DNA of 56,533 nucleotides from Iodidimonas nitroreducens. GTDB lineage: Bacteria > Pseudomonadota > Alphaproteobacteria > Sphingomonadales > Rhodothalassiaceae. The translations under genes and the position numbers were made by a program. The stretch is from contig BAYV01000023.1 in the NCBI GenBank assembly GCA_000710935.1, forward strand, positions 1 to 56,533, in the 5' to 3' direction. Positions 1 through 56,533 of this stretch are shown in pieces; the stretch's first letter is position 1, and each line of letters opens with the position of its first letter. A model generated the notes under the pieces. It had not been told where the DNA came from. It did not search any database and was given only the letters and a program-made list of their open reading frames with translations.

Positions 1-203
1 CGGTTTCGGTCACCGCCAATGTGGCGCGTTCCGAAGCCGAAGCCGAGCAGCAGTGGAAAACCGGCGGCGCCCTTCTGGGTGAAGAAGCCCGCGAAACAGC
101 CACTGAATCTGCGGCTGAAGGCGAAGACGAGGCCTTTGATACGGAACAATTGGTGCAGGATCTTCTGGAAGAAGAAGAGCGCGCCAATGATGCGAATGCC
201 TGA
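1..203 (+). CDS. C-terminal fragment of an unidentified acidic-tailed protein (cut by window edge)
   Basis: An open frame enters from the left edge (codons in phase with base 3) and stops at TGA 201-203, giving 66 visible residues. The visible part is highly acidic, with a glutamate run EEEE near the end and few hydrophobic residues, so it looks like a flexible, disordered tail rather than a folded domain. I do not recognise the family. The intrinsic terminator 50 bp downstream supports this being the real 3' end of a transcription unit. Confidence 0.6.
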   Translation, partial: VSVTANVARSEAEAEQQWKTGGALLGEEARETATESAAEGEDEAFDTEQLVQDLLEEEERANDANA

Positions 204-251
204 TCCTCTTTCCTGATCCATTTGATCCAGGTTGAAATTAATAAAACAACG

Positions 252-284
252 AAAGCCTCACTGATTGTTCAGTGGGGCTTTTTT
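252..284 (+). terminator. Rho-independent terminator after the left-edge gene
   Basis: The stem AAAGCCTCACTGA pairs with TCAGTGGGGCTTT (one internal mismatch) around a TTGT loop and runs directly into a T tract (279-284). It lies 50 bp after the stop of the upstream gene and 90 bp before cfa, so it should separate the two transcripts. Confidence 0.85.
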
Positions 285-373
285 GTTAGGTTCATGCGGC
301 TTATTTTGAATTTAACCATCTAATCATGCATTATAAAAAAATGGAGTTTTAAATAAACAATGGAGGGTCAGCA

Positions 374-1567
374 ATGGGCCTGCAGGGCTTATTTTCTCAT
401 ATCATTCAAAATGGCAGGCTTGATCTTCAGATCGGTACAGGTCCGATCCATCCTATAGGCCATGGCGAAGGGGAGCCGATTGCAATCCATATCAAGGATT
501 TCACAACAGCCAGAAAAATTGCCCTCGATCCCTATCTCAAGCTGGGGGAGGCCTGGATGGACGGCGGACTCGAAATCCGCAACGGCACGCTTTATGATTT
601 TCTTGAACTTCTCACCAAAAATCTAGGTGATCAAGAAGATACGGACCCAGCCTTGCAACGAACATTAAGACTGTTCCGACGCGGGCTGCGGCCTTTTTCT
701 CAATTTAATATTGCGGCCCGCTCCCAAAAAAATGTGGCCCATCATTATGATCTTTCCAATGATTTTTATCGCCTGTTTCTGGATGAGGGGCTGAATTATA
801 GCTGTGCTTATTTCAAAGACCCGAAAGATGATCTGGAAACCGCCCAAATTAATAAGCTGGCCCATATCGCTCAAAAACTGAATATCAGCCCGGGGCAAAA
901 AATACTGGATATCGGCTGCGGCTGGGGCAGCATGGCGCTTTATCTGGCCAAACAATATAAGGCTCAGGTAACCGGCATCACATTATCAACCCAACAGGCT
1001 GCACTGGCCCGAAAAAGGGTGCGCGATAGGGGATTGGAAAGCCGGATCGATATCAGGCTCTGTGATTATCGCACCCTCGATGAACAGTTTGACAGGATCG
1101 TTTCCATCGGCATGTTCGAGCATGTGGGTCGCCCCTTTTACGCATCTTTTTTCAAGATCATCAACAAATTGCTCTGCCCCAATGGCGTAGCCCTAATCCA
1201 TCATATCGCCCGCAGCGATGGCCCCGGCGTCACGAACCCCTGGCTTTCTAGATATATCTTTCCCGGCGGTTATTCGCCGGCTTTATCAGAAGTGATGCCC
1301 TCTATTGAAAAGGCCGGATTGATTTTAACCGATCTTGAAATCCTGCGTTTGCATTACGCCAAAACATTAAGGCATTGGCGTCAGAGATTTGAGGCCAATC
1401 GTGCCGAAATCAGCGCCATGCAAGACGAGAAATTCTGCCGCATGTGGGAATTTTATCTGATCGGATCGGAACTGGCCTTTCGCTATGGCGGCCATGTGGT
1501 GGCGCAATGGCAGCTATGCCGCGATCAGCACAGCATGCCCCTTACCCGCAATTATCTTTATGATTGA
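374..1567 (+). CDS. cfa: Cyclopropane-fatty-acyl-phospholipid synthase
   Basis: The 397-residue product belongs to the SAM-dependent cyclopropane synthase family, which adds a methylene bridge across double bonds of acyl chains in membrane phospholipids, typically on entry into stationary phase or acid stress. An N-terminal lipid-binding region (about 1-115) is followed by a class I methyltransferase fold with SAM motif LDIGCGWGS at about residues 178-186. The family signatures HHYDLSNDFY, GLNYSCAYF (with the conserved Cys), MFEHVG and HHIARSD, which carry the bicarbonate and active-site residues in characterised enzymes, are present. Length is normal. The ATG is preceded by GGAGG at a 7-nt spacing. 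It is transcribed alone, and its stop codon directly abuts the stop of the convergent DUF4139 gene. Confidence 0.93.
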   Translation: MGLQGLFSHIIQNGRLDLQIGTGPIHPIGHGEGEPIAIHIKDFTTARKIALDPYLKLGEAWMDGGLEIRNGTLYDFLELLTKNLGDQEDTDPALQRTLRLFRRGLRPFSQFNIAARSQKNVAHHYDLSNDFYRLFLDEGLNYSCAYFKDPKDDLETAQINKLAHIAQKLNISPGQKILDIGCGWGSMALYLAKQYKAQVTGITLSTQQAALARKRVRDRGLESRIDIRLCDYRTLDEQFDRIVSIGMFEHVGRPFYASFFKIINKLLCPNGVALIHHIARSDGPGVTNPWLSRYIFPGGYSPALSEVMPSIEKAGLILTDLEILRLHYAKTLRHWRQRFEANRAEISAMQDEKFCRMWEFYLIGSELAFRYGGHVVAQWQLCRDQHSMPLTRNYLYD

Positions 1568-3049
1568 TCAGCGAACCCGGCCCGGCTGCACAAGCTGAAC
1601 GGTAAAATCGAGCGTCACATCCCCACCCGCCGGAACGGATATCCGCCATCGGGCCTGCTGTGCTGTTCCCTCAATCTGCTCATGGGATTGCTTGATCACC
1701 TCCCATGATGGGGCGGGCATCGCCTGCTCGATGGTCACATCGACAGCCGTCTTTTTTTCATTGTGCAGATGATAGCTTTGCCCCACCTCGGTCACTTGGC
1801 GCGCGGCACTGTTTTCAATAATCTCATAAGTCCGCCGCAGAGGCTTGATCGTTACATCAAATGCTTTGCCAAGGGAAAGCGACGGCCGCCCGCCTTTAGG
1901 CGTGGCCGCGATTTGATCCTCGCCAACAAATACAAGGCCCGCCTTTTCATCATCCTCGTAAAACCGCATCACCCCGGATGGCAAGGGCACGCCGGCCCCC
2001 GCATCATCTTCATTGGTAAAGGATAATTCCAGATCAGCGGATAAAGGCTGGTCAAGAGACCGCAGATCATTGGCCCGGTGAAGATAGGATTTAAGCAGTT
2101 TGATTTGGGGCAGATCAACAAAACCGACCTGCTTGCTTTCCCCATGTGCCAGGCTGATTTTATGTGGCAGACGATAAAGATAGCGATCCGCCATGGCATC
2201 AGGGGCCAGCATCACTGCCGCATCCGCCGCCATCATGCGATTGAGCGCCATGGGCCGGATCGGTTGCATCGCCTCTTTGCGATTGACCTGGCCTGCGATC
2301 ACGGTGATCGCCGCCGCGTCAAGATCGGCCCCACTGTTATTTTCAAGGCTGATCCGGCCTTTCAAGGCCATCAGGGGATCATCGTCATCCAAAATGGCCA
2401 CATAATCGGCGGACCAGCGAAACCCGCCCGAAAGATAACTTAAAGTGAGATCCTGCGGCCCCTTTTTCGGCGCAAAAAACTTAGCGGAATAATGGGGCTG
2501 AAGCTGAGCATCCTTGGGCAATTGCGGAAAAACCAGACGCCCGGGGATATGCTCAAGGCTTTCGATCCGCCCGGCGATATCGAGCAAAACACCATCCGCA
2601 ACAGATAGAACACGCGCTTTTTCAATCCGGTCCTCGCCTGTTTTCGGATCGGTGCGATAGATATGCACGCCTTGCCCCAGATAAGCCTGCAAAAGGCCCT
2701 CGCGGGTCAGCGTCCGGGCATCATAGCCCTGCTCCAGCATCTTGAAATCATCGGGCTTTCCATGATGATGCAAAAACAGTGACTGCGGCTCGACCATTGC
2801 GGTCAACCCCGGCCAGAGCAACACCCCCTCGCCCGCCGGCAGGATTACGCTTCGCCGATCCCGGATCTGCGCCAGATCCTGCTGATAAAAAGTGACAGCC
2901 AGATCTGTGCGATCTGCAAAGCCCACTTCAATGGCCAGGTTTTCTTGCGCTTGAACACCAGAATGATGCGCCCAGAAAGGGGCAAAGGCGATCAGCGCCA
3001 GCCCTTTCATGAGCGAAAGATGAAAACGTCCTGCGCCCGATCCGACCAT
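1568..3049 (-). CDS. Secreted DUF4139-family protein
   Basis: The 493-residue product resembles DUF4139 proteins, a family of unknown function with beta-rich C-terminal halves. The chosen ATG has AGGAGA 6 nt upstream; an earlier in-frame start at 3079 lacks such a site. The N-terminus carries a basic stretch, then a hydrophobic segment (MKGLALIAFAPFW) and an Ala-rich cleavage region (VQAQ), so export to the periplasm by Sec is likely. The C-terminal part contains the runs LSYLSGGFRWSADY and RTYEIIENS typical of the family. It lies downstream of ssb on the same strand and ends base-to-base with convergent cfa. No catalytic motif is visible and no function is claimed. Confidence 0.7.
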   Translation of the reverse strand: MVGSGAGRFHLSLMKGLALIAFAPFWAHHSGVQAQENLAIEVGFADRTDLAVTFYQQDLAQIRDRRSVILPAGEGVLLWPGLTAMVEPQSLFLHHHGKPDDFKMLEQGYDARTLTREGLLQAYLGQGVHIYRTDPKTGEDRIEKARVLSVADGVLLDIAGRIESLEHIPGRLVFPQLPKDAQLQPHYSAKFFAPKKGPQDLTLSYLSGGFRWSADYVAILDDDDPLMALKGRISLENNSGADLDAAAITVIAGQVNRKEAMQPIRPMALNRMMAADAAVMLAPDAMADRYLYRLPHKISLAHGESKQVGFVDLPQIKLLKSYLHRANDLRSLDQPLSADLELSFTNEDDAGAGVPLPSGVMRFYEDDEKAGLVFVGEDQIAATPKGGRPSLSLGKAFDVTIKPLRRTYEIIENSAARQVTEVGQSYHLHNEKKTAVDVTIEQAMPAPSWEVIKQSHEQIEGTAQQARWRISVPAGGDVTLDFTVQLVQPGRVR

Positions 3050-3124
3050 CAGAGTCTCCTCGTAAAAAACCACAGCCAAACACGGAAATGTGGTGAAAAG
3101 CCGATCCGGGATCAGGCCCCTCCT

Positions 3125-3622
3125 TCAAAAGGGGATATCGTCGTCGAGATCACCGGAAGGCCCGCTTTGTCCGCCCCCCATATGGCTTCCGCCATAGCTA
3201 TCGGCACCGCCCTGGCTTCCACTGCCATAATCATTGCCACCCGATGAGCGCGCGCCGCCGCCTTCGCCGCCACGACTATCAAGCATGGTCAGTTCACCGC
3301 GAAACCGCTGCAAAACAATCTCAGTGGTATATTTTTCAACACCATCGCGATCCTGCCATTTCCGGGATTGCAGCTGACCTTCGATGAAAACCTTGCTGCC
3401 CTTGCGCAGATAATTTTGCGCAACCTTGGCCAGATTTTCGTTGAAGATCACTACACGATGCCATTCGGTACGCTCTTTGCGCTCACCCGATTGCTTATCC
3501 CGCCATGTCTCGGATGTGGCAATCGCCAGATTAACCACCGGCGAACCATCCCCCAAAGACCGCACCTCGGGATCACGCCCAAGATTTCCGATCAGCATGA
3601 CTTTGTTTAAACTGCCTGACAT
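3125..3622 (-). CDS. ssb: Single-stranded DNA-binding protein
   Basis: SSB coats single-stranded DNA in replication, recombination and repair and recruits partners through its C-terminal tip. The 165-residue product begins SGSLNKVMLIGNLGRDPEVR, has the OB fold in roughly the first 110 residues, a Gly/Ser-rich linker, and ends in the canonical acidic tip DDDIPF. I take the ATG at 3622, which matches the usual family N-terminus, rather than an in-frame start eight codons earlier. An AAAGGG stretch precedes it. I see no LexA box upstream, although ssb is SOS-regulated in some bacteria. Confidence 0.96.
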   Translation of the reverse strand: MSGSLNKVMLIGNLGRDPEVRSLGDGSPVVNLAIATSETWRDKQSGERKERTEWHRVVIFNENLAKVAQNYLRKGSKVFIEGQLQSRKWQDRDGVEKYTTEIVLQRFRGELTMLDSRGGEGGGARSSGGNDYGSGSQGGADSYGGSHMGGGQSGPSGDLDDDIPF

Positions 3623-3714
3623 CAAAACCCTTTCTTGTGGAGCCACTTACAATCTTGCCGGTTATGTTAAAGAATTTCTTTTTCCAAAACCAGCGCCCGC
3701 CCAAAAATAGCGGC

Positions 3715-3825
3715 TCAGACCAGTAAGACCGCCATCAAAACCAAAACCAATATGGATGCGATTGTCAGCTTTTTGCTCAGTGATACGAAACCATCAAAGG
3801 TCCGCTTCTGCTCGGAAATATCCAT
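3715..3825 (-). CDS. aa3-type cytochrome c oxidase subunit IV (36 residues)
   Basis: A very short gene encodes MDISEQKRTFDGFVSLSKKL followed by a single hydrophobic helix (TIASILVLVLMAVLLV). The N-terminal MDISEQ-x-x-TF-x-GF pattern plus one transmembrane segment is the hallmark of the small alphaproteobacterial aa3-type cytochrome oxidase subunit IV, an accessory subunit of the terminal oxidase in the inner membrane. The ATG at 3825 follows GGAGTG at about 6 nt. Three further in-frame ATG codons lie just upstream, but the ribosome site favours this one. No other cox genes are in the window, so it is encoded away from the main oxidase genes. Confidence 0.8.
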   Translation of the reverse strand: MDISEQKRTFDGFVSLSKKLTIASILVLVLMAVLLV

Positions 3826-3936
3826 TCCACACTCCATCATCATTTTAATAGCTGAACGAAGCCGCTGTTTATAAGAAAAATCCCCCTCAGGAAACCCTCA
3901 TCCTGCGCGGGGCTGCATTCCTTAAAGACCATAACA

Positions 3937-6900
3937 TCAAAAGCGGATTCGTACCGATACAGAGCCGCTGTGAGACACGAAATCGCTGGCCCGTTCCTGC
4001 TCATAGCTGAAGGATATATTGATGCTATCGGTCAGAAACGTAAGCCCGACACCGCCCATAACCGTATCATCAAAAGCAACCGGGGTGCTGCGCAGAAAGC
4101 TTTGCCCGGCCTCGCCAAAACGGGCTCGGGTTTCAATCTCATCATCGCTCAATTCAGTGAGATAACCCACCTTCAGGCTGGGCATAAATTTCAGATCATC
4201 ACCCATGGTGAAAAGGGCGTCGATTGAAGCGGTGGCTCCGGCGCGAAAAGATGTTGTCGTGCGATCATCGACGATGAAGCCAATGCCATTGGAAACGGCT
4301 TCGGTATAGCCATCCTCATCCAGCTTGGTGTAATTGGCAACGGCAGCTGCGCTCAATCCATAGCGGCCAAGTTTCGCCCGATAACCAGCCTGAGCGCTGC
4401 CGCCAAATTGGGTGGCATTCCAATCCGCTTCCACTGTTCTGCTGAAATTCTCAAAATTGATCAGCCGCGTCCGTTCAAAATCATGAAAAGCAAAGGTGCC
4501 CACAGCATCGATGAAAAACCCGCCAGCCGAATAAGAGCCATAAAGACTGAACTGGGTGCTGAGCGTATCGAAATCATCTTTCCCATCAAAATCATCATCA
4601 AATTCGCCAATGGTCTGCATGATGCTGATCCCTAAAGCATCAAGCCCGAAAAGCGCCTTATCAACACCAACGGCAAAACCAATGGTTTCCCCATCAAAGC
4701 CGATCACATCATCAACCGTATCGCGATTGGCAACATAGCCGATTTCCTGCAACCACATATTCAATCCGCCCTGGTTAACCTCCCGGGTCTGTCGTGCCGT
4801 GGCCAAAGCTATACGCGAAGAATTAGCAAATTCCACATCTTTACTATCGCGGAGAGTGGTAAAGCGATGAGAGAGGATACCCAAGGCCATATTCTGACTA
4901 CTCACAGCCGTATAGCGCGGCAATTCCGAACTTTCGGGCGCGATCTGATCAAGGGCGCTTTCCAAAGCTTCAACCGAAGAGAGATTGGCAATAGCCGCAC
5001 CCAGTAGATTATCCTGCTGAAAACCAGGGATAGATTGATCAAAAAGTTGGCCACGGCGGTCGCTAAGACCAATTTCCTGAGATGTGCGCTGACGAAGATT
5101 GACCACAAGACGATCCTCGGCACCATCGATGAAATCCAAAGATTGCTCGAAAATCACCGATGACAATCCGATCTGAAGATTAAGGCTTTCAAGGCTGTCT
5201 TCAAGGAGCAGGTTTTGCGCAGATATCAGAAGAATCGGGATTTCAGATTGTGGAAAAGCAAAGAAATTAGGATCGATGATCGTTCCAGCGCCAATCAAAA
5301 CATCGCCCGACGCAATCAGAGCCCCATTATTGCTGGCATTCCCTGCAAGGCTAAGGGCCAAAGTGGAGCCTTCAGTGAAGCTTGCCGAGCGGACCTGCAC
5401 ATTAAAGGCATTATTGGTTCTGAATATCGAATTCACGACGCTGAGATCGATATTTTCCCCCAGCAAAGCACCGGAAAAATTCGACTCATTGATCAGCGAA
5501 AAGCTGTTATTCCCGGCACCCATATTTAAGGTGCCCCCAAATAAACCCCCATTCATCGCCATGCTATCATTGCCGCTACCCAACAAGATATCACCAATGA
5601 TCGAGCCATTATTGATCAGGGTCATATCGGATTGCGAGGCCGAGAAATCAGCCGCCACCCGCACGCCATCTGGATTATTGGGGGTATTCACCGTGAGGGT
5701 GCCCGTATTGATAAATTCCGTTATTGTCCCGGAAAGATCTCGGATGCCAAAGCCCCTTACAGACGCACCCGCTGCCGCCACCAGAATGGACCCGCGATTG
5801 ACAAGGCGATCCACACGCCCATTCTCCTCGATCAAAATCGCCGTGGCATCACCCCCGGGGCCGAATGTATCTTGCACCCCATCCGAATTTGCATCATCGC
5901 TGGTGCGTGTGGATTGGGCAGTAATCACGCCAAAATTTTCGATCAGGGGTACTTCGGCAAACGACCCGATGCTGATCGTGGTGGCAGCCTGATCGATAGA
6001 GGTGCTTTGGATCACCCCGGCCAGATCATTGCGCAGGCCGCCTTCAATGATCGTGCGAAAGATCTGATCGCCCGATTGGGCACCTTCGATGCGCACGGTA
6101 TTGACAATGAAATCACTTTCCTGGCTATCGGCGCGGATCGTGCCACGATTGAGAAAACCGAAGGCCTCATTTTCCGTGCCAAAGGCACCAAGGGTAACAG
6201 CACCAAGGCTGCCATCCGATTTGACGGCCGAAATTTTCACCGCATTGCCTGCCCCACGGGCTGAGATCGTTGCCCCTGTCCCCGGAACGGAATCGGCAAT
6301 TCCATCATCATTCGCATCAGGATCTTCGGGAATGACCGGCGGACCATTGACAAAACCCCGGGCCACATTGGAAGAAATGAACACCCCGGGCCCGCCGGAA
6401 AGCTGCGGCAGAATATTCAGATTATTATCAAATCCCTGATTTCTGCCGGTGGTGACCGCCCCCAGATTCAGCACACTACCCGCCACATCGCCCTCGATCA
6501 AAAGGCCGATTTCACCGCCGGAATTGGTGCCCGTGATCTGGCCCGCATTCTCGACATTACCGCTCACCGATCCCCGCACGGCAATGGCGATAGAGTCTTC
6601 TCCCAACATCTGGATCGTTCCGGCATTGCGCACAGAACCGATGATGTCGCTCCCCAGATCAAGGCCCACAGACCCGGTCCCGAAAACCTGAACACGACCA
6701 GAGCTGGTAAGGTCGATCGATCCCGAAAAGGGACCAGCCCCGCTCAGCCGAAGGCCGACATTCGGCCCCCCGACAAGCGCTTCATTATTATCAAAATTAC
6801 CAAGAAGGATGATGCTGCCGCCAATCGAAATATCAGAGCTGATACCGTCCGCGCCGGTGCGCACATCCAGCCCCACGCCATCGATCCGATCATTATTGCG

Positions 6901-7254
6901 GATCGTGCCATTCAATGTGAAATCATTGGAGCTATCCACCACCGCCGCAATGCCATCCTCGATGGTGATTCTGCCGCCCGCAGCGATCACGATATCGGCC
7001 GGATTACCCCCATTCACCGTGGATGTGCGGATCGTTTCGGTGCGTTCGTCTTCGATGGTCACTTCCTGACCAAAGGCCGGTCCATATGCGGGGATCGACA
7101 TCACGAGCGCCAAAGCCGTCAGCGCTGATCCCTTGATAAGGCATGATGTTTGATGGGGAAATCGAAATCCATGATCATGGATCGTTTTATCAGAATTTGG
7201 CTTTGCGCCGAGATGATCACTCACAGATTTCAGCTCCGCATTCCTGGTTGTCAT
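3937..7254 (-). CDS. Large autotransporter (type Va secreted/outer-membrane protein)
   Basis: The 1105-residue product has the three-part layout of a type V autotransporter. An unusually long N-terminal leader of about 60 residues ends in a hydrophobic core (SALTALALVMSIPAYGPAFG). A long passenger follows, built of repeated short beta-helix-like segments (NAGxI, NxGxI, GNDSM, GAGNNSF). About 280 C-terminal residues alternate polar and hydrophobic as in a 12-strand outer-membrane barrel and end in phenylalanine (SVSVRIRF). Two DxNxDGxxD loops in the passenger (DANDDGIAD, DANSDGVQD) look like calcium-binding turns. I use the ATG at 7254 with a weak AGG upstream; a GTG at 7305 is the alternative. 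The cargo function (adhesin or other) cannot be told from the sequence. Confidence 0.85.
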   Translation of the reverse strand: MTTRNAELKSVSDHLGAKPNSDKTIHDHGFRFPHQTSCLIKGSALTALALVMSIPAYGPAFGQEVTIEDERTETIRTSTVNGGNPADIVIAAGGRITIEDGIAAVVDSSNDFTLNGTIRNNDRIDGVGLDVRTGADGISSDISIGGSIILLGNFDNNEALVGGPNVGLRLSGAGPFSGSIDLTSSGRVQVFGTGSVGLDLGSDIIGSVRNAGTIQMLGEDSIAIAVRGSVSGNVENAGQITGTNSGGEIGLLIEGDVAGSVLNLGAVTTGRNQGFDNNLNILPQLSGGPGVFISSNVARGFVNGPPVIPEDPDANDDGIADSVPGTGATISARGAGNAVKISAVKSDGSLGAVTLGAFGTENEAFGFLNRGTIRADSQESDFIVNTVRIEGAQSGDQIFRTIIEGGLRNDLAGVIQSTSIDQAATTISIGSFAEVPLIENFGVITAQSTRTSDDANSDGVQDTFGPGGDATAILIEENGRVDRLVNRGSILVAAAGASVRGFGIRDLSGTITEFINTGTLTVNTPNNPDGVRVAADFSASQSDMTLINNGSIIGDILLGSGNDSMAMNGGLFGGTLNMGAGNNSFSLINESNFSGALLGENIDLSVVNSIFRTNNAFNVQVRSASFTEGSTLALSLAGNASNNGALIASGDVLIGAGTIIDPNFFAFPQSEIPILLISAQNLLLEDSLESLNLQIGLSSVIFEQSLDFIDGAEDRLVVNLRQRTSQEIGLSDRRGQLFDQSIPGFQQDNLLGAAIANLSSVEALESALDQIAPESSELPRYTAVSSQNMALGILSHRFTTLRDSKDVEFANSSRIALATARQTREVNQGGLNMWLQEIGYVANRDTVDDVIGFDGETIGFAVGVDKALFGLDALGISIMQTIGEFDDDFDGKDDFDTLSTQFSLYGSYSAGGFFIDAVGTFAFHDFERTRLINFENFSRTVEADWNATQFGGSAQAGYRAKLGRYGLSAAAVANYTKLDEDGYTEAVSNGIGFIVDDRTTTSFRAGATASIDALFTMGDDLKFMPSLKVGYLTELSDDEIETRARFGEAGQSFLRSTPVAFDDTVMGGVGLTFLTDSINISFSYEQERASDFVSHSGSVSVRIRF

Positions 7255-7452
7255 AAGATCAGCCTGCACTTTTTCCCTCAGGAGGATCACGTAAAGGCAC
7301 GACACAGTGCCATGATCTTATCAGAATGCAACAGATGATCTCTCTAAAGCTTGCCCCTCATAATCCGGCTGACCAACAAGAGCAAGGTTCTCGGCAGTTT
7401 CATCGGTTAAACGCTGCCGATCCCATAGAGAGCTGCCATGATGAGGGTCGGA

Positions 7453-7671
7453 TCAGGATCGGTCTCGCGCCCGTTTCCCATACCACAAGCTGAAACGACG
7501 GGATAAGCGCCTGACGGGGTGCAAATCCATCGACAAAACCATCACCCCCAAAGGAAACATCCAAAAACCCAGAATGGGGAAAAAACCCAAAACGCCCCCA
7601 AACAGCAACAAAACTCCGAGGACGATCCGTAGGGCGCGCGAACGAGGCAAACGCCGCTTCATATCCTTCAT
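7453..7671 (-). CDS. Small basic membrane protein, PGPGW-like
   Basis: The 72-residue product has a strongly basic N-terminus (KRRLPRSRALR), a hydrophobic hairpin (IVLGVLLLFGGVLGFFPILGFW, then MFPLGVMVLSMDL) and a basic C-terminus (RRLSRRFSLWYGKR). This resembles the small two-helix inner-membrane proteins annotated as PGPGW transmembrane proteins, of unknown function. The start is uncertain. The open frame extends upstream to TTG/GTG codons near 7764, but neither has a convincing ribosome site. Flanking genes give no functional clue. Confidence 0.5.
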   Translation of the reverse strand: MKDMKRRLPRSRALRIVLGVLLLFGGVLGFFPILGFWMFPLGVMVLSMDLHPVRRLSRRFSLWYGKRARDRS

Positions 7672-7764
7672 GAACTGATTGCTTCGGATCTGAAACCCGG
7701 ACTGCGAGACGCCCTGAGCGGTCTCCTTCTTTTCAGGCAAATCACATCCCCTTTCATCCACCAA

Positions 7765-8181
7765 ACAGGAACGATCAAAGTCCTGCGATCCTCATGCTTT
7801 ATATTTGATCTCTATGGCCTTTGAGGGGCGAAAAACGAGATGCCATTCAATTTTATATTTGTCCACCATCAGACATGTGACAGGGCATCATTATACACCT
7901 ATTAGGTGCAATTTAAATTTATTTTTCTTTAATATAAAAGATTTACGATCAAATAACCGGGGTTGGCATAGTCTGGAAGTTGAAATTTTCTTGATTATCT
8001 TTAAACTTTACGTAATGTTATCGAGAGATCTTCACCAGTGATAATAAAAATGCTGAATATAACTTCTTCATTTACCAAAAAAATACAGTCTTATCAACAT
8101 TAAAAGTCTGACATTAAAACAATGCATGGATTGTATTTTCTTTTATATTTTATATATAAACTATAAGCGAAAGGGAGTTGC
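7765..8181. other. AT-rich intergenic region with one short palindrome
   Basis: This 417-bp stretch is far richer in A/T than the genes around it and holds no credible coding frame: the only long open frame in it (7805-8041) has no ribosome site and a composition typical of non-coding DNA. A perfect 13-bp palindrome, CACCTATTAGGTG, lies at 7896-7908. The region is the only upstream DNA of the sensor kinase gene and probably contains its promoter, but I cannot pick one convincing -35/-10 pair. Confidence 0.5.
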
Positions 8182-8211
8182 ATGGCGGCTATCGGGGCTT
8201 CATTATTATGA
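8182..8211 (+). CDS. Possible 9-codon leader ORF coupled to the sensor kinase
   Basis: ATG at 8182 is preceded by AAGGGAG at a 4-nt spacing, the best ribosome site in the area. It opens a frame encoding MAAIGASLL that ends at TGA 8209-8211. That stop overlaps the kinase ATG (8208-8210) as ATGA, while the kinase ATG has no good ribosome site of its own. This is the geometry of translational coupling. The alternative is that the kinase starts at TTG 8178, but there the purine-rich sequence would touch the start codon. Confidence 0.45.
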   Translation: MAAIGASLL

Positions 8212-10010
8212 GCTATGCTGATGAAAGTACACACGATGTGCTTACTTCACAGTTGAAGAATAAAGATCCCCTGCCCCATCTCCAAAGCAAGAAACCTTTT
8301 GCCTTTCGTATTCTTCACAAAATATTTTTGGGATATGTACTTGGCACCATTTCTTTCATATGGCTGTCATACGCTACCTTCAACGGCGTCAATGAACTCG
8401 CCCGCATCACCGAAGATGTGCATCGGCATCCCTTTATCGTGAGCAATGCCACCGCTGCCCTTCGCACCGATATCAGCGAAACCAGGCTGTGCCTGATCGG
8501 CATCACAGAGGCAGAATCGCAGACGATACTGGAAGCCAAAATCCAGTCTCTGCATCAGGCCGAAAGCCGGATGATGGAAAATGTTGCGCTCATTCAGGAG
8601 CGCTATCTTGGACCGCGAGAAGATAGCTTATTGCTCAACAAGATTTTTGACGATCTCCAGAAAAATAATCAGAGCGTTATTGAAGCCGCGATTGCCGGAG
8701 ATGATAAAATCAGCCGCGAAATTCTCGATGGCAGTGCTGAACAATCGATCCTTATGCTGGCTCAAAAAGTCGATGTCATTCACACTTTTGCCCGGAACAT
8801 GTCGCAAAATCTGCTTCAAAAGGCCAAAGAAAAAGAGCGCGATGTTCAAAGGCAGATGCTTTTGGCCATCATCCTGGGCGGCAGCATCATGGCATTTGCA
8901 GGCTTCATCCTCAATAGCTCGATCACACGGCCGCTTTATCGTCTGCGGTCTTATATGGCGACTTTGATCGAGGGCGATACGAAGAATAAAATTCCCGAAC
9001 AGGATCGTCGGGATGAAATCGGGGACATGGCCCGCGCTTTGGAGGTTTGCCGTAACGCCCTGGAAAATCGCGAACAGGTGGAAAAGGCGCGACATGATGC
9101 AGAGGAACGGGCCCATCTCGCTGAAAAAAATCGCCTCAAAGACCAGCAGGAGGCCAATTTTGCAGCGATGGCTTTGCTCGAAAAACGTGTAGAAGACCAC
9201 ACGCGGGATCTGGCCGAGAGCAATAAAGCCTTGATTGCGGAAATCGAACAACGCAAGGAAGTTGAACTGGCCTTGAAAAAAGCTCTGCGCGATGTTGAGC
9301 TTGCAAGCGCTGCCAAATCAAATTTCCTTGCCCATATGAGCCATGAGCTCCGCACGCCCTTGAATGCCATCCTGGGCTTTACAGAATTATTGAAAACGAA
9401 AAGCAAGTCTGAAAATAACACTGATATCATCAACGAATATACCGATCATATCGGCACGGCAGGCCATGATTTGCTTGAAATGGTGGATACCATCCTCACA
9501 CTCACAAACGAAGGCGAGAAAAACCCGAAAATAAAAGCAGATGGCGATTGTGTAACGGTTCAGGATCTGGTCGATGCCGCCATGACTGCCCATGCCGAAG
9601 ATGCAAAAGAAAAATCCATCGAGATTGAAACCGATCTGACCGAACCCAATAGCCCGCTTCTGATCGACAAGGAAATGCTGAACAAGGCCTTGTCCAATCT
9701 GTTATCCAATGCCATAAAATTTTCGCCGAAATCCAGCCCTGTGCTGATTTCTGGCGGGCCAGAAAAACAGCATTATGCCATTCGGATCATTGATCGAGGG
9801 ATCGGCATCTCTCCCGATCATTTTCATTCCATCATGGAACCTTTTTCGCAAACCGAAAATCCCCTCATCAGGAGCTATGAGGGCGCGGGTCTGGGCCTGC
9901 CCCATGCCCGGCGGATAATCGAAAATAATGGAGGCTCCATCGCCATTGATAGCAATCTCGGCGAAGGGACGATCGTAACCATAACCTTACCACTGGCGAC
10001 AGATACCTAA
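8208..10010 (+). CDS. Membrane-bound sensor histidine kinase with HAMP domain
   Basis: The 600-residue product has a cytoplasmic N-terminus, TM1 at about 41-57, a helical periplasmic sensor of about 160 residues (four-helix-bundle or CHASE3-like), TM2 at about 217-235 and a HAMP linker rich in basic and acidic residues. A long coiled coil leads to the kinase core. The H box SHELRTPLNAILGF carries the phospho-acceptor His at about residue 379, followed by the N box NLLSNAIKFS, G1 DRGIGIS and G2 GAGLGL, so it should be catalytically competent. There is no receiver domain and no response regulator gene nearby, which makes it an orphan kinase. No binding pocket or ligand can be inferred. The start is the ATG that overlaps a putative leader ORF. 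Confidence 0.88.
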   Translation: MSYADESTHDVLTSQLKNKDPLPHLQSKKPFAFRILHKIFLGYVLGTISFIWLSYATFNGVNELARITEDVHRHPFIVSNATAALRTDISETRLCLIGITEAESQTILEAKIQSLHQAESRMMENVALIQERYLGPREDSLLLNKIFDDLQKNNQSVIEAAIAGDDKISREILDGSAEQSILMLAQKVDVIHTFARNMSQNLLQKAKEKERDVQRQMLLAIILGGSIMAFAGFILNSSITRPLYRLRSYMATLIEGDTKNKIPEQDRRDEIGDMARALEVCRNALENREQVEKARHDAEERAHLAEKNRLKDQQEANFAAMALLEKRVEDHTRDLAESNKALIAEIEQRKEVELALKKALRDVELASAAKSNFLAHMSHELRTPLNAILGFTELLKTKSKSENNTDIINEYTDHIGTAGHDLLEMVDTILTLTNEGEKNPKIKADGDCVTVQDLVDAAMTAHAEDAKEKSIEIETDLTEPNSPLLIDKEMLNKALSNLLSNAIKFSPKSSPVLISGGPEKQHYAIRIIDRGIGISPDHFHSIMEPFSQTENPLIRSYEGAGLGLPHARRIIENNGGSIAIDSNLGEGTIVTITLPLATDT

Positions 10011-10094
10011 AGAAATGGCTGATGGGATGGCTGAAGGACGGCTTGTCTTAGAGTCCTGAAAGTGGAGGTCCTGAGCGCCTGGGCATCCTGCCCC

Positions 10095-11561
10095 TCAGCC
10101 TCTTCCCTGAAGGTCGAAATCCTTCAAACCCAGGGCAGCAAGCGCCAAAGTTGCAGCAAAAAGATCAGCCTCGGCCACGGCATAGCGCAGCCGCGCATCG
10201 ATAGCCCGCACTTCGGCATCGGCCACCCGTTCCTCGCGAATATTCAAAAGAAAAAAATCGCTCTCACCATTCTCAAAACGCGTCCGTTCGGCCTTTTCCA
10301 TCAATCGGGCCTGCGCCAGTTCAGCCTCGGCAAGTTCCACCAGCCGTGACGACGTTGAGATCGCCGTTGCGATCATCCGCAGTTCGACTTCCAACTGATC
10401 CGCCTGCATTTGCCGCTCATGACGCATGCGGGCGATTTCGGCCCTCGCCCGCGCTCTTTGCCCCTCACCCAATCGCGTCTGTAAGGGGATGACCAGCTTC
10501 AATCCCAAAATCACATCCGTGCCCTCACGAGTGATGCTGCCATCGCCGAAATCACGTGAAACCTCGAAATCAACATCAAGGCGGGGCTTCAATATATTTT
10601 GTGCAAGCATGAGTTCATTCATGCCAGTTTCAAGCCGGGCATCAATCAATCGCAATTCGGGACGCTCATCTAAACGCTGAAGCGCTTCGGAAAGAAGGGC
10701 TTCAGCATGGAAAATCTGTGGTTCGGGCAGAGCAGCGCCCAAACGCTCGGCTCCAACGCGTACCGGTTGACGCGCATCGTCACGCAGATAAAGAGAGAGC
10801 ATCGTGCTTGCATCCCGAAAGCGCTGGTCTGCTTCGGCCATCAGAATTTCCCGGCGAATGAGAATCTGACGATTTTCAACCCTCAGAATTTCAGGGGCAT
10901 CCCCTTGCGCCACCCTTCTGGACAAAGCCTGATCCCGATCTTTGGCCAAGGCCAGCAAGGTCCGATAAATATCCATCTGCCGCCCCGCGGCCTGCCAGGA
11001 ATAGAATGCGCGCATGGCTGCTTCCTGCACCGCAAGCCGGGTTGCCAGCAGATCAAGATCTGCGGCACGAATATCGATGGCGCTATTCATGCGCTTCACC
11101 CGTCGGGCATCGATTTCCCTGTCACGCAAAAGCGAAAGCGAGACCCCCGCCTTCAATTCACCAAAGCTGTTGGTGAACATGATGTCTTCATAAATCGGAA
11201 ATTCACCCTCCGAAATTCGGTAGCCTCCATAAACTTTACCGCCAAAATTTTCCAATGGCTTGGTCACCGAAGATTCAAAAGTTTTGCCATCCCAAAATCC
11301 CGAAAGACGCTGGCGTGTGCTTTGGGTGGCTTGGGCATCAAAGGCCCCCTGGGCTGCCAGTAAATCCCCGCGCCTTGCGTCCCGCGCGGCCATGGCCGCA
11401 GCCACTTGCGGAAAATGCTCGCGCGCGCTTTCCAAAACCTCCTTCAAAGTCAGCTCACTCGCCCGGGCAGACCCTGCATAAATTATGAGCAAGAGGCTGA
11501 AGCTAAGGGCTATAGCCCCTAAGACCAGCCTTTGGAAAAAGGCACACACCATCCTCATCAT
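10095..11561 (-). CDS. TolC-family outer-membrane efflux channel
   Basis: The 488-residue product is a TolC/OprM-type channel protein that forms the outer-membrane exit duct of a tripartite exporter. It has a Sec signal peptide (hydrophobic LVLGAIALSFSLLLIIYAG, cleavage near ARASE), then two OEP halves made of long amphipathic, Arg/Glu/Ala-rich helices. It is the last gene of a three-gene unit. Its start ATG overlaps the stop of the HlyD-type gene as ATGA, so it should be co-translated with the adaptor and the ABC protein. Confidence 0.88.
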   Translation of the reverse strand: MMRMVCAFFQRLVLGAIALSFSLLLIIYAGSARASELTLKEVLESAREHFPQVAAAMAARDARRGDLLAAQGAFDAQATQSTRQRLSGFWDGKTFESSVTKPLENFGGKVYGGYRISEGEFPIYEDIMFTNSFGELKAGVSLSLLRDREIDARRVKRMNSAIDIRAADLDLLATRLAVQEAAMRAFYSWQAAGRQMDIYRTLLALAKDRDQALSRRVAQGDAPEILRVENRQILIRREILMAEADQRFRDASTMLSLYLRDDARQPVRVGAERLGAALPEPQIFHAEALLSEALQRLDERPELRLIDARLETGMNELMLAQNILKPRLDVDFEVSRDFGDGSITREGTDVILGLKLVIPLQTRLGEGQRARARAEIARMRHERQMQADQLEVELRMIATAISTSSRLVELAEAELAQARLMEKAERTRFENGESDFFLLNIREERVADAEVRAIDARLRYAVAEADLFAATLALAALGLKDFDLQGRG

Positions 11562-12595
11562 GGGGCTTCACCTATCAATCCGGTGGGCATTTGCGGCGGA
11601 AAATTATTCAACCGGCGCCAGATTTCATAACCAACCGAGACTTCATTGAGCAAAACTGTGCCCCGGGCTCCGGCACCCAGTCGGATGAAATGTTCGTCCG
11701 GCCAAGGATAGTCGTTTTTATCCTCAATGATCAGCACGCGAAACAGGCCATTGCGCGATGCCACCGGATCAATGAATTGCACGATCCCGCCAAAGGTCCC
11801 GACCGCAACCGAAGGCCAGCCGCTGAATTGCATAGTCGGCCATCCTTCAAACATCAGGCGGGCTTTATGGCCGGGGCGAACAAGGGGCGCATCCCGCCCA
11901 TCCACAAAAAGCTCCACCACGCGCTCGACATTCAAAGGGAGAAAGGTGGCAAGCGCCTGCCCTTCTTTTACCATTGTCGCATTATCTCCGGCATTGAGGG
12001 TAAGCACGACACCATCGCGCGGCGCCACGACCGTTTGGCTTTGCAGGCGTGATTGGGTGACTTCAATGCGATTGAGCGCCGCCGCAGCGGATGCTTCGCG
12101 GGCCTTCATTTCCTCATATTTGATCCGCGCCGTTTCAAGATCGAGCCGCGAACTCAACCCTTCGGCTTCCAGCCGCTGTTTTCTCTCATAATCGATGCGG
12201 GCTGTTTCCCGTGCTCGCCGGGCTGCTTCCAATTGACGTTCGGTTGCGGCGCGTTCGCTTTCGATCCGTTCGATGAGCCGAGGATCATTATCGATCAAAC
12301 GAACGATGGGATCACCGGCTTTGACCTCCTGACCTTCGCGCACGAACCATGTCTCAACACGGCCTGAGACCATCGCTGTCACCGTTTGCAGGCGATCGCG
12401 CGGATCAAGGGTCGTCACCACACCGTTCCCGGCGGCGGTTTGCACCCATGGGGTGAACCACATGAATAAACCGGCCAGCACAAGAAAGCTCATGATCAGC
12501 CAGATAAGCAACCTTATGGGCCGAGGAAGGTGAAGGGATTTGAGGGATTTGAAAATATCCCAATCGGATTGAGGAAAGCGATCAGAGTGCATCAT
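11558..12595 (-). CDS. HlyD-type periplasmic adaptor (membrane fusion protein)
   Basis: The 345-residue product has one N-terminal membrane anchor (about residues 28-48, LLIWLIMSFLVLAGLFMWF), then a lipoyl/barrel-sandwich segment (SGRVETWFVREGQEVKAGD). A coiled-coil hairpin (ERAATERQLEAARRARETAR and onward) is followed by the return lipoyl strand (VVAPRDGVVLTLNAGDNATM) and a beta-barrel domain. It should link the inner-membrane ABC protein to the TolC-type channel. ATGA overlaps on both sides (12592-12595 and 11558-11561) tie the three genes together. Confidence 0.88.
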   Translation of the reverse strand: MMHSDRFPQSDWDIFKSLKSLHLPRPIRLLIWLIMSFLVLAGLFMWFTPWVQTAAGNGVVTTLDPRDRLQTVTAMVSGRVETWFVREGQEVKAGDPIVRLIDNDPRLIERIESERAATERQLEAARRARETARIDYERKQRLEAEGLSSRLDLETARIKYEEMKAREASAAAALNRIEVTQSRLQSQTVVAPRDGVVLTLNAGDNATMVKEGQALATFLPLNVERVVELFVDGRDAPLVRPGHKARLMFEGWPTMQFSGWPSVAVGTFGGIVQFIDPVASRNGLFRVLIIEDKNDYPWPDEHFIRLGAGARGTVLLNEVSVGYEIWRRLNNFPPQMPTGLIGEAP

Positions 12596-14271
12596 TGCGG
12601 CTGCTCCTTTTGGACATCGGCGGATAGCGCCTCATCGCTCTTTAAAAATGGCGAAAAGCCAGACGGTTGGTGATGATTACTGAACAAGATCACGGTGGTT
12701 TGGGAAAGGCTGGCAAAATGGGTGTGAAGCGCACTCATCCGGTCCGGCGACAGCATGTCGTAGATTTCACCGATCACCAGGATTTTTGGCTGTGCCAGCA
12801 AGGCGGCGGCCAATTTGAGTTGCAAAGCTTCGGCTGCGGATAGCGGCCAGCCATTGGATAAAAGCTCGGTATCCAATTGTTCATCCAATGAAGCAATAAC
12901 ATGAGACAACCCAACGATTTGAAGGGCCGCCTCAATCTCTTCATAGCGCGCAGAAGGCCTTGCCAGTTGCAGATATTCAGCAATGGTGCAGGCAATGATT
13001 GCCGGGCGATCCAGAACAACGATCTGTTGCCGCAGGGCCATGATTTCGAATTGCCGGATATCCTCTCCGGCGAGCAGGATATGGCCGCGTTCGGGGTCTA
13101 TATGGCGTTTCAGAAGATTGGTGAAAAGGCGCTGAAAGCGGCTATCAGCCTTATGGGCAACGACCTTGGTGCCTGCCGCTATCTTGAAGTTGAAAGCCGT
13201 GTTCTCGCCCCCGAAATTCACTTTAACAGCGGCAAATTCCAGATCCGGAACACGGTCTTCGATGGTTCTTGTGCCCTCATTGGGCTCCAGAGGGGCGCTG
13301 AAAACCTGCGATAATTCCTCGATTGAAGCGGCCAGCAGATAAAACTTATCAAGATAAACACTGAATTGAGAAAAGCCGAAAAACGCCGCCGATAAAATAA
13401 GCTCAGCCGCAACAAGCTGCCCCAAAGTAAGCTGATTTTCGATCACCAGCCAGCCGCCAATCCCTAAAAGCGCCGCGCTCGCCAAAGCATAAAGCGCCAG
13501 CAGGCTGATAGTTTGGGCAAAACTCGCCGAATATTGCTGTTCCTGGGCACGCAGATACTCTGCCCCCAGTCTTTCGGTACGCAAAAGGGCGTGATCCACA
13601 TGGCTGCGGCGTTTGTAAAATCCATTAGTTGCGGCCAGAGAGCCTAGCCAATGGGCCATGCGATATTTGGCATGGCTCACCTGAACCTGCCCCAGTGTTC
13701 CCCTTTTGCCCCAGATCATCCAGATGAGCCAAATGATAAAGCTGTAACCAAGGATCAGGCCAAAGAACAGCGGATGGTAAAATGAGACCACCACAAAGCC
13801 GATCCCAGCCTGAAAGACGATGGAAAAGCCACCGATCAGGATTTCCGGCACTGTTTTTTGCAGGACCATGATATCGAAATAGCGATCATAAAGATCGCTG
13901 CGGCGGGCTTCCTCGAACCAATCTGTCCGGGCATGAATGGCCGTCATGGCCATTTCCGCTGACAAACGGGCATGGATACGACGGGAAAAGATTTCCATCA
14001 GATAAGCCCGCGCCGCCCATAGCCCCCCCGAGATGGACAGGAGGCCAAACAGGCTGAGCGATAAAACCACGACAGGCTGAACAAGCGCCGTATTGGCAAC
14101 ACTATCAACAAGCATCTGCACTGAAATCGGAATGGCAAGGGTCAAGAGGCTGATCACTGTGCCAAGAATAATCGCGGCATAATAAAAACGACGCTCAGGG
14201 CCAAGCAGCCAGATCATCCAGCGCCAGATATGTCTGATTTCGGCAGCATCATCCGTCACATGATTGGCCAT
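12592..14271 (-). CDS. ABC exporter-like membrane protein with a degenerate nucleotide-binding domain
   Basis: The 559-residue product has the fused layout of a type I exporter half-transporter: about six membrane helices (roughly residues 30-330) and a C-terminal domain that aligns along its length with ABC ATPases. Every ATP-binding motif is altered. Walker A is replaced by VVAHKADSRF (about 367-377) with no GKS/T. The Q-loop Gln is absent (VVLDRP). The signature reads LSAAE instead of LSGGQ (about 476). Walker B reads ILVIGE with Asp replaced by Gly (about 497). Only the glutamate after Walker B and an H-loop-like histidine (SNHH) remain. The frame is intact and the fold-defining residues between motifs are kept, so this looks like a maintained pseudo-ATPase rather than a decaying gene. 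The start ATG has AAGG at 7 nt. It is the first gene of the operon. Confidence 0.85.
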   Translation of the reverse strand: MANHVTDDAAEIRHIWRWMIWLLGPERRFYYAAIILGTVISLLTLAIPISVQMLVDSVANTALVQPVVVLSLSLFGLLSISGGLWAARAYLMEIFSRRIHARLSAEMAMTAIHARTDWFEEARRSDLYDRYFDIMVLQKTVPEILIGGFSIVFQAGIGFVVVSFYHPLFFGLILGYSFIIWLIWMIWGKRGTLGQVQVSHAKYRMAHWLGSLAATNGFYKRRSHVDHALLRTERLGAEYLRAQEQQYSASFAQTISLLALYALASAALLGIGGWLVIENQLTLGQLVAAELILSAAFFGFSQFSVYLDKFYLLAASIEELSQVFSAPLEPNEGTRTIEDRVPDLEFAAVKVNFGGENTAFNFKIAAGTKVVAHKADSRFQRLFTNLLKRHIDPERGHILLAGEDIRQFEIMALRQQIVVLDRPAIIACTIAEYLQLARPSARYEEIEAALQIVGLSHVIASLDEQLDTELLSNGWPLSAAEALQLKLAAALLAQPKILVIGEIYDMLSPDRMSALHTHFASLSQTTVILFSNHHQPSGFSPFLKSDEALSADVQKEQPQ

Positions 14272-14341
14272 GCCTTCACCTTTCCGTTCATTCAGATCAA
14301 CTAGATGGTGCGTCCTTTTTGATTGTTCAAATCAATATTTT

Positions 14342-14368
14342 CTATGATATAAATAGGAAAATAGCTAT
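14342..14368. promoter_or_regulatory. Putative LysR/OxyR-type operator in the divergent promoter region
   Basis: In the 108 bp between the divergent ABC operon and the LysR gene, CTAT (14342-14345), ATAG (14353-14356) and CTAT (14365-14368) are spaced 7 and 8 nt apart, close to the ATAG-N7-CTAT-N7-ATAG-N7-CTAT pattern of OxyR sites. The far-left half-site is poor (ATCA). Just upstream, TTGAT-N7-ATCAA fits the general LysR T-N11-A rule. Both are AT-rich and could be chance matches. Confidence 0.35.
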
Positions 14369-14379
14369 GGAAATGAGCA

Positions 14380-15291
14380 ATGCTTCGCCCCACCCTTCGC
14401 CAGATTGAATATTTTGTCACCTTGTCGGAATGCCGCGCTTTCAGGGAAGCCGCAACGCGCTTGCACGTCACCCAGCCCACTTTAAGTGGCCAGATCGCCG
14501 ATCTCGAAGGTCGTTTGGGCACCCGATTATTTGAGCGGGGCCGCTTTGGCGTTCGTCTATCGGCCGATGGGGCGGCACTTTTGCCTCGGGCGCGTCAGCT
14601 TCTCATTGATCTTTCAGATTTTTGCAGCGCCGCCAAATCAATGCCAAATATCTTTGCGGGAACGATCCGCATCGGGGTGCCCACCAGCTTAGGGCCCTAT
14701 CTGTTGCCGAGTTTGGTGCCGGAATTGCATCGCCGCTGGCCAAAGATGAAGCTTTATGTGCGCGAAGATGTGCCCGCCGCTCTGGAACAGGAATTGATGG
14801 AAGGGCGCTATGATCTTCTACTCAATTCCCTTGATGGTGCCCCCCATCGATTCGAGATTGAAAGCCTGTTTCACGAGCCTTTGCTGATCGGGCTTGCACG
14901 GGATCATCCCCTGGCCTTGAAGGAGTCGCTTAAGGCCGCCGATCTCAAGGGCAGCGCCATTCTCGCCCTTGGCCCCAGCCATCGCTTTCATGATCAGGTC
15001 GAACGATTATGTCGGCGCTTGAAAGCACATCTTTTGACTGACTATGAAGGGACCAGCCTTGATACCTTGCGCCAGATGGTTGGCATGGGCATGGGCCTGT
15101 CTTTTTTTCCGCATTTTTATGTGCAATCGGAAATGCTCGGGGATCGGGCGATCATCGTTCGCAAGATCACCGATATGCCGATCTCCCGGGAAATCGGCCT
15201 GTTATGGAGGAAAAGCGCCCCCGGCGCCGAAGCCTATCGGATGCTGGGCAGCCTGATCCTCGAGCTTTCGGGCCTCGAACGCGCCCCATGA
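14380..15291 (+). CDS. OxyR-like LysR-family regulator lacking the peroxidatic cysteine
   Basis: The 303-residue product has an N-terminal winged helix-turn-helix (TLRQIEYFVTLSECRAFREAA, HVTQPTLSGQIADLEGRLG) and a periplasmic-binding-like effector domain. The block around residues 200-240 matches OxyR closely: GPSHRFHDQVERLC then TSLDTLRQMVGMGMGLSFFP. The position of OxyR Cys199 is Arg202 here, while the partner Cys208 is kept as Cys211, so the disulfide switch cannot form in the usual way. It is divergent from the ABC/HlyD/TolC operon with 108 bp between, the usual arrangement for a LysR protein and its target. It ends 15 bp from convergent gyrA. Confidence 0.85.
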   Translation: MLRPTLRQIEYFVTLSECRAFREAATRLHVTQPTLSGQIADLEGRLGTRLFERGRFGVRLSADGAALLPRARQLLIDLSDFCSAAKSMPNIFAGTIRIGVPTSLGPYLLPSLVPELHRRWPKMKLYVREDVPAALEQELMEGRYDLLLNSLDGAPHRFEIESLFHEPLLIGLARDHPLALKESLKAADLKGSAILALGPSHRFHDQVERLCRRLKAHLLTDYEGTSLDTLRQMVGMGMGLSFFPHFYVQSEMLGDRAIIVRKITDMPISREIGLLWRKSAPGAEAYRMLGSLILELSGLERAP

Positions 15292-15306
15292 AATCAGGCT
15301 CGAAGA

Positions 15307-18096
15307 TCAGTCCTCATCTGTCTGGCTCTCATCCTTCATCGGATCAGTGCTATCGACATCGATTTCGGTATCCTGAGCTGCCTGTGGCGATTCCAGATCC
15401 TCGTCTCGCTGATCTTCTGCTTCTTCACCGGGTTCGGGCACCTTGGCCACACTCACCACTTTTTCTTCAGGATCAATACGGAACAAAGTCACGCCCTGGG
15501 TATTGCGGCCCGCGATGCGGATATCCTGAATCCCGATCCGAATGATTTTGCCGGCATTGGTCAGCAGCATCAATTGTTCGCTAGTGGTAACCGGACCAGA
15601 GGCGACGACCGCGCCATTGCGATCACTGGTCACGATATTCACGATCCCCTGCCCGCCCCGGCCCGTGGTGCGATATTCATAAGAACTGGTGCGCTTGCCA
15701 TAACCATTTTCGGTGATGGTGAGGATGAATTGTTCGCGTTCGGCCATCCTCTCCTTTTGTTCAGGCGAAAGATCACCCAAAGCCTTTTCATCGTTATTCA
15801 CGGCTTCATTGTTCTTCCATGCGGCCGCCTTCAGATAAGACTCCCGCTCATCAGCCGTGGCATCCTGCCCATTCAAAATGGACATGCCAATCACCTGATC
15901 CCCCGATGCCAGCCGCATGCCGCGCACCCCGGTGGCCGTTCTGCCCTTGAAAACCCGAACATCGCGCACCGGGAACCGAATGCATTTGCCGGAATGGGCC
16001 GCCAGCAGCACATCATCTTCCTCGCGGGCCACACGCACCCCGATCAGACGATCATCGGCCCCTTCTTCAAATCGGATGGCGATTTTGCCATTCGAGGGAA
16101 CATTGGTGAAATCCGACAGCAGATTGCGGCGCACATTCCCGCTGCGGGTGGCGAAAATCACGTTCAATTCGCTCCAGCTTTCCTCATCTTCAGGAAGCGC
16201 CATGAGATTGGTGATGATCTCGCCGTCCGTTAGCGGCAGCAGATTGATCAGGGCCTTGCCCCGGCTTTGCGGCGTGCCAAGGGGCAAGCGCCACACCTTG
16301 AGCTTATAAACCTGCCCATAATTCGAGAAGAACAGCATCGGCTGATGCGTATTGGCAACAAAAACCGTGGTCAGCACATCTTCTTCGCGGGTGGCCATGG
16401 CCGAACGACCCTTGCCGCCACGGCGCTGTTCCCGATAGCTATCAAGCGGCACGCGTTTGATATAGCCGCCATGGGTCACGGTGACGACCATCTCTTCATT
16501 GGCGATCAGATCTTCTTCATCAACACCGCTGGCTTCCAGCATGCTGATTTCGGTACGCCGAGGCGTGGCAAATTCTTCGCGCACGGACACCAATTCTGAA
16601 CGCAAAACCTCATATAAACGCACACGCGAGCGCAGAATTTCAAGAAAGCCGCGGATTTTTTCCGCCAGTTCATCCAGTTCCTTGCCAATTTCATCGCGGC
16701 CTAATGCTGTCAAACGATGGAGGCGCAAATCCAGAATGGCTTTCACCTGCACCTCGGTCAGCCGATAGACCGAGCCTTCTGAGCCGGGCATGGGTGGCTC
16801 GCCGATCAGATCGAGATAGGGCAGAATATCGGCGGCATCCCAATCGCGCTGCAACAGCGTTTCGCGGGCCACGGCGGGGCTGGGCGCGCTGCGGATAATG
16901 GCCACCACTTCATCGATATTGGTCACCGCCACCACCAGACCAACGGCCAGATGCGCCCGATCCCGCGCCTTTCCAAGCTCGAACTTGGTGCGACGGACAA
17001 TCACCTCTTCACGAAAGGCAACAAAGGCTTTGAGCACATCGCGCAAAGAAAGCTGCTCGGGCCGCCCATGATTAAGGGCCAGCATATTGATGCCGAAATA
17101 GGTTTGAACCGGAGTGAAACGATAAAGCTGATTGAGCACGACATCGCCCACCGCATCGCGCTTCAATTCAATAACCACCCGCACGCCATCGCGATCGGAT
17201 TCATCGCGTAGATCGGCAATGCCCTCGATCCGCTTGGTTTTCACGGCCTCGGCGATTTTTTCGATCATCGAGGATTTATTCACCTGAAAGGGCGTTTCGG
17301 TGATGATGATGGCTTCGCGTCCGCGCACTTCCTCGAAATGCGAGAGCGAACGGATGATGATCGATCCCCGGCCCGTTTCGATGGCCGATCTGATCCCGGC
17401 CCGGCCCAGAATGATCCCACCCGTGGGGAAATCAGGCCCCTTTACATAGGCCATCAGTTCGGCATTGGTGCTGGCCTCGCCATCGATCAGGGCCAAAGTG
17501 GCATCGATCACCTCGCCCAGATTATGGGGCGGAATATTGGTGGCCATGCCCACTGCGATGCCGGCGGCCCCATTCACCAGAAGATTGGGAAAGCGGGCCG
17601 GCAAAACCACAGGTTCGGATTCAGAGCCATCATAATTATCGGCAAAATTGACCGTATCCTTGTCGATATCGGTCAAAAGCGCCGTGGCCACCTTCGCCAT
17701 CCGGGCTTCGGTATAGCGCATGGCGGCTGCCGGATCGCCATCCATCGAGCCAAAATTCCCCTGACCATCCACCAAAGGCAGGCGCATGGAAAAATCCTGA
17801 GCCATCCGCACCAAAGCATCATAGATCGCGCTATCGCCATGGGGATGGTATTTCCCCATCACATCCCCCACGATGCGGGCCGATTTGCGATAGGGCTTAT
17901 TCCATTCATAGCCATTTTCATGCATCGAATAGAGAATGCGGCGGTGCACGGGCTTTAACCCATCGCGCACATCGGGAAGCGCCCGGCTCACGATCACGCT
18001 CATGGCATAATCGAGATAAGACGCCTTCATTTCCTCTTCGATGGCAATGCTGGATATGGGACGAGATGGCGAAGACGTGTCAGAGGTATCAGCCAC
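15307..18096 (-). CDS. gyrA: DNA gyrase subunit A
   Basis: GyrA cuts and rejoins DNA in the A2B2 gyrase that introduces negative supercoils. The 929-residue product has the winged-helix/tower core with the catalytic tyrosine in [11 protein letters not shown] (Tyr128). The quinolone-resistance region reads [10 protein letters not shown] with Ser89 and Asp93 at the positions of E. coli Ser83 and Asp87, which is the sensitive-type pattern. The six-bladed C-terminal DNA-wrapping domain begins with the GyrA box (QRRGGKG). The C-terminus is extended by an acidic tail. Translation starts at a GTG (GTG GCT GAT) with AGAAGGG about 10 nt upstream. It is transcribed towards the LysR gene. Confidence 0.97.
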
Positions 18097-18296
18097 AGAC
18101 GATGCACCCTTCTAAAGCGATCAGTTGATTTCGTGCGTGAGACAAGAGCAGCTAAAGGCACGGCTCATAGAGACATCGTTGGATAGCAGGCCATGAAGCC
18201 TCGTGCGTCACGATAAGGGCTATTGTTAGCAATTGCCCTGCGCACGCGCAAGCGCCGGATGAGTGCCGCAGAATTGTTGGAGAGCTTGATCGAAGA

Positions 18297-19406
18297 TCAG
18301 TTGGATTTTCGGCCCAGCTTGCCGATCAGATAATCCAGATTTTCAGTATCCAGATCCTGATCGATCTGGGTCAGAACCCGTTCGATCATGATCTTGCGAA
18401 ACAAATTACGATCATCTCCACTCGTGAGGCTCATTTCATCGGCAATCGATACACCGATCCGCCCCACATGCTGCAGGGCTTTGGGCATCCCTGCTTTTTC
18501 AAAAAGCCGGGGCAGGCCCAGATCGCCCTTGTCATGCACCAATTTCCAGGCATTGGCAGCGGAAATCCCCGCCCTTTTGGCCAGAGCCGCTTCAAAAAAG
18601 GTGGTATCGCCCATGCACAAAGCGCGAATGATCAAGGTGGGGGTTAGCCGTCCATGCACATAAAGCTGATCCACCAGAACCAGCACATCCAAAGCCGCCT
18701 TACCGGGCGATAGCAGGCTGACCGTGGCCCGCTCCCGGCTTTCCAGCAAAAGATCCGTGGCAACGGACGGTGATAATTCATGATGGGTGACCAGATGATC
18801 GCGCAGATTTTCGGTGACCAGCGATACCAGCCGTTCGGCAACGGCCAAAGGCAGCTTCTGGCGATGCGCAAGGGGCGTTTTTACGGCATCGCTGCCCGCA
18901 TAGGTTTTTAAAACACGTTCAAAAGTCGTGTCCTTGATCTGCGCCCCTTCATTGCCCACAAGCGTGGAGACCACATCTTCATTACCGGAATCCGCCAGCG
19001 CATCCGCAATATCGGACGAAACTTCAGCCCGTTTTGCAACAGCGATCTGACGATCGGAATCTGCCGAGCCGATGATTTTTAGAAGATCCTCATCCTTTAG
19101 AACCGCCGAATATTCAATGATCGGTAAAGCCACTTCATTGACATCAGAGGCAAGGCTTCGGGCCACATCTGCGGGCAGATCGGGATTATCCTTCAAAGTT
19201 TCGGCAAGGGCTTTTCTCACCCGCACTTCGGCATCAAGCACGAAAGCACGAAAAATATCCTCAGCCAGTTCGCGCTCAGGTCCCTTCAGGCTATCGGAGG
19301 AGAAATAAGCGCCAACTTTTCTCGCCGCTTCGGCACGATTCTCAGCCGATGGCTCCGCCAATAATTTGGCTACATCGGATCTGGATAAACTGGGGGGCGT
19401 GCTCAA
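18297..19406 (-). CDS. DUF2336-domain protein
   Basis: The 369-residue product matches DUF2336, an alphaproteobacterial family of all-helical, HEAT-like proteins of unknown function. Visible features are repeated short amphipathic helices with Leu/Ala spacing (EVALPIIEYSAVLKDEDLL, RQIAVAKRAEVSSDIADAL) and no membrane segment or signal peptide, so it is probably cytoplasmic. Translation apparently begins at a TTG codon with GAGGA 9 nt upstream; no ATG or GTG is available at the family start. It lies behind gyrA with about 200 bp between and may have its own promoter next to the 13-bp repeats upstream. Confidence 0.75.
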   Translation of the reverse strand: MSTPPSLSRSDVAKLLAEPSAENRAEAARKVGAYFSSDSLKGPERELAEDIFRAFVLDAEVRVRKALAETLKDNPDLPADVARSLASDVNEVALPIIEYSAVLKDEDLLKIIGSADSDRQIAVAKRAEVSSDIADALADSGNEDVVSTLVGNEGAQIKDTTFERVLKTYAGSDAVKTPLAHRQKLPLAVAERLVSLVTENLRDHLVTHHELSPSVATDLLLESRERATVSLLSPGKAALDVLVLVDQLYVHGRLTPTLIIRALCMGDTTFFEAALAKRAGISAANAWKLVHDKGDLGLPRLFEKAGMPKALQHVGRIGVSIADEMSLTSGDDRNLFRKIMIERVLTQIDQDLDTENLDYLIGKLGRKSN

Positions 19407-19424
19407 AGGGTCAAATCCTCACTG

Positions 19425-19463
19425 ATAACCAACGGCGAAAACCAACAGCGACAACCAAAGGCA
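19425..19463. repeat. Three tandem 13-bp repeats upstream of the DUF2336 gene
   Basis: Three directly adjacent 13-bp units, ATAACCAACGGCG, AAAACCAACAGCG and ACAACCAAAGGCA, differ from one another at a few positions. They lie 4 bp from the ribosome site of the DUF2336 gene, in its leader or promoter. A regulator-binding array is possible, as is replication slippage. Confidence 0.6.
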
Positions 19464-19679
19464 CAGACGCATCCTGTGCGATACTGAAACACAAGGCTGT
19501 TGCCGCAGACTAGATGGCGAAAGGTTAAGTTGCGGTAAAATCGAGCGCAAGAAATATTGCCCTAAAATGATCTTTTTGGCCATCCATTTCCGCTGTCGAA
19601 AAAAGAGACAGACCATGAATTTCGTTTGATCTTTTTTGTGGTACAATGGGGCACGACGGCTCATAATAGGCATAAGAAC
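19464..19679. other. Intergenic DNA without a recognised gene
   Basis: This is the central part of the 422-bp gap between the divergent DUF2336 and helicase genes. I see no credible coding frame. The + strand terminator at its right end suggests that a short transcript may arise here. Confidence 0.4.
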
Positions 19680-19708
19680 GGCAAAGTTTGAGATCGGCTT
19701 TGCCTTTT
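19680..19708 (+). terminator. Intrinsic terminator without an obvious upstream gene
   Basis: GGCAAAG (19680-19686) pairs perfectly with CTTTGCC (19698-19704) and is followed by TTTT on the + strand. The nearest gene to the left is on the opposite strand, so this hairpin would end a short non-coding transcript, or could act in the leader upstream of the helicase promoter. Confidence 0.5.
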
Positions 19709-19709
19709 A

Positions 19710-19737
19710 TTGACTTTGCGCAGTTTTTCCCTATTGT
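19710..19737 (+). promoter_or_regulatory. Likely sigma70-type promoter of the helicase gene
   Basis: TTGACT (19710-19715) and TATTGT (19732-19737) are 16 bp apart. Transcription would begin near 19745 and give a leader of about 85 nt before the helicase ATG, a long leader of the kind often seen in cold-regulated DEAD-box genes. Confidence 0.5.
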
Positions 19738-19828
19738 GGCGCGAAAATTTCGCTCATCCGGAACAGGATCAGATGAACGATCTGGGTTCATCCTTCTTTT
19801 CCCCAAGCCAAGGCAATATCATTCGCCC

Positions 19829-21505
19829 ATGAGTTTTGAATATCTCGGACTAAGCGATGAACTGTTGAGTGCGGTTCGGGACGCGGGTTACGATACGCCA
19901 ACCCCCATTCAACGTCAGGCCATTCCTGCGATTTTGCAAGGAAGGGACGTGATCGGCATCGCCCAAACAGGAACAGGGAAAACCGCCGGTTTTACCCTCC
20001 CAATGCTGGATATCCTGTCTCAGGGCCGGGCGAAGGCTCGGATGCCGCGCACCCTGATTTTGGAGCCAACCCGCGAACTGGCACATCAGGTTTCCGAAAG
20101 CTTCGAGAAATATGGAAAAAATTCCAAGCTTTCGATGGCCCTGCTGATTGGCGGTGTTTCTTTCGCCGATCAGGAAGCCAAGCTTGAACGCGGCGTGGAT
20201 GTTTTGATTGCCACCCCGGGGCGGCTGCTCGATCATTTCGGGCGCGGCAAGCTGATGCTGAATGGGGTGCAGATTCTGGTCGTTGATGAATGTGATCGGA
20301 TGCTGGATATGGGGTTCATCCCCGATGTGGAAACGATCTGCCAGAAAATGCCGCAGGCCCATCAAACCCTGTTTTTCTCGGCCACTTTATCAAAAGAAAT
20401 CAAGCGCCTGACCGATCAGTTTTTGAATGATCCCAAATTGATCGAAGTGGCGCCTCCGGCATCCACGGCTGCAACGGTCAGCCAAAGCATCGCCATTATC
20501 GGCGCGCGTGAGAAATCGAAAGCCCTGCGAGAGCTTGTGGCCACCGAAGAGATCGACAGTGCCATCGTTTTTTGTAATCGCAAGGTGGATGTTAAATCCG
20601 TTTATACCAGCCTTAAACGCGCTGGCATTGATGTGGGCCAATTGCATGGCGATATGGCCCAGCCTGATCGGATGGACACGCTGGCCCGCTTCAAATCCGG
20701 CGATGTGCGTATTCTGATTGCCAGCGATGTAGCGGCACGGGGGCTTGATATTCCCAGTGTCAGCCATGTTTTCAACTATGATGTGCCCAATAATTCGGAA
20801 GATTATGTGCATCGGATTGGCCGCACCGGACGCGCTGGCCGCGCCGGTATTTCGGTCACTTTGGCGGTGCCGGCCGATGCCAAGGCCGTTTTGGAAATTG
20901 AAAAACTCATTGGTCGCCCGATTGAACGCAAAGCTTTGGAAAGCGTGAAAATCCGCGATCTGAGCGATGAAGCAGAGGGCGCAAAGCCCAAGGGTTCGGC
21001 CCGTGGCAGATCGGGCAGCAAGACGGCAAAAAAACCCGCTGATGCCACCTCCGATCAATCAACTGCGGAAAAACCAACGGCCGATGCTTCAGGCGACACA
21101 TCTGCAAAGGCAGATGACACCCAAAAGGATGCGCCAAAAGCCCGGGCCGATCAGCCTGAAACCTCGGACCAAAGCCAGCCCAAGCGATCCGGGCGGCGCC
21201 GCAGCCAATCTGCCAAACCACAATCCGACAAAAAGCCTTCTGAAAAGCAGCAAGCGGATAAGGCGCCTCAGGCGAAAGACGCATCAAGCCAGCCTGAGCG
21301 TTCAGATACCCGCGAAAAATCATCTGCAAGCGAGAGACAGGCTTCATCGGATAAAGACCGTCGGCGTTCATCATCGCCGAAAAATCATGATCATCGCCGG
21401 TCGTCCCATCATCATGCTCAGGATGATGAACCCGATCATCAGATCGTTGGGCTTGGGGCGCATGTTCCGGCATTTTTGCAACGGCCCGTGCCTAAACGCG
21501 GATGA
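19829..21505 (+). CDS. rhlE: DEAD-box RNA helicase, RhlE-like
   Basis: DEAD-box helicases unwind short RNA duplexes in ribosome assembly and RNA decay. The 558-residue product has the Q motif (TPIQRQAIP), motif I AQTGTGKT, Ia PTRELA, motif II in the variant form DECD, motif III SAT, and motifs V and VI (ARGLDIP, HRIGRTGR). A disordered tail of about 190 residues rich in Ser, Lys, Asp and Gln follows and ends HVPAFLQRPVPKRG. I take the ATG beginning MSFEYLGLSDELL. The open frame reaches 47 codons further upstream, but that part overlaps the likely promoter and is not family-like. The last residues and the stop lie inside a tandem repeat. Confidence 0.9.
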   Translation: MSFEYLGLSDELLSAVRDAGYDTPTPIQRQAIPAILQGRDVIGIAQTGTGKTAGFTLPMLDILSQGRAKARMPRTLILEPTRELAHQVSESFEKYGKNSKLSMALLIGGVSFADQEAKLERGVDVLIATPGRLLDHFGRGKLMLNGVQILVVDECDRMLDMGFIPDVETICQKMPQAHQTLFFSATLSKEIKRLTDQFLNDPKLIEVAPPASTAATVSQSIAIIGAREKSKALRELVATEEIDSAIVFCNRKVDVKSVYTSLKRAGIDVGQLHGDMAQPDRMDTLARFKSGDVRILIASDVAARGLDIPSVSHVFNYDVPNNSEDYVHRIGRTGRAGRAGISVTLAVPADAKAVLEIEKLIGRPIERKALESVKIRDLSDEAEGAKPKGSARGRSGSKTAKKPADATSDQSTAEKPTADASGDTSAKADDTQKDAPKARADQPETSDQSQPKRSGRRRSQSAKPQSDKKPSEKQQADKAPQAKDASSQPERSDTREKSSASERQASSDKDRRRSSSPKNHDHRRSSHHHAQDDEPDHQIVGLGAHVPAFLQRPVPKRG

Positions 21506-21576
21506 GACCCGAGCCCAAACGCGGATGAGACCCGTGCCTAAACGCGGATGAGACCCGAGCCCAAACGCGGATGAGT
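21485..21576 (+). repeat. Four tandem 23-bp repeats spanning the helicase stop codon
   Basis: Four contiguous 23-bp units alternate between two versions, CCCGTGCCTAAACGCGGATG and CCCGAGCCCAAACGCGGATG (each followed by AGA or, in the last, AGT), that is, a 46-bp pair duplicated. The first unit encodes the final PVPKRG of the helicase plus its TGA. Because 23 is not a multiple of three, each later copy presents the same peptide and stop in a new frame. It looks like slippage or unequal crossover, without obvious mobile-element features. Confidence 0.9.
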
Positions 21577-21582
21577 CTCTTC

Positions 21583-21605
21583 CCCTGCTTTATGGCAGGG
21601 CTTTT
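21583..21605 (+). terminator. Probable terminator of the helicase gene
   Basis: CCCTGC (21583-21588) and GCAGGG (21595-21600) form a 6-bp GC-rich stem with a TTTATG loop, followed by CTTTT. It directly follows the tandem repeats and precedes the enoyl-CoA hydratase gene. Confidence 0.55.
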
Positions 21606-21679
21606 AGGCTATGGTGCTTTTCTGTGCTGATCATCCCCTGATCCGGGCTATGATCTTGGCGTGGAAAGGAATGCACATC

Positions 21680-22516
21680 ATGCTCGATCATCGCCCCGAA
21701 GCTCTCAAGGCCCGGAATTTTCAAACCATCGAATTGGCTATCGATGGTCCCTTGGCCCGCATTCGGCTCAATCGACCGGATCGCCTCAATGCCTTGTCGC
21801 CTTTGCTTTTGCGCGAACTTCATCAGGCAGTCACCAGCCTTGGAACCGGGGATAGCCGGGCGCGATGCCTGATCATCACCGGTGCCGGGCGCGGATTTTC
21901 CGCAGGTGCCGATTTGCTGGCCAATTCAGAAGAAGAGACCGTCAGCGAGGCCGCGCCCCCCGATCTTTCCCGCTCCTTGCGCAGCCTTTATCATCCGCTG
22001 ATCATGGCCTTGCATGATTTGCCGATCCCGATCATTGCCGCTGTTAATGGCCCGGCTGCCGGGGCGGGCATGAGCCTTGCCCTCACCGCCGATTTCATCC
22101 TGGCGGCCCGTTCCGCCAGTTTCATGCAGGCTTTTGTGCAGATCGGCCTTGCCCCCGATGCCGGTTCAAGCTGGGCCTTGCCACGACTGATTGGCCCGGC
22201 CCGCGCCGCCCGCCTGATGATGCTGGGGGAAAAGCTATCCGCCGAAGATGCTTTGTCATGGGGCCTTGTGATGGCCGTTCATGATGATGAAAAACTTTTG
22301 GATGAAGCTGAAAAGCTTGGCCACAGATTGGCGCAGGGGCCGAGCCAATCCTATGCCGCGATCCGCGCGCTTTTGCGGGCATCGGCTGATCATGACCTGC
22401 CAACACAGCTGGAACTTGAGGCCGAAACCCAGAAAAAACTGGGCCAAACAGCAGATTTTATCGAAGGGGTGCGGGCCTTTATTGAAAAAAGACCGGCCCG
22501 GTTCAGCGGCCAATAG
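21680..22516 (+). CDS. Enoyl-CoA hydratase/isomerase family protein (PaaG-like)
   Basis: The 278-residue product is a crotonase-fold enzyme acting on acyl-CoA thioesters. Signatures are RLNRPDRLNALS near the N-terminus, the oxyanion-hole strand GAGRGFSAGADL, and the second block AAVNGPAAGAGMSLALTADF. QIGLAPDAGSSWALPRLIGP places Asp where hydratases have the second catalytic Glu, a pattern found in PaaG-type isomerases and related family members. The exact substrate is not clear. The ATG at 21680 has AAGGA 9 nt upstream; earlier in-frame ATGs have worse ribosome sites. No other fatty-acid or phenylacetate gene is adjacent. Confidence 0.8.
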   Translation: MLDHRPEALKARNFQTIELAIDGPLARIRLNRPDRLNALSPLLLRELHQAVTSLGTGDSRARCLIITGAGRGFSAGADLLANSEEETVSEAAPPDLSRSLRSLYHPLIMALHDLPIPIIAAVNGPAAGAGMSLALTADFILAARSASFMQAFVQIGLAPDAGSSWALPRLIGPARAARLMMLGEKLSAEDALSWGLVMAVHDDEKLLDEAEKLGHRLAQGPSQSYAAIRALLRASADHDLPTQLELEAETQKKLGQTADFIEGVRAFIEKRPARFSGQ

Positions 22517-22556
22517 CGCGGACACTCAAAAGAGCAGAAAGGCCGCGCCCACGTGA

Positions 22557-24062
22557 TTACTTCCCGCGACGATTGTTTTTTTCTGTCAATCTTTGCTTCT
22601 GTGTGCGGCGGCCATCCACATAAGGATTTTTCGACGCCCGCAAATACAGCCGCAAAGGCACCCCCGCCAGCCCGAAATCGCGCCGCATCTCATTTTCCAG
22701 ATAACGCATATAGCTATCAGGTACCCCTGCGGGATGATTGGTGAAAATAGTAAAGGTGGGGGGCCGCGCCTTGATCTGCGCTCCATAGCGCATCCGGGTA
22801 GCCCGCCCCTGAACCGCAGGCGGTGGGTGGGATTCTGTGACGGCGGCCAGCCAGCGATTGAATTCCGAAGTCCGAATGCGGGAGTTCCACAATTCATAGG
22901 CATCGATCACCGCAGGCATCAGCCGCTCAATCCCCTGGCCGGTGAGCGCTGAAACGGGTACCGTGGTCACCCCCTTCAATTGCGGCAGGGACCGCGTCAA
23001 AATATCATTTACGCCCCTTTGAGCGGCTAGGCGGTCTTCCACCTGATCCCATTTATTAAGGGCAATCACCAAAGCCCGGCCTTCTTCCACCACCAAAGAG
23101 GCGATCTTGATATCCTGTTTATCCACGCCGCGTTCGGCATCGATCATCAAAACCACGATTTCTGCAAAGCGCACCGCCCGCAAGGTATCGGCAACCGACA
23201 GTTTTTCGAGCTTTTCAATCACCCGCGACCGCCGCCGCAACCCCGCCGTATCAAACAGGCGCACGGGAATATCGCCATAATCCCAATCCACCGAGATCGA
23301 ATCCCGGGTCAGCCCGGCTTCAGGGCCGGTAATCAGGCGTTCCTCGCCCACCAGATAATTGATCAGGGTGGATTTTCCGGCATTGGGACGGCCAATCACC
23401 GCCAAGCGCAAAGGGCGTTCTTCGGTAAAAGCGATGACATCATCATCGGCTTCATCATCTTCAAATTCAAAATCCAGATCGCCTTCCACCAGATCTTCGG
23501 CAGCATCATCGGTGTCAGACGCGGTGTGTTGCTCCACCGCCCGGGGATCGACACCGATCAGGCGCGCCGTTTCATCGATGGCGGAATAAAGATCGCCCAA
23601 ACCTTCGGCATGTTCAGCCGACAGGGCCACCGGATCGCCCAAACCAAGGGCATAGGCTTCATAAGCCCCTTCCGTGCCACGCGTGCCTTCGGCTTTATTG
23701 GCGACCAAAATCACCGGAATTTTCTGAACCCTGAGCCAGCTTGCAAAATGCCGATCCAAAGGCGTGATCCCGGCGCGGGCATCGATCATGAACAAAACCA
23801 TATGAGCACCGCCCAAAGCCGCCTCGGTTTGCAAACGCATGCGGCCTGCAAGGCTGGTGCTATCGCCTTCTTCAAGGCCTGCGGTATCAATGATATCAAA
23901 GCGCAGATCGGCCAGCTTGCCCACGCCCATGCGCCGATCCCGGGTCACCCCGGGTGTATCATCGACCAAAGCAAGCCTTTTGCCCACCAGGCGATTGAAC
24001 AAGGTGGATTTCCCAACATTGGGCCTGCCAATGATGGCGATCGTCAGAGGCTGTTTTGACAC
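22557..24062 (-). CDS. der: Ribosome-assembly GTPase Der (EngA)
   Basis: Der has two GTPase domains in tandem and is needed for 50S subunit maturation. The 501-residue product shows G1 GRPNVGKSTLFN, DTPGVTRD, DTAGL and NKAE in the first domain. In the second it shows GRPNAGKSTLIN, GLTRDSI, DTAGLRRRS and NKWDQ, followed by a KH-like C-terminal domain. An acidic linker joins the two G domains. The start is the GTG at 24062 with AGGAAG 6 nt upstream; the frame is open to 24101 but that part would overlap bamB. It is the last gene of the TPR-bamB-der unit, 13 bp after bamB. Confidence 0.96.
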   Translation of the reverse strand: MSKQPLTIAIIGRPNVGKSTLFNRLVGKRLALVDDTPGVTRDRRMGVGKLADLRFDIIDTAGLEEGDSTSLAGRMRLQTEAALGGAHMVLFMIDARAGITPLDRHFASWLRVQKIPVILVANKAEGTRGTEGAYEAYALGLGDPVALSAEHAEGLGDLYSAIDETARLIGVDPRAVEQHTASDTDDAAEDLVEGDLDFEFEDDEADDDVIAFTEERPLRLAVIGRPNAGKSTLINYLVGEERLITGPEAGLTRDSISVDWDYGDIPVRLFDTAGLRRRSRVIEKLEKLSVADTLRAVRFAEIVVLMIDAERGVDKQDIKIASLVVEEGRALVIALNKWDQVEDRLAAQRGVNDILTRSLPQLKGVTTVPVSALTGQGIERLMPAVIDAYELWNSRIRTSEFNRWLAAVTESHPPPAVQGRATRMRYGAQIKARPPTFTIFTNHPAGVPDSYMRYLENEMRRDFGLAGVPLRLYLRASKNPYVDGRRTQKQRLTEKNNRRGK

Positions 24063-24075
24063 GTCGTGCTTCCTA

Positions 24076-25410
24076 TCAGCGATATGCGACGAGGTCTGCA
24101 CCCTCGGTCAGAAAATAAAGGGTTCCATCGGCAATGATGGGGGGCGCAATCACCCCATCAGGCAGCGTTTCCGCCCCCAAAAATTCGCCTGTGTATGGCG
24201 ATACCGATAAAATATAGCCATGAGACGAGGCTATGATCAACCGATCCCCCGCCAAAACAGGCCCGGTCCATGAAAGGGGTGTATCGCGATCTTCAGGATT
24301 TTTAAACCGCTGCAGGCGGGTTACCCAGCGCACGCGCCCATCGGCCAGTGACAAGGCCGCAAGCTCGGCATCGGCGCTCAAAACAAACAGATATTCGCCA
24401 GCAATCCACGGCGTGTGAACCGAAGCAATGCTGCGTTCCCACACCCGTTCACCGCTGCGCATATCGATCGCCGCCATGCTGCCAGCATGGCCAACGGCAT
24501 AAACCCGCCCGCGCGAGATAACCGGATTGCCATCGATATCCGCCAGGGATGCCAAGGGGGTCAGGCGTCGGGTGCGCGACAGGGTATCCTGCCAGGCCAA
24601 CCGCCCATTTTCCACGCGCATGGCCATCAATTCGCCCGATGACATGGCGGCCACCACAGTATCGCCAGCAATGGCCGGTGAAGCCGCGCCCAATAGTCCG
24701 GCATCTTCGGGCAGGCTGGCCTGAGTCCAGATTAAAGTGCCCTTTTGCGCATCAATGGCCAGAATCTGATTATCCTGAGTTTGCACGAAAACCCGGCCAT
24801 CCTCGATACTGGGAGCCCCGCGCAGAGGAATCATTGCATCATGACGCCAGAGTTCATCACCGCTTTTCGCGTCCAATGCGGCGAGAAAGCCATAGCCCGT
24901 TGAAACGAAAAGCCTGCCATCCGCATAGCCAACCCCGCCACCAAAGGCCAGTGCCCGTTTTTCGCCCTTCATCCTGAGCTGGTTTGTCCAGATCTTGCGG
25001 CCATTGCTGGCATTGATCGCCGTTACCAGCCCACGGGTATCGACGGTATAAACCACACCATCATAAACCACGGGCGATGCAATCAAGCGGGTCAGAATAT
25101 CTGAACCTTCACCAATATCGGTTCGCCACACCCGCTTCAGGCTGCCATTCAAAGCCAGATGCTGCACCACATTTTGCGGTGTGCCCCCCGATTGCGGCCA
25201 ATCGCGATTGCGATAGGGCTGGGGCAGGATCACCCGCACATCGGCAATCGCCGGATCGGCTTCCAGCTCTTGATCGAAGGTCAAAACCGGGATGCGTTCA
25301 TCGCTCTCTGCATCATAGCCACCACCGGCATCCGGCTCGCTGATATCTTCGCCACCGGCGCAACCCGCGAGCAGGATCGGCAAAAGCAGCCAATAGGGTT
25401 TGAATGTCAC
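24076..25410 (-). CDS. bamB: Outer-membrane assembly lipoprotein BamB
   Basis: BamB is an eight-bladed beta-propeller lipoprotein of the BAM complex, which inserts barrel proteins into the outer membrane. The 444-residue product has a lipobox (LLLPILLAGC) with the lipidated Cys near residue 17, an acidic linker, and repeated PQQ-type propeller motifs (DTRGLVTAINASNGRKIW, GFLAALDAKSGDELWRHD, QILAIDAQKGTLIW, GSMAAIDMRSGERVWERS). The order TPR protein-BamB-Der matches the conserved yfgM-bamB-der neighbourhood, which argues against a PQQ dehydrogenase. Its start overlaps the end of the TPR gene by ATGA. Confidence 0.9.
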   Translation of the reverse strand: MTFKPYWLLLPILLAGCAGGEDISEPDAGGGYDAESDERIPVLTFDQELEADPAIADVRVILPQPYRNRDWPQSGGTPQNVVQHLALNGSLKRVWRTDIGEGSDILTRLIASPVVYDGVVYTVDTRGLVTAINASNGRKIWTNQLRMKGEKRALAFGGGVGYADGRLFVSTGYGFLAALDAKSGDELWRHDAMIPLRGAPSIEDGRVFVQTQDNQILAIDAQKGTLIWTQASLPEDAGLLGAASPAIAGDTVVAAMSSGELMAMRVENGRLAWQDTLSRTRRLTPLASLADIDGNPVISRGRVYAVGHAGSMAAIDMRSGERVWERSIASVHTPWIAGEYLFVLSADAELAALSLADGRVRWVTRLQRFKNPEDRDTPLSWTGPVLAGDRLIIASSHGYILSVSPYTGEFLGAETLPDGVIAPPIIADGTLYFLTEGADLVAYR

Positions 25411-26138
25411 TGAACCGGGCTCCCTGTATCGATCTCGGTTCCCCGGTCAGCGGGAACCTGCTGATCAGCGGGAGTCTCATCCGCACCCATGTCGAAAAGA
25501 GCCGATAGCTCACTGGCCCGGGCCGCCATGGCGGGGGGCGTGGCCGGATCTTCGGTCAGGCTGGCCAGAGTGCTGCGGGCGGCATCCAGATCATTGAGAT
25601 TGATTTGAATGATCGCCAATAATTCAGAAGCACTATAATAAAGAGGCTGATCAGGCATCGCCAAAGCCTGCAATTGCGCTTCCGCCTCATCCAATTGGCC
25701 GGCTTTAAGCTTGGCCGAAGCCGCCAGATAGGCAGCAAACGCCTGCACATGCCGATCCGATGCTTTTTGCGCCACCTGATCATAAGCAAGAGCGGCCTCA
25801 GCAGGATTATTTGCCGCCAGCAAAGCGCTGCCATGCTGCAATCCCGCCATCAGTTCATAGCCGCCATCAAGATCCTTTGTCAGTTCAGCAAAAGAGGCTA
25901 CGGCCTGTTCCGGGGCCTGCTGGGCGGCTTTTTCAATGCTGGTGGCAAAAAGATCAGAGGCATCGCGCAAGGCAGATTCGCGCATATTGGTCCAAAGCTG
26001 CCAGCCCACCACAATGGCAATGATGAAAACCACGGCAAGGACAAAGCTCAGCCCATGCTTGCGCCACAAGGCCAGCATTTGGGCACGGCGCACATCTTCA
26101 TCGACTTCGCGAAAAATGATATCGGATTCTTCAGCCAC
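25407..26138 (-). CDS. YfgM-like membrane-anchored TPR protein
   Basis: The 243-residue product has a short cytoplasmic N-terminus (MAEESDIIFREVDEDVRRAQ), a single transmembrane helix (about 31-49, FVLAVVFIIAIVVGWQLW) and a periplasmic domain of TPR-like helices. This is the layout of YfgM, an ancillary SecYEG-associated factor that helps periplasmic chaperone handover in E. coli. The C-terminus is Pro/Asp-rich. The start codon is GTG with AAGGAG about 11 nt upstream. It is the first gene of the operon with bamB and der. Confidence 0.82.
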   Translation of the reverse strand: MAEESDIIFREVDEDVRRAQMLALWRKHGLSFVLAVVFIIAIVVGWQLWTNMRESALRDASDLFATSIEKAAQQAPEQAVASFAELTKDLDGGYELMAGLQHGSALLAANNPAEAALAYDQVAQKASDRHVQAFAAYLAASAKLKAGQLDEAEAQLQALAMPDQPLYYSASELLAIIQINLNDLDAARSTLASLTEDPATPPAMAARASELSALFDMGADETPADQQVPADRGTEIDTGSPVQ

Positions 26139-26262
26139 GGCTGTCGTTACTCCTTGGTCTTTTCGAGCGGATCCCGTTCCATGCGAACCCTTGGACCCAT
26201 GCGATTACCCGCAGGCGCTAGCACAGATCAAAGATGATCACCAGATTAAACGGTTTGCCTGA

Positions 26263-27156
26263 TCAAGACGCATCCTTTTTATCTTCAATAACCGAATTTT
26301 TGATCACCGGTTTTTTGGCCCGCATTTTATAAACCTGTTCATCCCCCGGAAAATTCCGGCTGCGCACATCCTTGGCATAGGCAGCCACCGCATCGGAAAT
26401 GCCTGGCCCCAAAGCGGCATATTGGCGCACGAAACGGGGCGACCAATCAAACAGGCCGAGCATATCTTCGGTCACCAGAATTTGCCCATCACAGCGAGCC
26501 GAAGCGCCAATGCCAATCACCACAGGGGCCACCAGATCGGTGATCTTTTCGGCCAGTGGCTCGGCCACAGCTTCCACCACCAGCGCAAAGGCGCCCGCAT
26601 CGGCAATGGCTTTAGCATCATCCAAAATCGGTTGCCAATCCGCCTCCTCGCGCCCTTGGGCGGTATAGCCGCCCGTGCTCAAAACCGATTGTGGCCGCAG
26701 CCCCACATGGCCAATCACCGGAATCCCCCGCTCTGTCAGGAAATGCACCGTTTCGGCCTGCGCACGACCGCCTTCAAGCTTCACCGCCTGCGCCCCGGTT
26801 TGGGCCAGCATCCGGGCTGCCGTTTCAAAAGCCAGTTCTTTCGAGGCTTCATAGCTGCCAAAAGGCATATCCAGCGCCACCAGCGCCTTTTGTGAGCCAC
26901 GCATCACCGCCAAGCCATGATTGATGATCATCTCAACAGTCACGCCCAATGTGGAGTCCATCCCATAAAGCGCCATGCCCACGCTATCGCCCACCAAAAG
27001 CATGTCGCAATGGGGATCGAGCAGGCGGGCCATCGGCGCGCTATAGGCGGTGAGCGTGACCAGCGGTTCGGGCGATCCTTTGCGCGCGGCGAATTGCGGC
27101 ACGGTCATGCGTTTGACGATCTGCGGTTTTTGAGGGGTATCGGGTTGCAAACTCAT
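26263..27156 (-). CDS. panB: 3-methyl-2-oxobutanoate hydroxymethyltransferase
   Basis: PanB makes ketopantoate from 2-oxoisovalerate using 5,10-methylene-tetrahydrofolate, the first committed step of pantothenate and CoA synthesis. The 297-residue product has the family blocks VTLTAYSAPMARLLD, LLVGDSVGMALYGMDST (metal and substrate site), ALVALDMPFGSYEAS, AVKLEGG, IPVIGHVGLRPQSV and VVIGIGASARCDGQILV, with Glu in VVEAV as the likely general base. A Lys-rich tail extends the C-terminus. No panC or panD is adjacent. Confidence 0.95.
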   Translation of the reverse strand: MSLQPDTPQKPQIVKRMTVPQFAARKGSPEPLVTLTAYSAPMARLLDPHCDMLLVGDSVGMALYGMDSTLGVTVEMIINHGLAVMRGSQKALVALDMPFGSYEASKELAFETAARMLAQTGAQAVKLEGGRAQAETVHFLTERGIPVIGHVGLRPQSVLSTGGYTAQGREEADWQPILDDAKAIADAGAFALVVEAVAEPLAEKITDLVAPVVIGIGASARCDGQILVTEDMLGLFDWSPRFVRQYAALGPGISDAVAAYAKDVRSRNFPGDEQVYKMRAKKPVIKNSVIEDKKDAS

Positions 27157-27369
27157 CAGGCATGTCCTTCAGGCACGCAGCGGCGCGCTATGGTTTATGG
27201 GGTCGCAAAAAGCCCAAGCCCCAGCACTCTCATTTGGCGGCGCATTATAAAGACCTTGGCAGCCGGGTCCAGCGCCAGCATCAAAAAAGCGCGGGCTATA
27301 GAGCTTTTCATTAAAAACAGGAGGTTAAAGGCTGATCAGGTGCTTGAAAAGCCGACCCACCATCCACAT

Positions 27370-27386
27370 TTGCTGCACAACAGCAA
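27370..27386. promoter_or_regulatory. Perfect inverted repeat between panB and the old yellow enzyme gene
   Basis: TTGCTG-CACAA-CAGCAA is a perfect 6-bp inverted repeat 68 bp before the reductase ATG, in the divergent 297-bp gap. It could be a repressor operator for the reductase or a small hairpin. The rest of this gap shows nothing I can name. Confidence 0.25.
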
Positions 27387-27453
27387 AAATGCTGCATCGA
27401 AACACCGTCCTCACCCAGCCAGCCCCAATCCAAATGATCAAGCGGAGACCATC

Positions 27454-28584
27454 ATGACCCATGCGAAGCAGCCGATGAATAAGGCGCGCACTGAAACCAG
27501 CCTGTTCGAGCCGGTGACCATTGGCGCACTCAGCCTTAAAAATCGCATCGTGATGGCCCCCCTCACCCGCAATCGCGCCGCCGAAGGGCTGGTGCCCGGC
27601 CCCCATGCCGCCACCTATTACAGCCAGCGGGCATCGGCAGGCTTGATCATCGCCGAAGCCACCCAGATTTCAGCGCAGGCACAAGGCTATGCCGATACCC
27701 CGGGCTGCTATAGCGAAGATCAGATCAAGGGCTGGAAAGCCGTGACCGATGCCGTGCATGAAAAAGGCGGCACGATCATTTTGCAGATCTGGCACACCGG
27801 GCGGATGTCTCATACAAGCTTTCAGAAAAATGGGGCCGCCCCCGTTGCCCCATCGGCAGTGCGGGCGCAGGGCAAGACCTTCATCAAGGGCGAGGGATTT
27901 GTCGATGTCTCAACGCCCCGCGCGCTTCTTATAGATGAAATCCCAGGCATCATTGCAGATTTTCGCCATGCCGCCCAATGTGCGATGAAGGCGGGCTTTG
28001 ATGGCGTGGAAATCCATGCCGCCCATGGTTATCTGATCGACAGCTTCCTTCGCGATGGCGCCAATCAGCGCCGCGATGCCTATGGCGGGTCCATTGAAAA
28101 TCGCGCCCGTTTTCTCATGGAAACCGTTGCCGCCTGTGCCGATGCCATCGGGGCTGATCGCTTAGGCGTGCGCCTGTCGCCGGTTTCTCCGGCGGGCGAT
28201 AGTAATGACAGCGACCCCCAGGCCCTGTTCAATTATGTGGTGGAACAGCTCAATGCTTATCCCTTGGCCTATCTGCATGTGGTGGAAGGCGCCACCGGCG
28301 GCAAACGCGATCATCTGCCCTTTGATTATGAAGCCCTGCATCAGCGTTTTGATGGCGCATGGATGCTCAATAATGGCTATGATCGCGCCATGGCCATCAA
28401 GGCCATTGCCGAAGGCCGCGCCGATCTCATTTCATTCGGTCGTCCCTTCATCGCCAATCCCGATCTGGTGGAGCGGCTGCGTGGGAATGCTCCCCTCAAT
28501 CCTTTGATGGACCCCTCAACCTTTTATGGTGGCGATGCCCATGGCTATATCGATTATCCCACATTGCACGAAACCGCCGCCTGA
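27454..28584 (+). CDS. Old yellow enzyme family reductase (NemA-like)
   Basis: The 376-residue flavoprotein belongs to the old yellow enzyme family, NADPH-dependent reductases of activated alkenes and nitro compounds with FMN on a TIM barrel. Motifs seen are FEPVTIGALSLKNRIVMAPL, the catalytic-site block GFDGVEIHAAHGYLIDSFL, NQRRDAYGGSIENRARF, RLGVRLSP and the phosphate-binding FGRPFIANPDLVER. The closest characterised type is N-ethylmaleimide reductase; the physiological substrate is unknown. The ATG at 27454 has GGAG 6 nt upstream. The frame is open upstream to 26917, but that part overlaps panB in antisense and is not family-like. Confidence 0.9.
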   Translation: MTHAKQPMNKARTETSLFEPVTIGALSLKNRIVMAPLTRNRAAEGLVPGPHAATYYSQRASAGLIIAEATQISAQAQGYADTPGCYSEDQIKGWKAVTDAVHEKGGTIILQIWHTGRMSHTSFQKNGAAPVAPSAVRAQGKTFIKGEGFVDVSTPRALLIDEIPGIIADFRHAAQCAMKAGFDGVEIHAAHGYLIDSFLRDGANQRRDAYGGSIENRARFLMETVAACADAIGADRLGVRLSPVSPAGDSNDSDPQALFNYVVEQLNAYPLAYLHVVEGATGGKRDHLPFDYEALHQRFDGAWMLNNGYDRAMAIKAIAEGRADLISFGRPFIANPDLVERLRGNAPLNPLMDPSTFYGGDAHGYIDYPTLHETAA

Positions 28585-28696
28585 AGGCCCACCCAATTCA
28601 CTGCGGTTCGCATAATCGTTTTTAACGATGAGGATGATTTGAATAATCAATTTCTTGAATGAATTAAACGGGTGTATGATGTGCTTCTTCACGTGA

Positions 28697-30940
<2,244 letters not shown>

Positions 30941-30963
30941 GCCATCGTTCAAGATAAAAAGCG

Positions 30964-30993
30964 AAGGCGGGGCCATCACGGCTCCGCCTTTTT
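30964..30993 (+). terminator. Rho-independent terminator of katG
   Basis: AAGGCGGGGCC pairs with GGCTCCGCCTT around ATCAC, with a single mismatch, followed by a run of T. It lies 24 bp after the katG stop. Confidence 0.9.
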
Positions 30994-31051
30994 CATATTC
31001 ACCACATCTCATCACCCGGCCCCCTCTTTCATCACCCCGGGCCCTCATAGG

Positions 31052-31267
31052 TCATCCGCTCGGATCGAACTGAAATACCGCCTCGAAAGGCTGATTGAAG
31101 GTGCGGGCAATGCGAAAGGCCAGTTCCAGAGAGGGGGCGTATTTTCCCGCTTCGATGGCGATCACGGTCTGCCGCGTCGCGCCTACGGCGGCGGCAAGCT
31201 CTTGTTGTGTCATCCCCTCTGCCAGCCGCAGCGCACGGATGGCATTTCGCACCCGGCCCTTGCTCAT
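31052..31267 (-). CDS. Small XRE-family transcriptional regulator
   Basis: The 71-residue product is almost only a Cro/CI-type helix-turn-helix (MTQQELAAAVGATRQTVIAIE) followed by the short region ending EAVFQFDPSG. This matches the compact YozG-like regulators that are usually paired with a multi-pass membrane protein. The start ATG overlaps the stop of the membrane-protein gene as ATGA, so the two are coupled. The two palindromic operators upstream of the pair are its probable binding sites, giving autoregulation. Confidence 0.88.
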   Translation of the reverse strand: MSKGRVRNAIRALRLAEGMTQQELAAAVGATRQTVIAIEAGKYAPSLELAFRIARTFNQPFEAVFQFDPSG

Positions 31268-31749
31268 CGCCGGTAATAAATGATCGCGGAACCATCGCGC
31301 ACCAGTTCCGCAAGGCTCATCAGAAGGAAGAGGGTGAACACCCAATCGGCACGGCTTTCAATGCGCGGATGGAGCGGCTCCCAATCGGCGGGCAAAACGC
31401 CGTTGGCGATCAGAAGAACGAGTAGGATGCCAAGCGCCGTCTGCAGAAAGATCATGGCATTGCGCCGCGCTATGCCAAGAATGTTGCGGTCGCGCTCATC
31501 CATCTCGAAGCCGTCATGCTGATCTTTGGATGTGGCCTTGCCTATGATCGCACGATGCATTGCCGCAACACCGAAGCTAAACGCAAAAATCACGATAGAG
31601 AATATGATCACCGGTATAAAGACGCCGACGAGCGCCATTCCTTCAAGCTGGACAACCTGCCCATCGGATATCATGATCCTAGAGACAAAGAGCAAAATCA
31701 GGAAATTCCCGACCAGCATGACCCACCGCCCCATTTCCGCCTGCGACAT
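31264..31749 (-). CDS. Four-helix membrane protein paired with an XRE regulator
   Basis: The 161-residue product has four predicted membrane helices: WVMLVGNFLILLFVSRIMI, ALVGVFIPVIIFSIVIFAF, NAMIFLQTALGILLVLLIA and a C-terminal WVFTLFLLMSLAELV. An acidic cytoplasmic loop (DGFEMDERDRNI) lies between the second and third. The layout resembles DUF2178-type proteins encoded next to small XRE regulators, whose function is not established. The ATG at 31749 has AGGG 7 nt upstream; a longer start at 31782 would run into an operator. It is the first gene of the two-gene unit. Confidence 0.75.
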   Translation of the reverse strand: MSQAEMGRWVMLVGNFLILLFVSRIMISDGQVVQLEGMALVGVFIPVIIFSIVIFAFSFGVAAMHRAIIGKATSKDQHDGFEMDERDRNILGIARRNAMIFLQTALGILLVLLIANGVLPADWEPLHPRIESRADWVFTLFLLMSLAELVRDGSAIIYYRR

Positions 31750-31762
31750 TGCTTTTCCCTCT

Positions 31763-31782
31763 ATGTAAAAGATATTTGACAT
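31763..31782. promoter_or_regulatory. Operator copy 1 of the membrane-protein/XRE unit
   Basis: ATGTAAA-N6-TTGACAT matches the second copy at 31804-31823 with a single arm mismatch. The outer bases extend the symmetry to CTATGT...ACATAG. It overlaps the last base of the putative -10 element and lies just before the ribosome site of the membrane-protein gene. Confidence 0.7.
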
Positions 31783-31810
31783 AGATAGAGCGCCCACCGT
31801 TCAATGTAAA
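31782..31810 (-). promoter_or_regulatory. Probable promoter of the membrane-protein/XRE unit
   Basis: On the minus strand TTTACA (31810-31805) and TATCTA (31787-31782) are separated by 17 bp. The -35 box lies inside operator copy 2 and the -10 box touches operator copy 1, so a bound repressor would block RNA polymerase. Confidence 0.5.
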
Positions 31811-31823
31811 GAGTTTTTTACAT
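31804..31823. promoter_or_regulatory. Operator copy 2 of the membrane-protein/XRE unit
   Basis: ATGTAAA-GAGTTT-TTTACAT is a perfect 7-bp inverted repeat with a 6-bp spacer. It lies 41 bp (about four helical turns) from copy 1, which fits cooperative binding of two dimers on one face of the DNA. Confidence 0.75.
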
Positions 31824-31882
31824 TGGATAGTCACAAATTCCGTCGCTTCAGGCTTGAAACAGGGGAAACATTTTTAGTGCCA

Positions 31883-33430
31883 TCATTCCCACTCAATGGT
31901 GCCGGGGGGTTTTGAGGTGATATCATAAACCACGCGATTGATCCCGCGCACTTCATTGATGATCCGCGTAGCCACGCGCGAAAGAAAAGCATGATCAAAG
32001 GGATAGCTATCGGCGGTCATGCCATCCACCGAGGTCACCGCGCGCAGGGCCAGCACATGATCATAGGTGCGGGCATCGCCCATCACCCCCACGGTTTTAA
32101 CCGGCAAAAGCACCGCAAAAGCCTGCCAGATGCTGTCATAAAGCCCTTCATTGCGGATTTCTTCGAGATAAATGGCATCGGCCTTGCGCAAAATATCCGC
32201 TTTTTCCTTCGTCACCGCACCCGGAATGCGAATGGCAAGCCCCGGCCCGGGAAAAGGATGACGGCCAACGAAATCATCCGGCAGGCCCAGTTCCCGCCCC
32301 AAAATCCGCACTTCATCCTTGAACAATTCGCGCAAGGGTTCCACCAGCTTCAGATTCATCTTTTCCGGCAGGCCACCCACATTATGATGGGATTTGATGG
32401 TCACTGATGGGCCGCCCGAAAAGGACACGCTTTCAATGACATCGGGATAAAGCGTGCCCTGGGCCAGAAAACCGGCATCCTGAATTTTATCGGCTTCTTC
32501 CTGAAACACATCGATGAACAGCCGACCGATGATTTTGCGCTTGGCTTCAGGATCGGTCACGCCATCCAATTCACCCAAGAACAGATCTGATGCATCGCGA
32601 TGGATCAGCGGAATATTATAATGTTTGCGGAACAGATCCACCACCTGCTGCGCTTCGCCCATGCGTAAAAGGCCGGTATCCACAAAAACGCAGGTGAGTT
32701 GATCGCCGATGGCTTCATGCAGTAAAACCGCCACCACCGAGCTATCAACCCCCCCGGAAAGGCCGCAGATCACCCGGCTATCGCCTACTTGGGCACGAAT
32801 TTCAGCGATTTTGGCATCACGAAAAGCCGCCATCGACCAATCGGCCGCACAACCACAAACGGCATGAACGAAATTGCTGATCAGCTGTTTGCCATGGGGG
32901 GTGTGGATCACTTCGGGATGAAATTGCAGGCCATAAAATCGGAGGGCATCATTGGCAATGGCGGCAAAGGGCGCGCCTTTGGAGGTGCCCACAACCCGAA
33001 AGCCATTCGGCAGGGAGGCCACCCGATCCCCATGGCTCATCCACACCTGTTCGCGGCCGCCCGCCTGCCAAAAGCCTTCAAATAAATGGCAATCATCAAC
33101 CAGATCGAGAAAGGCCCGGCCAAATTCCTGATGATCAGAGACCGCGACAACGCCCCCAAGCTGCTGCACCATGGTTTGCTGACCATAGCATATCCCCAGA
33201 ACGGGCACCCCCATGCTGAACACCCGATCCGGGGCGCGGGGCGCATCATCCCATGTGACAGAGGCCGGCCCGCCCGACAAAATAATGCCTTTGGGGGCAA
33301 AATCATCAAGCATCGCCTCCGCCGCATTGAAGGGGACGATTTCGCAATAAACCCCGGCTTCACGCACACGTCGGGCGATGAGCTGGGTGACCTGACTGCC
33401 GAAGTCAAGAATGAGGATATGATCTGACAT
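31883..33430 (-). CDS. guaA: GMP synthase (glutamine-hydrolysing)
   Basis: GuaA converts XMP to GMP with glutamine and ATP. The 515-residue product has a class I glutamine amidotransferase domain ([10 protein letters not shown] with nucleophile Cys81; GLQFHPE), then the ATP pyrophosphatase domain ([13 protein letters not shown]-loop) and the dimerisation domain ([13 protein letters not shown]) ending PPGTIEWE. All catalytic motifs are intact. It is on the same strand as guaB, with a TPR gene and rsmB between. Confidence 0.97.
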
Positions 33431-33488
33431 AAGCGGCTTTTAAACGGCCCTTTCGCGGCTGTCCATTCCTGAATTTCATGCCCGGATT

Positions 33489-34106
33489 TCAGGGATTTTG
33501 CGGATCGCCAGCGCCAGCATCGGGCCCAGCTTCAGACTCAGTGCCAGGATCGGGAGCAGCCTCCGGTCCTTCGGCATATCGGGCTTTATAGTGATCGATG
33601 GCCTTTGCCACGCTGGTCATTTCCTCGCAGCCCTGATCCGCACAAAGCCGCTTTAGAAGTTCAAGATTATCGAGCGCTTTCACCAAGCCATCATTGGCCA
33701 GATAAATCAGGCTTTCCGCCTTGATAGCCGCCAGATTATAAGGTTCGATATCAAGCACACGGCGATAATAATCCATCCCCGCGCGGCGATCCCCCATCGC
33801 CCGATACACATCGCCCAAGCCGATCAAAGCCATCATATTGGCGGGATCAGCAATCAGCGCTGCTTCAAATTTCTTTTGGGCCGCATCGAAATTTTCCGCT
33901 TTCATCGCTGCCACCCCGGCATCGATGAGATTTTGCGATGCCGATTGAAAGCGCTTTGCTGTGCCCCCACTGGCATAAGATGCCGGTGTCATCAGGGCGA
34001 AAAGCCCCAAAACCATCAACAACAAACCCAAAAGCCGAAATCCATCATGGCCTTGATGCTTCACTCTGCGCTGGCTTTGCCTATTCAGTTTAAAAGCGGT
34101 TTTCAT
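33489..34106 (-). CDS. TPR-repeat protein with signal peptide or anchor
   Basis: The 205-residue product starts with a basic segment and a hydrophobic stretch (LLGLLLMVLGLFALM) ending at ASYASGG, so it is exported or membrane-anchored. Two tetratricopeptide-like repeats (AMKAENFDAAQKKFEAALIA; MMALIGLGDVYRAMGDRRAG) follow, and the tail is rich in Pro, Glu, Asp and Ala. TPRs mediate protein contacts; the partner is unknown. The ATG at 34106 has GAGG 9 nt upstream; an ATG five codons earlier (34121) is equally possible. It sits between guaA and rsmB on the same strand. Confidence 0.7.
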   Translation of the reverse strand: MKTAFKLNRQSQRRVKHQGHDGFRLLGLLLMVLGLFALMTPASYASGGTAKRFQSASQNLIDAGVAAMKAENFDAAQKKFEAALIADPANMMALIGLGDVYRAMGDRRAGMDYYRRVLDIEPYNLAAIKAESLIYLANDGLVKALDNLELLKRLCADQGCEEMTSVAKAIDHYKARYAEGPEAAPDPGTESEAGPDAGAGDPQNP

Positions 34107-34189
34107 CGGTTTGGGCCTCATATCCCATTTATCCCATTCGTACAGAAACAGGGTTCATATGTCGTCGCCATCCGGCGCAATCAAGATAT

Positions 34190-35515
34190 TCACTCAGGGC
34201 AGCGCTGCAAAAGTGCCAGAAAAAATCCATCCGTGCCATGTCGCGCCGGGGTCAGTTGCAGCATTTCAGGCGCATGGGATGCCGTTTCGGGCAAATCTGC
34301 AAGCCCCACATCCCCAAGCTTGCGATGATAATCTGTCAATTCCCATTGATCATTGCGGGAAAGGGCATAATCGATAACATCTTCATTTTCCTCGCCCAGA
34401 ATGGAGCAGGTCATATAGGCAATGCGCCCCTTGGGGCCCGCCAGCATCATGGCCTCAAGCAAAAGACTGCGCTGCAAAGCCACGGCTTCGGCCAGAAACT
34501 CTTCATCCAAACGCCAGCGCAATTCGGGATTGCGCCGCCATGTGCCGCTGCCCGAACAGGGCGCATCCACCACCACCAGATCCATTTGCCCGTTAAAGCG
34601 ATAGAGCTGATCGGCACGTTTTTCCGCCCCCAAGGTGAGGCGATGAATCTGCAGATTGGTCAATCGGGCACGATCTGCCCGCTCCTTCAATTCCTGCAAG
34701 CGGCGCTTATCGGTATCAAGGGCATAGATCTGCCCCTTATTCTGCATCAAAGCCCCCAAAGCCAGCGTTTTACCGCCCGCGCCCGCACACAGCTCCAGCA
34801 CCTGATCACGCGGCGCCACACCGCTTAATAATGCCGCGATCTGCGAGGCTTCATCCTGAATTTCAAACAGGCCTTTGCCAAAAGCAGGCAAGGATTTCAA
34901 AGGCACCGGATCGGACAGGCGCAACCCCAAGGGGCTATAGGGGGTTTTGGTGGCCGCAAACCCATGATCCGTCAAAAGCCCCAGCACATCATCGCGCGAT
35001 GATTTAAGGCTGTTGACCCGCAAATCAAGCGGTGCGCGACCGGCCAAAGCCTCGATCTCGGTTTCCGTGGCATCGCCATAGCGATGGATCAGCCGCTCCG
35101 CCAGCCAGGGCGGCACATTGAGCCGGGCATCCAATGGCGGCGTTTCCAAAGCCTGTGCCCGCAAAAGCCGGGTGGTCTCGTCCTCGCTTGGGGCCTCGAT
35201 GGCATAGTTGCCCAGAAACAAATCAGCAGGCAAGGGCTGATCGGCAGGCAGGCGAAGGCGCAGATAAAGCAAGGCAAGGGTGCGGGGATCAATGGTCAGG
35301 CCAGCCGACATCAGCCGCCAGCCATAATCGCCGCGCATTCGGATCACACCATAAACATGATCGGTGATGGCCGCGCGATCCGATGAACCGGCATAGCGTC
35401 GTTGTTGGAAATAACGCCGGATCAACTGATCGGCCGCCGCCCTACGATGCTTTAAGGCTTCATCGATTTCGGTCAACAGATCAATGGCAGCAGCCAATCG
35501 GGCAGAAGGGGTCAT
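34190..35515 (-). CDS. rsmB: RsmB-type RNA m5C methyltransferase
   Basis: The 441-residue product belongs to the RsmB/NOP family, which methylates C967 of 16S rRNA in E. coli. It has an N-terminal NusB-like helical domain (RRYAGSSDRAAITDHVYGV), then a Rossmann methyltransferase with the SAM-binding block VLELCAGAGGKTLALGA. The motif IV catalytic region is DAPCSGSGTWRRNPELRW and motif VI is YMTCSILGEEN, which carry the two conserved cysteines. Its size and two-domain architecture fit RsmB better than YebU-type enzymes. It lies downstream of guaB. Confidence 0.88.
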   Translation of the reverse strand: MTPSARLAAAIDLLTEIDEALKHRRAAADQLIRRYFQQRRYAGSSDRAAITDHVYGVIRMRGDYGWRLMSAGLTIDPRTLALLYLRLRLPADQPLPADLFLGNYAIEAPSEDETTRLLRAQALETPPLDARLNVPPWLAERLIHRYGDATETEIEALAGRAPLDLRVNSLKSSRDDVLGLLTDHGFAATKTPYSPLGLRLSDPVPLKSLPAFGKGLFEIQDEASQIAALLSGVAPRDQVLELCAGAGGKTLALGALMQNKGQIYALDTDKRRLQELKERADRARLTNLQIHRLTLGAEKRADQLYRFNGQMDLVVVDAPCSGSGTWRRNPELRWRLDEEFLAEAVALQRSLLLEAMMLAGPKGRIAYMTCSILGEENEDVIDYALSRNDQWELTDYHRKLGDVGLADLPETASHAPEMLQLTPARHGTDGFFLALLQRCPE

Positions 35516-35595
35516 CAGCGGATCTTTTCTTTTTTTAAGGAGCCATCAGATAGGGGGCCAATGAAGGTTTTTCCTGAATAAGCGCCCATAAAACA

Positions 35596-37179
<1,584 letters not shown>

Positions 37180-37190
37180 TTAAAAAACGC

Positions 37191-37934
37191 TCAATCCGGC
37201 TCGGGTGGCTCCATGCGGGGGGAATGGCTTTTGGATCGACCCTGAAAGCCGGTGGCAATCACATACCATTCAACCGATTCAGGGCGGCTTGCAGGCGGCT
37301 TGCTATGCCTGACTTTGGCGAAATTTTCTTTCATCCGTTGCAACAATTCACCTTCTGTGCCCCCACGTAAAACCTTGGCCACAAAAACCCCACCATCAGC
37401 GAGCACATCCATGGCAAAATCAAGCGCCGCTTCGCATAGGCCCATGGTGCGCAAATGATCGGTTTGTTTATGGCCGGTGGTGGGGGCGGCCATATCCGAA
37501 AGCACCAGCTGTGCTTCCCCGTTCAAAAGCGCTTTCAGGCGGTCGGGGGCGTCGGGATCGAGAAAATCCATTTCGATCAGTTCGGCCCCGGTGATCGGCT
37601 CCATGGGCAGAATGTCGATCCCCACGATTTTGGTGTCTTTCCAGCCGCTTTTAGCGTGGCGCTGAGCCAGAACCTGTGTCCAACCCCCGGGGGCGGCGCC
37701 CAGATCGACAACCCTTTGCACGCCTTTCAACAAACCAAATTTCTCATCAAGCTCCAAAAGTTTAAAGGCGGCGCGGGAGCGAAAACCCTGCCTGCGTGCC
37801 TCTTCTACATAAGGATCGTTCAACTGCCTTTGAAGCCATCGCGTGGATGATAATTTTCGGCCCCGTGCCGTGCGCACCCTCACCTTCAGGGCACTTCGGC
37901 CTCGCGGTCCGCTTTTTGCCGGCGGTCGCGCCAT
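37191..37934 (-). CDS. rlmE: 23S rRNA (uridine-2'-O-)-methyltransferase
   Basis: RlmE (FtsJ) methylates U2552 of 23S rRNA, needed for late 50S assembly. The 247-residue product has a basic N-terminal arm, the RNA-binding block YVEEARRQGFRSRAAFKLLE, the SAM motif VVDLGAAPGGWTQV, the catalytic Asp in VLSDMAAPTTGH, and the catalytic Lys in VFVAKVLRGG, consistent with the K-D-K-E tetrad. The ATG at 37934 has GAGGAG 6 nt upstream. It lies 62 bp downstream of the Ppx/GppA gene, an arrangement often seen in alphaproteobacteria. Confidence 0.94.
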   Translation of the reverse strand: MARPPAKSGPRGRSALKVRVRTARGRKLSSTRWLQRQLNDPYVEEARRQGFRSRAAFKLLELDEKFGLLKGVQRVVDLGAAPGGWTQVLAQRHAKSGWKDTKIVGIDILPMEPITGAELIEMDFLDPDAPDRLKALLNGEAQLVLSDMAAPTTGHKQTDHLRTMGLCEAALDFAMDVLADGGVFVAKVLRGGTEGELLQRMKENFAKVRHSKPPASRPESVEWYVIATGFQGRSKSHSPRMEPPEPD

Positions 37935-37996
37935 GGCTGTCTCCTCAATCTTCATTGCCCGGCCACATCTGCGGCCCTGGGTCATCAATTTGAAAT

Positions 37997-39064
37997 CTAG
38001 ATCGTGCGCCCCGGGCCAATCACCGCTCCCGCGCCCATCAGGCCACGCAAAACCCCTTCACGAATGCCGCGATCCGCCACCCGCAGCCGTTTGAAGGACC
38101 ATTGCGCCAAAAGAGCATCGAGAATGGCACAGCCAGCCACCACATAATCCACCCGATCTTCGCCAATGCAGGGTTCAGCGAGCCGCGCTTCATAGGGCAT
38201 CAGGGCAATATTGCGGGCCAGATCATGGATGCTTGCCTGTTCGAGCCAGGCGCCATCCACCTTGTTGCGATCATAACGCGGCAGGCCCATTTGCACGCTG
38301 GCAAGGGTGGTGATCGTGCCCGATGTACCCAAAAGCTGCATCGCCCCGTTTTTTTGCAAAGTGCGCAAAGATGCCAAGGCTTCAAACCGATCGAGATGCG
38401 CGCGGATCAGCCCCACCATCTCAGCATAGCGGGCGCGATCAAGGGATTGGCAATCAAATCGCTCGGATAGATTGACAACGCCATAGGGCATCGAGGTCCA
38501 GGCCAGAATATGCAGGCGATTTTTCGGGCGACGCTCGACCAGAATAAGCTCGGTACTGCCGCCACCAATATCGAAAACAAGGGCATGGCCATAAGCCGGA
38601 TCGAGCAAAGACTGACAGCCGACAACCGCCAGACGCGCTTCTTCAGCCGGAGAAATGACATCGAGATTAAGCCCGGTTTCCGCCTTCACCCGCGCCACGA
38701 ATATGTCGCAATTCTTGGCAGTTCGGCAGGCTTCGGTGGCAACCGACCGCATGCAGGTCACCTGCTTGTGGCGGATTTTCTGGGCACAGATCTTGAGGGC
38801 GGCAATCGCCCTGTCCATTGCCTCATCCGACAAACGACCCGTGGCCCCCAGCCCTTCGCCCAGGCGGACGATCCGGGAAAAAGCATCCACCACGCGAAAG
38901 CCCGCATAAGTGGGGCGGGCTATCAAAAGCCTGCAATTATTGGTGCCCAGATCAATGGCGCTATAAACCGCCCGATTGCGGGCATAAGGCCCGGTCCGGC
39001 TCTTGGCAGGTTCATCCTTTGCAGGAGATAGCTTCGCTATACCCTCATCCTGTGCGCTCGACAT
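37997..39064 (-). CDS. ppx: Ppx/GppA family exopolyphosphatase
   Basis: The 355-residue product belongs to the ASKHA-fold Ppx/GppA phosphatases, which hydrolyse polyphosphate or pppGpp. Motifs are AIDLGTNNCRLLIARP (phosphate 1), RSVATEACRTAKN, the catalytic Glu region ISPAEEARLAV, VFDIGGGSTELIL (phosphate 2) and LGTSGTITTLASV. It is the short form, without the C-terminal HD-like domain, so which substrate it prefers cannot be decided. It heads the ppx-rlmE pair. Confidence 0.88.
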   Translation of the reverse strand: MSSAQDEGIAKLSPAKDEPAKSRTGPYARNRAVYSAIDLGTNNCRLLIARPTYAGFRVVDAFSRIVRLGEGLGATGRLSDEAMDRAIAALKICAQKIRHKQVTCMRSVATEACRTAKNCDIFVARVKAETGLNLDVISPAEEARLAVVGCQSLLDPAYGHALVFDIGGGSTELILVERRPKNRLHILAWTSMPYGVVNLSERFDCQSLDRARYAEMVGLIRAHLDRFEALASLRTLQKNGAMQLLGTSGTITTLASVQMGLPRYDRNKVDGAWLEQASIHDLARNIALMPYEARLAEPCIGEDRVDYVVAGCAILDALLAQWSFKRLRVADRGIREGVLRGLMGAGAVIGPGRTI

Positions 39065-39252
39065 AAAAACAGATACTCATCAAAAACGAACGGCGCTTTT
39101 TAAAGCCCGATCGAAACTTGATCCCTGTTTAGCATCATATTGCCTTTATCTTCCAGCCTGAGATTACGCACGAACGGACCAAAAAGTTTTTTGCACGTTA
39201 TCGGCGCATCATGCATATGCTATAAAGGCATGAGGGGCGCTTCAGGAAGGCG

Positions 39253-39282
39253 TTGACAAAGAGGCGGATGCCGCCTTATAAG
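39253..39282 (+). promoter_or_regulatory. Promoter of tRNA-Gln
   Basis: A consensus TTGACA (39253-39258) and TTATAA/TATAAG (39276-39282) are separated by 17-18 bp, about 20 bp before the tRNA gene. It is the best sigma70-type match I noticed in the window. Confidence 0.8.
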
Positions 39283-39300
39283 CCGCCACATTCTCATGAT

Positions 39301-39374
39301 TGCCCCGTCGTCTAATGGTAGGACAACGGATTCTGATTCCGTCAGTGGAGGTTCGAGTCCTCCCGGGGCATCCA
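39301..39374 (+). tRNA. tRNA-Gln (anticodon CTG)
   Basis: The cloverleaf is complete. Acceptor TGCCCCG pairs with CGGGGCA (39364-39370). The anticodon stem ACGGA/TCCGT closes the loop TTCTGAT, with anticodon CTG at 39333-39335. The T arm is GGAGG-TTCGAGT-CCTCC, and the 3' CCA is encoded (39372-39374). It reads CAG codons. Confidence 0.97.
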
Positions 39375-39454
39375 CATCTTCCCCCATCCATAATCCCAAA
39401 CTTTCATGAACTGATCAGCACCCTGCCCTGATCAGGGGCAATTCATAGTCTTAT

Positions 39455-39469
39455 GTTCCATTTTTGTTC
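39455..39469. promoter_or_regulatory. LexA (SOS) box 1
   Basis: GTTC-CATTTTT-GTTC is an exact match to the alphaproteobacterial LexA site GTTC-N7-GTTC. It directly adjoins the -35 element of the small-protein promoter. Confidence 0.85.
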
Positions 39470-39498
39470 TTGCCATAAGAAAAATAAGCGATTAAAAG
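39470..39498 (+). promoter_or_regulatory. Promoter of the small SOS-controlled gene
   Basis: TTGCCA (39470-39475) and TAAAAG (39493-39498) are exactly 17 bp apart. The two LexA boxes sit immediately on each side, the second overlapping the end of the -10 box. Transcription should begin near 39505, leaving a leader of about 18 nt with the ribosome site AGGAGA. Confidence 0.65.
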
Positions 39499-39512
39499 AA
39501 CAAATATTGAAC
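39498..39512. promoter_or_regulatory. LexA (SOS) box 2
   Basis: GAAC-AAATATT-GAAC is the reverse complement of GTTC-N7-GTTC, again an exact match. It covers the -10 box and the expected transcription start, ending 10 bp before the first ATG. Confidence 0.85.
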
Positions 39513-39522
39513 ATAGGAGATC

Positions 39523-39720
39523 ATGACCATGCTGATCCATCTTTTGGGGCTCGCCATTTTCGCCATCATGGGCCTTTGTGCTCTGAGCGGTTTGCGCGAT
39601 GCCGCCCGGCTTTTTGCAAAGCGCCTGCCCATGCGGCAAGGAAATATCCATGCAACCAAGCCCCAATGGCATCGGCGGGCGGATCACCCGGCTATCAAGG
39701 GCTATCATCAAAGGGCCTAA
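39523..39720 (+). CDS. Small single-helix membrane protein under LexA control, family not recognised
   Basis: The 65-residue product (63 if the second ATG at 39529 is used) has one strong membrane helix near the N-terminus (LIHLLGLAIFAIMGLCALSG, about residues 4-23). The basic tail carries many Arg, Lys and His residues (DAARLFAKRLPMRQG and onward), so the tail is predicted to be cytoplasmic. AGGAGA lies 2 nt before the first ATG and 8 nt before the second, favouring the second. Twin LexA boxes around its promoter point to induction by DNA damage. Small SOS-induced membrane proteins such as Caulobacter SidA block cell division; the resemblance here is in size, topology and control, not in recognised homology. 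Its stop overlaps the stop of the convergent SPOR gene. Confidence 0.65.
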   Translation: MTMLIHLLGLAIFAIMGLCALSGLRDAARLFAKRLPMRQGNIHATKPQWHRRADHPAIKGYHQRA

Positions 39721-40508
39721 AGCGGTTCGCCATCAAAATTGGAAAGCTGGCAAAAAGCCCCGCTTTCACGCAATGACGAACATAAAACCCGAGCCGGGGC
39801 GATCTCTTTGAAAGGGCCTGCAACCAGACGATAAAAGCGGCCGCCCATCTGCTCTAAATCCAGCACCGAAAGCCGGGGAGACAGGCCTGATAAAAGGGCC
39901 GGGTATTTGTTTGAAAGATCGGCCCAGCCTTCGCTGGCAGCCTTTGCATCGCGATAGGATGCCAGATGCACGGCATAAAGCTGGCCGGTGCCCACCGCCA
40001 GATCCACCCCATCCGCGCGCGCTTTTTCAGCTTCCGCACGATTGGCGGCATTGCGGATCTCATTATCTTTGGCGATTTGTGCCTCAAGGCTTTTTTCCAC
40101 CTCGGCCAGCCGGATGATCAGGCTATTCATCAGGCCGGTTTGTTCTGCCAATTGCGCCTGCAGATCATCGATCCGGGCGAGCAGGCCCCTCTGATCGGCT
40201 TTCAATTGGGCGATGTCTTCAGCCGGAACTGCTTCCGATCCACCCAGCCTTTGATTGATATCGCGTAAGGCCGCATCAAAAGACATCAGCCTTTGCCCGG
40301 GCTGTGTGCCACCCTGCCCGCCTTGATCAGCGCTAATTCCAGCAGCATCGACAGCCTGATCAGCAGCCAGATTGGGGCGATACAGGCCAATCTGATCATC
40401 GGTGACACGCATGCTATCGGTGGCGCAGCCCGCCAGAAAAAACACGAGACAACAAACCGCGCCAAATCCCCTTGACTTGATCCCACTAGTTCCTATGCCA
40501 TGATCCAT
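39717..40508 (-). CDS. SPOR-domain lipoprotein
   Basis: The 263-residue product begins with a lipoprotein signal (GAVCCLVFFLAGC, lipidated Cys near residue 28), followed by a polar linker and a coiled coil (DIAQLKADQRGLLARIDDLQ and onward). The C-terminal SPOR-like domain is GQLYAVHLASYRDAKAASEG to FYRLVAGPFKEIAPARVLCS. SPOR domains bind denuded peptidoglycan glycans, typically at the division site, so a role at the envelope or septum is likely. The ATG at 40508 puts the signal at the N-terminus; an ATG nine codons earlier is possible. Confidence 0.8.
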   Translation of the reverse strand: MDHGIGTSGIKSRGFGAVCCLVFFLAGCATDSMRVTDDQIGLYRPNLAADQAVDAAGISADQGGQGGTQPGQRLMSFDAALRDINQRLGGSEAVPAEDIAQLKADQRGLLARIDDLQAQLAEQTGLMNSLIIRLAEVEKSLEAQIAKDNEIRNAANRAEAEKARADGVDLAVGTGQLYAVHLASYRDAKAASEGWADLSNKYPALLSGLSPRLSVLDLEQMGGRFYRLVAGPFKEIAPARVLCSSLRESGAFCQLSNFDGEPL

Positions 40509-40678
40509 GAAAAGGCCCGATCCATTGCAAAACATTCATATCAAAAGGCTTAACAGAAATTTCTTGCCTGTTCGTAAAATCTTTAAAAAAGGGGCCTGCG
40601 TATTAGGTTTGCATCAAGAGACACAAAGCATTATATCGTACTGATAGTATTTTCTTAGATGGTTCGGGGTTTATTTAT

Positions 40679-41215
40679 ATGGATGTTCGCACGCTTTGTC
40701 TTGGCATCCTCGCTTTAGGCGATGCCAGCGGTTATGAAATCAAAAAAATGGTGGCCGAAGGCAGCTTCAGCTTTTTTAGCGAGGCGAGCTATGGATCGAT
40801 CTATCCATCGCTGACCCGCCTGACCGAAGAAGGCTTTGTGACCTGCGAATTTTTTTCACAAGATAAACGCCCCGACAAAAAAATCTACAGCCTCACGGAA
40901 AAAGGCCGCCTGGCGCTGACCGAAGAATTGCGTCGCGACCCCGGACCTGACAAAAATCGGTCCGAATTTCTGGCTGCCCTGCTTTTTGCCGAGGCCGTAT
41001 CTCCTGATCGAATTCAGAACCTGGTGGAAGAACGGATTGATGAACACCGCATGAAAATCCGTTCCTTGCAAAAATTGCTTGATGAAGCCATGTCGCCGGC
41101 TTCACATTTTGTGATCAATTATGGCATTGCCATGCAAAAGGCGGCCCTCGATTATCTGGAACATCATCAGGCCAGCCTGATCAAAAAAATCATAGCAGCC
41201 GGGCCAACCGAATGA
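40679..41215 (+). CDS. PadR-family transcriptional regulator
   Basis: The 178-residue product has the PadR winged helix (LCLGILALGDASGYEIKKMV, SYGSIYPSLTRLTEEGFV, DKKIYSLTEKGRLAL), followed by a C-terminal helical dimerisation domain. PadR proteins are usually repressors relieved by small aromatic or drug-like ligands. It lies directly upstream of an RND adaptor and pump on the same strand, which makes those genes its likely target. The upstream region contains TATC-N5-GATA (near 40633-40645), a possible but weak operator. The ATG has no strong ribosome site. Confidence 0.88.
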   Translation: MDVRTLCLGILALGDASGYEIKKMVAEGSFSFFSEASYGSIYPSLTRLTEEGFVTCEFFSQDKRPDKKIYSLTEKGRLALTEELRRDPGPDKNRSEFLAALLFAEAVSPDRIQNLVEERIDEHRMKIRSLQKLLDEAMSPASHFVINYGIAMQKAALDYLEHHQASLIKKIIAAGPTE

Positions 41216-41353
41216 ACCCTATCGCCGCCCGCACACCTGCCAGATTCGTTATGCACGATGCTATGGTCATCAAAAAGATCGGGTTCTCCTGCTTTAAAAC
41301 AGATTATACTGCGAAAAAGATGGGCTTGTTCCCGGCAAAAGCGTGTGATGTTC

Positions 41354-42442
41354 ATGAATAAATCTATCCTGATTGCCATCGCTGTCACTGTGGTTCTCAC
41401 CTTATGGGTGGTATCGGGCCTCATTTTTTCGGGCGATAATCAGCCCGCCACCGCGCAGGCCGAAAAATCCGAACAGGCTGTCTTCATGGTCAGCGCCCGG
41501 CGGGTAAGTGCCGAACCCTATCGCCGCGATCTGGTGATCCATGGGCGCACAGACGTCCTGCGTTCGGTGCAATTACGCAGTGAAATCAGTGGCAAGGTGA
41601 TGGAAACCCCGGCCATTGAGGGCACAAGGGTCAAGGCGGGCGAGATCATCTGCCGTTTGGCCACTGATGAACGCAAAGCCAATCTGGCGCAGGCCAAGGC
41701 TTTGGGAGAACAGCGCCGCCTTGAATATGATGCCGCCCTGGAACTCACCAAAAAGGGGCATCGCTCAGCCACCCAATTAGCGCAGGCCAAAGCCCAGTAT
41801 GAAGCCGCGCTGGCCCAGATCGAACAGATGCAGATCGCCCTTGATAACACGATGATCAAGGCGCCCTTCGATGGTCTGCTCAATGAACGCCCCGCCCATA
41901 TCGGCGATTATCTGCAGGTGGGCGAACTCTGTGGCACCCTGCTCGATGATCAGCCTTTCCTTGTAGTGGGTGAAGTCTCGGAATCCGATGTGGGCAAGCT
42001 GGAAAAAGGCAGCCCGGCGCAGGTTCAGATCGCCAATGATGCGAAGCGAGAGGGCACCATTCGCTATATTTCCGCCAATGCATCCGAACGCACGCGCACC
42101 TATCGGGTTGAGGTGGTGATCCCCAATCCCGCCCTCGATCTGCGGGCGGGGATGTCGGCTACTGTTCATGTGCCTTTGGAACAAAGCATGGCTTTCAAGG
42201 TCTCTGCGGCATCACTGGTCTTGAATGCCAGCGGTCGGTTGGGCCTGCGTGCCGTTGATGGTAATAATATCGTGCGCTTTTACCCCGTCACCATCATGAG
42301 CGATGTGGGCGAAGATTTGTGGGTATCGGGCCTGCCTGCCGCGCTTTCGAGCATCGACCTCATTACCGTGGGCCAGCAATTCGTCAGTGAGGGCCAGATG
42401 GTACGAACCGATACAGCAAAAACGCCGGAGATCGCCGGATGA
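41354..42442 (+). CDS. RND efflux periplasmic adaptor
   Basis: The 362-residue product is an AcrA-type membrane fusion protein: an N-terminal anchor (SILIAIAVTVVLTLWVVSGL), a lipoyl domain half (SGKVMETPAIEGTRVKAGE), a short coiled-coil hairpin, the second lipoyl half (IKAPFDGLLNERPAHIGDYL), then barrel and membrane-proximal domains. There is no lipobox, so it is anchored by its helix. Its stop overlaps the pump start as ATGA. I take the ATG at 41354; one two codons earlier is possible. Confidence 0.88.
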   Translation: MNKSILIAIAVTVVLTLWVVSGLIFSGDNQPATAQAEKSEQAVFMVSARRVSAEPYRRDLVIHGRTDVLRSVQLRSEISGKVMETPAIEGTRVKAGEIICRLATDERKANLAQAKALGEQRRLEYDAALELTKKGHRSATQLAQAKAQYEAALAQIEQMQIALDNTMIKAPFDGLLNERPAHIGDYLQVGELCGTLLDDQPFLVVGEVSESDVGKLEKGSPAQVQIANDAKREGTIRYISANASERTRTYRVEVVIPNPALDLRAGMSATVHVPLEQSMAFKVSAASLVLNASGRLGLRAVDGNNIVRFYPVTIMSDVGEDLWVSGLPAALSSIDLITVGQQFVSEGQMVRTDTAKTPEIAG

Positions 42443-45400
42443 AAACCCTCATCGCCTATGCCGTCGATTCCAAAAGGCTGGTGATGTCTATCCTTTTGCT
42501 GATCCTGATTGCTGGCGGCTATGCCTATTACGCGATCCCCAAAGAAGATAACCCCGACGTTCAATTTCCCTTTTTCTCGGTCAACATTACCCATGATGGC
42601 ATCTCCCCCGAAGATGCTGTGCGCATGATCATAAAGCCCATGGAACGCCAGCTTCAAACCATTGAGGGCGTGAAGGAAATGACCTCCACGGGTTTTGAAG
42701 GCGGGGCCAGTCTGGTACTGGAATTTCAGCCCGATGTGGATGCCGATCAGGCGCTTTTGGATGTGCGCGAAGCGGTGGATATGGCAAAAGCCGATCTGCC
42801 CGATGATTCAGATGAACCGGTAGTAGCGGAATATTCCGCAGGCAAATCCCCGATCATCACCATTGTGCTTTATGGGGATGCCCCTGAGCGCACCATGGTG
42901 CAGCTTGCCGAGGATCTGAAGGATCGCCTTGAAACCATCCCCAGTGTTTTGGAAGCACAGCTCGGCGGCAAGCGCGAAGAAGTGCTTGAAGTCATTGTCG
43001 ATCCCGCAAAAATCGAAATCTATGATGTCTCGCTCAATGAGCTTTTGACGGTGGTCCAGAATAATAACCGGCTGATCGCCGCAGGGGCCATGGATGCGGG
43101 CGATGCTCGCTTTGCCATCAAGGTTCCGGGCTTATTTCATGATGCCCGCGATGTGGCCAATCTGCCGGTGAAAACATCGCGTGACGGGGTGGTGACCCTG
43201 GGCGATCTGGGGGAAGCCCGGCGCACCTTCAAAGATGCCACATCTTTGGCCAGATTCAATGGCCGCCCGGCCATCACCATCGAGGTGATCAAGCGGGTTG
43301 GCACCAATACCGTTGAAACCGCCGAAGCGGCAAAATGGATGACCCAGCAATCCGCTGCCCTTTGGCCCGAGACCGTTCGCTATGAATATCTGGGCGATAC
43401 CTCGGTTTATGTCAGCGATTTTCTGGAAACCTTGCGCAATTCGGTTTTATCGGCCGTGGCTTTGGTGGCCATCGTCGTTGTTGCGGCCCTTGGCTGGCGC
43501 TCGGCGCTTTTGGTGGGGGTCTCCATTCCCGGGGCTTTTCTGTTTGGCATTTTGATCCTTTATGCTTTGGGGAACAGCATCAATACGGTGGTTTTATTCG
43601 GGCTTATTCTGGCCGTTGGGCTGCTTGTGGATGGGGCCATTGTGGTTTCCGAATATGCTGATCGAAAATTGCTGGAAGGCGCATCAAAACGCGATGCCTT
43701 CCGCTTGGCCGCACAGCGCATGGCCTGGCCGATCACCGCTTCAACCGCCACCACCCTCATGGCCTTTGCCCCTTTGCTTTTTTGGCCCGGTATCATCGGC
43801 GATTTCATGAGCTATCTGCCGCTGACCCTGATTTTCACGCTGATCGGCTCTTTGCTCATGGCCTTGATCTTTCTGCCCACTCTGGGTGCGGCCATTGGCA
43901 AGCCGGGCGAAGGCAATGCGGAATTGATGGAGCATCTGGCCGGAGACAAAGGCGACGACCCCAAAAATCTCGGGGGCTTTACCGGGGCCTATGCCCAATT
44001 CCTATCCCGGGTTATGCACCATCCGGGCAAGATTTTAAGCCTGACCCTTCTGGCTCTTGTCGGCACATGGACCTTGTTCATCACCGATAATAGTGGGCAG
44101 ATTCTGTTTCCCGATGGCGAGCCCAATAGCGCCCGCCTTCTGGTTCATGCCCGCGGCAATCTCTCTGTCAATGAAATGAGCCGCATCGTTTCCAATGTGG
44201 AAAGCAAGGTGCTCGATGTAGAGGGGGTGGAAAACCGCTATACCCGGATCGGGGCTGGTTCGGGCGATGCCGATGATATTATCGGGCGGATCACCTTATT
44301 ATTCAAAGATTGGAACGAGCGCCGCCCCGCAACCGAAATCGAAGCGGAAATCCGTCAGCGCGTGGCCGATATTCCCGGCGTGAAAATTGAATTTTCCGAA
44401 GAACAACAAGGCCCGGTGCAGGGCAAAGCCATTCAGATCGAAATTGCCAGCGATCATTCCTCGCTCCTAACCGCAGCGGTGGATAAAATCCGCCGTCATC
44501 TCGATCAGATGGAAGGGCTGGTGGATCAGGAAGACAGCCGCCCAACGGCTGGGATCGAATGGCGGCTTGATGTTGATCGATCAGAAGCCGGGCGGTTCGG
44601 CACGGATCTCACCAGCGTGGGCAGCTTCATCCAGCTTGTCACCAATGGCGCGCTGGTGGGCCGCTATCGCCCGGATGGGGCCGATGACGAAGTGGATATC
44701 AGGGTGCGTTTCCCCCGTGATGAACGCGGCATTCTGGCCCTTGATCGCCTGCGCATCCCAACCGAATTCGGCAGTGTTCCGATCAGCAATTTTGTGGAGC
44801 GGTCAGCGCGGCCCAAAACCGGCGATATCGAACGGATCGACGGGGAAAACGTGCTGACGCTTCAAAGTGATGTGGCTACCGGCGTTCAACCCGCAACGAA
44901 AGTCGAGGAATTGCGGTCCTGGATTGCCGATCAGAATTTTGATCCCCGCCTGAAAATAAGCTTTGCCGGACAAGATGAGGTGGAGCGGGAATCGGGCAGT
45001 TTCCTGATCAATGCCTTTGCCGTGGCCCTTTTTGGCATGGGCCTCATTCTGCTCGCGCAATTCAACAGCTTTTACCATGCCGGGCTGATTTTATCCTCAG
45101 TCATCTTATCAACTGTCGGCGCGGTTTTCGGCCTATGGCTTTTGGACCGGCCCTTTGTGATCGTGATGACCGGGGTGGGCATCATCGCTTTGGCCGGGAT
45201 CGTGGTGAATAATAATATCGTGCTCATCGATACTTATGATCGTTTGGTGAAAAGCGGGATGAAGCCCCTTGATGCTATCGTTCGCACCGGCGCCCAAAGA
45301 TTGCGCCCGGTGCTGCTCACCACCATCACCACAGTGATCGGGCTGTTGCCGATGGTTTTTCAGGTGAATGTCGATTTCATCAAACGCAATGTGGAAATCG

Positions 45401-45606
45401 GCTCCCCCACCAGCTTCATCTGGGTGGATCTGGCCTTGGCCATTGTATTCGGGCTCAGCTTTGCCACCCTTCTGACCCTGGTGGTCACCCCCTCGATGTT
45501 GGCCTGGCGGGTTTTAATCCGTGAAAAGCGCGCCTTACGCAAAGAACAAAAGGCTGCAAAGGGAAAAACGGATCATCGCGGCGATATAAAGCAGGCTGCC
45601 GAATAA
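42439..45606 (+). CDS. RND-family efflux pump (HAE1-like)
   Basis: The 1055-residue product is a full-length RND transporter with 12 membrane helices and two large periplasmic loops. It takes drugs or other hydrophobic compounds from the periplasm and inner leaflet, driven by proton flow. In helix 4 the relay pair Asp-Asp of AcrB is Asp398-Gly399 (GLLVDGAIVV), and in helix 10 the AcrB Lys940 region reads GIVVNNNIVLID, with Asn in place of Lys. The pump thus belongs to a clade with a changed proton relay. No TolC gene follows, so it must borrow an outer-membrane channel, perhaps the one at 10095-11561 or one elsewhere. Confidence 0.93.
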   Translation: MKTLIAYAVDSKRLVMSILLLILIAGGYAYYAIPKEDNPDVQFPFFSVNITHDGISPEDAVRMIIKPMERQLQTIEGVKEMTSTGFEGGASLVLEFQPDVDADQALLDVREAVDMAKADLPDDSDEPVVAEYSAGKSPIITIVLYGDAPERTMVQLAEDLKDRLETIPSVLEAQLGGKREEVLEVIVDPAKIEIYDVSLNELLTVVQNNNRLIAAGAMDAGDARFAIKVPGLFHDARDVANLPVKTSRDGVVTLGDLGEARRTFKDATSLARFNGRPAITIEVIKRVGTNTVETAEAAKWMTQQSAALWPETVRYEYLGDTSVYVSDFLETLRNSVLSAVALVAIVVVAALGWRSALLVGVSIPGAFLFGILILYALGNSINTVVLFGLILAVGLLVDGAIVVSEYADRKLLEGASKRDAFRLAAQRMAWPITASTATTLMAFAPLLFWPGIIGDFMSYLPLTLIFTLIGSLLMALIFLPTLGAAIGKPGEGNAELMEHLAGDKGDDPKNLGGFTGAYAQFLSRVMHHPGKILSLTLLALVGTWTLFITDNSGQILFPDGEPNSARLLVHARGNLSVNEMSRIVSNVESKVLDVEGVENRYTRIGAGSGDADDIIGRITLLFKDWNERRPATEIEAEIRQRVADIPGVKIEFSEEQQGPVQGKAIQIEIASDHSSLLTAAVDKIRRHLDQMEGLVDQEDSRPTAGIEWRLDVDRSEAGRFGTDLTSVGSFIQLVTNGALVGRYRPDGADDEVDIRVRFPRDERGILALDRLRIPTEFGSVPISNFVERSARPKTGDIERIDGENVLTLQSDVATGVQPATKVEELRSWIADQNFDPRLKISFAGQDEVERESGSFLINAFAVALFGMGLILLAQFNSFYHAGLILSSVILSTVGAVFGLWLLDRPFVIVMTGVGIIALAGIVVNNNIVLIDTYDRLVKSGMKPLDAIVRTGAQRLRPVLLTTITTVIGLLPMVFQVNVDFIKRNVEIGSPTSFIWVDLALAIVFGLSFATLLTLVVTPSMLAWRVLIREKRALRKEQKAAKGKTDHRGDIKQAAE

Positions 45607-45648
45607 CCGCCAGAAATAACGAACAGAATCGGGCGAAACTTTACCTGC

Positions 45649-46428
45649 TCACTCAGATGCTTTGGATTTGACGCTCTCGTGCTTTTTCCGGCGATAAATG
45701 CTCAGCGCCAAAGGGATTGATCCCAGATATAAAATCACAACGATAGACAAAGCCGCCCAGCGATAAACCGTCACCGATGCCGCGAAAAGGGCAATCAAAA
45801 GCAAGGTGGGCACCATTGCATCGCGGCGCACCCGAAATTGCTTCAGCGAAAAGGTTGGCAGCCGCGATACCACCAAAGTCGCGATCAGCCCCACATAGCC
45901 CACCAGCACAATCGAACGCTGGAACAAATTGGACTCAAAGGCAAAATCGAGAAGCATGGGCAGCAAAACCAGCATCGCCCCGGCAGGGGCAGGCACCCCG
46001 GTGAAATAGCCAAGGGGACGATGAGGATCATCTTCATCCTCGATCGCCGCATTATAGCGTGCCAAACGCAAGGCGACAGACACCCCATAGGCCAGGGCCA
46101 CGATCCAGCCAAACCGGCCCATATCGCCCAATCCCCATGCATAAAGCAAAAAGGCGGGGGCCATGCCAAAGGCCACGACATCTGAAAGGCTATCAAGCTC
46201 GGCCCCAAAGCGGCTGGTGCTTTTCAAAAGCCGGGCCACAGCGCCATCCATGGCATCGAGCACCGCCGCCGCAATGACAAAGACCACAGCCAGTTGAAAC
46301 CGCCCTTCAATGGCAAAGCGGATCGCCGTCATGCCCGAGCATAAGGCAAGGGTGGTGACAACATTGGCCGCCATCATGCGGGCGGTAAAGACATTGCGGC
46401 CCATATCTTTTTTAGGGGTGCGCATCAA
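45649..46428 (-). CDS. pssA: CDP-diacylglycerol-serine O-phosphatidyltransferase
   Basis: PssA makes phosphatidylserine from CDP-diacylglycerol and serine in the inner membrane. The 259-residue polytopic protein has the CDP-alcohol phosphotransferase signature DGAVARLLKSTSRFGAELDS-LSD (D-G-x2-A-R-x8-G-x3-D-x3-D) at about residues 61-85 and several membrane helices. Its start overlaps the psd stop by ATGA, so the substrate-making enzyme is co-expressed with the decarboxylase that uses its product. Confidence 0.95.
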   Translation of the reverse strand: MMRTPKKDMGRNVFTARMMAANVVTTLALCSGMTAIRFAIEGRFQLAVVFVIAAAVLDAMDGAVARLLKSTSRFGAELDSLSDVVAFGMAPAFLLYAWGLGDMGRFGWIVALAYGVSVALRLARYNAAIEDEDDPHRPLGYFTGVPAPAGAMLVLLPMLLDFAFESNLFQRSIVLVGYVGLIATLVVSRLPTFSLKQFRVRRDAMVPTLLLIALFAASVTVYRWAALSIVVILYLGSIPLALSIYRRKKHESVKSKASE

Positions 46429-47120
46429 TCCGCCCGGCCATCAGGGCGCGGATTAACCGCATCATCGGTGGCCAGAATGGTTTCACCCCCCACCACCGTT
46501 TGCCCCACGGCAATCACCGGCTCCATGCCTTTGGGGCAATACACATCCATGCGGCTGCCAAAACGGATGATCCCGAACCGCTCTCCGGCCACCACATTCT
46601 GGCCCACATCAAGGGAACACACGATGCGCCGGGCGATCAAACCGGCAATCTGCACGAATGCCACCGACCGACCATCCGCCCGATCAAGGCGCACAAGCTG
46701 GCGTTCATTATCTTCGCTGGCTTTATCAAGGGAGGCATTGATGAATTTGCCCGGCACATAAACCAGCTTACTGATCGATCCTTCGCAGGGCACGCGATTG
46801 ACATGCACATTCAAAACCGACAGAAAAATCGAAATGCGGGTGAGCGGGCCATCCCCCATTTCAAGATCGGCAGGCGGCGCCGCTTCATCGATTTTGGAAA
46901 CCACCCCATCGGCCGGGCTGATCAGGGCATCGGGCAACAGCGGGGTCATGCGCACCGGATCGCGGAAAAAATAAACGATATAAAGGCCCAGAACGATAAA
47001 AATCCATCCCAGCGTTTCAGACAGGAAGATCATAAACAAGGCCGCCAGACCAAAAGCGATCAGAACAAAGGGGATGCCTTCCCGATGAACGCGATTGAAA
47101 GCAGAACGAAACGGATCCAT
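46425..47120 (-). CDS. psd: Phosphatidylserine decarboxylase (short, alphaproteobacterial type)
   Basis: Psd converts phosphatidylserine to phosphatidylethanolamine with a pyruvoyl group made by self-cleavage at a Gly-Ser bond. The 231-residue product has two N-terminal hydrophobic segments, the block ISPADGVVSKID, SVLNVHVNRVPCEG with the conserved His, and the cleavage motif RFGSRMDVY (LGST/FGS variant) near the C-terminus. The ATG at 47120 has AAAGG 9 nt upstream; the frame is open to 47189 but without better sites. Confidence 0.94.
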   Translation of the reverse strand: MDPFRSAFNRVHREGIPFVLIAFGLAALFMIFLSETLGWIFIVLGLYIVYFFRDPVRMTPLLPDALISPADGVVSKIDEAAPPADLEMGDGPLTRISIFLSVLNVHVNRVPCEGSISKLVYVPGKFINASLDKASEDNERQLVRLDRADGRSVAFVQIAGLIARRIVCSLDVGQNVVAGERFGIIRFGSRMDVYCPKGMEPVIAVGQTVVGGETILATDDAVNPRPDGRAD

Positions 47121-47244
47121 CGGAGACAACCTTTCCATATGATGCAAACCAAGATGAACGGTTTGCTGAGCGTGCATGATCTTTGACACAGATATATCTT
47201 ATCCGGCCTTGTTTCGCGAACTCTGACCAAATTGTTGCAAAAGG

Positions 47245-49071
47245 TCAAACATCTGATGGCGATCCATCAAGCTGGCGCTGCCACATGGCATGATAAGTGC
47301 CTTGGGCGAGCAATAAGCTTTCATGCGCGCCGCGCTCGATGATCCGCCCCTGATCAAGAACCAGAATTTCATCCGCATTCACCACGGTTGACAGGCGATG
47401 CGCAATCACCAATGTGGTGCGGTTGCGTGAAATCTGCTCGATGGCCTCCTGAATTTCCCGCTCGGTGCGGCTATCGAGTGCACTGGTCGCTTCATCGAGC
47501 AACAGGATCGGCGGATCTTTCAAGATGGTCCGCGCAATCGCCACGCGCTGCTTCTCGCCGCCGGATAGCTTCAATCCCCGCTCCCCCACAAGGGTTTCAT
47601 AGCCATCGGGCAATTGATCGATAAAGCCATCTATCCGCGCAAAGCGGGCCGCCTGACGGATATCTTCATCGCTGGCATCGGGGCGGCCATAGCGGATATT
47701 ATAGGCGATGCTTTCATTGAACAGCACTGTATCCTGCGGCACGATCCCGATGGCTTGGCGCAGGCTTTTCTGGGTGACATCGCGAATATCCATGCCATCG
47801 ATCAGCACCGCCCCCGCCGTTATATCATAAAAGCGGTAAAGGATGCGCGACAGGGTTGATTTACCCGCCCCGCTCGGCCCCACGATGGCCACGGTTTTCC
47901 CCGGCGGCACATGAAAGCTCAGATCATGAAGGATCTGGCGGCGGGGATCATAACCGAAATCGACCGCCTGAAACCGGACCTCGCCACCTTTGACAACCAG
48001 CGGCACGGCATCCACCTTGTCGGCAATTTCCTGATCCCTATCGAGCAGGCCAAACAGATAATCCATATCAATCAGGGACTGCCGAATTTCCCGATAAACG
48101 AACCCCAAAAGATTGAGGGGCACAAAAAGCTGGATCAACAGGGAATTGGCCAGCACCACATCACCCAAAGTGAGGGTTCCGGCCAGCGCATCCCGCGCCG
48201 TAAGGATCATTACACCCGCCAAGGCAATATTGATGATCAGCGCCTGGCCCGCATTCAGCAAAGAAAGAGACGACTGGCTTTGGAGAGCCGCGCCCTGATA
48301 GCTTTTCAAGGCCCGATCATAGCGGTTGGCCTCATGTTCTTCATTGCCGAAATATTTCACCGTTTCATAATTCAAAAGGCTATCGATGGCGCGGCTATTG
48401 GCTTTGCTGTCCTGCTCATTCATGGTTTTGCGAAAGCGCGTGCGCCATTCCGTGATGGCCACCGAAAAAACGATATAAATGGCCACCGCCACCAGCAGAC
48501 ACAGGGCATAGATCCAGCCAAAATGGACCCAGAAAATGCCCGCCACCAAAAGCAGCTCAAGCACCGTGGGGACGATATTAAAGGTCAGGAACCGCAAAAG
48601 AAAATCAATCGCCCGGGTGCCCCGGTCAATGGCCCGCGACATGCCCCCCGTGCGTCGCTCCAGATGAAACCGCAAGGATAAAGCATGCAGATGCTGGAAG
48701 GTTTGCAAAGCCACGCTGCGCAGCGCGTGTTGCGAGGCTTGGGAGAAAACCGCATCGCGCAATTGCGCCAAAGCCACCCCGCCAAAGCGCGCCATGCCAT
48801 AGGCCATCAGCAAAAAAGCCGGAATGAGCACCGCCTGCCCTGTGGGCGACTGAAGATTGTCGATCGCCGATTTATAGAAAAATGGGGTGTAAACCGTCAC
48901 CCCTTTGGCCAGCAGCATCAAAAGCACGGCAAAAACGATCCGCAGTTTCAGGTCGAAACGATCCCGTGGCCATAAATAAGGAATGAGACGCCGGATCGAT
49001 TGCCAATGATATGTTGTTGGCTCTTTAGGCCCTGTGCTATCTATTGGCGAATGTTGCAGACCACGCGGCAT
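47245..49071 (-). CDS. Atm1-type ABC transporter
   Basis: The 608-residue half-transporter resembles Atm1/AtmA exporters, which move glutathione-linked compounds and support Fe-S and heavy-metal homeostasis. It has six membrane helices (about residues 45-320) with the Atm1-like stretches NEQDSKANSRAIDSLLNYET and KYFGNEEHEANRYD. A complete ATPase follows: Walker A GPSGAGKST, Q loop VPQDTVLFN, signature LSGGEKQR, Walker B ILLLDEATSALD and the H loop AHRLS. The ATG at 49071 has AAGGA 8 nt upstream. It contrasts with the degenerate ABC protein at 12592-14271. Confidence 0.9.
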   Translation of the reverse strand: MPRGLQHSPIDSTGPKEPTTYHWQSIRRLIPYLWPRDRFDLKLRIVFAVLLMLLAKGVTVYTPFFYKSAIDNLQSPTGQAVLIPAFLLMAYGMARFGGVALAQLRDAVFSQASQHALRSVALQTFQHLHALSLRFHLERRTGGMSRAIDRGTRAIDFLLRFLTFNIVPTVLELLLVAGIFWVHFGWIYALCLLVAVAIYIVFSVAITEWRTRFRKTMNEQDSKANSRAIDSLLNYETVKYFGNEEHEANRYDRALKSYQGAALQSQSSLSLLNAGQALIINIALAGVMILTARDALAGTLTLGDVVLANSLLIQLFVPLNLLGFVYREIRQSLIDMDYLFGLLDRDQEIADKVDAVPLVVKGGEVRFQAVDFGYDPRRQILHDLSFHVPPGKTVAIVGPSGAGKSTLSRILYRFYDITAGAVLIDGMDIRDVTQKSLRQAIGIVPQDTVLFNESIAYNIRYGRPDASDEDIRQAARFARIDGFIDQLPDGYETLVGERGLKLSGGEKQRVAIARTILKDPPILLLDEATSALDSRTEREIQEAIEQISRNRTTLVIAHRLSTVVNADEILVLDQGRIIERGAHESLLLAQGTYHAMWQRQLDGSPSDV

Positions 49072-49172
49072 CAGATTTGTCCTTAAAAAAGATAGAAAAC
49101 AATTCGTTTTACGGTTCATTAAGCCTGACAGAGCATGATCAGGCAGATAAATCATCAGGCTTTTTGTGCATC

Positions 49173-49628
49173 ATGACCCAGTATCAAACCGATTTTCAGG
49201 CTGACTCCGCCCAGCTTCCCGCCTTGTATCAGATTTTGGAACAAGCGCAGAAAGAGATCGATAACCCGACCCTGCAATTTCCGCTCATCTTCAGCTTCAT
49301 ATGGGATGGCATAGAGTTTGAATGTTCCATCGACAAACCAAGGCACGGACAATCGCGCCTCAGCCTGAAAGCAAGGCTGGGCTATCTGCCCTTTTCAGCC
49401 GAAAATCCGGATGGCAGAAGGCATATGATCGCCATTTTGGAGCAATCGAGATTACGCGATCATGATCAGATCACCAAGGATGCCCAAGGGCTGATCAGCT
49501 TTTCCAGCCTTACCGATATCGCTGAACCCACCGATCTGCACGATATCATCAAGGCATTGGCGATCATTCTCTTTTCCATCGAAACCACCTTCAGCCGATT
49601 GCATGGATGCTTTTCCCCCATTTCCTAA
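49173..49628 (+). CDS. Unrecognised 151-residue protein
   Basis: The product starts MTQYQTDFQADSAQLPALYQ, has no signal peptide or clear membrane helix, and mixes polar and hydrophobic residues as in a small soluble alpha/beta protein (LIFSFIWDGIEFECS, then LSLKARLGYLPFSAENPDGR). I do not recognise the family. The start is uncertain: no good ribosome site lies before this ATG, and the frame is open to 49044, which would overlap the atm1 start on the other strand. It is divergent from atm1 and upstream of hspQ. Confidence 0.5.
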   Translation: MTQYQTDFQADSAQLPALYQILEQAQKEIDNPTLQFPLIFSFIWDGIEFECSIDKPRHGQSRLSLKARLGYLPFSAENPDGRRHMIAILEQSRLRDHDQITKDAQGLISFSSLTDIAEPTDLHDIIKALAIILFSIETTFSRLHGCFSPIS

Positions 49629-49750
49629 AACCAAATGGGTAAATTCCTTTCGGCGCAGGGGCCAAAAGCGCTTGATCAGCGGCCCTACTCTCCTTTAATT
49701 TTAGCCCATTGCAGCACTTTAATGATCAGAAACAATCACAGGCACCAAAA

Positions 49751-50080
49751 GTGACAAGATTTGCGGAAGGAAAATTTTCAATCGGCCAGATCGTGAAACA
49801 CAGGATCTTTCCGTTTCGCGGCGTGATTTATGATGTCGATCCCGTTTTCGATAATAGCGAAGAGTGGTGGCTGTCTATCCCCGAAGCCATGCGGCCCAGA
49901 AAAGATCAGCCTTTCTATCATGTGCTGGCGGAAAATGAACAATCCACCTATATGGCCTATGTCAGCCAGCAAAATCTGGAATCCGATACATCAGGGCCCT
50001 GCCGCCATCCCGATATTCCCAATCATCTGGGCCCCTATCAGGATGGGAGCTATAAGCTCCCTATGCTCAGCCTGAATTGA
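49751..50080 (+). CDS. hspQ: Heat shock protein HspQ
   Basis: HspQ (YccV) is a small factor that in E. coli binds hemimethylated DNA and modulates Lon protease. The 109-residue product shows FSIGQIVKHRIFPFRGVIYDVDP and EEWWLSIPEAMRPRKDQPFYHVLAE, the full family core. I choose the GTG at 49751 (AGG 8 nt upstream), which gives the normal N-terminus; a TTG at 49709 would add 14 atypical residues. It is convergent with nrtS, 3 bp between stops. Confidence 0.92.
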   Translation: MTRFAEGKFSIGQIVKHRIFPFRGVIYDVDPVFDNSEEWWLSIPEAMRPRKDQPFYHVLAENEQSTYMAYVSQQNLESDTSGPCRHPDIPNHLGPYQDGSYKLPMLSLN

Positions 50081-50083
50081 TGG

Positions 50084-50356
50084 CTATGGCTTTGGGCGAG
50101 GCTCTGGCTCAACCACCGGCCTGCGGCTTTGGGCCACGATATGGGCCGCCCCGGAATAGCTGGAAACGCAATAGGGCACGATGAAGGTCATGATCACCTT
50201 CCAAAGCGGCGGCATCTCGCCTTTTAAAAACAACTCACCCTGATTGATCAAAACCAGAATAACACCAACAATCAGAGCCACTTTCAGCCCACGAGTCACC
50301 ACGGATCGCAGGCGCAAAGCTTCGAATAATGTCATGGGCTGCGCGCTAGAATTCAT
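50084..50356 (-). CDS. nrtS: NrtS-like small nitrate/nitrite transporter
   Basis: The 90-residue product has two membrane helices with the sequence pattern of NrtS proteins: VALIVGVILVLINQGELFL, then WKVIMTFIVPYCVSSYSGA. Characterised NrtS-type proteins are small nitrate/nitrite transporters. No nitrate or nitrite reductase genes are nearby, so the role here rests on similarity only. The ATG has GAGGG 4 nt upstream. Confidence 0.7.
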   Translation of the reverse strand: MNSSAQPMTLFEALRLRSVVTRGLKVALIVGVILVLINQGELFLKGEMPPLWKVIMTFIVPYCVSSYSGAAHIVAQSRRPVVEPEPRPKP

Positions 50357-50463
50357 GAAACCCTCTTGCCTGTGTTCACCAGATTTGAAATAGACTGCAA
50401 AGCCATCAACGACAACCGCAAAAGCGCGAAGGTCGCCCGCCCCCCTATCACAGGATTATTCTC

Positions 50464-51798
50464 ATGAACACTTGCGTCCATATCATTGGCGGGGGATTGG
50501 CGGGATCAGAAGCCGCATGGCAAATCGCCGAGCAGGGCATTTCCGTGATCCTGCATGAAATGCGCCCCAGAAGAACCACCGCCGCCCATCATGGCGAGGG
50601 ATTGGCTGAATTGGTCTGCTCCAATTCCTTTCGATCCGATGATGCACAAAATAATGCCGTTGGCCTTTTGCATGAAGAAATGCGCCGGATGAATTCGCTG
50701 ATCATGCGCTGTGGCGATGCCACCAAAGTGCCTGCGGGATCGGCCTTGGCGGTGGATCGCGATCATTTTTCGGATATGGTCAGCACCATCCTCAAAAATC
50801 ATCCCCTGATCGAAATTGAGCGCGATTGCATCGATGAATTGCCCCCCGCCGATTGGTCGAATGTGATCATTGCCACCGGCCCCCTCACATCGGATGGTTT
50901 AAGCCATGCCATCCTTGGTTTAACCGGAGAAGACAGCCTCGCCTTTTTTGATGCTATCGCCCCCATCGTTTATAAGGATAGCATCAATTTCGATATTGCC
51001 TGGTTTCAATCCCGCTATGATAAAGGCGAAGGGGCCGATTATATTAATTGCCCCCTCGATCAAGCCCAATATGAAGCCTTCATCAAGGCCCTGCTGGAAG
51101 GCGAAAAAACCAGCTTCAAGGAATGGGAAGCCAACACCCCCTATTTTGAAGGCTGTATGCCCATCGAGGTGATGGCCGAACGCGGCCATGAAACCCTGCG
51201 TTTTGGCCCGATGAAGCCGGTGGGCCTGATCGATCCCCGCACCGGGCGCCAGGCCCATGCCGTGATCCAATTGCGGCAGGATAACAAGCTGGGCACGCTC
51301 TATAATATGGTGGGCTTTCAAACCAAGCTGAAATATGGGGCACAAACCGATATTTTCCGCATGATCCCCGGGCTTGAGCAGGCGCGGTTCGCCCGTTTGG
51401 GCGGGCTGCATCGCAATACCTTTATCAATGCGCCGAAACTGCTCGATCAAAGCCTGCGGCTGAAGGCGGATCCCCGCCTGCGCTTTGCGGGGCAGATCAC
51501 CGGCGTTGAAGGCTATATCGAATCCGCCGCCATCGGTCTGTTGGCCGGTCGGTTCGCCGCCGCCGAGGCGAAGGGCGAAAGCATCAGCCATCCGCCCATG
51601 GTCACCGCCTTTGGGGCGCTTTTGGCCCATATCACCGGCGGCGCCCATGCGGAAAGCTTTCAGCCGATGAATGTGAATTTCGGGCTGTTCCCGCCTTTGG
51701 AAGGCCGGATCAGGAAAAAAGAGCGCAAGCCCGCCATGAGCGAACGCGCCCTTTTGGCCCTTGAGCAATGGCGGCAAAGCACAGACAGCGCCGCCTGA
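50464..51798 (+). CDS. trmFO: Folate/FAD-dependent tRNA (uracil-54-C5)-methyltransferase
   Basis: TrmFO forms ribothymidine at position 54 of tRNA using methylene-tetrahydrofolate and FADH2. The 444-residue product has the FAD-binding start [14 protein letters not shown], the block [14 protein letters not shown] with the first catalytic Cys, [14 protein letters not shown] with the second, and the GidA-like [23 protein letters not shown] lies 8 nt before the ATG. Use of TrmFO rather than TrmA fits an alphaproteobacterium. Confidence 0.96.
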
Positions 51799-51821
51799 TC
51801 GCCAAAAAACCGCGTCCGGCC

Positions 51822-52424
51822 CTATTGATTGGCTGATTGCGCGCTTTTATTTTGATCCGCACTGTCTGATGCCAGGCTCATCTTGATGATCTTGCTCGGC
51901 TCCACAGGGGGTTCCCCTACGGCCAAGGCATCCACATGCTCCATCCCTGAGACCACGCGGCCAATGATCGTATATTTATTATCAAGGTTGCTGATCCGGC
52001 TGAAGGTAATATAAAATTGGCTATTGGCGCTATCGGGACTATCGGCCCGAGCCATGGCCATGGTGCCCCGCAAATGCAAAAGATCGCTGAATTCGGCCTT
52101 CAAATCCGGGAGTTCCGATCCGCCCGAGCCATTTCCTGCCGGATCACCGCCCTGCGCCATGAAGCCGGGGATCACCCGATGAAAAATCAGCCCATCATAA
52201 AAACCCCGGCGCACCAGCGTTCTGATCCGCTCCACGCTATTGGGGGCTTTATCGGGGCGCAATTGGATAGTGACCCGCCCCGTTTCCAGATCGAGATAAA
52301 GTGTATTTTCGGGATCGGATAAATCCACAGCCTGATTTTCAGCTTGATTTTGTGCTTGCACCGTCACCGCAGCGCCGCTCAAGCTCAGGGCCAATAAGCC
52401 TGCAAACCATTTTTTCAATATCAT
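51822..52424 (-). CDS. Exported cyclophilin-type peptidyl-prolyl isomerase
   Basis: The 200-residue product has a signal peptide (LKKWFAGLLALSLSGAAVTV, cleavage near QAQ) and a single cyclophilin domain with FHRVIPGFMAQGGDPAGNG (catalytic Arg, FMxQGGD), then MARADSPDSANSQFYITFS and LDNKYTIIGRVVSGM. It should fold periplasmic proteins by proline isomerisation. A Ser/Gln/Asn-rich tail follows. The ATG at 52424 has AAGG 8 nt upstream. It lies downstream of coaD on the same strand, a common alphaproteobacterial pairing. Confidence 0.92.
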   Translation of the reverse strand: MILKKWFAGLLALSLSGAAVTVQAQNQAENQAVDLSDPENTLYLDLETGRVTIQLRPDKAPNSVERIRTLVRRGFYDGLIFHRVIPGFMAQGGDPAGNGSGGSELPDLKAEFSDLLHLRGTMAMARADSPDSANSQFYITFSRISNLDNKYTIIGRVVSGMEHVDALAVGEPPVEPSKIIKMSLASDSADQNKSAQSANQ

Positions 52425-52499
52425 CGAGAACACCTTCAATTTCGCAAGTTCCATTTCCCATCGCCCCAAATCTTATAAACACAGCGGACAGAGGGGCCA

Positions 52500-53027
52500 T
52501 CAAGGGGCCGCTTTGCGGCGGCGGCGATCAGCAATCTGGGCACGCACGGCATGGGCCACGCGCTTTGGAATGAATTGATCGATCCGCCCGCCATAGCTTG
52601 CGATTTCTTTCACCAGTTTCGAAGCAATCGGCTGATATTTGGCATCCGCCATTAAAAACACGGTCTCCACATCGGGATTGAGAAAGGCATTCATCCCGGC
52701 CATCTGAAATTCATATTCAAAATCCGAAACCGCCCGCAAGCCCCTGATGATGATCACCGCCCCGATTGTTTCGGCAAAAGCCATCAACAAATCGTCAAAA
52801 GGCTCGACCGTGATTTTAGCAGCGCAATTTTGGGCCAGTTCCGCCGTTTCGGCACGCACCATTTTCACGCGTTCATCCAGCGAAAAAAGCGGATCCTTGG
52901 ATGGATTGGTGGCAACACCGATCACAAGATGATCCACCAGCTTTGATCCGCGCCGGATAATATCCAGATGGCCATTGGTCACCGGGTCGAATGTTCCCGG
53001 ATATAGCCCGATCCTTTCAGGTGCCAC
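52500..53027 (-). CDS. coaD: Phosphopantetheine adenylyltransferase
   Basis: CoaD transfers AMP to 4'-phosphopantetheine, the penultimate step of CoA synthesis. The 175-residue product has the nucleotidyltransferase motif LYPGTFDPVTNGHLDII, VIIIRGLRAVSDFEYEFQMA and the C-terminal block YQPIASKLVKEIASYGG. It starts at a GTG with GGAGGG 4 nt upstream; the frame is open further to 53111 but the ribosome site decides the start. Confidence 0.96.
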   Translation of the reverse strand: MAPERIGLYPGTFDPVTNGHLDIIRRGSKLVDHLVIGVATNPSKDPLFSLDERVKMVRAETAELAQNCAAKITVEPFDDLLMAFAETIGAVIIIRGLRAVSDFEYEFQMAGMNAFLNPDVETVFLMADAKYQPIASKLVKEIASYGGRIDQFIPKRVAHAVRAQIADRRRRKAAP

Positions 53028-53117
53028 GCTGCCCTCCGCTGCTCGATCAATGAAAGATGCGCCTAGAATTATAGAGCGTGACCACAATAAGCAAGGCGGG
53101 CGACATGTCACTCAAAA

Positions 53118-53801
53118 TCACATGCGCGTTTGATCGCTTTCCATCTGGCGCAGCCATGCCATCAGCCGCCTTTGGGCCGGGCTGCGAGTGGCTGGCATTT
53201 CATGGGTCAGCGCCGCTAAATCTTCGGCTTCATCAATATCGTTTAAAAAATCGAGCATGGCGGGTGCGGGAAAGGCATTGGCTTTAAGGGCATCGATGAA
53301 ATCGGCGCGGGCATGGGCCGTGCTATAGCGCGGGGCCAGCCATAGGGGCTTTGGAATCGGCCTTTTACCGCCAAAAAGCCAGAAACCCCCATCATGGGCG
53401 GGGCCAAAAACAAAATCCTGCTCTTCTAAAGCCTGCTGCGCCGCCTTCAGATGCCTGGCCCCCATTTGCGGCGCATCGGCACCGATCAGAAAAACCTGCC
53501 CATGCACCCGGCGCAGGCCTTCATAAACCCGCCACATCCGCTCACCCAAGGTGCCCGGGCCGGTATGACGCGCCCCGAAATCACGCCAACGCGGATCCTC
53601 CACCCCCTCTGCTTCGGCCACGGCCCAGCGGGCGATCCAATCCTTGCGGGGCTTTAAAAAGCGCGCCACGCTAAAGGCCACGCAATCAAGGCTGTGGTGA
53701 TAGAAATCTTCTGCCTGCGCGGTTCCAATACCCCGGGCAAGCCGCGTTTTAGCCGGGGTCAAACCCGGTGTTTTTACAAAAATGGCAATTGCCCCGCTCA
53801 T
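53118..53801 (-). CDS. DUF2064 / TIGR04282-type nucleotidyl- or glycosyltransferase
   Basis: The 227-residue product belongs to the DUF2064 family, labelled TIGR04282 (arsenosugar biosynthesis-associated glycosyltransferase). It has a GT-A/nucleotidyltransferase-like fold with IAIFVKTPGLTPAKTRLARG at the N-terminus, FLIGADAPQMGARHL as the metal/nucleotide site, FGPAHDGGFWLFGG and NDIDEAEDL. The start overlaps the upstream glycosyltransferase stop as ATGA. It is always safer to read this as a sugar-modifying pair than as proof of arsenic chemistry. Confidence 0.82.
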   Translation of the reverse strand: MSGAIAIFVKTPGLTPAKTRLARGIGTAQAEDFYHHSLDCVAFSVARFLKPRKDWIARWAVAEAEGVEDPRWRDFGARHTGPGTLGERMWRVYEGLRRVHGQVFLIGADAPQMGARHLKAAQQALEEQDFVFGPAHDGGFWLFGGKRPIPKPLWLAPRYSTAHARADFIDALKANAFPAPAMLDFLNDIDEAEDLAALTHEMPATRSPAQRRLMAWLRQMESDQTRM

Positions 53802-54418
53802 GATCTCCGGCTCCATAATAAGGCCCAGGCCTCGGGTGCGGCCTGTTTGATCCAGCGAAATTGATAAAGCAGGGTCAAACGCAGCCAGCCTTTATCGCGA
53901 TAGGTGCGGGCACTGGTCAATAAGGGAGCCGCGATGGCATGAAGGCGCACTCCCGCCCGCCGGGCCTGCCAGACGAATAAATGATCCTCGCCATAGGCGC
54001 AGGCTTCATCATAAGGCCCGCATCGCGCAAAAATTCTGGCCGAACAGGCCAGCCCCTGATCACCAAAGGGCACCGATAAAAGCCGGGAACGCCAAAAAGC
54101 CCCCCATTGATTGAGCTTCACCCAAAAACCCGCCGCATCATCAAAAACCAGATCGAAATAATGCAAGGCATCCGGCTGGCGATGAAAAGCCGCCCGAAGC
54201 TTTTCAATGCTATCGCTTTCAAGGCGGCTATCGGCATGAAGAAACCACAAAAACGCACCCTTGGCCCGGCGTGCCCCGGCATTCAAACTTCTGGCCCGGC
54301 TGCCTTCCTCCATCACCAGAATTTCACACAGACCGGGCCGGCCTTCAAGCTGGGCAAGCAAAGCGGGCAAAGCCGGTTCATTGGGCCGCACCGGGATAAT
54401 CACCGAAATATCATCCAT
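53798..54418 (-). CDS. TIGR04283-type family 2 glycosyltransferase
   Basis: The 206-residue product is a compact GT2 enzyme: ISVIIPVRPNEPALPALLAQ at the N-terminus, EGSRARSLNAGARRAKGAFL for nucleotide-sugar binding, the FLHADSRL motif carrying the metal-binding Asp, and FGDQGLACSARIF. TIGR04283 proteins are called arsenosugar biosynthesis glycosyltransferases. It is translationally coupled to the DUF2064 partner downstream, and lies 33 bp after phhA on the same strand. Confidence 0.85.
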   Translation of the reverse strand: MDDISVIIPVRPNEPALPALLAQLEGRPGLCEILVMEEGSRARSLNAGARRAKGAFLWFLHADSRLESDSIEKLRAAFHRQPDALHYFDLVFDDAAGFWVKLNQWGAFWRSRLLSVPFGDQGLACSARIFARCGPYDEACAYGEDHLFVWQARRAGVRLHAIAAPLLTSARTYRDKGWLRLTLLYQFRWIKQAAPEAWALLWSRRS

Positions 54419-54451
54419 GATCAGGAAAGCAGTGCGCGAAAACGGCGCGCA

Positions 54452-55327
54452 TCAGGCATCCTTGAGAGCCGCCGATTGCGCCATGGCATAGGCCTGGGTT
54501 CCCTGATGATGCACATGATCTTCATCCAGAATCGTTGCAACGGCATATTTGGGGCGGGCTTTGATATGATCATAAACCGGCCCAAAAGGCTGATATGTGG
54601 CATCAAGAAGTTCTTTGAAGCTATTGATGACAAAATAGGTTTGCTGAAAATCATCGATACGGTAATCGGTGCACATCACCCGTTCAAGATCAAAATGCAG
54701 GCGATTGGGCGATAAATCTTCCAACGCAAACACCGATTCCGCCGGGCTGGAAACGATCCCCGCCCCATAAAGACGCATCCCCGCAGCGGTTTTTATCAGG
54801 CCAAATTCCACCGTATACCAATAAAGCCGGGCCAGATTATGCAAAACCCCGCGCCCGGCCGCAGCCAATCCGCCCTTGCCATAGGCTTCCATATAATCGG
54901 CGAACACCGGATCGCTGAGCATCGGCACATGGCCGAAAACATCATGAAAAACATCGGGTTCCTGAATATAATCGAAGTGCTTTTCATCACGGATGAAATT
55001 GCCCGCCGGAAAGCGGCGATTGGCCAGATGATCGAAAAACACCTCATCGGGCACCAGATCCGGCACCGCCACGACCTGCCAGCCGGTGCGATCCATCAGG
55101 CGATCAGACAAATCCTTGAAATTGGGAATACCACCATTTGAAAGCTTCAGGGCTTCAAGGCCATGGAGAAACTGATCGCAGGCCCTGCCCTGCAAAACAT
55201 CGCGCTGGCGGGCATAAAGGCGATCCCAGCGATCATGTTCTGCCGGGCTGTAATGCCCCCAATCCTGATCAATGGTATAATCGGCATTGACCTCAACCTC
55301 GCGGCCTAGCCTTGTGGTGATTTTCAT
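54452..55327 (-). CDS. phhA: Phenylalanine 4-monooxygenase
   Basis: PhhA hydroxylates phenylalanine to tyrosine with O2 and a pterin cofactor. The 291-residue, single-domain bacterial enzyme shows the iron ligands in DVFHDVFGHVPMLSD (two His) and YWYTVEFGLI (Glu), plus AGIVSSPAESVFAL. The start overlaps the end of fahA as ATGA, placing it in the homogentisate-pathway operon. A C-terminal extension rich in His and Ala ends the protein. Confidence 0.96.
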   Translation of the reverse strand: MKITTRLGREVEVNADYTIDQDWGHYSPAEHDRWDRLYARQRDVLQGRACDQFLHGLEALKLSNGGIPNFKDLSDRLMDRTGWQVVAVPDLVPDEVFFDHLANRRFPAGNFIRDEKHFDYIQEPDVFHDVFGHVPMLSDPVFADYMEAYGKGGLAAAGRGVLHNLARLYWYTVEFGLIKTAAGMRLYGAGIVSSPAESVFALEDLSPNRLHFDLERVMCTDYRIDDFQQTYFVINSFKELLDATYQPFGPVYDHIKARPKYAVATILDEDHVHHQGTQAYAMAQSAALKDA

Positions 55328-56343
55328 CTGCCGGGGCCTTCATATCTGGTAATTTTCTGATCGATCGCGCCAAATAATGACCGGCCACCCGCATCGCGCA
55401 TTTCGATACGCACCCGATCGCCAAATTGCAGGAAAGACGTACGCATTTCGCCGGTCTGGATTTTTTCGATCATGCGGATTTCGGCGATGCAGCTATAGCC
55501 CGCGCCGCCTTCGCCCACCGGCTTACCCGGGCCGCCATCAAGCTTGTTAGACACCGTTCCCGAACCGATGATGGTGCCCGCTTCCAAAGGCCGGGATTTG
55601 GCGGCATGGGCGATCAATTGCGGGAAGTTAAAGGTCATGTCGATCCCGGCATTGGGCTTGCCGAAGGGCGCATCATTCAAAAAGGATAAAAGCGGCAGAT
55701 GCAGCATGCCATCTTGCCATGCCGGGCCCAATTCATCGGGGGAAAGGGCAAGGGGCGAAAAGGCGGATGAGGGCTTTGATTGGAAAAAACCAAAGCCCTT
55801 CGCCAGTTCAGCCGGGATCAGATTACGCAAAGACACATCATTCACCAGCATCAAAAGGGCGATATGCGCCCCCGCATCCGCAGCCGAAACGCCCATGGGC
55901 ACATCATCGGTAATGATGGCGATTTCCGCCTCGAAATCGATCCCCCAGTCCGTATCCGCCATGGAAATATCTTCATGCGGTGCCAGAAAACAATCAGACC
56001 CGCCCTGATACATCAGGGGGTCTTCCCAGAAACTTTCGGGGATCTCCGCCCCGCGCGCCTTCCGCACCAATTCCACATGGTTGACATAAGCCGATCCATC
56101 CGCCCATTGATAGGCGCGGGGCAAGGGCGAGGCGCAGGCCGCTTCATCAAACGGCTCGCCATCGATACGCCCGGCATCCAGATCATCGCTCAAAGCCTGC
56201 AAGCGGGGCGCAAGAGACGCCCAATCATCAAGCGCTGCCTGAAGCGTGGGGGCGATCTTGTCCGCACGCACCATCTTTTCATGGTCTTTGCGAACCAGAA
56301 CCAACTGGCCGTCACGCCCTTTTTTGATGGTTGCCAATCTCAT
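55324..56343 (-). CDS. fahA: Fumarylacetoacetase
   Basis: FahA cleaves fumarylacetoacetate to fumarate and acetoacetate, the last step of tyrosine breakdown. The 339-residue product has an N-terminal domain and the FAH fold with WGIDFEAEIAIITDDVPMG (metal-binding Glu/Asp), LLMLVNDVSLRNLIPAEL, KGFGFFQSKP, and GTIIGSGTVSNKLDGGPG. The ATG has AAGGAG at about 6 nt. Genes on each side are phhA and a probable hmgA, which supports the specific role over other FAH-family hydrolases. Confidence 0.93.
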   Translation of the reverse strand: MRLATIKKGRDGQLVLVRKDHEKMVRADKIAPTLQAALDDWASLAPRLQALSDDLDAGRIDGEPFDEAACASPLPRAYQWADGSAYVNHVELVRKARGAEIPESFWEDPLMYQGGSDCFLAPHEDISMADTDWGIDFEAEIAIITDDVPMGVSAADAGAHIALLMLVNDVSLRNLIPAELAKGFGFFQSKPSSAFSPLALSPDELGPAWQDGMLHLPLLSFLNDAPFGKPNAGIDMTFNFPQLIAHAAKSRPLEAGTIIGSGTVSNKLDGGPGKPVGEGGAGYSCIAEIRMIEKIQTGEMRTSFLQFGDRVRIEMRDAGGRSLFGAIDQKITRYEGPGR

Positions 56344-56398
56344 AAAATCTCCTTGTCCTCGTCATCACGGTCAGCCTCAGGATTGAAAGACTGCCAGC

Positions 56399-56533
56399 CT
56401 ATTCGGCGGCCGGGTCCATCCGCTCGGCGGCGCCCCAGCTTAGATAATAATCGGACCATTCCACCCCTTCCGCCTCGGCATGGATAGTCAGGGCATCGCG
56501 GGTATCGATCATCACTGCCACTTCATCTGTGGA
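56399..56533 (-). CDS. hmgA: C-terminal end of a probable homogentisate 1,2-dioxygenase (cut by window edge)
   Basis: Forty-four residues and the TAG stop are visible (STDEVAVMIDTRDALTIHAE and onward, then YYLSWGAAERMDPAAE). The stretch is too short for a firm family call. Its position directly upstream of fahA and phhA, 55 bp before fahA, and the EVAVMIDTRDAL stretch suggest homogentisate dioxygenase, which would supply the substrate line to fumarylacetoacetate. The rest of the gene lies outside the window. Confidence 0.55.
   Translation of the reverse strand, partial: STDEVAVMIDTRDALTIHAEAEGVEWSDYYLSWGAAERMDPAAE

Follow-up and report, generated by a model that had tools for sequence, protein, structure and literature searches.

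Predicted LexA control of a conserved family of small single-helix membrane proteins, candidate inhibitors of cell division, in the order that includes Kordiimonas

In the window, by which we mean the whole 56,533-nt stretch of Iodidimonas nitroreducens DNA analysed here, a short gene for a predicted membrane protein lies between a tRNA gene and a convergent SPOR-domain gene, and its promoter is bracketed by two LexA boxes. The features are given below, where f1, f2 and so on denote families of the order, and where promoter counts refer to the 51 of 62 family members that fit a simple pattern, a −35 element starting right after a GTTC (the other 11 promoters were inspected individually).

37997–39064, minus strand: Ppx/GppA phosphatase gene, divergent; also a neighbour in f1 and f5 and in several genomes of f2 and f7
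39301–39374, plus strand: tRNA-Gln (CTG) gene, just upstream of the small gene, as it is in some genomes of f1, f2 and f7
39455–39469, plus strand: LexA box 1, GTTC-N7-GTTC, an exact match; exact in 32/51 orthologous promoters
39470–39475, plus strand: −35 element TTGCCA, read from the sequence; TTGAC at the same place in 46/51 promoters
39493–39498, plus strand: putative −10 element TAAAAG after a 17-bp spacer, placed by geometry
39498–39512, minus strand: LexA box 2, GTTC-N7-GTTC, an exact match; exact in 47/51 promoters
39515–39519, plus strand: AGGAG ribosome site, read from the sequence
39523–39720, plus strand: gene for a 65-residue single-helix membrane protein, stop included; based on the open reading frame, profile matches, a predicted helix at residues 2–34 and purifying selection in the family
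39717–40535, minus strand: SPOR-domain gene, convergent, with a lipoprotein-like N-terminus by eye; overlaps the small gene by 4 nt (39717–39720)

The two exact GTTC-N7-GTTC sites, which the earlier note had placed on opposite strands around a promoter with a 17-bp spacer, were verified in both coordinates and sequence. The −35 element directly adjoins box 1, and box 2 begins with the base that ends the −10 element. If the transcription start is assumed to lie 36 nt downstream of the first T in the −35 element, the leader is 17 nt long and carries AGGAG ahead of the ATG at 39523, in agreement with the earlier description of a small gene just downstream of the predicted start with a ribosome site; translation could also begin at a second ATG, at 39529. 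Judged against the consensus, the promoter is weak, and a generic promoter scan listed no sigma-70-like site in 39000–40000. These two are the only exact GTTC-N7-GTTC sites in the window. Chance would give 0.90, and two or more appeared in 24 of 100 shuffles of the window, so the number of boxes by itself is no proof.

In the genome from which the window comes, a single gene matches the LexA DNA-binding family. This lexA gene carries the box GTTCCATCTTAGTTC, the end of which lies 12 nt before the first ATG, and LexA boxes are also found 28 nt ahead of a Y-family polymerase gene and 27 nt ahead of a radical-SAM gene (L068; one exact box), while recA has two boxes with one mismatch each. Boxes at these four genes make it very likely, as judged from sequence, that LexA of the host organism recognises GTTC-N7-GTTC. 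Genome-wide there are 62 exact sites as compared to 108 for the backward control, and single boxes are not enriched; we inspected 46 of the 62, many of which lie inside long frames and resemble chance occurrences. A single box therefore means little, and support comes from context instead.

The pairing of the boxes, unlike their number, is the unusual feature. Of 396 genomes of the order, 42 have the twin arrangement and 2 have its backward control, and 36 of these 42 genomes show a short single-helix frame as the next gene. By eye, the other six comprise uvrA (L104, G014), an integrase-like gene (L105, G177) and four chance-like sites in f6. A profile of 34 positions, A3, was built from 36 members and run against 61 genomes, which yielded 24 new short, start-anchored members outside the profile (E 3e-9 to 0.1). 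These formed a blind test for the promoter. All 24 have, within 110 nt, a LexA box that departs from the pattern by no more than one mismatch, and it is exact in 22, the exceptions being G085 and G108, the latter with unread bases in the box. The chance level is 0.0047 per 110 bp, or 0.5% for each member, given that 70,339 bp of flanking DNA from the same loci contain 3 exact boxes. In the DNA read for two weak A3 matches (G050:C1 and G004:C1), no exact box is present.

A further search was anchored on Ppx and covered 12 of the 21 genomes that were memberless at that stage (nine f8 genomes were left out), with Ppx found at E<=1e-40 in nine. Four of these nine loci (G012, G030, G034, G037) combine an exact box and TTGAC with an adjoining single-helix frame; these four members are not blind for the box, since the box led to the frame. 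The Ppx loci of G004, G006, G008 and G018 do not show this combination, and the contig of G014 stops at that point.

Overall, 66 of the 83 sampled genomes of the order outside f6 carry a LexA-box promoter followed by a short gene for a single helix, with no copy found in 17; together with the blind test, this largely bears out the earlier proposal that orthologues should keep the box upstream. The tally by family is 5/7 in f1, 7/8 in f2, 0/1 in f3, 4/4 in f4, 26/29 in f5 (which includes Kordiimonas), 1/2 in f7 and 23/32 in f8, and the three f5 genomes without the gene also have no Ppx match at 1e-40. The earlier note had named absence from close relatives as a refuting outcome: gene and box are kept in four of the six other genomes of the same family (G001, G002, G003, G005), but no copy was detected in G004 (100% complete) or G006 (89%). 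No convincing member was found among 60 f6 genomes, eight of which had a match at E<=0.1, one of them in a 48-codon frame (E 0.055). Across 387 genomes of the class, A3 matches at E<0.01, the window itself aside, fell only inside frames of at least 307 codons, and eight shorter frames (33–136 codons, two with an internal stop) matched at E 0.01–0.05. By sequence comparison, this is a conserved gene family in the order including Kordiimonas.

The promoter architecture recurs with the gene. Boxes with at most one mismatch lie on both sides of the promoter in 56 of 62 members and on one side only in six (G062, G056, G041, G025, G050, G020); an exact box is present on at least one side in 60 of 62. 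The best spacer is 17 in 39 of the 51 pattern-fitting promoters, and a loose motif resembling a ribosome-binding site was found in 58 of 62 leaders.

Double LexA boxes are familiar from colicins, and the twin arrangement is also found at other genes in the present data. Among the 80 twin-box loci listed (L110–L189, mostly Acetobacteraceae), at least 67 give a match to the radical-SAM protein from the genome of the window, a radical-SAM-type gene starts within 700 nt after the twin boxes on the same strand in at least 63, and the small gene is seen by eye in at least 8. The idea that twin boxes are specific to the small gene is ruled out by these radical-SAM loci.

The most hydrophobic stretch of the window protein spans residues 3–21, and the remainder has a net charge of +8. 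Structure prediction gives a single helix at residues 2–34, followed by a low-confidence tail. Among 36 members for which charge was measured, the C-terminal part is positive in 34 and the N-terminus in none, so the positive-inside rule would place the tail in the cytoplasm and a very short N-terminus outside. Members range from 32 to 93 residues (n=62); they share the first 32–34 residues, while the tail is variable and mostly basic. The earlier description of one helix with a basic tail holds for the window protein, but the tail does not define the family. Three natural members are only 32 (G068, G108) or 34 (G092) residues long and have almost no tail, so the basic tail is dispensable and was rejected as the functional part.

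Conservation within the helix is loose, with no invariant residue in the family. The residues most often kept are H6 (42/61), L10 (44/62), F13 (34/62), G23 (36/62, with A in 18) and D26 (42/62), and a permutation analysis for one conserved helix face was negative (p 0.71). Within the same genus, identity over the first ~34 residues is 33–34%, as compared to 70–71% for Ppx, which indicates that the small protein evolves fast. In six pairs with at least 76% identity, dN/dS (NG86) ranged from 0.10 to 0.48 (0.048/0.215, 0.014/0.149, 0.054/0.370, 0.098/0.241, 0.042/0.330 and 0.107/0.221), these being ratios for short genes, taken without a significance test. Such values indicate that the family is under purifying selection and that the gene encodes a real protein.

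The product had been called unrecognised, and it remains so. The window protein gave no match at E up to 1 against the Pfam, NCBIfam, PADLOC and PHROGs profiles, and profile A3 gave no match against the PDB. When 20 members were run against the same four libraries, only single-member matches were obtained, the best at 0.082 in Pfam and 0.13 in NCBIfam, with none in PADLOC; two unnamed PHROGs were matched by one member each (E 0.0027 and 0.0064). A literature search joining Kordiimonas and LexA found no paper, and titles and abstract openings revealed no such protein in this order, subscription papers lying mostly outside the search. An SOS promoter and one membrane helix are both present, by sequence and prediction, and the proteins would thus make up a new family of an already known functional kind, the SOS-induced small single-helix membrane proteins. 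The earlier proposal of a new LexA-controlled regulator is partly upheld, as regards predicted LexA control, a conserved real gene, kept boxes and the lack of a named family, and it is corrected in that the twin boxes are not peculiar to this gene.

Small membrane proteins that are induced by SOS or damage and block division late include SidA, DidA, YneA, SosA and ChiZ, as described in PMC13396833 and PMC4211646. SidA of Caulobacter crescentus, reported to have 29 aa and to act on FtsW (PMC4211646), is likened to the present family by description: it is an alphaproteobacterial, LexA-controlled small inner-membrane protein, and the conserved core here, ~32–34 residues, is of similar size. However, ~97% of SOS promoters in Caulobacter are reported to carry a single LexA box (PMC12700426), whereas most members here have two, and by contrast with those promoters the double LexA clamp suggests that leaky expression is costly. 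Caulobacter DidA (71 aa) is described as a small single-helix membrane protein and damage-induced division inhibitor that acts on FtsN, with a two-hybrid signal that weakens when FtsN lacks its SPOR domain (PMC4211646); its induction is reported to be independent of SOS, in contrast to the LexA boxes found here. YneA, ChiZ and SosA are likewise described as small membrane proteins that are induced by damage and believed to act at a late stage of division, but YneA and ChiZ have an extracellular LysM domain according to PMC13396833, whereas only a very short N-terminus is predicted to lie outside in the present family.

Inhibition of late division is the most likely function of the window protein, and we assign a probability of about 0.55 to its being a DNA-damage-inducible, SidA-like small inner-membrane protein of this kind. 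RecA-triggered self-cleavage of LexA lifts LexA repression. LexA dimers would flank the core promoter and keep it shut, the first lying against the −35 element and the second covering the start and the end of the −10 element; self-cleavage of LexA after damage would then free the promoter of the small gene. The short leader with its ribosome site would allow immediate translation of the single-helix protein, a step that is partly supported. The conserved helix (H6, L10, F13, G17, G23, D26) may dock on a membrane partner of late division, as SidA does on FtsW, and the docked helix would delay septation until LexA recovers. The negative helix-face result, the loose conservation and the genomes outside f6 that have no copy are points against this reading.

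The helix might instead be an SOS-induced regulator of another membrane enzyme or of the envelope, acting for example on the SPOR neighbour or a transporter rather than on division, and we consider this unlikely, if worth weighing. Many single-helix small proteins tune membrane enzymes, and several lineages retain a SPOR gene close by. The earlier note had pointed to the convergent SPOR-domain neighbour, which is seen in the window and lies close by in most lineages checked. Ppx together with a convergent SPOR gene is found in all five f1 loci, in G007 (f2) and in G012 (f7), while in f5 Ppx is present in 26/26 and SPOR in 25/26, one contig ending there. SPOR genes were detected downstream by tblastn in six f8 loci and by Pfam in three more f8 loci, two f4 loci (G015, G026) and the f7 locus, and all six loci tested passed the Pfam SPOR cut-off. 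The tRNA-Gln gene directly precedes the small gene in G000, G001, G002, G005, G020, G041, G025, G012 and G037. However, the neighbours differ by lineage. No Ppx was found near the small gene in f8 and f4 loci, where those read have chorismate mutase-like frames (tested with Pfam in one locus) followed by the SPOR gene; PadR is the neighbour in two f2 genomes; and in the DNA read from G020, G041, G025 and G009 no SPOR gene was seen next to the small gene. One fixed neighbour is thus an improbable target, since neighbours change between lineages. The SPOR gene, which is inherited together with the small gene, is also weak evidence for a role in division.

The helix could also be a DinQ/TisB-like membrane toxin, which on SOS induction would lower the membrane potential and lead to dormancy, not to division arrest. 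E. coli dinQ, by analogy the best counter-example to a division inhibitor, is described as encoding a 27-residue single-helix peptide behind a promoter that overlaps two LexA operators, and the peptide is reported to depolarise the membrane and leave filamentation unaltered (PMC3567139). The tight control here would fit toxicity, and so would the loose conservation of the family. In the same source, however, antisense RNAs that target the leaders repress both dinQ and tisB, and the reading frame of dinQ is placed, by prediction, 139 nt downstream of the operator. The leaders here are 6–35 nt with a median of 18 (61/62 members in which the −35 could be placed, start sites being assumed), so that an antisense scheme acting on the leader has little room; they are not long leaders of the dinQ type. 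Among known RNA families in Rfam only tRNA reached the gathering score in 38900–40700, a scan that an antisense RNA of a new family would escape. Purifying selection and the kept polar residues H6 and D26 suggest a protein partner. On balance, a toxin appears rather improbable.

That chance boxes merely precede a spurious frame, a view to which the lack of enrichment of single boxes in the genome and the frequency of two boxes in shuffles of the window would lend support, is ruled out for practical purposes by the recurrence of the twin pattern across the order in excess of its backward control, the blind test, dN/dS and synteny.

If the protein is a late division inhibitor, it could also serve most of the order outside f6, the largest sampled family, as the principal SOS checkpoint on division: a helix of ~32 residues, with LexA on both sides of its promoter, would halt septation and do the job of SidA or SulA. 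This wider proposal is tentative, and we put its odds somewhat short of even. Should it be true, Kordiimonas and its relatives would have a gene for SOS-linked control of division, a family without a named relative would join the single-helix SOS inhibitors, and the members of 32–34 residues would offer natural minimal versions for studying the way in which helices of this kind halt the division machinery. Its promoter, with twin operators, would serve as a natural model of double LexA repression.

Elsewhere in the genomes, several other LexA boxes were observed. One lies 52 nt ahead of a ribonucleotide reductase-like gene, as recognised by eye (L061, G000 contig C97:79529), and another, on a 7.6-kb contig, stands between a cytosine-methyltransferase-like gene (by eye) and another long gene (L041, G000 contig C79:4188). 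The mraZ gene heads the division and cell-wall cluster, and exact LexA boxes were found 250–330 nt upstream of the mraZ DxKGR motif in 5 of 13 genomes of the order, at varying position and strand (L039:1044–1058, which is G000 contig C68:58843, and L304, L309, L308 and L312; the motif was not located in G007, one of the 13). Binding of LexA in vitro ahead of an mraZ homologue from gut metagenomes is described in PMC3998124.
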